Positions 1 through 45,291 of a stretch of DNA of 45,291 bases are shown here, in pieces. Position numbers and translations under genes: made by a program. The notes below the pieces were generated by a model. That model saw nothing but the letters and a program-made list of their open reading frames with translations. It was not told the DNA's origin and ran no database searches. The stretch is taken from NCBI GenBank assembly GCA_018064505.1, contig JAGHVC010000122.1, positions 1-45,291 of the forward strand, in the 5' to 3' direction. Each line of letters starts with the position of its first letter. Within the stretch, counting starts at the first letter, position 1. This stretch comes from Candidatus Minthosoma caballi (GTDB lineage: Bacteria > Bacteroidota > Bacteroidia > Bacteroidales > Bacteroidaceae).

Positions 1-78
1 GACTCGCTTTTCTACAGCACAAACAGAGCATTAGCTTCTGTTGGTTCTGGACTATTCGTGAACTATTCATATTTATGA
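1..78 (+). CDS. C-terminal end of a probable outer-membrane protein (partial)
   Basis: Frame 1 is open from the window edge to a TGA at 76-78 and encodes 25 residues ending FVNYSYL. Alternating polar and hydrophobic residues near the end resemble the last beta-strand of an outer-membrane barrel, but this is too short to assign a family. Its stop overlaps the ATG of the next gene as ATGA (75-78), the usual arrangement for translationally coupled operon members. That overlap is the main support for calling it real. Confidence 0.55.
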   Translation, partial: DSLFYSTNRALASVGSGLFVNYSYL

Positions 79-632
79 AAATAATTTTGCGCAGTTACTT
101 ACTTATTTCATTGATGGTGTTAATCTCATCCATCAGTGCATTTGCACAGGCAGAAGAGGATACTTTGACAAATCGTCATCCGGAATACCTTCCTTCTATC
201 AAAGCAGGTGAAATTGCTCCAGATTTTGAGGCTACTGATACGATAGGCAATAAGCTGAAATTGTCAGATTACAGGGGTAAGTATGTTATCTTGGACTTTT
301 GGGCAACTTGGTGTGGTGATTGCAGGCGAGAAATACCATTTCTCAAGCAATTGTATGAAGATGTGAAAGATAAGCAGATAAATGGAGTTCCCATGCAGTG
401 GATAAGCTTTAGTTTTGACAACAAAGCTGAATCATGGAAAAACATCCTTAGAAAAGAGAAGTTTCCTTGGCCGCAAGTGAGCAATCTTAAAAACACTCGC
501 GAAGACGAAACATTCAAAGCTTACAAGCTGAATTGGATACCAGCGTTCTTTGTGCTTGATTCTGAAGGCAAAGTAGTCGGAACTGCTATTACTGCAGCGG
601 GATTGAGAAAAGTTATTGATGATTTGAACTAA
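75..632 (+). CDS. TlpA-like thioredoxin-fold protein, exported
   Basis: A 185-residue protein of the TlpA/ResA (AhpC/TSA-like) family, which in the periplasm reduces or exchanges disulfides. Residues 1-25 form a signal peptide ending in AFAQ. The mature part opens with the family phrase GEIAPDF, and the redox motif WATWCGDC places the active cysteines at C80 and C83. A cis-proline region is seen as WIPAFFVLD near residue 155, followed by the last strand and helix, so the fold looks complete. The start overlaps the upstream stop (ATGA), suggesting an operon with a membrane protein. The substrate is not predictable from sequence. A peroxiredoxin is unlikely because of the CxxC motif. Confidence 0.85.
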   Translation: MKIILRSYLLISLMVLISSISAFAQAEEDTLTNRHPEYLPSIKAGEIAPDFEATDTIGNKLKLSDYRGKYVILDFWATWCGDCRREIPFLKQLYEDVKDKQINGVPMQWISFSFDNKAESWKNILRKEKFPWPQVSNLKNTREDETFKAYKLNWIPAFFVLDSEGKVVGTAITAAGLRKVIDDLN

Positions 633-648
633 TACATAAAAAACATAA

Positions 649-963
649 ATGGCTACAAAAACGACCACAAGGACAACCACAAAGACGGTAACAAAAACGA
701 CAACAAGCACCACAACCAAGAGAAAAACTAGAAAAAAGAAGAATGAATCATTCTCTTGGAAGAAAGCGCTTGGTATCACATACATTAAGCGTTGGTTCAC
801 TCGCAAGACAGGCATTCCACTCACAAAAGGTGGATGGGAACGCAAAATCGGTAAGTTCTTCATCGACTTGTTCACTGGTAAGAAGAATGAGAAGAAAGAA
901 GAAGGTGCTGTGAATGACGGATTGATGGGAACGATTGAAACTAATAATGAAAACGAAAAATAA
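649..963 (+). CDS. Small, strongly basic protein of unknown function
   Basis: 104 residues, unrecognised. Residues 3-31 are almost entirely Thr, Lys and Arg, giving a long positively charged, probably unstructured arm. The middle (about 35-80) holds Trp and Phe residues in a Lys/Arg-rich setting (WKKALGITYIKRWF), and the tail is acidic and Asn-rich. There is no signal peptide or membrane segment. It lies 16 bases after the TlpA-like gene and ends 31 bases before the M3 peptidase start, so it is probably co-transcribed with both. Nucleic-acid or ribosome binding would fit the charge but is only a guess. Coding status is supported by an open frame filling the gap between two operon genes. Confidence 0.6.
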   Translation: MATKTTTRTTTKTVTKTTTSTTTKRKTRKKKNESFSWKKALGITYIKRWFTRKTGIPLTKGGWERKIGKFFIDLFTGKKNEKKEEGAVNDGLMGTIETNNENEK

Positions 964-994
964 TAATCTCCATAACCTTAGACTTTATAAACAA

Positions 995-3133
995 ATGAAA
1001 AAACTACTTATTTCAACAATGATACTTACAATGAGTGGCAGTATTTTAGCACAAAATCCATTCCTTGAGCGTAGGTTTGGCACTCCATACGAAATTCCTC
1101 CATTTGAGAAAATCACCATGGATCACTACCGCGAAGGAATGATAAAAGGCATAGAACAGCATAAAGTTGAAATCCAGGCCATTATAGACAATAAGGAGAC
1201 GCCGACATTTGATAATGTGATTGCTGCTTTCGACCAAAGCGGAAAGCTGCTTGACAAGGTTGAAGGCGTTTGGGGCACTTTGGTAGAAAGCAACTCCAAC
1301 GAGGAATTTCTTCAGTTGGAACGCGAGATGATGCCTCTTATGTCTGATCATAGCGACGATATAATCCTAAACGAAGCTCTTTTCGCGAAAGTGAAAGCTG
1401 TGTATGACAATCAGGCTTCAATGAACCTCAACAAGGAACAGAAAAAGGCATTGGAGGTTATCTACAAGCGATTCACCGACAGAGGCGCATTGCTAAGCGA
1501 GGCAGACAAGGCAAAACTTCGCACATTGAACAGCAAGCTATCAGACTTATCATTGCAATTTTCGCAGAATCTGCTACACGATACAAACAACACTTATGTG
1601 ATTGCCAATACTTTAGATGAGCTTAAAGGATTGCCAGAAGCTAATGTGCAGCAGGCGGCAGCTCTTGCAGAAAGAATTGGGCAGAAAGGCAAATATGCTT
1701 TCAATATGCAACGACCAAGTTGCAATCCGGTGTTGCAGTATTGTTCAAATCGTGAACTTCGAAAGAAAGTGTATGATGCTTATACAAATCGCTGCAATCA
1801 TGGTGATAAATATGATAACAAAGAGATAGCAAAAGAGATTATCACTCTGCGCTTGCAGAAAGCAAAACTTCTTGGATATGAAGACTTTGCGTCTATGCAG
1901 TTGTCTAATCGCATGGCAAAAAAGAGTGAGAATGTTTACAATCTCTTCGACCAGATCTGGGAACCTGCAGTAGAGAAGGCAAATGAGGAGATTGCTGATA
2001 TTCAAGAACAAATGCAGAAAGATGGCGTGAAGGGCAAACCTGAGCGTTGGGACTATATGTATTATCTCGACAAGGCAAAGAAAGCAAAGTTTAATGTTGA
2101 CGAGAGTCAAATCTCTGAATATCTTGAGATTAACAATGTGCAGCAAGGTATCTTCTATGTTGCAAACAAATTGTACGGCCTCAACTTCAAAGAGCGTACA
2201 GAAGATTATCCAGTGTATGACAGCACGGCAAAATCGTGGGATGTTATTGATAAAGACGGCAATGTGATTGCCATCTTCTATAGTGACTTCTTCCCTCGCG
2301 ATGGCAAGCGTGCAGGTGCCTGGTGTGGTGGGTTCAGACCAATGGAGTATGATGGAGCTCAGCGTGTGCAGCCTATCGTAACTAATGTGTGCAACATGAA
2401 TCTTCCTTCCGACGATAAACCTGCATTGCAGAGTTTGGATAATGTGGAGACTATGTTCCATGAGTTTGGCCATGCTCTTCACAGCTTCTTCCGCAATGTA
2501 CACTACGGTTCGACATCGCGTGTAGAACAGGATTTTGTTGAACTTCCATCGCAAATAAATGAGCATTGGGCATTCGAACCAGAAGTGATGAAGGTGTATG
2601 CAAAACACTACAAGACTGGTGAGCCAATTCCTCAAGAATTGCTTAAAAAGATTGATGAAAGCTCAAAGTACGGACAAGGATTTGCAACTACTGAGCTTCT
2701 TGCAGCTGCTCTTGTAGATATGGATCTTCACACACAGAAGAGTATTCCTTCTAAATTCAATGTAATGGACTTCGAGACACAGAAACTCAAGGCTCGTAAT
2801 ATGCCTGCACAGATTCTTCCTCGCTATCGTGTGACTAACTTCAGCCATATCATGGGAGGATATGCAGCTGGATACTACAGCTATATTTGGTCAGAAGTGC
2901 TTGATGCAGATGCATTTGAGGCATTCAAGGAAAGCGGAGATATCTTCAATCCTGAGATTGCAAAGAAATTCAAAGACTATGTGCTCACTCCTGGCAGCAT
3001 TGATGACGGAATGACCATGTACAAGAATTTCCGTGGAAGAGAGCCAAAGATTGATGCTTTGCTCGAAGGGCGTGGTCTTGTGAAGAAAGACGCACCAAAA
3101 ACATTGAAGAGCAACGATATAGAAAAGAAATGA
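995..3133 (+). CDS. M3 family zinc metallopeptidase (oligopeptidase / dipeptidyl carboxypeptidase type), exported
   Basis: 712 residues. M3 peptidases cleave short peptides inside a closed channel. The zinc site is HEFGH at 489-493, with the third ligand E516 in the conserved FVELPSQ; spacing to the third ligand is two residues shorter than in mammalian thimet oligopeptidase. The C-terminal YRVTNFSHIMGGYAAGYYSY segment carries the substrate-binding Tyr and His of the family. I chose the ATG at 995 rather than the in-frame ATG at 935, because the former begins a clean signal peptide (MKKLLISTMILTM...ILAQ) and the latter lies inside the preceding gene. An envelope role in peptide degradation is inferred from the signal peptide. 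Confidence 0.92.
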   Translation: MKKLLISTMILTMSGSILAQNPFLERRFGTPYEIPPFEKITMDHYREGMIKGIEQHKVEIQAIIDNKETPTFDNVIAAFDQSGKLLDKVEGVWGTLVESNSNEEFLQLEREMMPLMSDHSDDIILNEALFAKVKAVYDNQASMNLNKEQKKALEVIYKRFTDRGALLSEADKAKLRTLNSKLSDLSLQFSQNLLHDTNNTYVIANTLDELKGLPEANVQQAAALAERIGQKGKYAFNMQRPSCNPVLQYCSNRELRKKVYDAYTNRCNHGDKYDNKEIAKEIITLRLQKAKLLGYEDFASMQLSNRMAKKSENVYNLFDQIWEPAVEKANEEIADIQEQMQKDGVKGKPERWDYMYYLDKAKKAKFNVDESQISEYLEINNVQQGIFYVANKLYGLNFKERTEDYPVYDSTAKSWDVIDKDGNVIAIFYSDFFPRDGKRAGAWCGGFRPMEYDGAQRVQPIVTNVCNMNLPSDDKPALQSLDNVETMFHEFGHALHSFFRNVHYGSTSRVEQDFVELPSQINEHWAFEPEVMKVYAKHYKTGEPIPQELLKKIDESSKYGQGFATTELLAAALVDMDLHTQKSIPSKFNVMDFETQKLKARNMPAQILPRYRVTNFSHIMGGYAAGYYSYIWSEVLDADAFEAFKESGDIFNPEIAKKFKDYVLTPGSIDDGMTMYKNFRGREPKIDALLEGRGLVKKDAPKTLKSNDIEKK

Positions 3134-3154
3134 TGCAATATATAGCACAACGGG

Positions 3155-4309
3155 ATGGATATTGAACTGTTAATATACTTATTACTTCATGGTTTTGGTA
3201 TTGGCTATATGCTGATACTTGGATTGTACCTGCTGCTGACAAAGAAGAGTTTGTTTGACACGGCTGTGAAACCAAACTTTCTTTTGAGGCGTTCAGCAGG
3301 TGTCAATGTGCTCATGTGGGGAGGAACTTTTGTCACAGGCATGGTTGCATATTTCCTCGGTGGTAAGTACGATTATGATTTCCTTGGTTTGGATGCGCTC
3401 ATTGACTTGTTCCTTATTCCTGGCATAGGTACATTCTTGTTCTGCCTTGTTCAGGTGGGCAAGCCAGACATGAAGAAGGTTCTGTTGTCTGTCATTGTGC
3501 CCGTTGTGTTGCTGCTTTATTTTGTGATAACCCAGAGTGTTTGGGCAATTAGAATCTCTTCCGCATATTGGTTTGTTTATATTGTGTTAGTGGTGCTTTC
3601 GTTCGGAAGAAAGCAATTGCAATATAAGAAGAAGCTGAAGGAAAACTTCTCCGACTTACATCATAAGGAACTGAAATGGATCAATCAGTTAATTGTGTTC
3701 TTCCTTCTTTATGCTTCTCTCTATGCTGTGGGGCATTATTTTAAAATGCCATTATTGCTCAATCTGTCTTATGCAATCTGCCTGATAGCATGGACCTACA
3801 TCACATGGCATGTTGAGCATCAGGAGAAACTGGTGGATTTTTGGGAACCAAACGAGCGAAAATATTCTGTCGCTTCAAACTCAAGCCATGAGGATTTTGC
3901 CGACAAGTCTTTTGTTGATGGTAAAGAACAGAATAGTGCTGACCATGCTATTAATCAAGAATTATATGATAAGGTAGAGGCTCTGCTAGAAAAAGAATGC
4001 ATTGCAAATGGCTTGTATCTGCAAAATGATTTGTCTTTGCCTGTTCTTGCAGCGGCACTCGGCACTAACCGCACTTATCTGAGCCAATATTTCACCAGCA
4101 AAAATACGACTTTTTATAGCTACATTAATGGCCTTCGCATAGATCGTGCAGTAAGTATGATTCGTAACAAAGAAAAAGGTGTTACGATGGAAAATATCTA
4201 CACTCAATGCGGTTTCAATAGCTCAAACACTTTCAGAAGGGCATTCATTGATAAGATGGGATGCACTCCTGCTTTGTATGTGGCAAAGATGCTTGGCAAG
4301 AAGGACTGA
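3155..4309 (+). CDS. Membrane-anchored AraC-family transcriptional regulator
   Basis: 384 residues. The N-terminal 210 or so contain about six to seven hydrophobic segments (for example 3-27, 50-68, 110-130, 135-150, 175-205), followed by a charged linker and a C-terminal AraC/XylS double helix-turn-helix from about 285 to 380. The second HTH contains the family signature CGFNSSNTFRRAF. Membrane-bound AraC proteins of this layout are common in Bacteroidota and probably sense a signal at the membrane; the ligand is unknown. It starts 21 bases after the M3 peptidase and ends 7 bases from the convergent DUF4861 gene. The target genes cannot be told from sequence. Confidence 0.85.
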   Translation: MDIELLIYLLLHGFGIGYMLILGLYLLLTKKSLFDTAVKPNFLLRRSAGVNVLMWGGTFVTGMVAYFLGGKYDYDFLGLDALIDLFLIPGIGTFLFCLVQVGKPDMKKVLLSVIVPVVLLLYFVITQSVWAIRISSAYWFVYIVLVVLSFGRKQLQYKKKLKENFSDLHHKELKWINQLIVFFLLYASLYAVGHYFKMPLLLNLSYAICLIAWTYITWHVEHQEKLVDFWEPNERKYSVASNSSHEDFADKSFVDGKEQNSADHAINQELYDKVEALLEKECIANGLYLQNDLSLPVLAAALGTNRTYLSQYFTSKNTTFYSYINGLRIDRAVSMIRNKEKGVTMENIYTQCGFNSSNTFRRAFIDKMGCTPALYVAKMLGKKD

Positions 4310-4316
4310 AGCTTTT

Positions 4317-5513
4317 TTACTTCGAAGTGATTTTTACTTTAATAGCATTATCTAATTCTTCTTTCCATTCAGCAAGTGAACCAAACCATTCTTCTGCGCT
4401 GTGGAATCCCTCCTCTTCCATATCTGCACAGAAAGAAACATAGTATTTTGCAAACTGAGATGGCTTAAGGGTAATCATGTACTGTAAAGTATCATTCACT
4501 TGCTTATCTGCATATTTTTTAGGGACATAAACAGCTAAACCAACAGCTTCTGGCTTGTAAAGCTCCTTCTTACCATAGTCGGGGTAATCGCTTCCCCATG
4601 AAGCAGCAATATTGCTGGTTGTGAAGTGCTTTGGCTCTGTTCCGACTTTCTGTACTCCTGTGCATAGTTGCCAATTCTTCAAAGCCTCATCAGCATTGAT
4701 TTGTACTTCCATTTCCCTATGACCAGCATATAATATATAATATGTGTAGATGTTGTTGCCATTCCATCCTAAATCTTTCATCTCCACGACTGTGCGCAGA
4801 GGGCCATAAGATGCAATTCGCTGGCCACGAAGCTTCACATTGTCGATGAGTAGGGGACTTCCGTTCTTGAATTCTCTCAGAGTGCCACACCCCATGCTTG
4901 CTCCAGCCCAAAGCACATCATTGCCAAAGCCATTGTCGAGATCTTCTTTCACGCTGTAAAAGTGTGTTTTCTCCAGTTCCAGCTGACGCTTTTTTTTGCC
5001 GTACAAATCAATGTTCTGACGCTCATCTACATACACTCTCCATGCGGTGAATTCATTTTCGAACTCAGCTCCATGAGGGTAAACATCCTTGAAGATGTAA
5101 CTGTCTCCAGGTGCTTCTATGCCATTGATTGTTGGGTACTTGCCATACTTGTCATTAAGGCCCATGTGGGCATACACTCGTGAATCATAATTCTTGTTTT
5201 CTCCTTTGGCACAGAGCTTAACTTCGTATGTTTGAGTTGCCTTTGCAGGAATATCAGCAAGGAACACAAGTTCGTCGTTCTTTGTGTCGCCGTTCAAGTC
5301 GTCCAATTGGCAAGGTATGTCTTTGCCGTTCAGCGTGATTGTGGCACTGCTTACATTGAAAGATAGCTTCTTTATCTCCGTAAATTTTAGCACGATAGGT
5401 TCGTCGCTTTTAGCTTTGTTCCAATTGTTTGTCACTGATACGCTCAGTGTTTTCTCCTGCGCCATCATGGCAAGAGGAAAGAGTAGGGCTGATATGAGGA
5501 TTGCTTTTTTCAT
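4317..5513 (-). CDS. Secreted DUF4861-like protein
   Basis: 398 residues with a signal peptide (MKKAILISALLFPLAMMAQ) and the layout of DUF4861 proteins: an N-terminal beta-rich domain opening with TLSVSVTNNW, then segments such as WRVYVDERQNIDLYGKK, NGFGNDVLWAGASMGCGTL and TYYILYAGHREMEVQ. Family members are often found in polysaccharide utilisation loci of gut Bacteroidota, but no reaction is firmly established to my knowledge. Here no SusC/SusD or glycosidase is next to it. It is monocistronic, convergent with the AraC gene and divergent from mtaB. Family assignment is from memory of sequence patterns, so moderate confidence. Confidence 0.7.
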   Translation of the reverse strand: MKKAILISALLFPLAMMAQEKTLSVSVTNNWNKAKSDEPIVLKFTEIKKLSFNVSSATITLNGKDIPCQLDDLNGDTKNDELVFLADIPAKATQTYEVKLCAKGENKNYDSRVYAHMGLNDKYGKYPTINGIEAPGDSYIFKDVYPHGAEFENEFTAWRVYVDERQNIDLYGKKKRQLELEKTHFYSVKEDLDNGFGNDVLWAGASMGCGTLREFKNGSPLLIDNVKLRGQRIASYGPLRTVVEMKDLGWNGNNIYTYYILYAGHREMEVQINADEALKNWQLCTGVQKVGTEPKHFTTSNIAASWGSDYPDYGKKELYKPEAVGLAVYVPKKYADKQVNDTLQYMITLKPSQFAKYYVSFCADMEEEGFHSAEEWFGSLAEWKEELDNAIKVKITSK

Positions 5514-5549
5514 AAAGTAGAGTTAGCGAGTTTTTTTGTATTATCGGGG

Positions 5550-5557
5550 CGAAGTTA
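5550..5557 (-). promoter_or_regulatory. Possible -7 element for the DUF4861 gene
   Basis: On the minus strand the 8-mer reads TAACTTCG, one mismatch from TAnnTTTG, about 36 bases before the ATG. No good -33 TTTG was found, so support is weak. Confidence 0.3.
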
Positions 5558-5571
5558 ATAATAATTTTTCG

Positions 5572-5579
5572 TAACTTTG
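5572..5579 (+). promoter_or_regulatory. Bacteroidota -7 promoter element of mtaB
   Basis: TAACTTTG matches the consensus TAnnTTTG exactly. It lies 18 bases before the ATG at 5598 and rules out the in-frame TTG at 5577, which is inside the promoter box. Confidence 0.7.
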
Positions 5580-5597
5580 CCCCAAATTAATGATTAT

Positions 5598-6956
5598 ATG
5601 ATTGATTCAAGCATTTTGCAAGGAAAAAAGGCGGCGTTTTTCACTCTTGGATGTAAATTGAACTTTGCTGAAACAAACAGCGTAGCTCAGCAACTTGCCA
5701 AGTATGGAGTGGAGAAGGCTGTTAAGGACGAGGTGGCAGACATCTGCGTGATAAATACATGCAGCGTGACAGAGATGGCTGACCATAAATGTCGCCAAGC
5801 AATACATAAGCTTGTGAAACAGCATCCTGGGGCTTTTGTCGTTGTGACAGGGTGTTATGCTCAGCTTAAGCCTCAGGAGATAATCGACACTGCAGGAGTG
5901 GACATGGTTGTTGGTGCAGAAGAGAAAGCTTCGCTGATTGAGCATATAATGGAAGGAATCACCAATAAGCAGCTGAGTGATTCTGATTCTTCCCTCTTCA
6001 ATGACTCCGTCGGGCAAAAGGTTCTTCACTCTTCACTCAAAGATATTAAGTCGTTTGCGCCTTCATGTTCACGCGGAGACCGAACACGCTATTTCCTTAA
6101 GGTTCAGGATGGTTGCAACTATTATTGCACATATTGTACCATACCGATAGCTCGCGGTCGTAGCCGCAATGGCAGCATTGCTTCTATGGTGGAGCAAGCA
6201 CAGCAAGTGGCAGCTGAAGGAGGAAAAGAAATAGTCATTACAGGAGTGAACATTGGCGATTTTGGACGCACTACTGGTGAGACATTCTTCGATTTGGTCA
6301 AGGAGCTTGACAGGGTGGAAGGCATTGAACGATACCGCATCTCAAGTATCGAACCAAATTTGCTTACAGATGAGATCATTGAATTCTGCGCGCAGTCGAG
6401 AGCCTTCATGCCACATTTCCATATTCCTTTGCAGAGTGGATGTGATGAAGTTCTGAAACTTATGCATCGTCATTATGACACAGCTTTGTCCCGTAGCAAG
6501 ATTGAAAAGATAAAGTCGATTATGCCAGATGCTTTCATCGGAGTGGATGTGATAGTCGGCACTCGTGGCGAAACTCCAGAGTATTTCCAAAAAGCTTACG
6601 ACTTCATCGATAGCCTTGATATTTCTCAGCTTCATGTGTTCTCATACAGTGAGCGTCCTGGCACCAAAGCACTTGAAATTCCGTATGTTGTCACTCCTGA
6701 TGTTAAACATGAACGAAGCCAGATGCTCCTTAGGCTTTCTGAGCAGAAAACACATGATTTTTATCAAAAGTTCATTGGAGCAGAACGCTCAGTGTTGCTG
6801 GAGCATGCAAGTCCTCGTAAACCATTCATGAATGGATTTACAGATAACTACATTCGAGTGCAAGTGCCTAACCAGCCAAGTCTTGATAATCAGATAATAA
6901 AGATGCGTTTGGGTGGTTTCAATGAAGATGGTGATGCATTGATAGTGCATAATTAA
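5598..6956 (+). CDS. mtaB: MtaB: tRNA (t6A37) 2-methylthiotransferase
   Basis: 452 residues; a radical-SAM enzyme that converts t6A37 to ms2t6A in tRNAs reading ANN codons. Three domains are visible. The N-terminal UPF0004 domain has cluster cysteines in FFTLGCKLNF, NTCSVT and VTGCYAQ. The radical-SAM domain has C173-x3-C177-x2-C180 (CNYYCTYC) and the MtaB-typical RGRSRNG and GVNIGDFG. The C-terminus is TRAM-like (from about 390). The linker between the first two domains (about residues 125-150) is Ser/Asp-rich and looks slightly long. The start at 5598 is fixed by the promoter directly upstream. It stands alone, 35 bases before a glycosyltransferase. Confidence 0.93.
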   Translation: MIDSSILQGKKAAFFTLGCKLNFAETNSVAQQLAKYGVEKAVKDEVADICVINTCSVTEMADHKCRQAIHKLVKQHPGAFVVVTGCYAQLKPQEIIDTAGVDMVVGAEEKASLIEHIMEGITNKQLSDSDSSLFNDSVGQKVLHSSLKDIKSFAPSCSRGDRTRYFLKVQDGCNYYCTYCTIPIARGRSRNGSIASMVEQAQQVAAEGGKEIVITGVNIGDFGRTTGETFFDLVKELDRVEGIERYRISSIEPNLLTDEIIEFCAQSRAFMPHFHIPLQSGCDEVLKLMHRHYDTALSRSKIEKIKSIMPDAFIGVDVIVGTRGETPEYFQKAYDFIDSLDISQLHVFSYSERPGTKALEIPYVVTPDVKHERSQMLLRLSEQKTHDFYQKFIGAERSVLLEHASPRKPFMNGFTDNYIRVQVPNQPSLDNQIIKMRLGGFNEDGDALIVHN

Positions 6957-6991
6957 TAATTGAGTAATAAAGATTTCGTTTATATATCGCC

Positions 6992-8011
6992 TTGAAAAAG
7001 CTTGCAATAGTAATACTGAATTGGAATGGCAAGGATATGATGCTCAAATACTTGCCAACAGTCATTGCCAACAGTGTTGGTGATGTGATTGTTGCTGACA
7101 ACGCCTCTACTGATGGTTCTGTGGAAATGTTAAAAGAGCAATTCCCGGATGTTCGTACTATTGTTCTTGACCAAAACTATGGCTTTGCTGGAGGATATAA
7201 TAAGTCGCTTTCTCAATTGCCAGAATATGAGTATTATTTGTTGCTTAATAGCGATGTGGAAATTTCTCAGAATGAGTGGGATGGGCCATTGACTTATTAC
7301 ATGGATTCTCACCCGGATTGTGCTGCTTGTCAGCCTAAATTGATGTCGCTGAAGCAGAAAGAATTGTTTGAATATGCAGGAGCAGCAGGTGGATTTTTGG
7401 ACAAGTATGGCTATCCGTTCTGTCGTGGCAGAGTGATGAACAATGTAGAGAAAGACGAAGGTCAGTATGACGAGATTGTTCCTCTGCTATGGGCTACAGG
7501 AGCAGCGTTGATGGTGCGTGCTACTGATTGGAGAGCGAGTGGAGGATTAGATTCCCGTTTCTTTGCTCACATGGAAGAAATTGATTTGTGTTGGCGACTT
7601 CGCATTGCAGGTAAGTCAATAGTCTGTGTATCAAGCAGTACGGCTTATCATCTTGGAGGTGCAACGCTCAATCAAGGTAACCCTCACAAGACATTTTTGA
7701 ACTTCCGCAATAATCTTCTCATGCTTTATAAGAATCTACCGGATTCGGAGCTAAGCAATGTTATGAATGTTCGCCGTTTCTTGGATTATTTGGCATCATT
7801 ACAGTTCTTGCTGAAAGGAGATACTGCCAATTTCAAGGCTGTGCTTAATGCTCGCAAGGAGTTCAAGGCTATTCGCAAGGATTTTGAAGCAGACCGCATT
7901 CGTATACAGAAATCTGGCAGTCCTTCCGAAATTCCAGAAAGGATGCCCGTTTTCTTGCTTTGGCAGTATTATGTGAAAGGTCGAAGAACATTCTCGGCCA
8001 TTTGTTCTTAG
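6992..8011 (+). CDS. Family 2 glycosyltransferase (rhamnosyltransferase-like)
   Basis: 339 residues. A GT-A fold is shown by LAIVILNWNGKD at the N-terminus, the nucleotide-binding DNASTDGS near residue 33, NSDVEIS as the metal-binding DxD-like site near 85, and HMEEIDLCWRLRIAG near 190. This resembles WbbL-type transferases that add a sugar to lipid-linked or O-antigen acceptors; donor and acceptor are unknown. No transmembrane segment is seen, so a cytoplasmic-face enzyme is likely. The start is TTG: the first in-frame ATG is about 15 codons in and would remove the LNWNG motif, and a stop lies just upstream. A hairpin with a T-run follows the gene. Confidence 0.85.
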   Translation: MKKLAIVILNWNGKDMMLKYLPTVIANSVGDVIVADNASTDGSVEMLKEQFPDVRTIVLDQNYGFAGGYNKSLSQLPEYEYYLLLNSDVEISQNEWDGPLTYYMDSHPDCAACQPKLMSLKQKELFEYAGAAGGFLDKYGYPFCRGRVMNNVEKDEGQYDEIVPLLWATGAALMVRATDWRASGGLDSRFFAHMEEIDLCWRLRIAGKSIVCVSSSTAYHLGGATLNQGNPHKTFLNFRNNLLMLYKNLPDSELSNVMNVRRFLDYLASLQFLLKGDTANFKAVLNARKEFKAIRKDFEADRIRIQKSGSPSEIPERMPVFLLWQYYVKGRRTFSAICS

Positions 8012-8048
8012 ATATGCCTTACTTATATTTGATTATGAACTAATTATT

Positions 8049-8120
8049 CAATTGCAAGGTTGTTCTTTGTTTTGATGATATCAAACGAAAGAACAAATCA
8101 ATTGTCTCACTTTTTTATTC
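8049..8120 (+). terminator. Hairpin terminator after the glycosyltransferase
   Basis: An inverted repeat pairs TTGTTCTTT (8060-8068) with AAAGAACAA (8088-8096), then TTTGAT with ATCAAA around a 3-base loop; CAATTG at both flanks may extend it. A T-run (cttttttatt) follows near 8110. A second short palindrome, AAAAGTAT/ATACTTTT, lies at 8121-8138. Confidence 0.5.
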
Positions 8121-8201
8121 AAAAGTATAAATACTTTTAAAATAATGTGAAATACAACTTTTTTTCACACTTGTTTAGGGGATTCTGTGGCGGAAAAGTG
8201 C

Positions 8202-8209
8202 TAATTTTG
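8202..8209 (+). promoter_or_regulatory. Likely -7 promoter element of the Bat operon
   Basis: TAATTTTG matches TAnnTTTG and lies 67 bases before the moxR-type gene. No well-spaced -33 TTTG was found, so the transcription start is less certain than for the tRNA promoters. Confidence 0.5.
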
Positions 8210-8276
8210 CACTTCGAAAAGGGTATGAAATGCTCTTTTTGATAATGAAAACTGAAAAATAAATTTACAAAGAAAT

Positions 8277-9272
8277 ATGGCAGAAGCTATTGACATTCGT
8301 GAACTAAATGAAAAGATAGAGCGTCATAGTGCGTTCGTCACAAACATTATGACAGGCATGGATCAGGCTATCATTGGTCAGAAACATCTTGTCGAATCCC
8401 TTCTTCTTGGCCTTCTTAGCGATGGTCATGTGTTGCTCGAAGGTGTACCTGGTTTGGCTAAGACTAAAGCAATCAAGACTCTTGCATCACTCATCGATGC
8501 ACAGTTCAGCCGCATACAGTTCACACCAGACCTCTTGCCTGCCGATGTTATTGGCACAATGATCTACAGCCAGAAAGATGGCCAGTTCATTGCAAAGAAA
8601 GGTCCAGTATTCGCAAATTTCGTGCTTGCAGACGAAATCAACCGTGCCCCTGCTAAGGTGCAGTCAGCTTTACTTGAGGCAATGCAGGAGCGTCAGGTGA
8701 CAATCAGTACAAATACATACGAGTTGCCAAAGCCTTTCCTCGTGCTTGCAACTCAGAATCCTATTGAACAGGAGGGCACTTATCCTCTTCCTGAGGCTCA
8801 GGTTGACCGATTCATGCTTAAGGTTGTGATTGACTATCCAAAGCTTGAAGAAGAAAAGAAGATTATCCGTCAGAACATCAGCGGTGAGAAGCAGGAAATC
8901 CGACCAATAATGGGTACTGCAGAGATTGAGGAAGCAAGAAAAGTTGTTCGTGAGGTGTATCTTGACGAAAAGATTGAGCAGTACATTGCAGATATTGTTT
9001 TTGCAACTCGTTATCCAGAAAAGTATAATTTGAAGGAACTCAAGGGCCTCATCGGTTTTGGCGGTTCTCCTCGTGCTTCTATCAACCTTGCGCTTGCTGC
9101 TCGCTCTTATGCATTCATCAAGCATAGAGGCTATGTTATTCCTGAGGATGTGCGTGCAGTGGCACAGGATGTGCTTCGTCATCGTATCGGATTGACTTAC
9201 GAGGCAGAAGCAAGCAATGTTACAAGCGAGGAAATCATCAGCAAGATTTTGAATAAGGTTGAAGTGCCATAA
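8277..9272 (+). CDS. MoxR-family AAA+ ATPase, first gene of the Bat operon
   Basis: 331 residues, the normal length for MoxR ATPases, chaperone-like enzymes that work with von Willebrand A (VWA) proteins. Walker A is GVPGLAKTK (56-64) and Walker B is LADE with D119-E120. The MoxR insert QNPIEQEGTYPLPEAQVDRF carries the sensor region, and the C-terminal lid follows. It is the first gene of an eight-gene run ending at BatE. Its stop codon shares one base with the ATG of the DUF58 gene (TAATG), consistent with translational coupling. The inferred role is remodelling or assembly of the membrane VWA complex formed by BatA/BatB. Confidence 0.92.
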   Translation: MAEAIDIRELNEKIERHSAFVTNIMTGMDQAIIGQKHLVESLLLGLLSDGHVLLEGVPGLAKTKAIKTLASLIDAQFSRIQFTPDLLPADVIGTMIYSQKDGQFIAKKGPVFANFVLADEINRAPAKVQSALLEAMQERQVTISTNTYELPKPFLVLATQNPIEQEGTYPLPEAQVDRFMLKVVIDYPKLEEEKKIIRQNISGEKQEIRPIMGTAEIEEARKVVREVYLDEKIEQYIADIVFATRYPEKYNLKELKGLIGFGGSPRASINLALAARSYAFIKHRGYVIPEDVRAVAQDVLRHRIGLTYEAEASNVTSEEIISKILNKVEVP

Positions 9273-10141
9273 TGGATACTGAGGAATTATTACAGCGCGT
9301 AAGGAAGATTGAAATCAAGACAAAGGGCTTGAGCAACAATATCTTTGCTGGTGAATACCATTCGGCATTCAAAGGCAGAGGTATGGCATTCAGTGAAGTG
9401 CGTGAGTATCAGTATGGTGATGATGTTCGCGACATAGACTGGAATGTTACAGCTCGTCTTGGCAAACCTTACATCAAGGTGTTTGAAGAAGAGCGAGAGC
9501 TCACGGTCATCTTGATGGTGGATGTTTCTGGCTCACTTGATTTCGGCACTCAAAAGCAATCGAAGAGGCAGTTGCTTACCGAGATTGCAGCCACGCTTGC
9601 CTTTTCTGCTATTCAGAATAATGACAAGATAGGTGTCATCTTCTTTAGCGACAAAGTTGAGAAGTTTATTCCTCCAAAGAAGGGTAGGAAGCACATTCTC
9701 TTCATCATTCGTGAACTGCTCGATTTTCAGCCAGAAAGCAACAGGACGGATATCGGACAAGCGGTGGAGTTCATGACTAATGCTATAAAAAAGCGTTGCA
9801 CAGTATTCTTGCTCAGCGACTTCTTCGATCCTGCAGACTATACAAATCAGCTAACTGTGGCTAATCGTCGACATGATGTTGTGGCTTTGCAGATTTATGA
9901 CCGCAGAATGGTGGAGCTGCCTGATGTGGGAATAGTGAAAATGCATGATGCGGAAACTGGTCGTGACACATTTGTGGATACATCTTCCAAAGCTGTGCGC
10001 AGAGCTCACCACGAGTGGTGGGTAGGGCATCAGGCATGGTTGAGAGATGCATTTACCAAGTCAAACATCGATAATGTCTCTGTTCGAACAGATGAAGATT
10101 ATGTTAGAGCATTGATGTCATTGTTCAAGAGAAGAAGCTAG
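9272..10141 (+). CDS. DUF58 protein with VWA-like fold
   Basis: 289 residues. The DUF58 signature runs through residues 40-76 (FSEVREYQYGDDVRDIDWN, then ARLGKPYIKVFEEERE). A VWA-like metal site follows at D84-V-S86-G-S88. There is no signal peptide or membrane segment, so it is cytoplasmic. In Bacteroidota it regularly sits between MoxR and the BatA/B genes and is thought to bridge the ATPase and the membrane components. Its start overlaps the MoxR stop by one base. A 78-base gap to the next gene holds only a weak hairpin (GAGA/TCTC) followed by T6 near 10165. Confidence 0.9.
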   Translation: MDTEELLQRVRKIEIKTKGLSNNIFAGEYHSAFKGRGMAFSEVREYQYGDDVRDIDWNVTARLGKPYIKVFEEERELTVILMVDVSGSLDFGTQKQSKRQLLTEIAATLAFSAIQNNDKIGVIFFSDKVEKFIPPKKGRKHILFIIRELLDFQPESNRTDIGQAVEFMTNAIKKRCTVFLLSDFFDPADYTNQLTVANRRHDVVALQIYDRRMVELPDVGIVKMHDAETGRDTFVDTSSKAVRRAHHEWWVGHQAWLRDAFTKSNIDNVSVRTDEDYVRALMSLFKRRS

Positions 10142-10219
10142 TTTTGCGACATGAGATTCTGTCTCGTTTTTTGAAAGTCAAAGATTGGTTCATTCTCTGA
10201 TTGTTGGAAGAAACAAACG

Positions 10220-11308
10220 ATGAAAAAACTGAATTTGAAATACTATATATTGCTGTCAATCTGTTGCTTAATGAGTTTCGCAAAAGCAACGGCACAAGTG
10301 ACTGTGGAGTCTAAGCTTGATTCTGCTGGCATTTTTATAGGACAGCGAATAGGACTTACGCTTGAGGTGAGTGCAGAGGCTGGCAAGAATGTTGAGATGC
10401 CAGAGTGGGATAGTCTGCAGCAGGTGGTGCCTGGACTTGAATTTGTTCGTTCAGAGAAAGCTGATACGAGCTACATGAACGAGGGCAAGACCATGCTTTT
10501 GTCAAAGAGGTACTATTTCACATCTTTTGACTCAGCTCTCTATCTCATCCCAGAGATGGATGTGAAAGTGGACGGCAAGTCATATCTCTCAAAGAAACTT
10601 GCGCTGAAGGTTGTTACTTTTGAAGTTGATACTCTGCATGCGGACAGTATCTTTGGCATGAAAACAGAGCTTGCCCCTCCTTTTGATTGGGCAGAATGGA
10701 GATTAGTTATCATCTTCTTTATCATAGCATTGCTTATTGCTGCATTGATGGGCTATGTCATCTATCGCTTGAAGAATAATAAGCCTATCTTGCGTCGCAT
10801 TAGAACTAAAAAGCATGTGGCTCCTCATAAGGCTGCCATGCAGAAGATAGAGCAAATCAAAGAGGAAAAGATATGGCAGAGTGAGGACTCTAAAGAGTAC
10901 TACACTCAGTTGACCGACACTCTCCGCGAGTACATTAAGGAGAGATACGGATTCAATGCCATGGAGATGACATCGTATGAGATAATCCAGAAGTTGCAGG
11001 AAGTGAATGATGAACAGGCAATTGGTGAGTTGCGTGAATTGTTCCAGACTGCTGACCTTGTGAAATTCGCAAAATACAGTACCCTCATCAATGAAAACGA
11101 CCGCAACCTCGTCAGCGCTATTGAATACATCAATCAGACGAAGCTGGAGGAGCCAGAAGAGAAGCCTCAGCCAGAGGTGATTGTTGTGGAAGAGAAGCGT
11201 TCGAAGATTGCCAAACGAGTGCTCATAGCAAGCATTGTTGTTGCCGGCTTAGTTCTTCTTGGCGTGTTAGGATTTGTAGGATACAGAATATATATGTTGA
11301 CGCTATAA
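10220..11308 (+). CDS. Bat-operon membrane protein with two TM segments (DUF4381-like)
   Basis: 362 residues. A signal peptide (to about residue 25) is followed by an extracytoplasmic beta-rich domain, a transmembrane helix at about 160-185 (VIIFFIIALLIAALMGYVIY), a cytoplasmic helical region rich in Glu/Lys with IKERYGFNAMEMTSYEII, and a second TM at about 333-358. This is the uncharacterised protein usually found between DUF58 and BatA in this phylum. It probably links periplasmic and cytoplasmic parts of the Bat complex; this is inferred from position and topology only. It ends one base before the BatA start. Confidence 0.8.
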   Translation: MKKLNLKYYILLSICCLMSFAKATAQVTVESKLDSAGIFIGQRIGLTLEVSAEAGKNVEMPEWDSLQQVVPGLEFVRSEKADTSYMNEGKTMLLSKRYYFTSFDSALYLIPEMDVKVDGKSYLSKKLALKVVTFEVDTLHADSIFGMKTELAPPFDWAEWRLVIIFFIIALLIAALMGYVIYRLKNNKPILRRIRTKKHVAPHKAAMQKIEQIKEEKIWQSEDSKEYYTQLTDTLREYIKERYGFNAMEMTSYEIIQKLQEVNDEQAIGELRELFQTADLVKFAKYSTLINENDRNLVSAIEYINQTKLEEPEEKPQPEVIVVEEKRSKIAKRVLIASIVVAGLVLLGVLGFVGYRIYMLTL

Positions 11309-11309
11309 A

Positions 11310-12299
11310 ATGGAATTTAAGAACCCCTTGTTTTTTCTGCTCCTTTTAGCGCTTGTTCCATACATAGTATGGTATGTGCTAAGATTCAAGTCGAGTCTTC
11401 CTTCGATAAAGGTGCCAGATACATCAAAATATGCTCAAGTACCAAAGACTTTCCGTCTTTATCTCATGCATTTCCCATTCTTGCTGAGAATAGCTCTTAT
11501 AAGTCTGGTTGTATGCATCTTAGCTCGTCCACAGAGCAAACATTCATGGAGTGATACTGATGTGGAGGGTATTGATATCATGCTTGCAGTCGATGTTTCT
11601 ACCTCTATGCTTGCTCAGGATTTCAAGCCGAATCGTGTTGAGGCCCTTAAGGAGATAGCTCAGAGATTCATAGAAAAGCGTCCAAACGACAATATCGGAC
11701 TTGCCTTGTTTGCAGGTGAAGCATACACACAGTGTCCTCTCACCACCGACCATGTGGTGCTGATGAATCTCTATAATAGTGTTGATTGCAATATGGCAGC
11801 GCGTGGAGTTATTGACGACGGAACTGCCATAGGCGACGGCATTATGAATGCCATTCTCCGTTTGAAAGAGAGCGAAGCTAAGTCGAAAGTCATCATTCTT
11901 CTTACTGATGGTGTGAACAATAGTGGTAACATTTCTCCTCTCACAGCAGCAGAGATAGCAAAGAAATATGGCATTCGTATCTACACTATTGGTATTGGTC
12001 GCAATGGTATGGCGCCATATCCGCTCCCAACAGGTGGCACAGCAATGCTTCCTGTAGAGATAGATGAGCAGACAATGACAAAGATTTCTAATGAAACAGG
12101 TGGTCAGTATTTCCGCGCTCAGAAGAATTCAGAGCTTGATGCCATCTATCAAGATATTGACAAGATGGAGCGTACTAAGTTCAATGTGAAGCAGTTCAGC
12201 CGTCGTGGTGAGCTCTATCAGCCATTTGCTATAGCTGCATTGATTGTGTTCTTAGCAGAGATACTTTTACGAACAGTTATACTAAAGAGATTGCCTTGA
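11310..12299 (+). CDS. batA: BatA: membrane VWA protein
   Basis: 329 residues. An N-terminal TM pair (about 5-25 and 53-72) precedes a VWA domain with a full MIDAS motif: D95-V-S97-T-S99, a conserved Thr in QCPLTTDH, and an Asp in LLTDGVNNSG. A C-terminal TM (about 300-322) closes the protein, so the VWA domain is held between membrane anchors. Bat proteins were named for aerotolerance in Bacteroides fragilis; the molecular role remains unclear. The order moxR, DUF58, two-TM protein, batA, batB, batC, batD, batE is intact here, with gaps of one to ten bases or overlaps from here on. Confidence 0.92.
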   Translation: MEFKNPLFFLLLLALVPYIVWYVLRFKSSLPSIKVPDTSKYAQVPKTFRLYLMHFPFLLRIALISLVVCILARPQSKHSWSDTDVEGIDIMLAVDVSTSMLAQDFKPNRVEALKEIAQRFIEKRPNDNIGLALFAGEAYTQCPLTTDHVVLMNLYNSVDCNMAARGVIDDGTAIGDGIMNAILRLKESEAKSKVIILLTDGVNNSGNISPLTAAEIAKKYGIRIYTIGIGRNGMAPYPLPTGGTAMLPVEIDEQTMTKISNETGGQYFRAQKNSELDAIYQDIDKMERTKFNVKQFSRRGELYQPFAIAALIVFLAEILLRTVILKRLP

Positions 12300-12300
12300 T

Positions 12301-13317
12301 ATGTTTAGATTTGCAAGCCCAATATACTTATATTTATTAATACTCATACCAGTATTCACTGCTGTGTATGTGTTTCTGCAGATTCGTGCAAAGCAGCAAT
12401 TGAAGAAGTTTGGCGATCCAGAGCTTCTTAAGCATCTCATGCCAGATGTGTCGGCATTGAGGAGAAATATAAAATTTGCCCTTATGATGCTTGCATTGGG
12501 ACTCATAGCTATAGTACTTGCTCGTCCTCAGTATGGCACAAGAAATGAGGAAGTTAAGCGCTCTGGCATCGAAGTCGCAATAGCGGTGGATGTTTCCAAC
12601 TCAATGCTTTGTAAGGATGTTAGCCCAAGCCGTCTTGATAAGTCGAAGATGATTGTGAGCAAGCTGGTAGAGCAGTTTGACGAGGACAAAGTGGGACTCA
12701 TTGCTTTTGCCGGAAGTGCAATCACGCTCCTTCCTCTCACAAGCGACTATGTTTCTGCAAAGATGTTCCTTGATCAGCTCAATCCTTCCACAGTTGCAAT
12801 GCAAGGTACAAATGTGGCAGAAGCAATCACAAGAGCTACAGCTGGATTCTCACGAAGAACAAATGTGGGTAGAGCTCTCATTCTCATCACAGATGCTGAA
12901 GATAATGAAGAAGGTGCTCTCGAAGCTGCAAGTGCGGCAAAGAAAGCAGGAGTCCAAATATTTGTTCTTTCTGTAGGAACAGAGCAGGGTGGACCTATAG
13001 TGATGAGTGATGGCTCTTTCAAGAAAGACCTTGCTGGCAATGTGGTCACTACGAAACTCAACGAACAAATTGGCAAGAGCATCGCTCAAGCAGGAGGCGG
13101 ACTCTATATTCATGTTGACCAAACAGATATGGCTCAGTCTTTGCTTGAAAAAGAGATTGAGAAGATGCAGAAAGAAGATATTTCCATGTCAATGTACTCT
13201 GAATATGATGAGCAGTTTGTAGCAGTTGCATTGTTGCTCTTTGTTGTTCTCATTGCAGAAATATGCATTATGGAAAGAAAGAATCATTTATTCAAGAATA
13301 TCAAGCTGTTTAAGTAG
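12301..13317 (+). CDS. batB: BatB: membrane VWA protein
   Basis: 338 residues, paralogous to BatA. TM segments lie at about 6-27 and 58-75 and near the C-terminus (about 306-325). The VWA domain has a MIDAS at D97-V-S99-N-S101, a Thr in LLPLTSDY and an Asp in ITDAEDNEEG. It starts one base after the BatA stop, indicating coupled translation. BatA and BatB probably form one membrane complex; both keep apparently intact metal sites, so neither looks degenerate. Confidence 0.92.
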   Translation: MFRFASPIYLYLLILIPVFTAVYVFLQIRAKQQLKKFGDPELLKHLMPDVSALRRNIKFALMMLALGLIAIVLARPQYGTRNEEVKRSGIEVAIAVDVSNSMLCKDVSPSRLDKSKMIVSKLVEQFDEDKVGLIAFAGSAITLLPLTSDYVSAKMFLDQLNPSTVAMQGTNVAEAITRATAGFSRRTNVGRALILITDAEDNEEGALEAASAAKKAGVQIFVLSVGTEQGGPIVMSDGSFKKDLAGNVVTTKLNEQIGKSIAQAGGGLYIHVDQTDMAQSLLEKEIEKMQKEDISMSMYSEYDEQFVAVALLLFVVLIAEICIMERKNHLFKNIKLFK

Positions 13318-13325
13318 AGACAAAT

Positions 13326-14126
13326 ATGAATAGGCTTTTACATATAATAGCATTTTTCATTGCATTCACTCTTGTCTTTTCTGTGGATGCAGTTGCTCAG
13401 AGCGCAAGAGATTGTATTCGTCTTGGCAATGTTGCTTATCGTTCCAAGCAGTATGATAAGGCTGAGACGATGTATCTTAAGTCGATAGAGAAGTCGCCAT
13501 CTTTCGAGGCATACTACAATCTTGCCAATACCTATGTGATGCAGCAGAAGGATTCAACAGCTTTTGAAAACTACAAGAAAGCTGATTCTATAGGAACCAG
13601 TGATCCAATGCGCAAAGCTCGCAACTTCCACAATATGGGTAATATATGGTATGCTCAGGGACTGGCAGCTGCCACGCAGCAGGATGGCAATCCAGCACAG
13701 GCATTCCAGAATGCAGTCAATTTCTACAAGAGTTCCCTTCGTTGCAATCCTAATGATGATGAAACTCGCTATAATCTTGCCATGGCTCAGTATCAGCTGA
13801 AGAAAAACCAAGACAAGAATGGCGGTGGTGGAGGCAACGACAACAAAGATGACCAGAACAAAGACAAGCAGAATCAAGATAAGCAGAAGCAGGATCAGGA
13901 TAAGAAAAACCAAGACAAACAGAATCAGGATCAGCAGAAGCAAGATCAAGATAAGAAAGACGAAAAGAAACCAGAACAGCAACAGCCTCAGCCTCAAAAG
14001 AATGAGATGAGCGATCAAGTTGCCGAACAGCTTCTCAACTCAGCTCAGCAAGACGAAAAGGGTGTGCAGCGCAAAGTCAATAAGAATCAGAACGGAAAGC
14101 GTCGCAACCTTGAGAAAGATTGGTAA
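13326..14126 (+). CDS. batC: BatC: exported TPR protein with low-complexity tail
   Basis: 266 residues: signal peptide (to about 25, ending VAQ), tetratricopeptide repeats at about 28-155 (GNVAYRSKQYDKAETMYLKSIEKSP and similar), then a strongly biased tail from about 160 to 235 made almost only of Gln, Lys and Asp with an imperfect repeat of the type NQDKQKQDQDKK. The tail DNA is correspondingly repetitive (13805-13985) and prone to length variation. TPRs mediate protein contacts, so a scaffold role between BatA/B and BatD/E is plausible. An antisense open frame over the tail is a by-product of this composition. Confidence 0.88.
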   Translation: MNRLLHIIAFFIAFTLVFSVDAVAQSARDCIRLGNVAYRSKQYDKAETMYLKSIEKSPSFEAYYNLANTYVMQQKDSTAFENYKKADSIGTSDPMRKARNFHNMGNIWYAQGLAAATQQDGNPAQAFQNAVNFYKSSLRCNPNDDETRYNLAMAQYQLKKNQDKNGGGGGNDNKDDQNKDKQNQDKQKQDQDKKNQDKQNQDQQKQDQDKKDEKKPEQQQPQPQKNEMSDQVAEQLLNSAQQDEKGVQRKVNKNQNGKRRNLEKDW

Positions 14127-14136
14127 TCAATAGAAT

Positions 14137-15990
14137 ATGAAACGAATATATAGCATATTAACAGCATTCACGCTCTTTGTGAGCATCTTCTCTTTGTCAG
14201 CATTTGCTGATGGAGTGACAATGAATGTGTCAGCCCCTTCCACAGTTGAAGCAGGTGGCAAATTCCGAGTGCAGTTTACAGTCAACACGCAGAATGTGTC
14301 AAACTTCGTAGCTCCAGATTTCAAGGGCTTTGAAGTTATATATGGACCTGCCACATCATCCCAGAGCAGTTTCCAGATGATAAATGGTCGCACAAGCCAA
14401 AGCAGCAGTATTATCTATACTTATGTGTTGCTTAGCGATGTGCCAGGCACATACACCATTGGCAGTGCCAGCGTGCAAGTTGATGGTAAGGCAGTTAAGT
14501 CTCGCCCTACAACCGTCAAGGTGCTTTCTGCAGGCTCAGGCAATAATTCTGGTAGCAGTAGTCGCAGTTCTGGCTCAGCAAGCGGCCGTCAGACTACAGA
14601 GCCTCTAACAACAGGCACAGGAATCACAACAAAGGATTTGTTCATGACAGCTACTGCAAGTCGCACCAATGTGCATGAGCAGGAAGCAATTCTCCTTACA
14701 TATAAAATATATACGCTTGTTGACCTCACAGAGCTTGATGGCAAATTGCCTACTCTCGATGGATTCCAGATACAGGAGATACCTCTTCCACGCACAAAGG
14801 AATTCAGCATTGAGCAGCACAATGGCCGCAACTATCGCACAGTTGTGTGGAGCCAATATCTCCTCTTCCCTCAGAAATCAGGAAACCTCACAATTCCTTC
14901 CATCACATACGAAGGCGTTGTGGTGACACGCAATCGCAATATTGACCCTATCGAAGCTTTCTTCAACGGACAGAGCGGTATGATGGAGCTTAAGAAGAAG
15001 ATAACAACTCCTGCTCTCACCATCAAGGTTTCACCGCTCCCTGCTAAACCCGACAATTTCTCAGGAGCTGTGGGCAAGTTTAGCATCACATCAAACATTA
15101 GTTCTAAGGAAGTTGATGCAAATGAGGCTGTTACCCTCAAGCTCTGCGTGAAGGGCAGTGGCAACATGAAGCTCATTGCAACTCCAAATGTGGATTTCCC
15201 TAAAGACTTCGAAACCTACGATGCTAAAGTCAATGACAAGTTTGAACTCACTCGTTCAGGACTTGCAGGATCAAAAGAATTTGAATATCTTGCAGTGCCT
15301 CGCCATCCAGGAGAGTACACCATTCCAGCTGTGAAGTTCGTTTATTTTGACACAGATTCACGCTCTTATAAGACACTCACTACTGAGCCATACACTATAA
15401 AAGTAAATAAGAGCAAGGGTGGCAGCTCTCAGAGTGTTTCAAACTATAGTGGGCAGCAGCGCGATGTGCAGCAGCTGAATCAAGACATTCGCTTCATCAA
15501 GAAGGGCGATGCCGAGTTGCATCAGCCAGGCGAGACATTCTTTGGCACATGGAAGTATGGTTTAGGCTATCTCATTCCGCTCCTTCTCTTCCTTGTTCTT
15601 GCAATTCTCGGTCGCAAGCAGATGAAAGCAAATGCCAATGTAGCCCTTTCTCGTGGAAAGAAAGCCAATAAGGTTGCTCTCAAGCGAATGAAGACAGCAA
15701 AGAAGTTGTTGGATGCCCGCGACCAAGGCAAGTTCTACGACGAGGTGCTTCGTGCGCTCTGGGGCTATGCAGCTGATAAGCTCAACCTTCCTCAAGAGAG
15801 TCTGAACAAAGACAATGTGAAAGAACAATTGCTCAGTCGTGGTGCAAGCCAAGAGCGTGTAGATCAGCTTATTAAAGTGCAGAATGACTGCGAGTTTGCT
15901 CGCTATGCACCAGGCGATCCAAATGAGACGATGGAAAATATCTATAACAATGCCATCCAGGCAATAACACAGATGGAGGACGAACTATGA
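14137..15990 (+). CDS. batD: BatD: large extracytoplasmic protein with one TM
   Basis: 617 residues. A signal peptide (to about 25) is followed by several beta-sandwich modules, with typical BatD phrases such as GGKFRVQFTVNTQNV, VYKIYT-like LLTYKIYTLVDLTEL and EQHNGRNYRTVVWSQYLL. A Ser/Gly/Arg-rich linker lies at about 130-155. A TM helix at about 473-490 leads to a cytoplasmic helical tail of some 125 residues. Its last four bases overlap the BatE start (ATGA). The function of BatD is unknown; the layout suggests a surface-facing partner of the VWA complex. Confidence 0.9.
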   Translation: MKRIYSILTAFTLFVSIFSLSAFADGVTMNVSAPSTVEAGGKFRVQFTVNTQNVSNFVAPDFKGFEVIYGPATSSQSSFQMINGRTSQSSSIIYTYVLLSDVPGTYTIGSASVQVDGKAVKSRPTTVKVLSAGSGNNSGSSSRSSGSASGRQTTEPLTTGTGITTKDLFMTATASRTNVHEQEAILLTYKIYTLVDLTELDGKLPTLDGFQIQEIPLPRTKEFSIEQHNGRNYRTVVWSQYLLFPQKSGNLTIPSITYEGVVVTRNRNIDPIEAFFNGQSGMMELKKKITTPALTIKVSPLPAKPDNFSGAVGKFSITSNISSKEVDANEAVTLKLCVKGSGNMKLIATPNVDFPKDFETYDAKVNDKFELTRSGLAGSKEFEYLAVPRHPGEYTIPAVKFVYFDTDSRSYKTLTTEPYTIKVNKSKGGSSQSVSNYSGQQRDVQQLNQDIRFIKKGDAELHQPGETFFGTWKYGLGYLIPLLLFLVLAILGRKQMKANANVALSRGKKANKVALKRMKTAKKLLDARDQGKFYDEVLRALWGYAADKLNLPQESLNKDNVKEQLLSRGASQERVDQLIKVQNDCEFARYAPGDPNETMENIYNNAIQAITQMEDEL

Positions 15991-16736
15991 TGAAGAAGAT
16001 TTTGTTCACAGCATTCCTTATTCTGGTTTCTGTAGCATCCTTTGCCATCAGCAAGGTTGAGGCAGATGCACTATACGAAAAAGAAAACTATTCAGAAGCG
16101 GCTCAGGCTTACGAGTCTATCCTTCAGAATGAAGGAGTTGCTGCCGAAGTATATTATAATCTTGGCAACTGCTACTATAAGATGGATGAGATGCCACGCG
16201 CAATTCTCAACTACGAGCGAGCTCTTCAGCTCAATCCTGGCGATGGCGATATCCGTGCCAACCTCGCCCTTGCACGCGGAAAGACTGTAGATAAGGTGGT
16301 GCCTCCATCAGAGATGTTCTTTGTCACTTGGTGGCGCAACATGACCAATTGCATGAGCCTCGATTCTTGGAGTAAAATAGGCATCAGCAGTTTCATACTC
16401 CTGCTTTGCGGCTTGGCCATGTATATGTTTCTTACTAAGCTCACAATCCGTAAGATAGGATTCTATGGAGCGATGGCGATGCTCGTTGTCACTATCATTG
16501 CAAACCTCGCAGCACTCAGCCAGTACCTTGGTTTCAAATATCGTAATGCAGCAGTGGTCATAGCCCCTTCAGTCACCGTGAAGAGTTCTCCAAGTGCTAC
16601 AAGTACCGACCTTTTCCTAATCCACGAAGGCTCAAAGGTGGAAATCCTCGATTCGTCCATGAAAGAGTGGATAGAAGTGAAGTTTGAGGAAGGAAAGCAG
16701 GGATGGGTAGAAGTAGAAACTGTAGAAGTGATTTGA
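15987..16736 (+). CDS. batE: BatE: TPR and SH3-like membrane protein
   Basis: 249 residues: signal peptide (to about 20), TPR motifs at about 22-95 (YYNLGNCYYKMDEMPRAILN), two TM helices at about 128-148 and 158-178, and a bacterial SH3-like domain from about 187 (VKSSPSATSTDLFLIHEGSKV, ending GWVEVETVEVI). This order is typical of BatE. The SH3-like module may bind cell wall or a partner protein. It is the last gene of the operon; a 57-base gap separates it from the PAP2 gene, with no clear terminator, so read-through is possible. Confidence 0.9.
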   Translation: MMKKILFTAFLILVSVASFAISKVEADALYEKENYSEAAQAYESILQNEGVAAEVYYNLGNCYYKMDEMPRAILNYERALQLNPGDGDIRANLALARGKTVDKVVPPSEMFFVTWWRNMTNCMSLDSWSKIGISSFILLLCGLAMYMFLTKLTIRKIGFYGAMAMLVVTIIANLAALSQYLGFKYRNAAVVIAPSVTVKSSPSATSTDLFLIHEGSKVEILDSSMKEWIEVKFEEGKQGWVEVETVEVI

Positions 16737-16793
16737 CAAAGATTCGAATAAACGATAGATATTCAAAACAACTAAACGCATAACTACCTCACA

Positions 16794-17474
16794 ATGCTTG
16801 AACTTGATCAGCAATTGACCTTAGCCCTCAATGGCAGCGATAGCCTGTTTTGGGACAATGTGATGTACACAGTCACCGACACCTTCTCGTGGACTGCAGT
16901 CATCATTGCATTGCTCATAATAATATTCAAGAACAACAGCTTGAAAGAAGCCATAATGGTCTATGTAGCAATAGCATTGCTCATTTTCATTGCCGACCGC
17001 ATTTGCTCAGGTCTTGTTAAGCCGCTAGTTGAGCGTTGGCGTCCCACTCAGGACCCTCAGATAATGTATCTTATAGATGTTGTGCGTGGCTATCGTGGAG
17101 GGCGATTCGGCTTCTTCTCAGGTCATGCTTGCAACACATTCTGCATGGCCACATTCCTTTCATTGCTTTTCAGAAGCCCCAAGGTCACTCTTACCCTTTT
17201 CTTTTGGTGCATCACCACCACATTCACCCGCCTCTATTTAGGCGTTCACTACCTTGGTGATGTAACCGTAGGTCTGCTTGTAGGCATCACCCTTGGCACA
17301 TTATTCTATATCGGCATGGAGAAAGTGCATTCTCGCATAGGTGCCAAGCGCCTCATCTCAGAGCAGTTCACTCCTACAGGCTATCTGCGTGGTGACATGG
17401 ACACATTCATGACAATCGTCTTCTTTAACTACATTTGCGTTGTCATTTTCGCCATGACACTCGGCATAGGATAA
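16794..17474 (+). CDS. PAP2-family membrane phosphatase
   Basis: 226 residues with about six TM helices. The three phosphatase motifs are complete: K76-x6-R83-P84 (KPLVERWRP), S109-G-H111 (FFSGHACNTF) and R146-x5-H152-x3-D156 (RLYLGVHYLGD). Such enzymes remove phosphate from phosphatidic acid or undecaprenyl pyrophosphate on the outer face of the inner membrane; which one cannot be told here. The gene's last 32 bases overlap the 3' end of tilS on the opposite strand. Confidence 0.88.
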   Translation: MLELDQQLTLALNGSDSLFWDNVMYTVTDTFSWTAVIIALLIIIFKNNSLKEAIMVYVAIALLIFIADRICSGLVKPLVERWRPTQDPQIMYLIDVVRGYRGGRFGFFSGHACNTFCMATFLSLLFRSPKVTLTLFFWCITTTFTRLYLGVHYLGDVTVGLLVGITLGTLFYIGMEKVHSRIGAKRLISEQFTPTGYLRGDMDTFMTIVFFNYICVVIFAMTLGIG

Positions 17475-18738
17475 CTCTCTTTGTCCCATTGTCCACCCTG
17501 TACAGTTCCGAGCTTCTTTTGCCCACCACCCATGCAATCTCATCTCCGTCGCAAAGCAAGGGCTGGCACTCTTTCTCAAATCGGTTCATCTTCAAGTCCG
17601 TCAGGAAATCGCTCAGCAGTTTTCTTCTCCCTTTCATGCCGAAAGGAGCAAAGTCGTCGCCATCTTTCGGCAGTCGGATAGTCAATTCACCTCTCACTTT
17701 GTCTGAATCCAGATAAGCATACTGCGCATCCTTCAGTATAGTCACATCTCCTATCCCAACAGTATTCATTTCTATTTCAGGCATAGCCATTCTCTCTGGC
17801 TCAATCACAAAAGCATCACGATCAATCAGCAGCCTTCGCCCGCCATTGCCAGCAAACATCCTTCCGGTCTCATTCTGTTCCCTAAGCATGTTCTGCATCT
17901 GAGACCTGTTGAATCCCAATGGCGACAGCACTTCATGCAGCACCGAGATAGGGGAGGGCGCACTCGTCAGCTTATCTTTATCAATCCTAATGCATCCCAT
18001 TTCGTCTCTCTGCACGCATTGTTCCATTGTGCATTTCATCGCAGATTCATACACTTTTCTCACCTCGTTCAGGTTTTCAATCGTAGTAGCTATGTTAGCA
18101 GCAGCGCCGCTATTGATAGCTTCAAGCACAGGCATCACATCAAGCCTTATCTTGTTTCTGCTATACTCATCCTCGAGGTTGGTATGGTCAGTCACCCAGT
18201 CTTGCCCGATGCTCTCAAGCCACTCAATCACTTCGTCTCTCTGCACGCACAGCAGCGGTCTCACCACATTCCCGTTTCGTGGCTGAATGCCGCATGCACC
18301 GGCAATTCCCGTGCCTCTTACAATGTTCAGCAGCAGAGTTTCCGCATTGTCATCTTTATGGTGGCCCACAGCAATAGCTTCACATCCGTTCTCGCTCATC
18401 ATCCTGTCAAAGAAATCATACCTCAGCTCCCTGGCAGCCATTTCTATGCTCATCCCGTGTGCCTTAGCCCAGGCCTCTGTGTCGAAGTCTGTTTTCACGA
18501 GTTTCACTCCCATTGCCTCGCACAGATTTTCAGCAAACCTCTCATCCCTCATGCTCTCTTCGCCTCTCAGGTGAAAATTGCAGTGCACAGCCACTACGCC
18601 ATATCCCAATTCGTTCAGCACCCTCATCAGGCACACCGAATCTGGGCCTCCGCTTAGTCCCACAACCACGCGTCCCCTTGCCGTCAGCAAGTGCTTTTCG
18701 CGAATGAAACTCTCTATTTTATGCAGAATCTTATCCAT
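17443..18738 (-). CDS. tilS: TilS: tRNA(Ile)-lysidine synthetase
   Basis: 431 residues. TilS joins lysine to C34 of tRNA-Ile(CAU) so that it reads AUA. The PP-loop SGGPDS at 29-34 binds ATP. The conserved HCNFHLRGEESMRDE and VGHHKDDNAETLLLNIVRG follow, and a C-terminal recognition domain ends near VVGKRSSELYRV. I chose the ATG at 18738 because it begins just before the PP-loop, and upstream codons cover the promoter and the tRNA-Cys gene. Transcription is divergent from tRNA-Cys. The 3' end overlaps the PAP2 gene tail to tail. Confidence 0.92.
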   Translation of the reverse strand: MDKILHKIESFIREKHLLTARGRVVVGLSGGPDSVCLMRVLNELGYGVVAVHCNFHLRGEESMRDERFAENLCEAMGVKLVKTDFDTEAWAKAHGMSIEMAARELRYDFFDRMMSENGCEAIAVGHHKDDNAETLLLNIVRGTGIAGACGIQPRNGNVVRPLLCVQRDEVIEWLESIGQDWVTDHTNLEDEYSRNKIRLDVMPVLEAINSGAAANIATTIENLNEVRKVYESAMKCTMEQCVQRDEMGCIRIDKDKLTSAPSPISVLHEVLSPLGFNRSQMQNMLREQNETGRMFAGNGGRRLLIDRDAFVIEPERMAMPEIEMNTVGIGDVTILKDAQYAYLDSDKVRGELTIRLPKDGDDFAPFGMKGRRKLLSDFLTDLKMNRFEKECQPLLCDGDEIAWVVGKRSSELYRVDNGTKRVILCRVSWRK

Positions 18739-18747
18739 AATCGTATG

Positions 18748-18782
18748 CAAAATTACTCTTTTCTCACGAATAAAACTACAAA
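18748..18782 (-). promoter_or_regulatory. tilS promoter
   Basis: On the minus strand, TTTG (18782-18779) and TAATTTTG (18755-18748) are separated by 23 bases, slightly longer than ideal. The box ends nine bases before the ATG, leaving a leader of only a few bases. Confidence 0.5.
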
Positions 18783-18816
18783 AAAACACTCTACAATAAA
18801 AAAACTCGCCAAAATC

Positions 18817-18847
18817 TTTGCCAGTTATGCAAAATGTACTAACTTTG
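18817..18847 (+). promoter_or_regulatory. tRNA-Cys promoter
   Basis: TTTG (18817-18820), 19-base spacer, TAACTTTG (18840-18847): a textbook Bacteroidota promoter 20 bases before the tRNA. Confidence 0.85.
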
Positions 18848-18867
18848 CACTCGCAAAACAAAAACAT

Positions 18868-18939
18868 GGTGCGTTGGATGAGAGGCTTAGTCAACGGTCT
18901 GCAAAACCGTGTACACCCGTTCGAATCGGGTACGCACCT
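18868..18939 (+). tRNA. tRNA-Cys (anticodon GCA)
   Basis: Acceptor GGTGCGT pairs with ACGCACC (18932-18938). The discriminator is T, as expected for Cys. The anticodon stem ACGGT/ACCGT encloses loop CTGCAAA with anticodon GCA, and the T-arm is CCCGTTCGAATCGGG. The 3' CCA is not encoded. A promoter precedes it and a strong terminator follows. Confidence 0.96.
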
Positions 18940-18943
18940 CTTC

Positions 18944-18981
18944 AAGAGCTGAGATTCTAATGAGTCTCAGCTCTTTTTTTT
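18944..18981 (+). terminator. Rho-independent terminator of tRNA-Cys
   Basis: Stem AAGAGCTGAGA (18944-18954) pairs perfectly with TCTCAGCTCTT (18965-18975), followed by an unbroken T-run to 18981. Confidence 0.9.
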
Positions 18982-19081
18982 ACATGATTAGCGTACATGC
19001 TGCGTCAGAAGCATGCGGAATTTAGTGGATATAATACTTTTCTGGTTTTGCGTTAGTTTGCCACTAAATTGGCACAGAACC

Positions 19082-19495
19082 TTCTTTACAGTTGACATGC
19101 CTATGTTGAAAATGAGACGAAATGAAAAACACTATTCACTCTTCATCAATATGGTCGAACATGCTGATATTCATCTCTTTAGATGGATGAAGAGTGGATG
19201 AAGAGTGGAAAGGCGCTCTTCATTCATCCAATGGTTTGTCTTTCAAACGCTTAGGCTCAAATGATGAAGAGTGAAGAGTTTTTGAGTGAATTCATTTTTG
19301 CTACGAATGCGAGCGTGTGATACTTGTGTTCATAAGTGTCTAAATACAACCTTCAACTATTCAGAAAATATGCTTTCACTGAATACAGTTATTCGCTTCT
19401 TGTGAATACCGTTAGTCAAGCCGTGAGAATAAAAATATTCACACCCTGTGAATAAAAGTATTCGCGTAGCGTGAATAAATAGGGTGTAGTCAACC
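19082..19495 (+). repeat. Dispersed intergenic composite element, copy A
   Basis: This stretch of the 655-base gap between tRNA-Cys and glycerate kinase aligns along its length with 39662-40087 (copy B), same orientation, with scattered substitutions and small indels. In order it holds: ACATGCCTATG; a 22-codon ORF (19122-19190); a left arm AAAAACACTATTCACTC (from 19126) pairing with GAGTGAAGAGTTTTT (19269-19283); an inner hairpin of GATGAAGAGTG repeats (19185-19207) with CGCTCTTCAT (19214-19223); a short ORF beginning MMKSEEFLSEF (19261-19320); and the 23-base periodic array. No protein gene is convincing. The remaining gap, 18982-19081, shows nothing clear. Confidence 0.8.
19381..19495. repeat. 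23-base periodic palindromic array in copy A
   Basis: GAATA occurs at 19381, 19404, 19427, 19450 and 19473, exactly every 23 bases. Nine bases after the start of each of the first four lies TATTC (19390, 19436, 19459) or TAGTC (19413). Adjacent units therefore form small hairpins of the form TATTCRC-N5-GTGAATA. Confidence 0.85.
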
Positions 19496-19599
19496 GCACA
19501 TTAAGACTGTTTTGGTTCTCAATGTGGTAAGTGCTGGGTAAAAGAAAAAATAGAAAAAGGGAATTTTCTTTGCTTTCATTGCAGATTATTATGCTTTTC

Positions 19600-19631
19600 T
19601 TTGTTCATTTTCCGAAAACTCTGTATCTTTG
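19600..19631 (+). promoter_or_regulatory. Glycerate kinase promoter
   Basis: TTTG (19600-19603), 20-base spacer, TATCTTTG (19624-19631). Only five bases separate the box from the ATG at 19637, so the mRNA is probably leaderless or nearly so. Confidence 0.75.
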
Positions 19632-19636
19632 TATGT

Positions 19637-20725
19637 ATGAGAGTCATTCTAGCATTTGATTCGTTCAAGGGCTGCATCAGTGCCGAAGATGCATGTGATG
19701 CCGCTGCGCATGCCGTTAGGAGCGTTCTCCCTCATGCTGATGTGGTACAGTTGCCGCTGAGTGATGGTGGAGAGGGCCTTGTGGAGTGCGTGGCAAGAAT
19801 GCTGCCCGTGTCGCTCATCACTATTCCTGTGCATGGACCGCTTCACGATGAAGTGTCTGCCACTTACGCAATCTCGGCAGATGGCTCAACTGCCTACATG
19901 GAGATGGCTGCTGCCAGTGGGCTGCCTCTCGTGCCAGCTGACAAGCGAAATCCTTTGCTCACGACGACTTATGGGGTGGGGGATATGATTGCTGATGCTG
20001 CCGCTCGCCATTGCCGCCACATAGTGATGGGGATTGGTGGCAGTGCCACATGCGATGGCGGTCAGGGCATGTTGCAGAGTTTGGCTGATCATGGCTACGC
20101 AATGCCTGCTGACCCTTCTTCGTCGCCTCTGCCCTCGGTAGTAGTGGCTTGTGATGTGACTAATCCCTTGTATGGCGATAATGGAGCAGCAAGGATTTTT
20201 GCACCGCAGAAAGGGGCTACTCCAGAGCAAGTTGAGCAGCTGGAGCAGTCGTTGCGAGCTTTTGCACAGCGTACGGAAGAGCTTGGCATTGCCGAACGAA
20301 GGCTGGCACATAGTCCAGGCACAGGTGCTGCAGGAGGGTTGGGCTATGCTCTCGTTGCTTATCTTAATGCTGAGCTTTGTTCTGGCATAGATACGATGCT
20401 GAGTCTTGTAAGCTTCGACAAGCATGTGCAGGATGCTGACCTTGTCATCACGGGGGAAGGGCATTCTGATGAGCAGACTCTGATGGGCAAGGTGCCGCAT
20501 GGGGTGCTGACTCGTGCAGAAGCGGCAGGGGTGCCAGTGCATCTGCTTTCTGGCGGTGTTGATGATGCGGATCTGCTTATGCAAGCTGGTTTTGCCACCG
20601 CTGGCAGCATTAATGAAGGTGATGGCCGTCATTTGTGCGATCTGCTCATTCCTGAGACGGCAAAGAGTAATCTTGTGAAGAGTGTTATTAAGCTTTTGAA
20701 AAATATTACGAAAACCACCTACTAG
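19637..20725 (+). CDS. glxK: Glycerate kinase (GlxK/GarK family)
   Basis: 362 residues. This family phosphorylates D-glycerate, usually at position 2, feeding glyoxylate or sugar-acid breakdown into glycolysis. Visible marks are ILAFDSFKGCISAEDAC at the N-terminus, GIGGSATCDGGQGMLQ near residue 130, GTGAAGGLGYA near 230 and GEGHSDEQTLMGKVPHGV near 270. An in-frame ATG at 19601 is rejected since it lies in the -33 element. The gene stands alone after repeat copy A. GC content looks higher than in neighbouring genes (runs such as gctgatgctgccgctcgcca), possibly a sign of transfer, but this was judged by eye. Confidence 0.9.
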   Translation: MRVILAFDSFKGCISAEDACDAAAHAVRSVLPHADVVQLPLSDGGEGLVECVARMLPVSLITIPVHGPLHDEVSATYAISADGSTAYMEMAAASGLPLVPADKRNPLLTTTYGVGDMIADAAARHCRHIVMGIGGSATCDGGQGMLQSLADHGYAMPADPSSSPLPSVVVACDVTNPLYGDNGAARIFAPQKGATPEQVEQLEQSLRAFAQRTEELGIAERRLAHSPGTGAAGGLGYALVAYLNAELCSGIDTMLSLVSFDKHVQDADLVITGEGHSDEQTLMGKVPHGVLTRAEAAGVPVHLLSGGVDDADLLMQAGFATAGSINEGDGRHLCDLLIPETAKSNLVKSVIKLLKNITKTTY

Positions 20726-20763
20726 AACAATTCTAAAATAATTTTGATTACAAACTTACTTAG

Positions 20764-21633
20764 ATGAATATAAAGACTGTCTTTAACAATATAAGAGAGA
20801 AACAGCGTAAGGGACTGGAACATAACTACGACAAAGACCCAGGCGAGGCTGTGTTGTGCCATAATTGCGGAAGCATGGTGACGGGCAATTACTGCTCTGT
20901 GTGTGGACAATCGAGAGAAACGAAGCGATTGTCGCAGCGTCAAACATTTGTCCATATCCTTGCCACGCTCATCTTCGGCGACAATAGTTTCTTCACCACG
21001 GTGCGTGATTTGCTGTGGCGCCCGGGCTATGTGGCGCACGACTACATCACATGAAAGCGCGTGCCTTATTCCTCTCCGATGCCGTTGCTGGTTCATTTGG
21101 TCGCTGTGTTTGTCATTGTGGCGTTTTTCTTCAACTATGATGTGGATGGTGAGGAAGTTATGAACGAAAGCATTTACGAAACCGTGCATTCGGTGGTATT
21201 GACGAATACCATCACATTCATTGCTTCGTTCTTTAAGAACAAGGTATTCTTGGCATTGGCAGGAGCATTTCTCATGACGCCAGTGTTTAAGCTTATGTTC
21301 AGAAAGCAGACAATAACACGCTATGACGGCAGTAAGTCGCCGATGAACATGGCAGAACACTTCCATGCTCTTGTGTATCATTCGAGCCAGAGTGTTTTGC
21401 TGTCATTTTTCTTCATGGCAGTCGAGAGCCTTGTGCCAAACCCTTCCTCATTGGCATCCTTAGAGGGCGCAATAAGGGTACTGGTGTTTGTGTGGCTCTA
21501 TCGTCAGCTTTTTGAGATTTCATGGCTGCGAGCCTTCTTTCTCACTCTTGGCTCCCTCTTTCTTGCCATGGTTTGTATCATCTTAGCTAGTATTTTTGTA
21601 ATTAGCATTTTCAATGCTTTTGATGGAGCGTGA
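20764..21633 (+). pseudogene. DUF3667-like zinc-ribbon membrane protein, broken by an in-frame TGA
   Basis: One 290-codon frame is interrupted by TGA at 21052-21054. The first part (96 residues) has a zinc ribbon with C32, C35, C44 and C47 (CHNCG, YCSVCGQ) and FGDNSFFTTVRDLLWRPGYVAHDYIT. The second part continues in the same frame as KRVPYSSPMPLLVHL and holds about four to five TM helices. In DUF3667 proteins the break falls at a motif like YI-G-KR, so a single GGA to TGA change explains it. Other genes in the window use TGA as a normal stop, so recoding is unlikely. The downstream half could restart at GTG 21061. A possible -7 box, TAATTTTG, lies at 20739-20746. Confidence 0.75.
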
Positions 21634-21761
21634 GGAAAACGAGTAGCCCTTAACCGGTGTGAACATTGTTTTCCAATACCTAAAAACAGTACGATTTTTC
21701 AAACAATGAGGCGTATTCCCATCTTTTATTATGCTTTTTAGGTTGTTTCGAAAAATAGTAG

Positions 21762-21769
21762 TAACTTTG
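21762..21769 (+). promoter_or_regulatory. -7 promoter element of the LruC-type gene
   Basis: TAACTTTG, an exact consensus match 52 bases before the ATG. A TTG at 21743-21745 is only 16 bases upstream, shorter than usual for the -33 element. Confidence 0.6.
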
Positions 21770-21821
21770 TCGGTTGAAAAATGCGAAAATTTATTGATCG
21801 TGCATTGAACTATTAGTACTT

Positions 21822-23849
21822 ATGAAGATTACAAGTCGTTTCCTTTTGGGCGCTATCGCCCTACTATGGGAAGCTGCAGTGTTAGATTCATGCCAGGAGT
21901 ATACCCTTGACACCTCTTATCTCTACAACTATTCCCAGTACGAGAATTTCCGTGCCATCACTGTTAATAATCCATGTGATGACCATTATCTTTCCATCTA
22001 CTATGATCAGCCATTCTCCGAAGAGGGTGGTGTGCGTGCTAAGGAGTATCTGAGCGGCAAGGGCCCATTCACGATGAAGCTCAATGTGCCATCGCATGTG
22101 CAGCAGCTGTATGTGGTGGACAATGGTGTGCTGACGGTACATCCAGTGAGCGATCTGGAAGTGGGTGCGAAGACAAGGGGATTGGAATACACTCAAGGAG
22201 AGCTGGATGCGCTCTATGGCCATGTCACATCGACTTACTTGCCAACAGCACAATATAATGTTACGGGCGATGACCTCTTCAAGTGTACGGATATACGATT
22301 GGAACGAGATGGTGAACATGACGATCAGGATATTACTGCTTTCAACATCAGTTTGATTGACTTGATGAATAAGGCTTGGAACAGTAGTGGTACATATACT
22401 GGCGAAAAGAAAAACTTCATTGGCAATCTCTTTGCTTATGTCTATCCAAAGGAAAAGCAGCATCATCTGACTCTTGAGGATTGTATTTTCTTCGGTGCAA
22501 ACCCTGATGGTTATGCTTCTGGAACTAAGTTTAGTACTCACATGGAGGCTGTGCATAATGAAATGGGGCTTGCTGAAGCAAATAAGAAACTATGCCCACT
22601 GAAGCAGATATCAGCAGGGACATTGCGTGAGATGGGAAAGTATGTACACGACAACAAATCAAGTCTTACGGCAGATCTAATTAAAACCAAATATAATGTA
22701 TGGCCACTGCTCAATGCCCATGTGAAGAACAGACCACATATTGTTATCTCACTTCCTGTTGGTCATACTGATTTATTCCCGAATGGTTGCGAGGGTTACA
22801 ATCTTGGCTTTGTCTATTTGGGTGGTCAAAACTTGCGTTTTACTACTCCTGCATTGAATATCGGATTCCCTGGACCTGCAGACAATCAATATGGACAATA
22901 CGCAGAGAAAGGAAACTATCTCGGATACGAGCTTGATTATAAAAATGCATCGTATGACAATGACGAAAACGGTCTTCACTATGGCCCAAATGTCAACGAT
23001 GGCAAATTCGTTCTTGACCGCCACGTAGCCAACGGTTTTATCTGGCACTTCGATTATACTTATGATGGAGTAAAAAGAGAGTATGATGTGCTCGGTATGG
23101 ATAACCAATATCCATTCAACAAGCAAACTTTCTACGATGCAGACTATGCCGACTATAAGGTGCTTATCTCTACAGACCCAGAATATCTGAAGCCTGTGGA
23201 AGAGCTCCTTAAGCCTATTCATACACCATTTACGCTTGAAGAAGGTTATTACCTCTTTGAGGATACCTATCCAGATGAAGGGGATTATGATTATAATGAT
23301 GTCATCGTGCAGTATGAATGGCGTTACTATCCAGAGGACGATCAGCACAGGCAGCATGTCAACCGCGTGAACTGCACGCTCGAAGGCTATGCTTGTGCAT
23401 ATACTAACACTTTCGGCTTCATCAATACCCATGAGGATGCAGCACAAAGACATCATCCTCTTTTTACTGGTATTCATGGCAAAATGAATGTAACGCAGGA
23501 GCCTGATTTCATTGACCTCGAAGCTGATAATACGATTGATATTGAGTATGAGTTTGTGGGAGATAAGGACTACATCTATCCATATCTAAGTAATGAGCGA
23601 GGCGAAGTATATGAACAACGGACAGGTTCCTATAAAGGGCCTTTTGTTCTGAAGGTTCCTGAAGTCCTTGAGAAAGATCCAGATGTCCCTGATGCAAAAA
23701 AACACGAGTTCCGATGGACGATAGAAGGTGCTCGTTTGAAAGATGCTTACAAATCAATCACTAGTGCTGGCTGGTATCTACCAGGGAATATCAAAGATGG
23801 CAGCAAGCTAATGAAGCGTCACGAATTTACCGAAGGCCTTAGCGAGTAA
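21822..23849 (+). CDS. LruC/DUF4842-type surface protein, probable lipoprotein
   Basis: 675 residues. The N-terminus is hydrophobic and ends in VLDSC at C24; the Asp two residues before Cys departs from the usual lipobox, so lipidation is likely but not certain. The diagnostic LruC motif is FEDTYPDEGDYDYNDVIVQY (about 479-498), an Asp-rich, probably calcium-binding segment, and the region after it fits DUF4842. The middle (about 290-400) contains a beta-rich domain with GYNLGFVYLGGQNLRF. Such proteins are surface or matrix components of Bacteroidota with unknown function. It is monocistronic, with the tmRNA hairpin 30 bases downstream on the opposite strand. Confidence 0.75.
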   Translation: MKITSRFLLGAIALLWEAAVLDSCQEYTLDTSYLYNYSQYENFRAITVNNPCDDHYLSIYYDQPFSEEGGVRAKEYLSGKGPFTMKLNVPSHVQQLYVVDNGVLTVHPVSDLEVGAKTRGLEYTQGELDALYGHVTSTYLPTAQYNVTGDDLFKCTDIRLERDGEHDDQDITAFNISLIDLMNKAWNSSGTYTGEKKNFIGNLFAYVYPKEKQHHLTLEDCIFFGANPDGYASGTKFSTHMEAVHNEMGLAEANKKLCPLKQISAGTLREMGKYVHDNKSSLTADLIKTKYNVWPLLNAHVKNRPHIVISLPVGHTDLFPNGCEGYNLGFVYLGGQNLRFTTPALNIGFPGPADNQYGQYAEKGNYLGYELDYKNASYDNDENGLHYGPNVNDGKFVLDRHVANGFIWHFDYTYDGVKREYDVLGMDNQYPFNKQTFYDADYADYKVLISTDPEYLKPVEELLKPIHTPFTLEEGYYLFEDTYPDEGDYDYNDVIVQYEWRYYPEDDQHRQHVNRVNCTLEGYACAYTNTFGFINTHEDAAQRHHPLFTGIHGKMNVTQEPDFIDLEADNTIDIEYEFVGDKDYIYPYLSNERGEVYEQRTGSYKGPFVLKVPEVLEKDPDVPDAKKHEFRWTIEGARLKDAYKSITSAGWYLPGNIKDGSKLMKRHEFTEGLSE

Positions 23850-23879
23850 ATTGCAAGTTAAAAGGGGTGACAAAAGAAG

Positions 23880-23926
23880 AATCGGAATTGTAAATCACTT
23901 GTTTTTAAGTATTTACAATTCCGATT
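23880..23926 (-). terminator. Long hairpin at the 3' end of ssrA
   Basis: AATCGGAATTGTAAAT (23880-23895) pairs perfectly with ATTTACAATTCCGATT (23911-23926) around a 15-base loop. Read on the minus strand it starts two bases after the tmRNA end and is followed by CTTCTTTTG, a weak T-rich tail. It may also stop the LruC transcript from the other side. Confidence 0.7.
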
Positions 23927-23928
23927 AG

Positions 23929-24324
23929 TGGAGCTGGAGGGGATTGAACCCTCGTCCAAACAAGGAAGCCATACGCTTTCTACATGCTTATCTCAGCCTT
24001 CGGTTTTCGAGCTGTGGCAAGACCTGAGCCACCAACCACAGCCTTATCCTCTAAAGCTTCACCTATGCATCGAGGCATGCATAGGCTATTCCCGATTTTA
24101 TAGCACCGCTGATCAGAACGCTTCAGGACGGATAGCTTTCTGGGCGATGTCTCGTTCCCTCGCCTAGCAAGGGAATAAAGCTAATCTACTATACTTCGAT
24201 TAAGCAGCGAGAGCGTAAGAAGTTTCGCCAATTAATTCTTTGCAGGCTATGATTTAAGTGAGGACCAGCGACTCACTGCATGCTTACGCACCACTTCATC
24301 TCGCTGTCAAATCCAGTCAGCCCC
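23929..24324 (-). ncRNA. ssrA: tmRNA (SsrA)
   Basis: 396 bases. Minus strand: the 5' end GGGGCTGACTGGATTTGACA pairs its acceptor GGGGCTG with CAGCTCC at the 3' end (one G-U), and the discriminator A at 23929 follows. The T-arm reads GGGTTCAATCCC-like, with CCA not encoded. The tag frame ends GGC GAA ACT TCT TAC GCT CTC GCT GCT TAA, giving GETSYALAA, close to tags of other Bacteroidales. tmRNA rescues stalled ribosomes and marks the unfinished protein for proteolysis. Confidence 0.95.
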
Positions 24325-24380
24325 TTGATTAAAATAAGGATTCCACGCTTCTTTCGTGGAGAGATTTCCGTTTTGCGGTG

Positions 24381-24411
24381 CAAAAGTACATTCTTTTTTT
24401 CTATTCACAAA
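24381..24411 (-). promoter_or_regulatory. ssrA promoter
   Basis: On the minus strand, TTTG (24411-24408), 19-base spacer, TACTTTTG (24388-24381). A small hairpin, TCCACG/CGTGGA (24342-24360), lies in the 5' leader that RNase P would remove. Confidence 0.8.
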
Positions 24412-24458
24412 ATTTTTTTGCAATTAAGTAGGTGATCTTAATTATTTTTATTACCTGC

Positions 24459-26477
24459 TTATTTGTTTTTCTTCTTTTTCAATCTGTCGGCTATTTCCCA
24501 CTGAATGGCTGCCGATTCTTCATCGCCGAGGGCAGAGTAGATGTCGCCAAGGAGCTGATGAGAAGAAATGTTTTCTTTTTTGAGAGAGGTGCAGCGCAGC
24601 AAGTCGTTGAGAGCCAAGTCGTAGTTCTGCATGGCAAAGTTGGTCTTGCCACGGGTGTAGATTGCTTTGAAGTGAAGTGGTTGAATGTCAAGTGCGCTGT
24701 TAGCAGCAGAGAGTGCTTGACGAAGCTTGCCTGAGCGAAGAAGCAGCTGTGCCTTGGCAACAAATGCGTCTGTGTAGCGCGGATTCATGCGTATGGCTTT
24801 GTCGAGATTGGTGATTGCTGCTTGAGTCTCGTTGAGATCTATGCATTCCTGGGCAAGGGCATAATACTCTGAGGCATAGTCGTTGAGAGTGGATTGCATC
24901 TGCTTCAGTTGTTCGTCCTTGTTTGCCAGTTGTTGCTGGAGCTGTTCAATCTTCTGGCGCAGTATGGTGATGATGCTGAGTTTGCGACGGAGATAGCGTC
25001 GGGCATAGTTTCGCTCAATGTCATAGCGAGCATGGATGGCAAGAAAGAAATGGTCAAGGCAGGCGCCGAAGTCGCCAGAATCGAAAGCTCTGGCAGCATC
25101 TGCATATTCAATATCTGCTGTGGCTCGCTTGAGTGCTTGCTGAAGCGCTTGAGGACTATTGAACTGCTTGGAAAACTGCGTGATAGTAGGGTTCACGAAC
25201 ACATCAGACGGAGATATCGGGTTGGTGAGCTGAAGTCCGTCAAGGCTTCGGCATCGGCTGAGAGCCACATAAGTCTGGCCTCCTGCAAACACGCCTCCTG
25301 TGAAGTCGATTGTGACTCGGTTGAAAGTGAGTCCTTGGCTCTTGTGAATTGTTATTGCCCATGCTAATCTCACAGGGAATTGAGTGAAAGTGCCAAGTTC
25401 TTGTTCTTCTATTTTATGTTCTTGCTCATTGTAAGTGTAGCGCACATTTGCCCATCTTGCCCGCTCCACATCGTAGTCGTTGCCATCGTCGGTGTGAATG
25501 TAGAGGTAGCGACCTTCATCGTCAATGCCTGTAATCATTCCGATTGTGCCGTTCACCCATCGGTGATCCTGATCATTTTTGATGAAGATTATTTGTGCTC
25601 CCACCTTGAGCTCGAGGTCAAGAAGTGTAGGGAGCATGGTGTCGGGGAATTCGCCTTGTATGTCGCCAGGGAATATTGTTGGATCGCCTGGCAAGTCGGA
25701 GAGGCTATGCTGATTGATGTGGTCAACCACATCGCGACGAGCTGCAAGGGTGATGGATAAAGTGTCGGGAGAAGAGTTGTCTTGCCCTACGCAAGTGTTG
25801 AGAAGTTGGAGGTCTTGTGCTGTTGCTGTGTTGTTGCGTATGTGGTCAAGAACAGTGATGAACGCGGTGTCTGTCTGACGATACACTTTTGTCAACTCTA
25901 TGGAAACGAGCTGAATCTGATGAAAAACGCGTGCGGAGAAAAAGTGAGGTGTGTCGTAGAATCTCTGCAGAATGTCGCGCTCGTCTCGTGTCACTACAGG
26001 CTCGAGCTGGAACACATCGCCTACAAAAAGCAACTGCTTTCCTCCGAAGGGGAGGCGTGAGTTGCCTGAGTAAGTGCGGAGAATGCGGTCAATAAAGTCG
26101 ATAGTGTCGGCTCTCACCATTGAAATCTCATCAATGATGATGAGGTCGAGCTGCTTGAGAAGCTTTATCTGCTCTTTGTTGTACTTGAGAAATTCTCGTA
26201 TTCGCCTGCCTTGGAAGCGGCTGTCGTCGGGCACTAATGGCGAGAATGGCAAATGGAAAAAGCTATGCAAGGTGCTTCCACCTGCATTGATGGCGGCGAT
26301 GCCTGTTGGAGCAAGAACTACATAGTTTTTCTTTGTGGTGGAGCAGATGTATTTGAGGAAAGTGGATTTGCCAGTACCCGCTTTGCCTGTGAGAAAGAGG
26401 GACTGGTTGGTGTGTTGCACCAAATCGAGTGCATTCTTGAATTGTGGGTTGGATGTGTCGATTTGGAGTTGTTCCAT
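24459..26477 (-). CDS. PIF1-like superfamily 1 helicase with coiled coil and TPR tail
   Basis: 672 residues. Helicase motifs: Walker A GKAGTGKS (31-38), motif Ia APTGIAAINAGGSTLHSFF, Walker B IIIDEISMV with D116-E117, motif III FVGDVFQLEPV, and near residues 375-400 the motif V/VI region ITIHKSQGLTFNRV and YVALSRCRS. This is the PIF1/RecD-like set for 5'-3' unwinding. After about residue 430 comes a helical region, a Gln-rich coiled coil (about 505-535) and three to four TPR repeats to the end, which closes in KKKKNK. The TPR tail suggests docking to a partner. It starts 13 bases after aroE ends and is probably co-transcribed with it. Confidence 0.88.
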   Translation of the reverse strand: MEQLQIDTSNPQFKNALDLVQHTNQSLFLTGKAGTGKSTFLKYICSTTKKNYVVLAPTGIAAINAGGSTLHSFFHLPFSPLVPDDSRFQGRRIREFLKYNKEQIKLLKQLDLIIIDEISMVRADTIDFIDRILRTYSGNSRLPFGGKQLLFVGDVFQLEPVVTRDERDILQRFYDTPHFFSARVFHQIQLVSIELTKVYRQTDTAFITVLDHIRNNTATAQDLQLLNTCVGQDNSSPDTLSITLAARRDVVDHINQHSLSDLPGDPTIFPGDIQGEFPDTMLPTLLDLELKVGAQIIFIKNDQDHRWVNGTIGMITGIDDEGRYLYIHTDDGNDYDVERARWANVRYTYNEQEHKIEEQELGTFTQFPVRLAWAITIHKSQGLTFNRVTIDFTGGVFAGGQTYVALSRCRSLDGLQLTNPISPSDVFVNPTITQFSKQFNSPQALQQALKRATADIEYADAARAFDSGDFGACLDHFFLAIHARYDIERNYARRYLRRKLSIITILRQKIEQLQQQLANKDEQLKQMQSTLNDYASEYYALAQECIDLNETQAAITNLDKAIRMNPRYTDAFVAKAQLLLRSGKLRQALSAANSALDIQPLHFKAIYTRGKTNFAMQNYDLALNDLLRCTSLKKENISSHQLLGDIYSALGDEESAAIQWEIADRLKKKKNK

Positions 26478-26490
26478 CTCTTTTTATAGT

Positions 26491-27249
26491 CTAATCTTCA
26501 TTTTCCTCATTCCAGAATTCCCATGATGCAATGGCTTGCAAGATGAGCATCTCAAGTCCATTCTTCACTGTGGCTCCTTTTGCTGCGCCACGCTTCATGA
26601 AGAGAGTTTCTTCAGGATTATATACGAGGTCGTAGAGCAAATGGCGGTTGGTGAGGCAGTCGTAAGGAATGTCAGGACACTCTTCTGTGTGAGGATACAT
26701 GCCGCTTGGGGTGCAGTTGACAATGACTTCATACTCGTTCATGGCCTCGGGAGTGAGGGAACTGTATGTGACACAGCCAGGGCGTTCATAACGGCTGACA
26801 AACACCGTCTCGAGGCCGAGTTTTTGAGTCAGTCCATAATGTATGGCTTTTGATGCACCTCCTGTGCCGAGGATGAGAGCCTTGCGATGGTGTGTTTTTA
26901 GGAGTGGCTGGATGCTGCGCACGAATCCAATCACATCGCTGTTGAATCCCTTAAGAATAGGATTCCCTTTGGAATCGTGACGGACACGCACCACATTGAC
27001 GGCGCCGATGGCGCGTGCCTCAGGAGCTATGTCGTCAAGGTATTCCATCACTTTTTGCTTGTATGGAATAGTGACATTGAGACCGCGTAGCTCAGGGTGG
27101 TCAGCAAGCACTTGTGGCAATTCATCAATGCTTGGCAACTCGAAATTGATGTATTGCGCATCAATGCTTTCTGCACTGAACTTATCGTTGAAGAATCCTT
27201 TTGAGAAGGAGTGGCCAAGTGGATAGCCAACAAGTCCGTATTTGTCCAT
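26491..27249 (-). CDS. aroE: AroE: shikimate dehydrogenase
   Basis: 252 residues; reduces 3-dehydroshikimate with NADPH in aromatic amino acid synthesis. Substrate-binding S14 and S16 are in GYPLGHSFSK. The catalytic lysine K64 is in NVTIPYKQ. The nucleotide loop is LILGTGGASKAIHYGL near residue 125, and NCTPSGMYP is present near 180. Length is a little short of E. coli AroE, as usual in this phylum. A palindromic element of about 108 bases lies immediately upstream, between aroE and menG. Confidence 0.93.
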   Translation of the reverse strand: MDKYGLVGYPLGHSFSKGFFNDKFSAESIDAQYINFELPSIDELPQVLADHPELRGLNVTIPYKQKVMEYLDDIAPEARAIGAVNVVRVRHDSKGNPILKGFNSDVIGFVRSIQPLLKTHHRKALILGTGGASKAIHYGLTQKLGLETVFVSRYERPGCVTYSSLTPEAMNEYEVIVNCTPSGMYPHTEECPDIPYDCLTNRHLLYDLVYNPEETLFMKRGAAKGATVKNGLEMLILQAIASWEFWNEENED

Positions 27250-27255
27250 AAAGAC

Positions 27256-27363
27256 TCACCCCCGTCCCCTAAAGGGGAGTAGAATGATTTGTGGGAGTGT
27301 ATTCTACTTCAAATCTCGCCCCAGCCACCTCCTTTCAATGGAGAGGAACAATCGGTGGGGTGA
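27256..27363. repeat. MITE-like or REP-like palindromic element
   Basis: The ends are inverted: TCACCCC (27256-27262) and GGGGTGA (27357-27363). Inside are three stem-loops: CCCCT/AGGGG (27266-27277), AGTAGAAT/ATTCTACT (27278-27285 with 27301-27308) and CCTCC/GGAG around 27329-27345. C/G-rich palindromes of this kind recur between genes in Bacteroidota. No ORF. Confidence 0.6.
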
Positions 27364-27388
27364 TACTTTTGTTTGTTATTGTTTTTAT

Positions 27389-28147
27389 TTATTTCTCAGC
27401 AGTATATAAGATGCACATGCCGAAAATGAGTCGCTTGTATGCTGCATTGTGGAATCCAGCCTGTGTGATGATAGCTTGCATGCGTTCTGCCTGTGGCACA
27501 GCGTCCATGGTTTCTGGCAGATAAGAGTAGGCAGAAGCATCCTTAGAGAGTTGTTTGCCGAGCAAAGGCATTACCGCTTTCTTGTATATCCAGAAAAGCT
27601 GCTTCATTGGAAAAGACACCGGGGTGCAGAGATCCACAACGCTGAGATGGCCATTAGGAGCCAGCACGCGGTGCATCTCTTTCAGGCACTGATCGAGGTT
27701 TTGGAAGTTGCGCAAGGCAAAAGCAGATATTACCGCATCAAATGTGTCTGACTTGAAAGACATGTTGGCACAGTCTTCGTTGCGAAATTCAATCTTGTCC
27801 AACAAGCCTAAACGGGTAATTTTCTCTCTGCCAATCTGCATCATTCCTTCACTAATGTCGCAGCCAACGATGTGAAGAGGATTGAGCTTTTGCTGGGCAA
27901 GGATTGCAAAATCGCCAGTGCCTGTAGCAATATCAAGCACTTCTCCCTTGCCTGGCTCCCCGTGCTTAGAGGTAAAAAATGGCTTGAGGTAGTTGATTGC
28001 TTTCTTGCGCCAGATTTGGTCTATTCCAAATGAAAGAGAATGATTCAGAAGGTCGTAAGAGTGGGCAATGTTGTCAAACATTTTTTCAACTTGCTCACGC
28101 TTGCTACCTTCTGAATCGTAAGGCTTTATTTCTTCTTGCTTATACAT
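27389..28147 (-). CDS. menG: MenG/UbiE: demethylmenaquinone methyltransferase
   Basis: 252 residues; adds the ring methyl in the last step of menaquinone synthesis using SAM. Family marks are VEKMFDNIAHSYDLLNHSLSFGIDQIWR near the N-terminus, SAM motif I LDIATGTGDFAI at 71-82, GMMQIGREKI, and the UbiE signature SAFALRNF with RVLAPNGHLSVVDLCTP. In Bacteroidota the substrate should be demethylmenaquinone, since no ubiquinone is made. Its ATG follows the purC stop with no gap (TAAATG), so the two are co-translated. Confidence 0.93.
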   Translation of the reverse strand: MYKQEEIKPYDSEGSKREQVEKMFDNIAHSYDLLNHSLSFGIDQIWRKKAINYLKPFFTSKHGEPGKGEVLDIATGTGDFAILAQQKLNPLHIVGCDISEGMMQIGREKITRLGLLDKIEFRNEDCANMSFKSDTFDAVISAFALRNFQNLDQCLKEMHRVLAPNGHLSVVDLCTPVSFPMKQLFWIYKKAVMPLLGKQLSKDASAYSYLPETMDAVPQAERMQAIITQAGFHNAAYKRLIFGMCILYTAEK

Positions 28148-29092
28148 TTATCGAGTTGCAAGATACTCGTTTACGCTCTTTTCAATAACAGCAGCTAGGT
28201 CATCGCAGTCAGTCTTCTCAAATTTCTCACCGATGATGCCTTCATAAAGCTCGATGTAACGGTCAGATACAGACTCTGCATACTCGTCAGTGATTTCTGG
28301 CATTGTCTGTCCTGGCTGATTCATGAAGTTGTGGTCAATAAGCCACTGGCGAACAAATTCCTTTGAGAGCTGCTTCTGTGGCTCTCCCTTCTCAAACTTC
28401 TCTTCATAGCCTTCTGCATAGAAGTAGCGAGATGAGTCTGGAGTGTGAACCTCGTCAATGAGGTAAACCTTGCCATCATACTTTCCGAACTCGTACTTTG
28501 TGTCAACAAGGATGAGCCCCTGCTTAGCTGCGATTTCCTGACCGCGAGCGAAGAGCTTGCGAGTGTAGTCTTCCATCACCTCATAGTCCTCTTTGCTCAC
28601 AATGCCCTGAGCAATGATTTCCTCCTTAGAAATATTGAGGTCGTGTCCTTCGTCTGCCTTTGTTGTTGGAGTGATGATAGGCTCTGGGAAACGCTCGTTC
28701 TCACGCATACCGTCAGGGAGCTTCACGCCGCAAATTTCACGGCAGCCATTCTTATAGTCTCTCCATGCAGAACCTGTGAGGATGCCACGGATGATCATCT
28801 CAACACGGAATCCTTCGCACTTGAGGCCAACAGTGACCTGTGGGTGTGGAGTAGCAAGCTTCCAGTTTGGACAGATGTCAGTAGTTGCATCGAGGAACTT
28901 TGCTGCAATCTGATTGAGTACCTGTCCCTTGAAAGGAATACCCTTTGGCAATACAACATCGAATGCGGAGATACGGTCGCTGGCAATCATGACCATGATA
29001 TCGTCATTGATGAAATAGCAGTCGCGAGTTTTTCCGCGATAAACACCTGTCTGTCCAGGAAAGTTGTAATCAGTTTTTAATAAAGCGTTCAT
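28148..29092 (-). CDS. purC: PurC: SAICAR synthetase
   Basis: 314 residues; joins aspartate to CAIR in purine synthesis. Seen are [10 protein letters not shown] (ATP loop) near residue 18, [19 protein letters not shown] near 38, and [32 protein letters not shown] near 190, all typical of the longer (about 310-residue) bacterial and eukaryotic-like form. The start overlaps the end of phoH by 23 bases on the same strand. The ribosome-binding signal therefore lies in the phoH coding region. Stop abuts the menG ATG. Confidence 0.94.
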
Positions 29093-30035
29093 CTTTTTTG
29101 TCTTTTTCGTATTTATTATATGCGTTTACAATTCTTGTTACGAGACGGTGGCGAACGATGTCTTTCTCATTCATCTCAATGAACGAAATGCCCTTCACTT
29201 CACTCAGCACTTCCTTTGCCTCTTTCAGCCCGCTCTTCACACCTCGTGGAAGGTCAATCTGAGTCATGTCGCCAGTAATAATCATCTTCGTGTTCATGCC
29301 CATTCGGGTCAAGAACATCTTAATCTGCTGAGTGGTGGTGTTCTGAGCCTCGTCGAGAATGACTACGGCATCGTTGAGAGTGCGTCCACGCATGAAAGCA
29401 AGAGGCGCAATCTGAATAATGTTCTGCTCCATGTATTCTGTCAGCTTCTGTGCAGGAATCATATCTTGCAGAGCATCATACAGAGGCTGCAGATAAGGGT
29501 CTATCTTATCCTTCATGTCGCCAGGGAGGAAGCCAAGCTTTTCGCCAGCTTCTACTGCTGGGCGAGAAAGGATGATTTTGCGAACCTCTTTGTTTTTTAG
29601 TGCTCTTACAGCAAGTGCAATGCTCACATAAGTCTTGCCAGAGCCAGCAGGGCCTATGGCAAACAGCATATCATCAGTATTATAAGCTTGAACAAGCTTC
29701 ATCTGATTCTCGCTTCTTGGTGCGATAGGCTTTCCCGTCACGCTATAGCAGATAGCAGAGCTGTCGGTGGCTTGAGTTTGAGATTCTCCCTTGATGATTG
29801 AGAGGATTGTCTCCTCATTGAGTGAGTTAAACTTTGCACAATGCTGTTGCATCTTCTCGATGTTCTCTTCAAATGCACACATCTCCTCCTCGTCGCCCAT
29901 CACTTTTATGATGTTGCCACGAGCTACAATGCGTAGCTTAGGGTACAGAGCCTTAATCATCTGCAAGTGAACATTGTTCACACCATAGAATGTAACGAGG
30001 TCGATGTCCTCAAGCACTATCATTTTTTCTATCAT
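29070..30035 (-). CDS. phoH: PhoH-family ATPase
   Basis: 321 residues; predicted cytoplasmic RNA-linked ATPase. An N-terminal KH-like region precedes the P-loop GPAGSGKT at 128-135. Further conserved blocks are [58 protein letters not shown] and [20 protein letters not shown]. The promoter box ends four bases before the ATG at 30035, so the mRNA is either leaderless or translation starts at the second ATG (codon 5, 30023). It is the first gene of a likely phoH-purC-menG unit. Confidence 0.92.
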
Positions 30036-30039
30036 AGTG

Positions 30040-30071
30040 CAAAGGTAGGGAAAACTGAGTATAAAAACAAA
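30040..30071 (-). promoter_or_regulatory. phoH promoter
   Basis: On the minus strand, TTTG (30071-30068), 20-base spacer, TACCTTTG (30047-30040). Confidence 0.75.
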
Positions 30072-30111
30072 AAACGAAAAGTAAAACTTTGTTTTAAGCT
30101 GAAAACAAAAT

Positions 30112-30142
30112 AAAAAAGCCTCCGAATGTGGTGTTCGGAGGC
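30112..30142 (-). terminator. Terminator of the GH5 gene
   Basis: GCCTCCGAA (30118-30126) and TTCGGAGGC (30134-30142) form a perfect 9-bp stem. Read on the minus strand it is followed by six T (30117-30112), 25 bases after the GH5 stop. Confidence 0.88.
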
Positions 30143-30166
30143 TGTTGGATTGTTTGTGTTTAGTAA

Positions 30167-31435
30167 TTATTCTGCTGCAGGTGCCTTTTCGTACACTTTT
30201 TCGAGAGTGTATTCAGGGTCGTTGTTGTTCCATGCATCAACCATGATTTTCACGATTTCCTCACCGTTGGCAATGTACTCGCCAGTGGCATGGTTCATAA
30301 GGCCGAATGCATCATCGCCTACAAGGTCGTAGCCATTGTCCCAGAAGAAGCCAGTCATCTGGTGATCACGCATAGCTTTGCACACATATTCAAGATAGTA
30401 CTTGCGGAATGCTTCAGCTCTTTCGTCAGCGCGGTGCACGCAGCCGAACTCGCCAAGATATACAGGGATTCCGTTCTTGACATATTTCTCGTAAAGGCGG
30501 TCGAGCATGCCTGTGTATGTGCTTTCGTCAGTGCCCTCAACGATGTCTTTACCTGTGTGGCCCCATTCGCTGTGCAATCCGCTGCCTGCATAATCCCAAG
30601 GGTCATAGCTGTGAACTGCAACGAGCAATTTCCCTTCAACCTTGTCTTTAGGAAGCACCATGTGCTCGATGGTCAAATCTGGGTTGCATACATATCCAGG
30701 AACACCGATATAGCGAGTTTCGTTCTCTCCGCCAACAGCACGGATAGCATCAACGGCTACCTGATTCCACTGATTAAGAACATCATACTGCTTGCCACCA
30801 TCAGTGCGGTTTCTGCCGTTGCCCCATTCGCCATCTTGAATCTCGTTCATTGTCTCAAACACGAGGTACTTGCCTTCGTCCTTGAAACGAGTTGCAATCT
30901 GGCTCCACACAGCACTTAGCTTCTCCTTGATTGCCTCATTCTTTGCGGAGTCATTTGCCGCTTCTTCCAAAGCAAGCCAATATACAGGGCGAAGACTCTC
31001 ATCCTTTTCTGCCCCAAAGCCATCGTGGTGAACATTGAGGATAACCTTCAAGCCTGACTTCTTAGCATAGCCAACGATTTCAGCTACACGCTCCATCCAA
31101 GCCTCTTCTATCTTATATTCAGGAGCTTCGCCAATGTGTCCCATCCATGTTGTAGGGATGCGAACGGAGCCAAAGCCTGCTGCTTTCACCTTGTCGAAAG
31201 TTGCTTGAGTGGCAGCTTGATCATGCCACAAAGTTTCACCAGACACACCTTTCTCGTGTGCATCCATGCTGTTGCCAAGGTTCCATCCCATGCCCATAGA
31301 CATGACGAACTCCAAGGCTGTTTCATTCTCGTTTTCTTCTGTGGCTGCAGGCTTGTTTTGTGTACAAGAAGCAAAAGCAAACACTGCAGCTGTCATCATC
31401 AGGATTTGACAGGCTTTTCTAAAGATTGTTTTCAT
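30167..31435 (-). CDS. GH5 family endoglucanase-like lipoprotein
   Basis: 422 residues. The start at 31435 gives a lipoprotein signal with FASC at C24; an upstream in-frame ATG (31525) gives no signal peptide. The TIM-barrel of clan A opens with MGWNLGNSMDAH (about 48-60), then VRIPTTW, VILNVHHDG (131-139), the acid/base N197-E198 in FETMNEIQDG, AVHSYDPWDY, and the nucleophile E329 in PVYLGEFGC. This matches GH5 cellulase-type enzymes acting on beta-1,4-glucans; exact substrate (cellulose, xyloglucan, mannan) is open. It is monocistronic, with its own promoter and terminator and no SusC/SusD neighbour. Confidence 0.9.
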   Translation of the reverse strand: MKTIFRKACQILMMTAAVFAFASCTQNKPAATEENENETALEFVMSMGMGWNLGNSMDAHEKGVSGETLWHDQAATQATFDKVKAAGFGSVRIPTTWMGHIGEAPEYKIEEAWMERVAEIVGYAKKSGLKVILNVHHDGFGAEKDESLRPVYWLALEEAANDSAKNEAIKEKLSAVWSQIATRFKDEGKYLVFETMNEIQDGEWGNGRNRTDGGKQYDVLNQWNQVAVDAIRAVGGENETRYIGVPGYVCNPDLTIEHMVLPKDKVEGKLLVAVHSYDPWDYAGSGLHSEWGHTGKDIVEGTDESTYTGMLDRLYEKYVKNGIPVYLGEFGCVHRADERAEAFRKYYLEYVCKAMRDHQMTGFFWDNGYDLVGDDAFGLMNHATGEYIANGEEIVKIMVDAWNNNDPEYTLEKVYEKAPAAE

Positions 31436-31471
31436 TTCCTTTTTGTTTTTTAGGTTTAGTAAATGTCTGTG

Positions 31472-31479
31472 CAAAGATA
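31472..31479 (-). promoter_or_regulatory. -7 promoter element of the GH5 gene
   Basis: Minus strand TATCTTTG, an exact consensus match 36 bases before the ATG. No clear -33 TTTG at the right distance. Confidence 0.55.
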
Positions 31480-31552
31480 TGCAATTATTTCTAATGAAGC
31501 AACACTTACTTGCTAAAATAACCAATAGCTAATTGATGATGCGTCTTTTCTG

Positions 31553-32014
31553 CTATTTCAAATCGTGGTTCATCATCCTATACTCTGCCATTTGCTCGTA
31601 CTTTGTGCCAGGACGGCCATAGTTGGCATATGGGTAGATGCTGATGCCTCCACGAGGGGTGAAGATACCTGTTACTTCAATGTACTTTGGATCCATGAGG
31701 CGGATGAGATCCTTCATAATCTTGTTGACGCAGTCTTCATGGAAATCGCCATGATTACGGAAGGAAAATAAGTATAGTTTGAGTGATTTGCTTTCTACCA
31801 TTCTCTGGTCAGGCAGGTATGAAATGCGGATTTCTGCAAAGTCTGGCTGTCCTGTGATAGGGCATAGGCTTGTGAACTCAGGGCAGTTGAAACGAACCCA
31901 GTAGTCGTTCTCTGGATGCTTGTTCTGAAATGATTCCAACACTTCAGGAGCATAGTCTTGACGGTATTCTGTCTTCTTGCCTAATGCTTGAAGGCCTTCT
32001 TGTTCTCTATTCAT
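31553..32014 (-). CDS. queF: QueF: preQ0 reductase
   Basis: 153 residues; reduces 7-cyano-7-deazaguanine to preQ1 with NADPH in queuosine synthesis. The active-site block is [16 protein letters not shown] with the thioimide-forming cysteine C51, and the QueF signature [16 protein letters not shown] follows. This is the short, unimodular type. The start overlaps the yhhQ stop by four bases, so the pair forms an operon of one biosynthetic enzyme and one precursor transporter. Confidence 0.95.
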
Positions 32015-32739
32015 ATTTCTTTGATTGCAAATGCATTGTATGAGATGTTGTCGTCGTATACATCGGTGTCTTCTACCTTCTTGACGCGCTTCACGATTTG
32101 GATGGTGACGGGCAGAACGATGATTTCGTAAAGGGTCTTGGCAATGACTTGAGTAATCATGAGGTTGAGCATCACTTCTAGTGGCACCATTGGCTCTCCG
32201 TTGATGAGGAGAGGGAAGAGGTAGAAGGCAAGGGGGAAGAAGATGATGGAGTCGGCTCCTTCACCAGCAAGTGTGGAGATGATGGCGCGGAGTGAGAAGT
32301 AGTAGTTGTAGTGGCCTTTGTTTCGATCTGCCATCTTCATCTTACTCATTACCCAGGCATTGAGGAATGAACCCACGATGAAGGCAAGGAGGCTTGCAAC
32401 TGCTACTTGCGGAGCAAATGTAAACACCTGCTTGAAAGCTTCATCACTGCCAGGTTCTATAGGAGGAAGTGCACAGGCAATGCCTCCAAGGGCTACGATG
32501 AAGAAGTTCATGAGGAATCCCATCCAGATGATGAGTCGAGCCTTGCGGAAGCCCCATACTTCTGCTATCACATCGTTGAGAATGTAAGAGATTGGAAAGA
32601 CAATGAAACCGCAAGTAAGGGATATAGGTCCCCAGAGATGAAAGACTTTGGTTTCGAGAAGGTTGGCTGCAACAAGGCAGATACAAAAAACGATTCCTAT
32701 CAGCATGAAGGAAACGCTCACAGTACGAGTTTGTTTCAT
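32011..32739 (-). CDS. yhhQ: YhhQ-type queuosine precursor transporter
   Basis: 242 residues with about six TM helices. Family features are the conserved [32 protein letters not shown] and, later, [22 protein letters not shown]. These transporters import preQ0/preQ1 or related bases. Linkage with queF supports the assignment: imported preQ0 could be reduced directly. A leader of about 130 bases with two hairpins precedes the gene and may carry regulation. Confidence 0.9.
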
Positions 32740-32871
32740 TTTTTTTGTTTTGTTTTTTTCGTGGTTAATACAATGACACGCTTGTTTTTTTCGAGGTGGT
32801 CAAGCACTCGGAAAAGCCATCAGGTTCCTCTTGCTTTTGAGAGGTGATTCCCTTGTTTGATTTCTTTTCGG
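32740..32871 (-). promoter_or_regulatory. Structured leader of yhhQ-queF, possible riboswitch
   Basis: This stretch lies between the predicted transcription start and the ATG. Hairpins: CCTCT/AGAGG (32827-32831 with 32840-32844) and a bulged stem CGAGGTG/CACTCG (32792-32810). It does not match the preQ1-I consensus as I know it. Confidence 0.35.
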
Positions 32872-32874
32872 CTG

Positions 32875-32882
32875 CAAAGTTA
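32875..32882 (-). promoter_or_regulatory. -7 promoter element of yhhQ-queF
   Basis: Minus strand TAACTTTG, exact consensus. TTTG at 32909-32906 is 23 bases further, slightly far. Confidence 0.6.
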
Positions 32883-32948
32883 TGAAAAAAGAATGGAATG
32901 TGAGACAAAAAAGAAGAGGAAAAATTTTTTTCATTCAAATGTTCTTAA

Positions 32949-32956
32949 TATCTTTG
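32949..32956 (+). promoter_or_regulatory. -7 promoter element of the GT2-DUF4922 operon
   Basis: TATCTTTG, exact consensus; a T-rich tract occupies the -33 region. Predicted leader about 110 bases. Confidence 0.6.
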
Positions 32957-32987
32957 CAAAAAACTTTAGCATATCCCTAACTTGGCT

Positions 32988-33041
32988 TATTCATGGGAGT
33001 AACAGGGAGTAAAGCTAAAGCAGGAGTTAACTCCATGAATA
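32988..33041 (+). promoter_or_regulatory. Leader hairpin with an embedded palindrome
   Basis: TATTCATGG (32988-32996) pairs with CCATGAATA (33033-33041). The 3' arm overlaps a perfect palindrome, GGAGTTAACTCC (33023-33034), so two structures compete. It sits 28 bases before the ATG at 33069. An operator site is an alternative. Confidence 0.4.
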
Positions 33042-33068
33042 TATAAGATAAAAAACTTAAAACATATT

Positions 33069-35633
33069 ATGAAAAAGGGTATTGATTGTTTCATCGCTTA
33101 TTCTGGAGATGAAGCAACGCAGAATATTATAAAGCAGTTTCAAGCAGAGTCGCTGGTTAATAATATATATGTGGCTGTAGGTGAAGGAGAGGAGTGCGAC
33201 TTGCAAGGCTGTGAGGTTTGCCGTGAACATAATGTTTTAAGCTCAAAATCCCTAAAATGGGTGAATGAGCACTTGTCGTCTGAGTTTGCTCTTTTTGTGA
33301 AGAAGGGTTCTGACTTCCAGCTTGGCTATCAGGCTCTTCGTCGAATGTATAGTGTGGCAAGGAGTGTTGATGCTGCCATAGTGTATTCTGACAGATATGA
33401 CAAGAAGGGTGACGAAGTGATAGCGCATCCTACTCAGGATGTGTTCTTCGGCAGTGTGCGTGATGACTTTGATTTCGGCTGTTTCTTCATGGTGGCAAGA
33501 AACACACTAAACAAGTATGTTGAGAGCAATGCTGATGCAGACTACAGGTATTCAGCATTGTATGACTTGCATCTGTTCAGTCTTCGCCGCAAGAGAAATG
33601 CTTCCTTGTTCCATATCCGCGAATACCTTTACACAGTCAAGGAAGTGGACATGAGAAAGAGCGGGGAGAAGCAGTTTGACTATGTAGACCCTCGTAACCG
33701 TGATGTGCAGATAGAGAGGGAGCAGGTATGCACAAAGCACCTGAAAGAGATTGGCGCCTACATTGCCCCAGGGAGTGTGGTTGAGGTGTCGGTGGATAAG
33801 TATGACTTCGCCACAGAGGCTTCTGTCATCATTCCTGTGAGAAATAGGGTGAAGACCATTGAAGATGCTGTGAGAAGTGCTTTGTCGCAGAAGGCTGAGT
33901 TTGCCTTCAATGTGATGGTGGTAGATAATCTCTCCACAGATGGCACTACAGATGTGGTAGAGAAGCTTGCTGCAGAGGATGAGAGAGTGGTGTTGATAAA
34001 GCCTGATAGAAATGACCTCGGAATTGGTGGATGCTGGAGCTTGGCATTCAATGACGAAAGATGTGGCAGATTTGCTATTCAGCTCGACAGCGACGATCTG
34101 TACAGTGGCCCTGACACATTGCAGCGAATCGTGGATAAGTTCTATGCCGAACGATGCGGAATGGTGATTGGCTCATATCGTATGTGCAATTTCCAGTTGG
34201 AGACTTTGCCTCCAGGACTTATCGACCACAAGGAATGGACCGAGGAGAATGGAAGGAATAATGCTTTGAGAATCAATGGACTTGGTGCTCCTCGCGCATT
34301 CTTCACTCCATTACTGAGAAAGATAGGAATGCCAAACACAAGCTACGGCGAGGACTATGCTGTAGGCTTGGCATTCAGCAGAAAGTATAAGATTGGCAGA
34401 ATCTACGATGAGCTTTATCTCTGCCGCAGATGGGAAGGAAACAGTGATGCGGCTTTGAGTCCAGAGAAGATTGTGATAAACAATTGCTACAAGGACAGTA
34501 TCCGCACCATGGAGATTATCGACCGAAGAAGGCTAAATGAGTTCTGGGACTGTGGCATCACGGCTCAGGATGCAAAGAATCTGCTTGAGGAACAAAAGGA
34601 GCAGTGGAAGGATCTGAGGGAGAGATATGAGCAGTTGGTCAATGTGGTGACAACAGACTTCATCCTCGACAATGGCTGCAAGCTGGCTGCTCAGTACAAT
34701 CCTGCCAGAATAGTATCTACTGGGGCAAAGGTGGATGCGCAGAGCATCAGCCGCCGTCCTTGCTTCCTTTGCGATGTGAACAGGCCAGAGGAGCAGATTA
34801 GCTACCCTCTGCTGAAGAAGTATCATTTGCTTGTCAATCCTTATCCTATACTTCCTAATCATTTCACTATTCCGCTTCGCCTTCACAGTGACCAGAAGAT
34901 AAAGGATTACTATGAAGACATGATGGAGATAGCGGATATGATTGGTGATGAGATGATGGTGTTCTACAATGGCCCTCAGTGCGGGGCAAGTGCTCCCGAC
35001 CACATGCACTTCCAGGCAGGAAGCAGAGGTGTAGTGCCTTTGGAAAGAGACTGGACAGAGAAGTATCGCTACAGTCGTTCCAGAGTGTATCCAATCAGCG
35101 AGAATGAGTATCTTGAGGCAATGACTCTTGAGCAGGTGGCAGACAACACAGGCGTGTTCAGCTTGAGAGGCTATGTATGCCCAGGTGTGGTGATTGTGAC
35201 AAGAACTCCTAAAGCAAATAAATTCCTCTTTAATAAAATATACAATTCGCTCCCAATACCAGAAGGGCAGATAGAGCCAATGATGAATATCATGGCATGG
35301 AAAGAGGCAAGCTCTACAGATGGCACCCCTCGCATAGTGAGTGTTATTCTGCCAAGAAGGAAGCATCGTCCTGATTGCTACTTTGCGGAGGGAGACGGCA
35401 AGATTCTAGTCAGCCCAGGAGCTCTCGACATGGGAGGCTTGCTAATAACTCCGCGTGAGGAAGACTTCAAGAAGATGAATATGGACATAGCCCGAAACAT
35501 CATTCAGGAGTGTGCGATGTCGCTCGATGACGAGCTCGCTATGATCCTGAAATTCAAGGGGGGGGGGTATTTGACCGGTGAATCCAAGAAAAAGCGACAG
35601 GAGGCTTTAAATCATGCAAGAAAAGAGTCTTAG
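33069..35633 (+). CDS. GT2 glycosyltransferase fused to a DUF4922 (GalT/HIT-like) domain
   Basis: 854 residues in three parts. Residues 1-245 look like a first, degenerate GT-A-like domain (AIVYSDRYDKKGDE). Residues 251-480 are a clear GT2 domain: ASVIIPVRNRVKTIEDAV, VVDNLSTDGTTD, and the DxD site D340-S-D342-D343. From about 545 comes DUF4922, with RRPCFLCDVNRPEEQ (a CxxC as in GalT), LVNPYPILPNHFTIP and the HxHxQ triad H645-M-H647-F-Q649. In the GalT/Ap4A-phosphorylase branch the second His is the nucleotidyl-carrying residue. So one chain may both handle a sugar phosphate or nucleotide sugar and transfer a sugar; substrates are unknown. A G10 tract near the 3' end (35558-35567) could shift the frame. 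It overlaps the next gene by 20 bases. Confidence 0.85.
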   Translation: MKKGIDCFIAYSGDEATQNIIKQFQAESLVNNIYVAVGEGEECDLQGCEVCREHNVLSSKSLKWVNEHLSSEFALFVKKGSDFQLGYQALRRMYSVARSVDAAIVYSDRYDKKGDEVIAHPTQDVFFGSVRDDFDFGCFFMVARNTLNKYVESNADADYRYSALYDLHLFSLRRKRNASLFHIREYLYTVKEVDMRKSGEKQFDYVDPRNRDVQIEREQVCTKHLKEIGAYIAPGSVVEVSVDKYDFATEASVIIPVRNRVKTIEDAVRSALSQKAEFAFNVMVVDNLSTDGTTDVVEKLAAEDERVVLIKPDRNDLGIGGCWSLAFNDERCGRFAIQLDSDDLYSGPDTLQRIVDKFYAERCGMVIGSYRMCNFQLETLPPGLIDHKEWTEENGRNNALRINGLGAPRAFFTPLLRKIGMPNTSYGEDYAVGLAFSRKYKIGRIYDELYLCRRWEGNSDAALSPEKIVINNCYKDSIRTMEIIDRRRLNEFWDCGITAQDAKNLLEEQKEQWKDLRERYEQLVNVVTTDFILDNGCKLAAQYNPARIVSTGAKVDAQSISRRPCFLCDVNRPEEQISYPLLKKYHLLVNPYPILPNHFTIPLRLHSDQKIKDYYEDMMEIADMIGDEMMVFYNGPQCGASAPDHMHFQAGSRGVVPLERDWTEKYRYSRSRVYPISENEYLEAMTLEQVADNTGVFSLRGYVCPGVVIVTRTPKANKFLFNKIYNSLPIPEGQIEPMMNIMAWKEASSTDGTPRIVSVILPRRKHRPDCYFAEGDGKILVSPGALDMGGLLITPREEDFKKMNMDIARNIIQECAMSLDDELAMILKFKGGGYLTGESKKKRQEALNHARKES
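35558..35567 (+). repeat. G10 homopolymer, candidate contingency tract
   Basis: Ten consecutive G inside the GT2-DUF4922 gene, read as Lys-Gly-Gly-Gly. With nine G the frame stops at a TGA within two codons of the tract; with eleven it stops after a few more. Either change removes about the last 20 residues. Confidence 0.8.
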
Positions 35634-36792
35634 TGTAGGCATACTGAAAGCTGAAAAAGTACAGGTGGTTTTCCACGGAGAATATATGCTCTGTGGAAAA
35701 TCTTTTGTTGGAGAACATGCTTTCTCTCTCAATGATGCAGGCGCTGTGTTTGTGCCTTCGTCGGGCGAGTGCTCTTTCACCATAAAAGATGTGGTGATAG
35801 GCATAGGCTTTCATTGGGAGAGGACTGAGCATCAAACCTTCCGTGGAGTGCTGAAGCTGATTGATGAGGAAGGAATGCTGAGAGCCGTGAATGTGGTTCC
35901 TGTTGAGACTTACCTTGCCAGCGTCATCAGCAGTGAGATGAGTGCCAATGCATCGATGGAGTTGCTTAAAGCTCACTCTGTGATTTCGAGAAGCTGGGTG
36001 CTGAGGCAGATGGAGCATAGCATTCCTGTGACAGCAGCTGAGGATGAGGAGGAAGTGAGAGATGATTTCATTGTGAGATGGTATGATAGCGAAGGGCATA
36101 CTCTGTTTGATGTGTGTGCCGATGATCATTGCCAGCGCTATCAAGGCATAACAAGGCAGAGCAATCCTAATGTGGTTGAGGCTATTGAGCAGACTCGGGG
36201 AGAGGTGCTGATGAGTGAGGGAGAGGTGTGCGATGCCCGATTCTCGAAGTGCTGTGGCGGTGTACTCGAGACCTTTGAGAACTGCTGGCAGCCAGTGCAT
36301 TTCCCATATCTTGTGACAAAGGCTGACCCTTATTGCAACACAACCGACAAGAGGATTCTTAGTCAGGTGCTTAACAACTACGATCAGGAGACTGTTAACT
36401 TCTACCGCTGGGATGTGAAGTACACAGCTGAGGAATTAAGTGAACTTGTGAAGAGGAAGTCGGGTATTGACTTTGGCGTGATAACAGATTTGATTCCTGT
36501 GATGAGGGGAGAGTCGGACAGAATAGTGCTGTTGAAGGTTGTGGGAGATAAACGAACTGTCACGGTGGGCAAGGAGCTTGAGATAAGGAAGTGGCTTAGC
36601 GAAAGCCATTTGTATTCAAGCGCTTTTGATGTAGAAAAGACTTCAGATGGCTTCATCCTGCACGGAAAAGGGTGGGGACACGGAGTTGGTCTGTGCCAGA
36701 TAGGGGCAGCAGTTATGGGAGAAAAAGGGTTTAATTATAGAGAAATACTGGAACATTACTATCCAAGTGCAACGGTGGAGAAGCTGTGGTAG
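35614..36792 (+). CDS. SpoIID/LytB-family peptidoglycan enzyme without signal peptide
   Basis: 392 residues. The SpoIID domain is complete: VPVETYLASVISSEM with the likely catalytic E108, AHSVISRSWVL, DDHCQRYQG (H172, C173), RFSKCCGG (C213, C214) in place of the usual HxTCGG, and the closing GKGWGHGVGLCQIGAAVMGEKGFNYREILEHYYP. SpoIID of sporulating Firmicutes is a lytic transglycosylase acting on peptide-stripped glycan. Here the N-terminus (MQEKSLSVGILKAEKV) has no signal peptide or TM, so the protein is predicted to be cytoplasmic, which would suit imported fragments. It overlaps the genes on both sides (20 and 7 bases). Confidence 0.88.
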   Translation: MQEKSLSVGILKAEKVQVVFHGEYMLCGKSFVGEHAFSLNDAGAVFVPSSGECSFTIKDVVIGIGFHWERTEHQTFRGVLKLIDEEGMLRAVNVVPVETYLASVISSEMSANASMELLKAHSVISRSWVLRQMEHSIPVTAAEDEEEVRDDFIVRWYDSEGHTLFDVCADDHCQRYQGITRQSNPNVVEAIEQTRGEVLMSEGEVCDARFSKCCGGVLETFENCWQPVHFPYLVTKADPYCNTTDKRILSQVLNNYDQETVNFYRWDVKYTAEELSELVKRKSGIDFGVITDLIPVMRGESDRIVLLKVVGDKRTVTVGKELEIRKWLSESHLYSSAFDVEKTSDGFILHGKGWGHGVGLCQIGAAVMGEKGFNYREILEHYYPSATVEKLW

Positions 36793-38081
36793 ATAAGAAA
36801 AAGCAACATAGTCCGTGGGTATGGATTCCCACCCTTTGCGCTGCCGAGGAGATTCCTACGGCAGTAGTGACATTCGTGGCTGTGCTGATGCTGCTGCAGT
36901 TTGGCGCCTCTATTGAGATGGCAAGCATTTACTGCGGATTGCTGTTCCTGCCTTGGGTGCTCAAGTCGTTCTTAAGGTCGAAGGTGAGGAATCAGGGCAA
37001 CTTCAAGATGCATCTGCACATAGTGGAGTCGCTGATGTTTGCCTGCCTGATAGGTGTGGCGCTCTATGTGAACGAGTGCAAGGTTGTCCCCTTCATTCTC
37101 TTCGTCTTTCTGTTTGTAATAGCCTTCCTTTGTGCATGGCATGGGTTGTTGGCAAGGATGTACTACAACCGCATGCTTTACCCTCTGCAGCAAAAGATAT
37201 ATAACAAGACGAAGATGTTTGCTTCGCAATCCACAATAGTGCTAACCTACGGCGTGCTCATCATTGTGGCAGGCTTCTTCGAGGTGTTCTTCCGCAGCTA
37301 TCAGAAAGCATGGGCAATGGAGAGCTACCTTGTGGCAGGGGTGTTCTTCGTTTTCTGTGCCATCAACTATTTGGTGCTGCTCAATCCGCGAGTGCACAAT
37401 CCCTACAGATATGAATCACTCATCGGTGCATTCAAGAATGAGATGCACATAGTGGAAAGAATACAGCAGAAGCCCCACATCAAGGCTGTCATCATGAGTG
37501 CCTTCTTCCTCCTTTTGCCACAGGCGCTGATGTTCAACAGCCGAGTGTTCTTCCTTCTTGCCGATCCCGAAGATGGTGGCATGGGATGCTCTGTGCAGGA
37601 GGTGGGATTTGCTCAGGGAGCAATAGGAGTGATAGCCTTTTCTGTGGGAGCTGTGGTGGGCAGGTATCTGCTCGAGAAGAAGGGCGGAAAAGCCATGTTC
37701 TGGCCATTCTCCATTTTCCTCACACTCTCACCTGTGTTCTATATGTTCATGTCTCACAATCCTCTAATAGGCAATCTCGTAGCCCTCTGCTGCATGACCT
37801 TCTTTGCCCAGCTGTTCTTTGGCTTTGGCTCGAATGTGTGCATGCTGTTTGTTAGATACATTTCCGAGCAAAGGTACCGCAATGACATCAACTTCCTCTA
37901 TGTTCCGCTGGTGGCAGGAGCAATGATTGTGCCAATGATGGCGTCAGGGTGGATGGTCACGCTTCTTGGCTTCAAGACCTTCTTTATTGTCAATATAGCT
38001 TGCGCCCCTGTGGCGTGGGTGGTGCTGTGGTGCATGAAAACAAAAAAGATAATAGTTCAAGATGAAAGAAAAAAAGAATAA
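36786..38081 (+). CDS. MFS permease, AmpG-related paralogue
   Basis: 431 residues with about twelve TM helices. The start is GTG at 36786, overlapping the SpoIID stop. The opening WVWIPTLCAAEEIPTAVVTF and FLPWVLKSFL align with WVPTLYFSEAVPFSAVML and GLPWVVKPLW of the next gene, so the two permeases are diverged paralogues. This copy lacks the P-x-x-D (SPIID) after the conserved K, and has a long loop around residues 125-150. It may transport a related substrate or pair with the downstream permease. Substrate unknown. Confidence 0.82.
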   Translation: MVDKKKQHSPWVWIPTLCAAEEIPTAVVTFVAVLMLLQFGASIEMASIYCGLLFLPWVLKSFLRSKVRNQGNFKMHLHIVESLMFACLIGVALYVNECKVVPFILFVFLFVIAFLCAWHGLLARMYYNRMLYPLQQKIYNKTKMFASQSTIVLTYGVLIIVAGFFEVFFRSYQKAWAMESYLVAGVFFVFCAINYLVLLNPRVHNPYRYESLIGAFKNEMHIVERIQQKPHIKAVIMSAFFLLLPQALMFNSRVFFLLADPEDGGMGCSVQEVGFAQGAIGVIAFSVGAVVGRYLLEKKGGKAMFWPFSIFLTLSPVFYMFMSHNPLIGNLVALCCMTFFAQLFFGFGSNVCMLFVRYISEQRYRNDINFLYVPLVAGAMIVPMMASGWMVTLLGFKTFFIVNIACAPVAWVVLWCMKTKKIIVQDERKKE

Positions 38082-39345
38082 ACCATATCAGTGGGTGCCG
38101 ACCCTCTATTTCAGCGAGGCAGTGCCTTTCTCTGCAGTCATGCTCATTTCCGTCATCATGTTCAAGGAACTTGGATTGTCTGATGGGCAAATCACCATGT
38201 ACACAGGTTGGTTAGGTCTTCCTTGGGTGGTAAAGCCGCTGTGGAGCCCTATTATCGACAACCTCAAGACCAAGCACTGGTGGATTATCGCTACTCAGTT
38301 GACAATGAGCATCCTGCTTGCTCTCGTTGCATTCACTTTGCCTACGGATTATTGGCTGCAATGCACGCTGGCGCTCTTCATGATCATTGCCTTTGCCAGT
38401 GCCACTCACGACATCTCAGCCGATGGCTTCTACATCATCGGTTTGGAGGAGAAAGCGCAGGAGCTCTATGTTGGTGTGCGCAACACCTTCTATCGCATAG
38501 GCATGGTAGTGGGGCAGGGCATGCTCGTCATGCTTGCAGGTGCTTTGCAGAAGGGTTTGCTGGGCGATTCTTTGTCGGGAACCGAATACTCATGGGGCTT
38601 TGTCTTCATCGTATTAAGTGCATTGATGTTCCTGCTGTGCCTGTATCACAAGATTGCCCTTCCTAAGGTTGAAGATGCTTCGAAGGACAAGCAGTCTTTC
38701 GTGTGGAGCGAGCAGGTGAGCGAGTTTGGCAAGACGCTCAAGGTCTTCATCACCAAGCCTCACATCATCTCTGCCCTTTGCTTCATCCTCCTGTTCCGTC
38801 TTCCTGAGGGATTGCTCACCAAGATTGTGCCTCTCTTCCTCACTCGCGACCTTGCAGAGGGAGGTCTTGCCATGGACGACGTAAGCTTTGGCATGATTTA
38901 TGGCACGCTTGGCGTCATCGGTTTGCTTGGTGGCGGCATTGTTGGCGGATGGGCAGTTAGCAAATGGGGACTGAAGAAATGCCTCTGGCCTCTTGTGCTC
39001 TGCATCACGCTGCCCGATCTTGTTTATGTCTATCTCAGCTTTGTGCCAACCAACAACCTATGGCTTATTGGCTCATGCGTATGCATTGAGCAGATTGGCT
39101 ACGGTCTCGGCTTCGCAGCCTACACCCTCTATCTTGTCACCTTCTCCCGTGGCGAGCGCAGCACAGCCGTATTCTCCATCTGCACTGCCTTCCAGTATCT
39201 TGGAGGAGTGATGCTCCCTGGCATGGTCTCAGGCCTCATTTCCGAGAATGTAGGCTACCAGCAATTCTTCATCATCATCATGGCTCTGTGCTTGGTGACA
39301 TTTGGAGTGACGGCAATAGTGAAATTAGATGATGGGGGAAAATAA
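38062..39345 (+). CDS. MFS permease, AmpG-like (muropeptide importer candidate)
   Basis: 427 residues with about twelve TM helices. AmpG-type marks: YQWVPTLYFSEAVPF, LGLPWVVKPLWSPIIDNL, and SATHDISADGFYI near residue 112, which resembles the conserved A-x-Q-D-I-x-x-D-A stretch of AmpG. AmpG imports GlcNAc-anhydroMurNAc peptides for cell wall recycling. It overlaps the previous permease by 20 bases and is last in the four-gene operon. Sugar-importing MFS relatives cannot be excluded, so no gene symbol is assigned. Confidence 0.82.
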   Translation: MKEKKNKPYQWVPTLYFSEAVPFSAVMLISVIMFKELGLSDGQITMYTGWLGLPWVVKPLWSPIIDNLKTKHWWIIATQLTMSILLALVAFTLPTDYWLQCTLALFMIIAFASATHDISADGFYIIGLEEKAQELYVGVRNTFYRIGMVVGQGMLVMLAGALQKGLLGDSLSGTEYSWGFVFIVLSALMFLLCLYHKIALPKVEDASKDKQSFVWSEQVSEFGKTLKVFITKPHIISALCFILLFRLPEGLLTKIVPLFLTRDLAEGGLAMDDVSFGMIYGTLGVIGLLGGGIVGGWAVSKWGLKKCLWPLVLCITLPDLVYVYLSFVPTNNLWLIGSCVCIEQIGYGLGFAAYTLYLVTFSRGERSTAVFSICTAFQYLGGVMLPGMVSGLISENVGYQQFFIIIMALCLVTFGVTAIVKLDDGGK

Positions 39346-39490
39346 GAAAATAAGAGCTGCAGGGCAAGATTAGCAATAACTATTTACCTACTATTCTCTC
39401 TGACATAGCATTGAGATACAAGCACTGTTGACGACTGATGACTTTGCTTTTCAATCCACCAAAAGAAAAGCGGAAGAACCGAAATTGTTG

Positions 39491-39657
39491 AAACACTCAT
39501 CACTCATCACAAGCACCACTTAAGTACATGAATATTATAGCTTTAGATATGTGACGAGTGCTTTTTGACTCATCACCACTCATCACACACTCATCACACC
39601 AATAACACACAGAGTTTCAATCGACTAACATGCATCTGTGACGAGTGATGAGTGTTT
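39491..39657. repeat. Long inverted-repeat module next to copy B
   Basis: AAACACTCATCACTCATCAC (39491-39510) and GTGACGAGTGATGAGTGTTT (39638-39657) are inverted with 19 of 20 matches. Between them are an inner GTGACGAGTG (about 39551) and three CTCATCAC units (39569-39597). Together with copy B and the hairpin near 40200 it accounts for most of the 906-base gene-free stretch 39346-40251. Confidence 0.75.
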
Positions 39658-39661
39658 TTGA

Positions 39662-40087
39662 TTTTCTTACAGTCGCCATGCCTATGTGGAAATTGAGACG
39701 AAATGAAAAACACTCTTCACTCGTCATCAACAGAAGGAAACATACTGATATTCATTCCCTTAGAAGCATGAAGAGTGGATGAAGAGTGGATGAAGAGTGG
39801 AATAGCACTCTTCATCCACCCAACAAACTATCATTCAAACGATTAGGTAGCCATTATGAAGAGTGAAGAGTTTTTGAGTGAATTCATTTTTGCTGAGAAT
39901 GCGAGTGTGCAACACTTGTCCTCACAAACATTGAAAAAAGCTCTTCATCCATTCACATTATTCGCCTTCACTGAATACGGTTATTCGCTTCCTGTGAATA
40001 CTGTTAGTCAAGCCGTAAGAATGAGATTATTCATGCCCTGTGAATAAGGGTATTCACGCAGCGTGTATAAATAGGTTGTAGTCAATG
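39662..40087 (+). repeat. Dispersed intergenic composite element, copy B
   Basis: Homologous to 19082-19495. Features in order: ACAGTCGCCATGCCTATG; a 22-codon ORF (39703-39771) equal in length to that of copy A; outer arms AAAAACACTCTTCACTC (from 39706) and GAGTGAAGAGTTTTT (39861-39875); an inner perfect 14-bp hairpin, GTGGATGAAGAGTG (39786-39799) with CACTCTTCATCCAC (39806-39819), loop of six, preceded by further GATGAAGAGTG units; a 63-codon ORF starting MKSEEFLSEF (39856-40047) that is closed early in copy A; and the 23-base array with units at 39973, 39996, 40019, 40042 and 40065. From 40088 to 40189 nothing clear is seen. Confidence 0.8.
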
Positions 40088-40189
40088 TGTTTTCAACCGC
40101 TAAACTCGAAACCTTTTCGATAGCAAACACTTATTATTTGTTTTGGTAGTAACAAGGGGGTAGGGTGTAGTTTGATTTGTTATATAATA

Positions 40190-40225
40190 CAAGAAAGTAG
40201 CCTTCTGTGTGAGGCTACTTTCTTG
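40190..40225 (-). terminator. Hairpin after the Ala-rich lipoprotein gene
   Basis: CAAGAAAGTAGCC (40190-40202) pairs perfectly with GGCTACTTTCTTG (40213-40225), 26 bases beyond the stop of the minus-strand gene. It lacks a T-run, so it may terminate weakly or protect the 3' end. Confidence 0.6.
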
Positions 40226-40251
40226 CTTATATATTATAATGTGTAGTCGGA

Positions 40252-40851
40252 TTAGATGCCGAGCTTGCCCTTGAGCTTGTTGGCAGCATCGTCAACTGCT
40301 TGGCCAGCCTTTTCCTTTGCATTCTGAACTGCGTCGTTAGCCTTTTCCTTTGCTGCTTCCTTAGCAGCATCAGCAGCTTCGTTAGCCTTTTCCTTCACAG
40401 TCTCGGCTACATTTGTTGCTGCGCCTTCTGTTGCTTCTGCACCTTCTGCAGCCTTTACAGGGATTGCGTTAACGGCAGAAACGAGTGTAGAAAGAGTCTT
40501 GTTCTTTGATGCTACAGAGTTGATCTGCTCCTCGTGAGCTGCAATGAACTGCTTGATCTTTGCAAGGTAAGAAGCAGCTTCTTCGATCTTGCCTTCCTTC
40601 TGGAGCTTCTCTACGAATGCCTGTGCCTTTGTGAGGGTTGCTTCTGTGTCCTCAGCATTTTCTGACTCGATGGCAGAGTTGAGCAATTCGATAGCCTGGT
40701 CAGCATCTTCGATAGCTGGCTCTTCGATTGTGGCAGAGTCGCAGCATGAAGCAATTGTGTCACAGCATGATCCCTTACCGTCTGTCTTGCCATTGCAAGC
40801 TGAGAATGTAATGGCTGCGATTGCCATTACTGCAATGAAAATCTTTTTCAT
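40252..40851 (-). CDS. Ala/Lys-rich lipoprotein of unknown function
   Basis: 199 residues. Lipobox FSAC with C19. After the signal come Cys pairs (SCCDTIASCCDS, about 28-39), then a helical region (45-115) and an Ala/Lys/Glu-rich tail (140-195) with repeats such as KEKANEAADAAKEAAKEKAND, typical of an extended amphipathic helix like LEA- or apolipoprotein-type repeats. No enzyme motif is seen. It shares a palindromic promoter region with the divergent S41-like gene, which suggests joint control. The two CC motifs might bind metal or form disulfides; this is a guess. Confidence 0.75.
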   Translation of the reverse strand: MKKIFIAVMAIAAITFSACNGKTDGKGSCCDTIASCCDSATIEEPAIEDADQAIELLNSAIESENAEDTEATLTKAQAFVEKLQKEGKIEEAASYLAKIKQFIAAHEEQINSVASKNKTLSTLVSAVNAIPVKAAEGAEATEGAATNVAETVKEKANEAADAAKEAAKEKANDAVQNAKEKAGQAVDDAANKLKGKLGI

Positions 40852-40953
40852 GTGATTTTGTTTTTGAATTTATTAGTTATTTGTGTTAATTGAATTCTTA
40901 ATCGCTTCCAAATCTTTCTTCTTCGTCTTCGGATGTTTTTAAGCAATGTGTTT

Positions 40954-40985
40954 GCAAAGGTAACGAGTTTTTTTATTACCTTTGC
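40954..40985. promoter_or_regulatory. Palindromic divergent promoter
   Basis: GCAAAGGTAA (40954-40963) and TTACCTTTGC (40976-40985) are exact inverted repeats 12 bases apart. Each holds a -7 box TACCTTTG: minus strand at 40962-40955 for the lipoprotein (leader about 100 bases), plus strand at 40977-40984 for the S41-like gene. The plus -33 TTTG (40951-40954) touches the minus -7 box. Confidence 0.7.
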
Positions 40986-41020
40986 ACAAACATTATTTAA
41001 AATAGTATAAAAATACTGTG

Positions 41021-42367
41021 ATGAAAAGATTTTTGCATTACATACTCCTTGTTTTGAGCCTTGTGGTTTGTTTTTCCTGCGGAGAGGATAGGACTCATGA
41101 GCTGGAGGAGAAGACTCAGCATAACCATTGGATTTTTGCTCAGTTGCAGGACTGGTATCTCTGGAATGATGAACTGGAGGAGTATGAGCCTGCATGGAGG
41201 GAGTTTTTTGCTAAGCCAGATGTGTTTCTCAGTTCTGTTGCAGGAAAGGCAAACAAGGCTGACAAGTGGTCGTATTTGGAAATAGACACATTGAGAAAGG
41301 ATTTGCATACTCGCGGACATTATAATCACATTGATTCGTATGGCTTTGACTTTGTGCTGATGAATGACCCTACGGGGCAGACTACAAGGTCGTATGCAAG
41401 AGTCATCACCGTGTATCCTAATTCTCCTGCATCGAAAGCGGGGCTGGCGAGGAATGACTTCATCAGCGAGTTTGATTCTTTTAAGCTTTCAAGCAATAAT
41501 GCTTCAAGGCTCGAAAAAGGGATGGCTAAGACTTTGACTGTGTGCAGATTGGGAGTGGGTGAGGAAAGTTTATTCTGGGAGGAAACAAAGAGCGTGGATC
41601 TGGCAGAGTCGAGATGTGTGGAGGATGTGGCTTTCCCTGTTGATACCATTCACATGGTGGAGGGGAGGAAAGTTGGCTATGTGATGTGCAACAGGCTTCT
41701 GCCAAGTTCGGAAGGAGACGGAGAGTCGAGGACTGCCGTTACCGACTATAAGGCACGGCTTGACGGACTGATGGGGAAATTCGCTGATGCTAAGGTGGAT
41801 GAGCTCGTGGTGGATTTCCGCCTCTGCAACTTTGGCACTATGGAGATGGCTCGCAGGTTTGCAAGCTATATTGTTTCTCCAGCTAAGCTGAATGGTGTGT
41901 TTGCTAAGACATATTGGAATGCTAATTGTTCTGCAAACAATACGACTCTTCCTTTCGATACATCGGTGAGGAACCTTAACCTTAGAAGAGTGTATTTCAT
42001 TACAAGTGAATATACTCAGGGGGCTGCTGAATGGGTGATTCATTCTTTGCAAAGTGCTATGGGCGAAGAGAATGTACTCGTCATTGGCAAGCCTTCTGCT
42101 GGACAGAATGTGATGACGGCTGAGGTTGGTAACAAATATCACATTTCTCTCTTCCCAGCAGTGGCTTATGTGGCCGACGGGGAGGGCAGCTATGAGTATG
42201 GCAGCATTGTGCCAGAGTGTGCCGACGATGAGTTTTTGTATATTGACCTTGAGAGCTATGGTTCAAGAAATGAAGCTCTTCTGCAAGATGCCATTTTTCA
42301 TATATCGAATGGATATTTTGAGGGACAAAATGTCGAAGAGGGTGACAATATGTCCGAATCCGAGTAG
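41021..42367 (+). CDS. S41-like (C-terminal processing peptidase) lipoprotein, probably inactive
   Basis: 448 residues. Lipobox CFSC with C20. An N-terminal region (QDWYLWNDELEEY) as in Bacteroidota S41 proteins is followed by a PDZ-like domain (about 110-175, VYPNSPASKAGLARNDFI) and the S41 core (GYVMCNRLLPS, VDELVVDFRLC, VYFITSEYTQGAAEWVIHSL, VIGKPSAGQNVMTAEV). In active members the nucleophile lies in a SASE-like motif and the general base is a Lys in a GK motif. Here these positions read G334-A-A-E337 and Q362, so both look lost. It may bind peptides without cutting them. I took ATG 41021; a GTG sits directly before it. Confidence 0.8.
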   Translation: MKRFLHYILLVLSLVVCFSCGEDRTHELEEKTQHNHWIFAQLQDWYLWNDELEEYEPAWREFFAKPDVFLSSVAGKANKADKWSYLEIDTLRKDLHTRGHYNHIDSYGFDFVLMNDPTGQTTRSYARVITVYPNSPASKAGLARNDFISEFDSFKLSSNNASRLEKGMAKTLTVCRLGVGEESLFWEETKSVDLAESRCVEDVAFPVDTIHMVEGRKVGYVMCNRLLPSSEGDGESRTAVTDYKARLDGLMGKFADAKVDELVVDFRLCNFGTMEMARRFASYIVSPAKLNGVFAKTYWNANCSANNTTLPFDTSVRNLNLRRVYFITSEYTQGAAEWVIHSLQSAMGEENVLVIGKPSAGQNVMTAEVGNKYHISLFPAVAYVADGEGSYEYGSIVPECADDEFLYIDLESYGSRNEALLQDAIFHISNGYFEGQNVEEGDNMSESE

Positions 42368-42506
42368 AAAAAAGCCTTAGGGTACGCTATTTGTTATGCA
42401 CTTGAAGTGAAAGTATGTGAGTGCTTTTGTGCTTTTCATCAGCTTGTGTGTGCTGTGACTTTTGCATAGAAGGACTCCTGGTATTAACATTAATTCAAGT
42501 GCAACT

Positions 42507-44597
42507 ATGAACTTCAATCAAAACAATCAAGGCCAGCAAGAGACTGGCAAGGAGGTTCTTGAAAGGTATGCAATGAACCTCGTGGAGCGTGCCAGAAATG
42601 GTAAGCTTGACCCCGTCATTGGACGAGATGAGGAAATCAGACGAATTCTTCAGATTCTGAGCCGTAGAACTAAGAATAATCCTGTACTTATAGGCGAGCC
42701 TGGCACTGGTAAGACAGCAATAGTGGAAGGGCTTGCAGGGCGTATAGTTCGCGGTGATGTCCCAGACAATCTTAAAGATAAGGAACTTTACTCTCTGGAT
42801 ATGGGAGCGCTGATAGCAGGTGCTAAGTATCAAGGAGAGTTTGAGGAGAGGCTGAAAGCGGTAATCAAGGCTGTGGTGGAAAGTCAAGGTAAGATCATCC
42901 TTTTCATTGATGAAATCCACACTCTTGTAGGAGCAGGAAAATCGAGTGGAGCCATGGATGCCGCAAATATTCTCAAGCCAGCTTTGGCAAGAGGAGAGCT
43001 TAGAAGCATCGGTGCAACAACTCTGGATGAGTATCAGAAGTACTTTGAGCAAGATAAGGCCCTGGAGCGTCGTTTCCAAACTGTGATGGTAAGCGAGCCA
43101 GATGTGGTGAGCAGCATCTCTATCCTTCGAGGATTGAAAGAGAGGTATGAGAATCATCATAAGGTGCGTATCAAGGATGAGGCAATCATTGCTGCTGTTG
43201 AGCTTAGCAACCGTTACATCACGGAGAGATTCTTGCCAGATAAAGCCATAGACTTGATGGATGAAGCTGCTGCTAAGCTTCGTATGGAAAGGGATTCTTT
43301 GCCAGAGGAGCTCGATGAGATTTCTCGCAGAATTAAACAGCTGGAGATAGAACGGGCTGCTATCAAGAGAGAAGGTGATAAGGATAAACTTGCTGAGCTG
43401 AACAAGATCATCGGTGTTTTGCAAGACGATGAGCTTAAGCTTCGTTCAAAGTGGGTGAGTGAGAAGAGCCTTGTGGATAAGATTTCTCAAAACAAGCAAG
43501 AGATAGAAAGCCTGAAGTTTGATGCCGAAAGGGCAGAAAGAGAAGGTGACTATGCCAAGGTGGCTGAGATTCGCTACGGAAAGCTTAAGGCTCTTGCAGA
43601 GGAGATTGAACAGATTCAGAAGAGTCTTAACGACACTCAAGATGGCTCTGCCTTGATAAAGGAAGAGGTGAACAGCGATGACATTGCTGATGTGGTGAGT
43701 CGTTGGACTGGCATTCCTGTCAGCAAAATGCAGACATCTGAACGAACTAAGCTGCTCAACCTTGAAGCTGAGCTTCATAAGAGGGTAGTGGGGCAGGAAG
43801 AAGCAATTCAGGCTGTTAGTGATGCTGTGAGAAGAAGCAGGGCGGGGCTACAAGACCCAAAGAGGCCTATAGGATCGTTCATATTCTTGGGCACAACGGG
43901 CGTTGGCAAGACGGAACTTGCAAAGGCTCTGGCTGACTATCTCTTTGATGACGAAACAATGATGACTCGAATTGATATGAGCGAGTATCAAGAGAAATTC
44001 AGCGTCACTCGTCTCATTGGTGCTCCTCCTGGATATGTTGGCTATGAAGAGGGTGGACAGTTGACGGAAGCTGTTCGTAGAAAACCATATTCTGTAGTTC
44101 TGTTTGATGAGATAGAAAAAGCTCACCCTGATGTGTTCAACACTTTGCTCCAAGTGCTTGACGATGGTCGTCTGACGGACAACAAGGGCAGGACTGTGAA
44201 CTTCAAGAACACAATAATAATAATGACTTCTAACGCAAAGAGGGATCAATTAAGGGAGATATTCCGTCCAGAGTTCCTCAATAGAATCGATGATGTCATT
44301 ACATTCACTCCTCTGAATGAATCTGAAATTAAGCAGATTGTTCGGATTCAAGTTGATAAGGTTGTTAAGCTTGTAGCCGAGAATGGAGTGGCTATCAATG
44401 TGGATGATTCGGCAATAGAGCTAATTGCTCAAGCAGGATTTGATCCTCAGTTTGGAGCCCGCCCTGTGAAACGAGCTATCCAAGACCACTTGCTTAATGA
44501 ACTCAGCCGAAAGATAATTGGCGGAGAAATTGACAAGGCTCTCCCTGTTGTTGTGAGTGCAAAAGAAGGGGCAGTTGTGTTCTCGCAAGATGTATGA
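42507..44597 (+). CDS. clpB: ClpB-type AAA+ disaggregase lacking the N-domain
   Basis: 696 residues against about 860 for full ClpB. The first ATPase has Walker A GEPGTGKT (63-70), pore loop [12 protein letters not shown] and [13 protein letters not shown] full M-domain coiled coil (about 270-390) marks it as ClpB rather than ClpC. The second ATPase has [23 protein letters not shown] and [10 protein letters not shown]. The usual N-domain of about 150 residues is absent: 139 bases of non-coding DNA separate the ATG from the preceding gene. Between sensor 1 (IIIMTSN) and [10 protein letters not shown] only some ten residues remain where family members have about 35 to 40. It resembles the short ClpB95 form of E. 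coli. Confidence 0.88.
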
Positions 44598-44813
44598 GGT
44601 GAAATGAAGTATATAAATTAACGATTTGTTATTAGGTGGAGGCATATTTTCTCGATGTGTCTCTACCTTTTGTTTTGTGGCGATTTATATCCTAATTTTC
44701 CTATTTGTTCAACTGACTAAAAATACTGCGTTTTTTGAGTTAAAAATCTTTTGCTGATTATCAGCTATTTAGTCTGTTTTGCAAAAAAAAGAATAAAAAA
44801 AGTTTATTAAAAA

Positions 44814-44845
44814 TTTGGTGGTTAAACGAAAAGTGCCTAACTTTG
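44814..44845 (+). promoter_or_regulatory. tRNA cluster promoter
   Basis: TTTG (44814-44817), 20-base spacer, TAACTTTG (44838-44845). The gap 44598-44943 (346 bases) otherwise holds only A/T-rich DNA and a weak palindrome, GCTGATTATCAGC, near 44753. Confidence 0.85.
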
Positions 44846-44943
44846 CACTCGCTTTCGGAAAGGAACTGAGGATAACACCTCAAGGACAATAAAATCGAGT
44901 GCGATTTGAGTTCTCCAATTCGAGACGAAAATCATAAGAATGA

Positions 44944-45018
44944 GGGCGTTTAGCTCAGCTGGTTCAGAGCATCTGCCTTACAAGCAGAGGGTCGGCGGTT
45001 CGAATCCGTCAACGCCCA
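44944..45018 (+). tRNA. tRNA-Val (anticodon TAC)
   Basis: Acceptor GGGCGTT/AACGCCC with discriminator A. Anticodon stem TCTGC/GCAGA, loop CTTACAA, T-arm CGGTTCGAATCCG. CCA not encoded. First gene of the cluster. Confidence 0.95.
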
Positions 45019-45040
45019 CCTCGTTAGAGATATAGAATGA

Positions 45041-45114
45041 GGCTCGCTAGCTCAACTGAATAGAGCATTTGACTACGGATCAAAAGGTTACAGGTTTGAA
45101 TCCTGTGCGAGTCA
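45041..45114 (+). tRNA. tRNA-Arg (anticodon ACG)
   Basis: Acceptor GGCTCGC/GCGAGTC (one G-U), discriminator A. Anticodon stem TTTGA/TCAAA, loop CTACGGA, T-arm CAGGTTTGAATCCTG. CCA not encoded. Confidence 0.95.
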
Positions 45115-45133
45115 CTTTTTCTCGTAAATGATT

Positions 45134-45153
45134 CCTTGCTTTTTACAGCAAGG
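45134..45153 (+). other. Spacer hairpin between tRNA-Arg and tRNA-Tyr
   Basis: CCTTGCT (45134-45140) pairs with AGCAAGG (45147-45153), loop of six, followed by cattatttt. Possible weak terminator or processing signal. Confidence 0.4.
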
Positions 45154-45166
45154 CATTATTTTGAAA

Positions 45167-45249
45167 GGGTAGGTAGGTAAGTGGTTAAAACGGGCAGACT
45201 GTAAATCTGTTGCCTTACGGCTTCGGCGGTTCGAATCCGTCCCTGCCCA
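45167..45249 (+). tRNA. tRNA-Tyr (anticodon GTA)
   Basis: Acceptor GGGTAGG/CCTGCCC (one G-U), discriminator A. Anticodon loop CTGTAAA, and a long variable arm (GCCTTACGGCTTCGGC region) as expected for class II tRNA-Tyr. 83 bases, CCA not encoded. Confidence 0.95.
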
Positions 45250-45269
45250 CTTCAAAATAACGAGATTCT

Positions 45270-45291
45270 GCGGAAGTAGCTCAGTTGATAG
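45270..45291 (+). tRNA. 5' part of a tRNA, probably tRNA-Gly (cut by window end)
   Basis: GCGGAAG acceptor strand followed by TAGCTCAGTTGATAG, the D-arm pattern. The anticodon is outside the window; Gly is inferred from the 5' sequence and from the common Tyr-Gly order. Confidence 0.7.

Follow-up and report, generated by a model that had tools for sequence, protein, structure and literature searches.

A dispersed, probably REPIN-like composite repeat in Candidatus Minthosoma caballi and its putative VapE-like helicase partner

Computational analysis of a 45,291-nucleotide contig of Candidatus Minthosoma caballi (the whole of this stretch is referred to below as the window) identified an intergenic composite repeat that we consider, with moderate confidence, to be a non-autonomous REPIN-like dispersed element, its mirror-symmetric dyad being a putative cis-acting site of a VapE-like helicase (PF05272+DUF3874) and its tandem array the second part of the non-coding region behind the helicase gene. 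This analysis established a fixed geometry of the dyad units, their link to the gene, the presence of half-sites behind sister genes, the co-occurrence of gene and units, and the existence of inverted half-site doublets. As judged from sequence comparison, the best reading is that the partner of the repeats would be a helicase of the replication-initiator type rather than a RAYT transposase.

Composite copies in the window and their distribution

The two window copies were previously noticed as homologous, identically oriented, gene-free stretches, and this was borne out by the alignment of 19082-19495 with 39667-40085 (79% identity, E 2.8e-100) and by their placement between larger ORFs (short chance ORFs being disregarded). 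The outer arms and the inner GATGAAGAGTG hairpin also match the earlier description, and no target-site duplication is seen at either copy, as the earlier note had stated. Three points had to be revised. Instead of only two copies, which the note had listed among the grounds for refutation, this genome (a draft of 3.2 Mb in 245 contigs) has 18 contigs with a total of 28 aligned pieces, and 20 exact dyad units by pattern; the start of copy 2 had been put too late, as an extra unit of the same design precedes it at 39495-39653; and its tail proved to be an array of 23-bp period with a possible, weakly matched terminal inverted motif behind it.

The copies are modular. In the 17 that were aligned, the order is unit A, linker 1, unit B, linker 2, module C and tail, with all three main modules (A, B and C) retained in six (B being shortened in two), A and C in three, A, linker 1 and C in four, and B and C without A in one (copy 1 of the window), while two copies are interrupted by contig ends and one has only part of B. 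Copy 1 (forward strand, as is copy 2) starts with linker 1 (19082..19130), which joins units A and B in most other copies, unit A being absent here. It continues with the 149-nt dyad unit B (19131..19279; repeat GATGAAGAGTG), whose arms at 19131-19145 (departing from the pattern by one base) and 19265-19279 enclose an inner array of two forward repeats and one reverse repeat, followed by linker 2 (19280..19352), module C (19353..19479) with its approximately 23-bp tandem units GTGAATAnnnTATTC, and a shortened right tail (19480..19495). Copy 2 begins with the 159-nt dyad unit A (39495..39653; repeat GATGAGTG/GACGAGTG), which lies outside the original finding, and proceeds via linker 1 (39654..39711) to a 160-nt dyad unit B (39712..39871; repeat GATGAAGAGTG, with three inner forward repeats), linker 2 (39872..39949), module C (39950..40073; 23-bp tandem units with spacings of 23, 23 and 23 from 39950 to 40059) and the right tail (40074..40110). 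The limits of linkers and tails in both copies are those of the 17-copy alignment. The tail of copy 2 contains, at 40094-40110, a weak match (3 mismatches) to a motif that certain other copies carry, in inverted form, at their left end. An inverted pair of motifs resembling this suspected terminal motif, 186 bp apart, is also present on another contig of this genome (G000:C162:21710-21895).

Several other features were noted around the elements. The stretch 19023-19081, ending GCCACTAAATTGGCACAGAACC, abuts copy 1, and a near copy of it precedes a unit of Candidatus Minthosoma equi (locus L043, G030:C33); the two may represent the end of another dispersed repeat. A further repeat, TTAGTTGACACATTC..TTAATACTGCTCAGGTTGACACTTGCC, lies 3' of units or arrays at three loci of this genome (L007, L017 and L018) and at one (L035) of Horse_feces98. 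A tRNA-Cys gene predicted by ARAGORN is located just 5' of copy 1 (18868-18940; it is missing from the gathering-score hits of the Rfam tRNA model), and a tmRNA gene (tag GETSYALAA) occupies 23926-24324 of the minus strand. The four Rfam gathering matches in the window are to tmRNA and tRNAs only, none of them within the elements.

Searching by the arm pattern yielded 20 exact units in this genome (G000), 7 in Candidatus Minthosoma equi (G030) and 20 in Horse_feces98 (JAKSLL; G033), as compared to 0 for a reversed control pattern. The occurrence is patchy: 3 of the 45 genomes of the genus and 6 of the 399 in the family sample carry units (20, 7, 10, 5, 6 and 2 exact units per genome in the latter six). 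The pattern was also found in 102 stretches of named genomes, mostly herbivore-gut Bacteroidales MAGs, which were retained as loci. Overlap with a called ORF was seen for 3 of the 101 unit hits, and 29 lie at the edge of a contig or locus; the remaining ones are in convergent (26), tandem (34) and divergent (9) intervals (vs. 55, 186 and 63 such intervals, respectively, in the same loci); this tilt toward convergent intervals is compatible with mere promoter avoidance. Neither a plasmid nor a phage origin found support, with no near match to window positions 15000-23000 among 72,556 plasmid records, no viral contig bearing the unit pattern, and a single weak viral VapE relative (34% identity over part of its length).

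Geometry of the dyad unit and its array

The dyad core of approximately 149 nt is mirror-symmetric and consists of two repeats, 43 nt, an inner array, 43 nt and two repeats. Units A and B follow this one plan in opposite orientation and with different repeats. The length is 149 nt in 56 of the 123 distinct units and changes mostly by one repeat (10-11 nt), and both spacers are 43 nt long in 61 of the 120 parsed units (41-43 nt on the left in 103 and on the right in 114, the left-spacer outliers being partly chance matches to a loose repeat pattern). A small number of short spacer motifs (TTAA, TGA) are retained in mirror order, the other spacer positions being unpaired, and the sequence of the repeats differs between species while the geometry stays constant. 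A second unit with a different repeat (ACTCTAC) adjoins the first at six further loci (L153, L158, L163, L171, L184 and L197), an arrangement like that of A and B in the window; thus, neighboring units often differ in their repeat.

This combination of kept repeat geometry and unpaired spacers suggests that the dyad units are double-stranded DNA sites read by a protein. The earlier note had proposed either a structured RNA or a mobile non-autonomous element. Both window copies do fold better than their shuffles (z -6.3 and -6.0, with 0 of 100 shuffles equal), a result that strong inverted repeats would give. The suggested covariation check on the arms revealed no pairing kept on one strand: at the two variable positions of the stem, one strand of the 35 non-redundant 149-nt units reads A.C in 16 and G.T in 16, so that roughly every second unit would have a mismatch whichever RNA strand is considered, and neither strand is kept as a perfect stem. 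It is the mobile option of that proposal that fits well, given many intergenic copies, a modular make-up, patchy occurrence and a candidate partner gene with the same site.

A tandem array of period 22 or 23 bp (22 bp in 48 cases, 23 bp in 13) is located within 400 bp of 61 of the 103 units vs. 3 of 116 control segments from the same loci, its sequence varying between clades.

The VapE-like helicase gene and its flanking sites

Clustering of 132 neighboring ORFs produced one notable group, six proteins of about 400 aa with a VapE-like domain and DUF3874 (PF05272+PF12990, with PF05272 present in 6/6). A profile of seven VapE-DUF3874 proteins was then used to scan the ORFs of all collected loci, and in all 11 distinct full-length genes of this subfamily (772-890 bits) the dyad begins 8-20 nt past the stop codon in a single orientation, while 0 of the 19 VapE-domain genes that score lower and have a usable flank are followed by a full unit. 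Most of the 11 genes were retrieved because of their unit, and therefore the independent subset matters. Among subfamily genes found by protein search, a unit is present in 3/3 from the genus and in 5/5 from the family sample (with two genomes shared). Only 3 of the 28 VapE-domain loci of the genus have it, exactly in the three unit-bearing genomes. In the family sample of 399 genomes, the subfamily (837-888 bits) occurs in five, all with the unit behind the gene, and five of the six unit-bearing genomes have the subfamily (Fisher p 7e-11, ignoring kinship, with the association resting on three genera). The sixth, Xylanibacter rarus (G340), lacks the subfamily and has a distant VapE of 710 aa (312 bits), in whose flank a pair of left repeats and a spacer precede an inner hairpin (in the order RR-spacer-F-R), tag and hairpin being those of the two dispersed units of this genome. 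In another genome (G251), a truncated VapE with approximately 72 matched residues and a unit 14 nt past the match looks like a decayed gene copy with its site.

Sister VapE genes carry repeats of other sequence on their 3' side, with two forward repeats, a reverse one, a spacer and another forward one in succession (by eye), with forward pairs spaced 10-12 and a reverse-to-forward distance of 46-49 at 7 of the 9 loci measured (60 at L278; the reverse repeat was not found at L277). An objective repeat score of at least 4 was reached behind 8 of 10 sister genes and 11 of 11 dyad genes as compared to 39 of 300 control flanks (p 5.7e-6 for sister genes vs. controls). The iterated site is absent behind VapE at L275, L272 and, by score, L277, and in a later set of ten VapE genes iterated inverted sites were seen in only three, the other seven scoring below 4; thus, the half-site trait is common but not general. 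The flank of a 705-aa VapE in G355 (L335) displays, immediately past the stop codon, three CATCTGTCA repeats and three inverted copies. The protein tree places the 11 dyad genes together with two half-site genes of the same tag (L299 and L300) in a fully supported clade within the half-site genes.

Two sister genomes have a half-site singlet behind the gene, and no fused dyad was found in either. In one of them (G120), two of two dispersed sites are inverted half-site doublets, one followed by an array resembling that behind the gene (all by eye), and no dispersed singlet was seen; the other (G154) has the singlet only. Taken together, these comparisons likely reflect a series from a singlet at the gene to dispersed inverted doublets and, further, to a fused dyad both at the gene and dispersed. 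Within genomes the match between a gene's unit and the dispersed units is only partial by tag; a gene's own unit is closest to a unit of another genome in 7 of the 10 genomes tested, and in 8 of 10 the mean likeness to the units of the gene's own genome is the higher one.

The VapE protein matches a solved VapE-like helicase structure (7pds, E 6.8e-11). Its own predicted structure was unusable (mean pLDDT 38, 10 similar sequences), and no transposase, nuclease or integrase domain was detected in the protein or among 27 neighboring ORFs scanned. At 11 distinct VapE loci a DUF6078-like ORF lies 3' of the site, and none was found in the collected loci without VapE; the rumen-clade VapE genes have no such ORF nearby. 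ParA, Rep3 and KilA-N occur near two VapE genes (a ParA-type ATPase and a Rep3-type initiator at 3181-4068 and 5489-7012 of L186, near one of them), and C-5 DNA methylase genes near two (667-1902 of L164 and 3112-4560 of L176). A role in defense was considered and set aside, with no PADLOC match for VapE or DUF6078 and one weakly matched neighbor. No NCBIfam family was returned for the 3 proteins queried, and DUF3874, DUF6078 and their Pfam numbers are named in no paper found within our coverage, which excluded subscription papers and preprints.

Alternative explanations, related systems and implications

The alternative that survives best, which we regard as unlikely, is that the site serves the VapE gene alone, in cis, as an origin, operator or terminator, its dispersed copies being chance recombination duplicates in whose spread the protein has no role. 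Relatives of VapE are replication proteins, next to whose genes iterated sites would be expected, the copies look mosaic, with modules lost and combined, and tandem slippage accounts for unit lengths of 149 vs. 159. Nevertheless, full dyads are found at 4-20 places per genome only alongside a VapE with a cognate site, and one of the two singlet-bearing sister genomes has dispersed doublets with no dispersed singlet seen there. An even smaller chance is assigned to the composites being ordinary MITEs of a DDE insertion sequence, with the unit behind VapE as one more chance insertion. The many intergenic copies, the arms serving as inverted repeats and TTCGAGCnGTGCGGTTG, a possible terminal motif that marks seven ends of elements in this genome, would suit it; yet insertion by chance agrees poorly with a constant position and orientation behind 11/11 subfamily genes at unrelated loci, and with half-sites of unrelated repeats at the same spot behind sister genes. 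Four copies (two pairs) of Horse_feces98, inspected by eye, showed no target-site duplication. A search for terminal inverted repeats of an autonomous IS gave a weak result (28 hits for the motif vs. 21 control hits), and no corresponding IS was identified. A structured RNA, with both modules transcribed and spread as a gene family, is highly improbable despite the very stable predicted folding, given wobble pairs without strand preference, unpaired spacers, the lack of Rfam matches in the elements, and repeats that change in sequence within a kept geometry.

The reading that we prefer, a REPIN-like element with a helicase partner, can be compared with several known systems. Transposases are the usual explanation for dispersed palindromes in bacteria. 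In BIME and BOX mosaic repeats, palindromic units are mixed with other motifs between genes, as in the present composite, and we know of no sequence relation between them and this element. The likeness to REPIN-RAYT systems extends to a gene with a repeat in its flank, dispersed intergenic inverted doublets and, in one lineage, a singlet at the gene. The differences are (i) the partner, a VapE-like helicase in place of the Y1/HUH enzyme that defines REPIN-RAYT pairs, and (ii) the units, which are here approximately 149 nt long with iterated repeats and fixed 43-nt spacers and are accompanied by a traveling 22/23-bp array. RAYT/Y1 transposases (PF01797) do not track the units among the 45 genus genomes, 14 of which have a match above cut-off, this genome having one below it. 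Passages of the REPIN-RAYT literature describe the doublet as the replicative unit and RAYT as acting in trans (PMC3116915).

A second comparison is with the self-loading helicases of SaPI and SCC elements (VapE, PriRep), which belong, by sequence, to the same helicase family. Origins of SaPIs are iterons beside rep, and the iterated sites described here are located directly behind the gene and co-diverge with it, as in initiator-iteron pairs (though 7 of the 10 further VapE genes score below 4). In contrast to SaPI and SCC, the site is dispersed over the chromosome and no satellite or phage context is seen. One passage, with reference to Qiao et al. 2022, deals with VapE-like helicases of SaPI5 (PMC10061031). 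BrickBuilt, a MITE of Porphyromonas gingivalis, shares, by its published description, the 23-nt tandem array with flanking modules, the long stem-loops and the intergenic spread (19 copies); the passages available on it report IS5-type ends GAGACCTTTGCA and mention neither an iterated dyad nor a partner gene (PMC4596501).

We infer that the VapE protein binds the repeats and that the units are mobile. Plasmid and satellite initiators bind and open DNA at iterons. By a comparable route, VapE would bind its iterated repeats and open the DNA there, local replication would begin, and the structure made by the helicase, together with host replication or repair, could lead to copying of two inverted half-sites with the DNA between and beside them, the copied half-sites and array then landing in new intergenic places. 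A broader proposal, which we put forward tentatively and hold to be somewhat less probable than its negation, is a chromosomal gene-plus-repeat class, in which an initiator-type helicase (VapE-DUF3874, often with DUF6078) recognizes its own iterated site, and fusion of inverted half-sites made this origin-like site a self-spreading, non-autonomous element driven by helicase-induced local replication, not by a transposase. No comparable system was found in the literature covered (subscription papers and preprints excluded), which suggests that a partnership of this kind between a gene and a repeat, spreading short DNA elements, is undescribed.

Overall, the gene linked to these dispersed palindromes encodes a member of the helicase family by which phage satellites initiate replication, and its site evolves by holding the spacing while swapping the repeat. 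If the proposed reading is true, it would mean that the REPIN way of life has been arrived at a second time, independently, provide a route to predicting which DNA is targeted by a large protein family that is so far unstudied, and offer an experimentally simple gene-site pair for asking whether local over-replication moves DNA.
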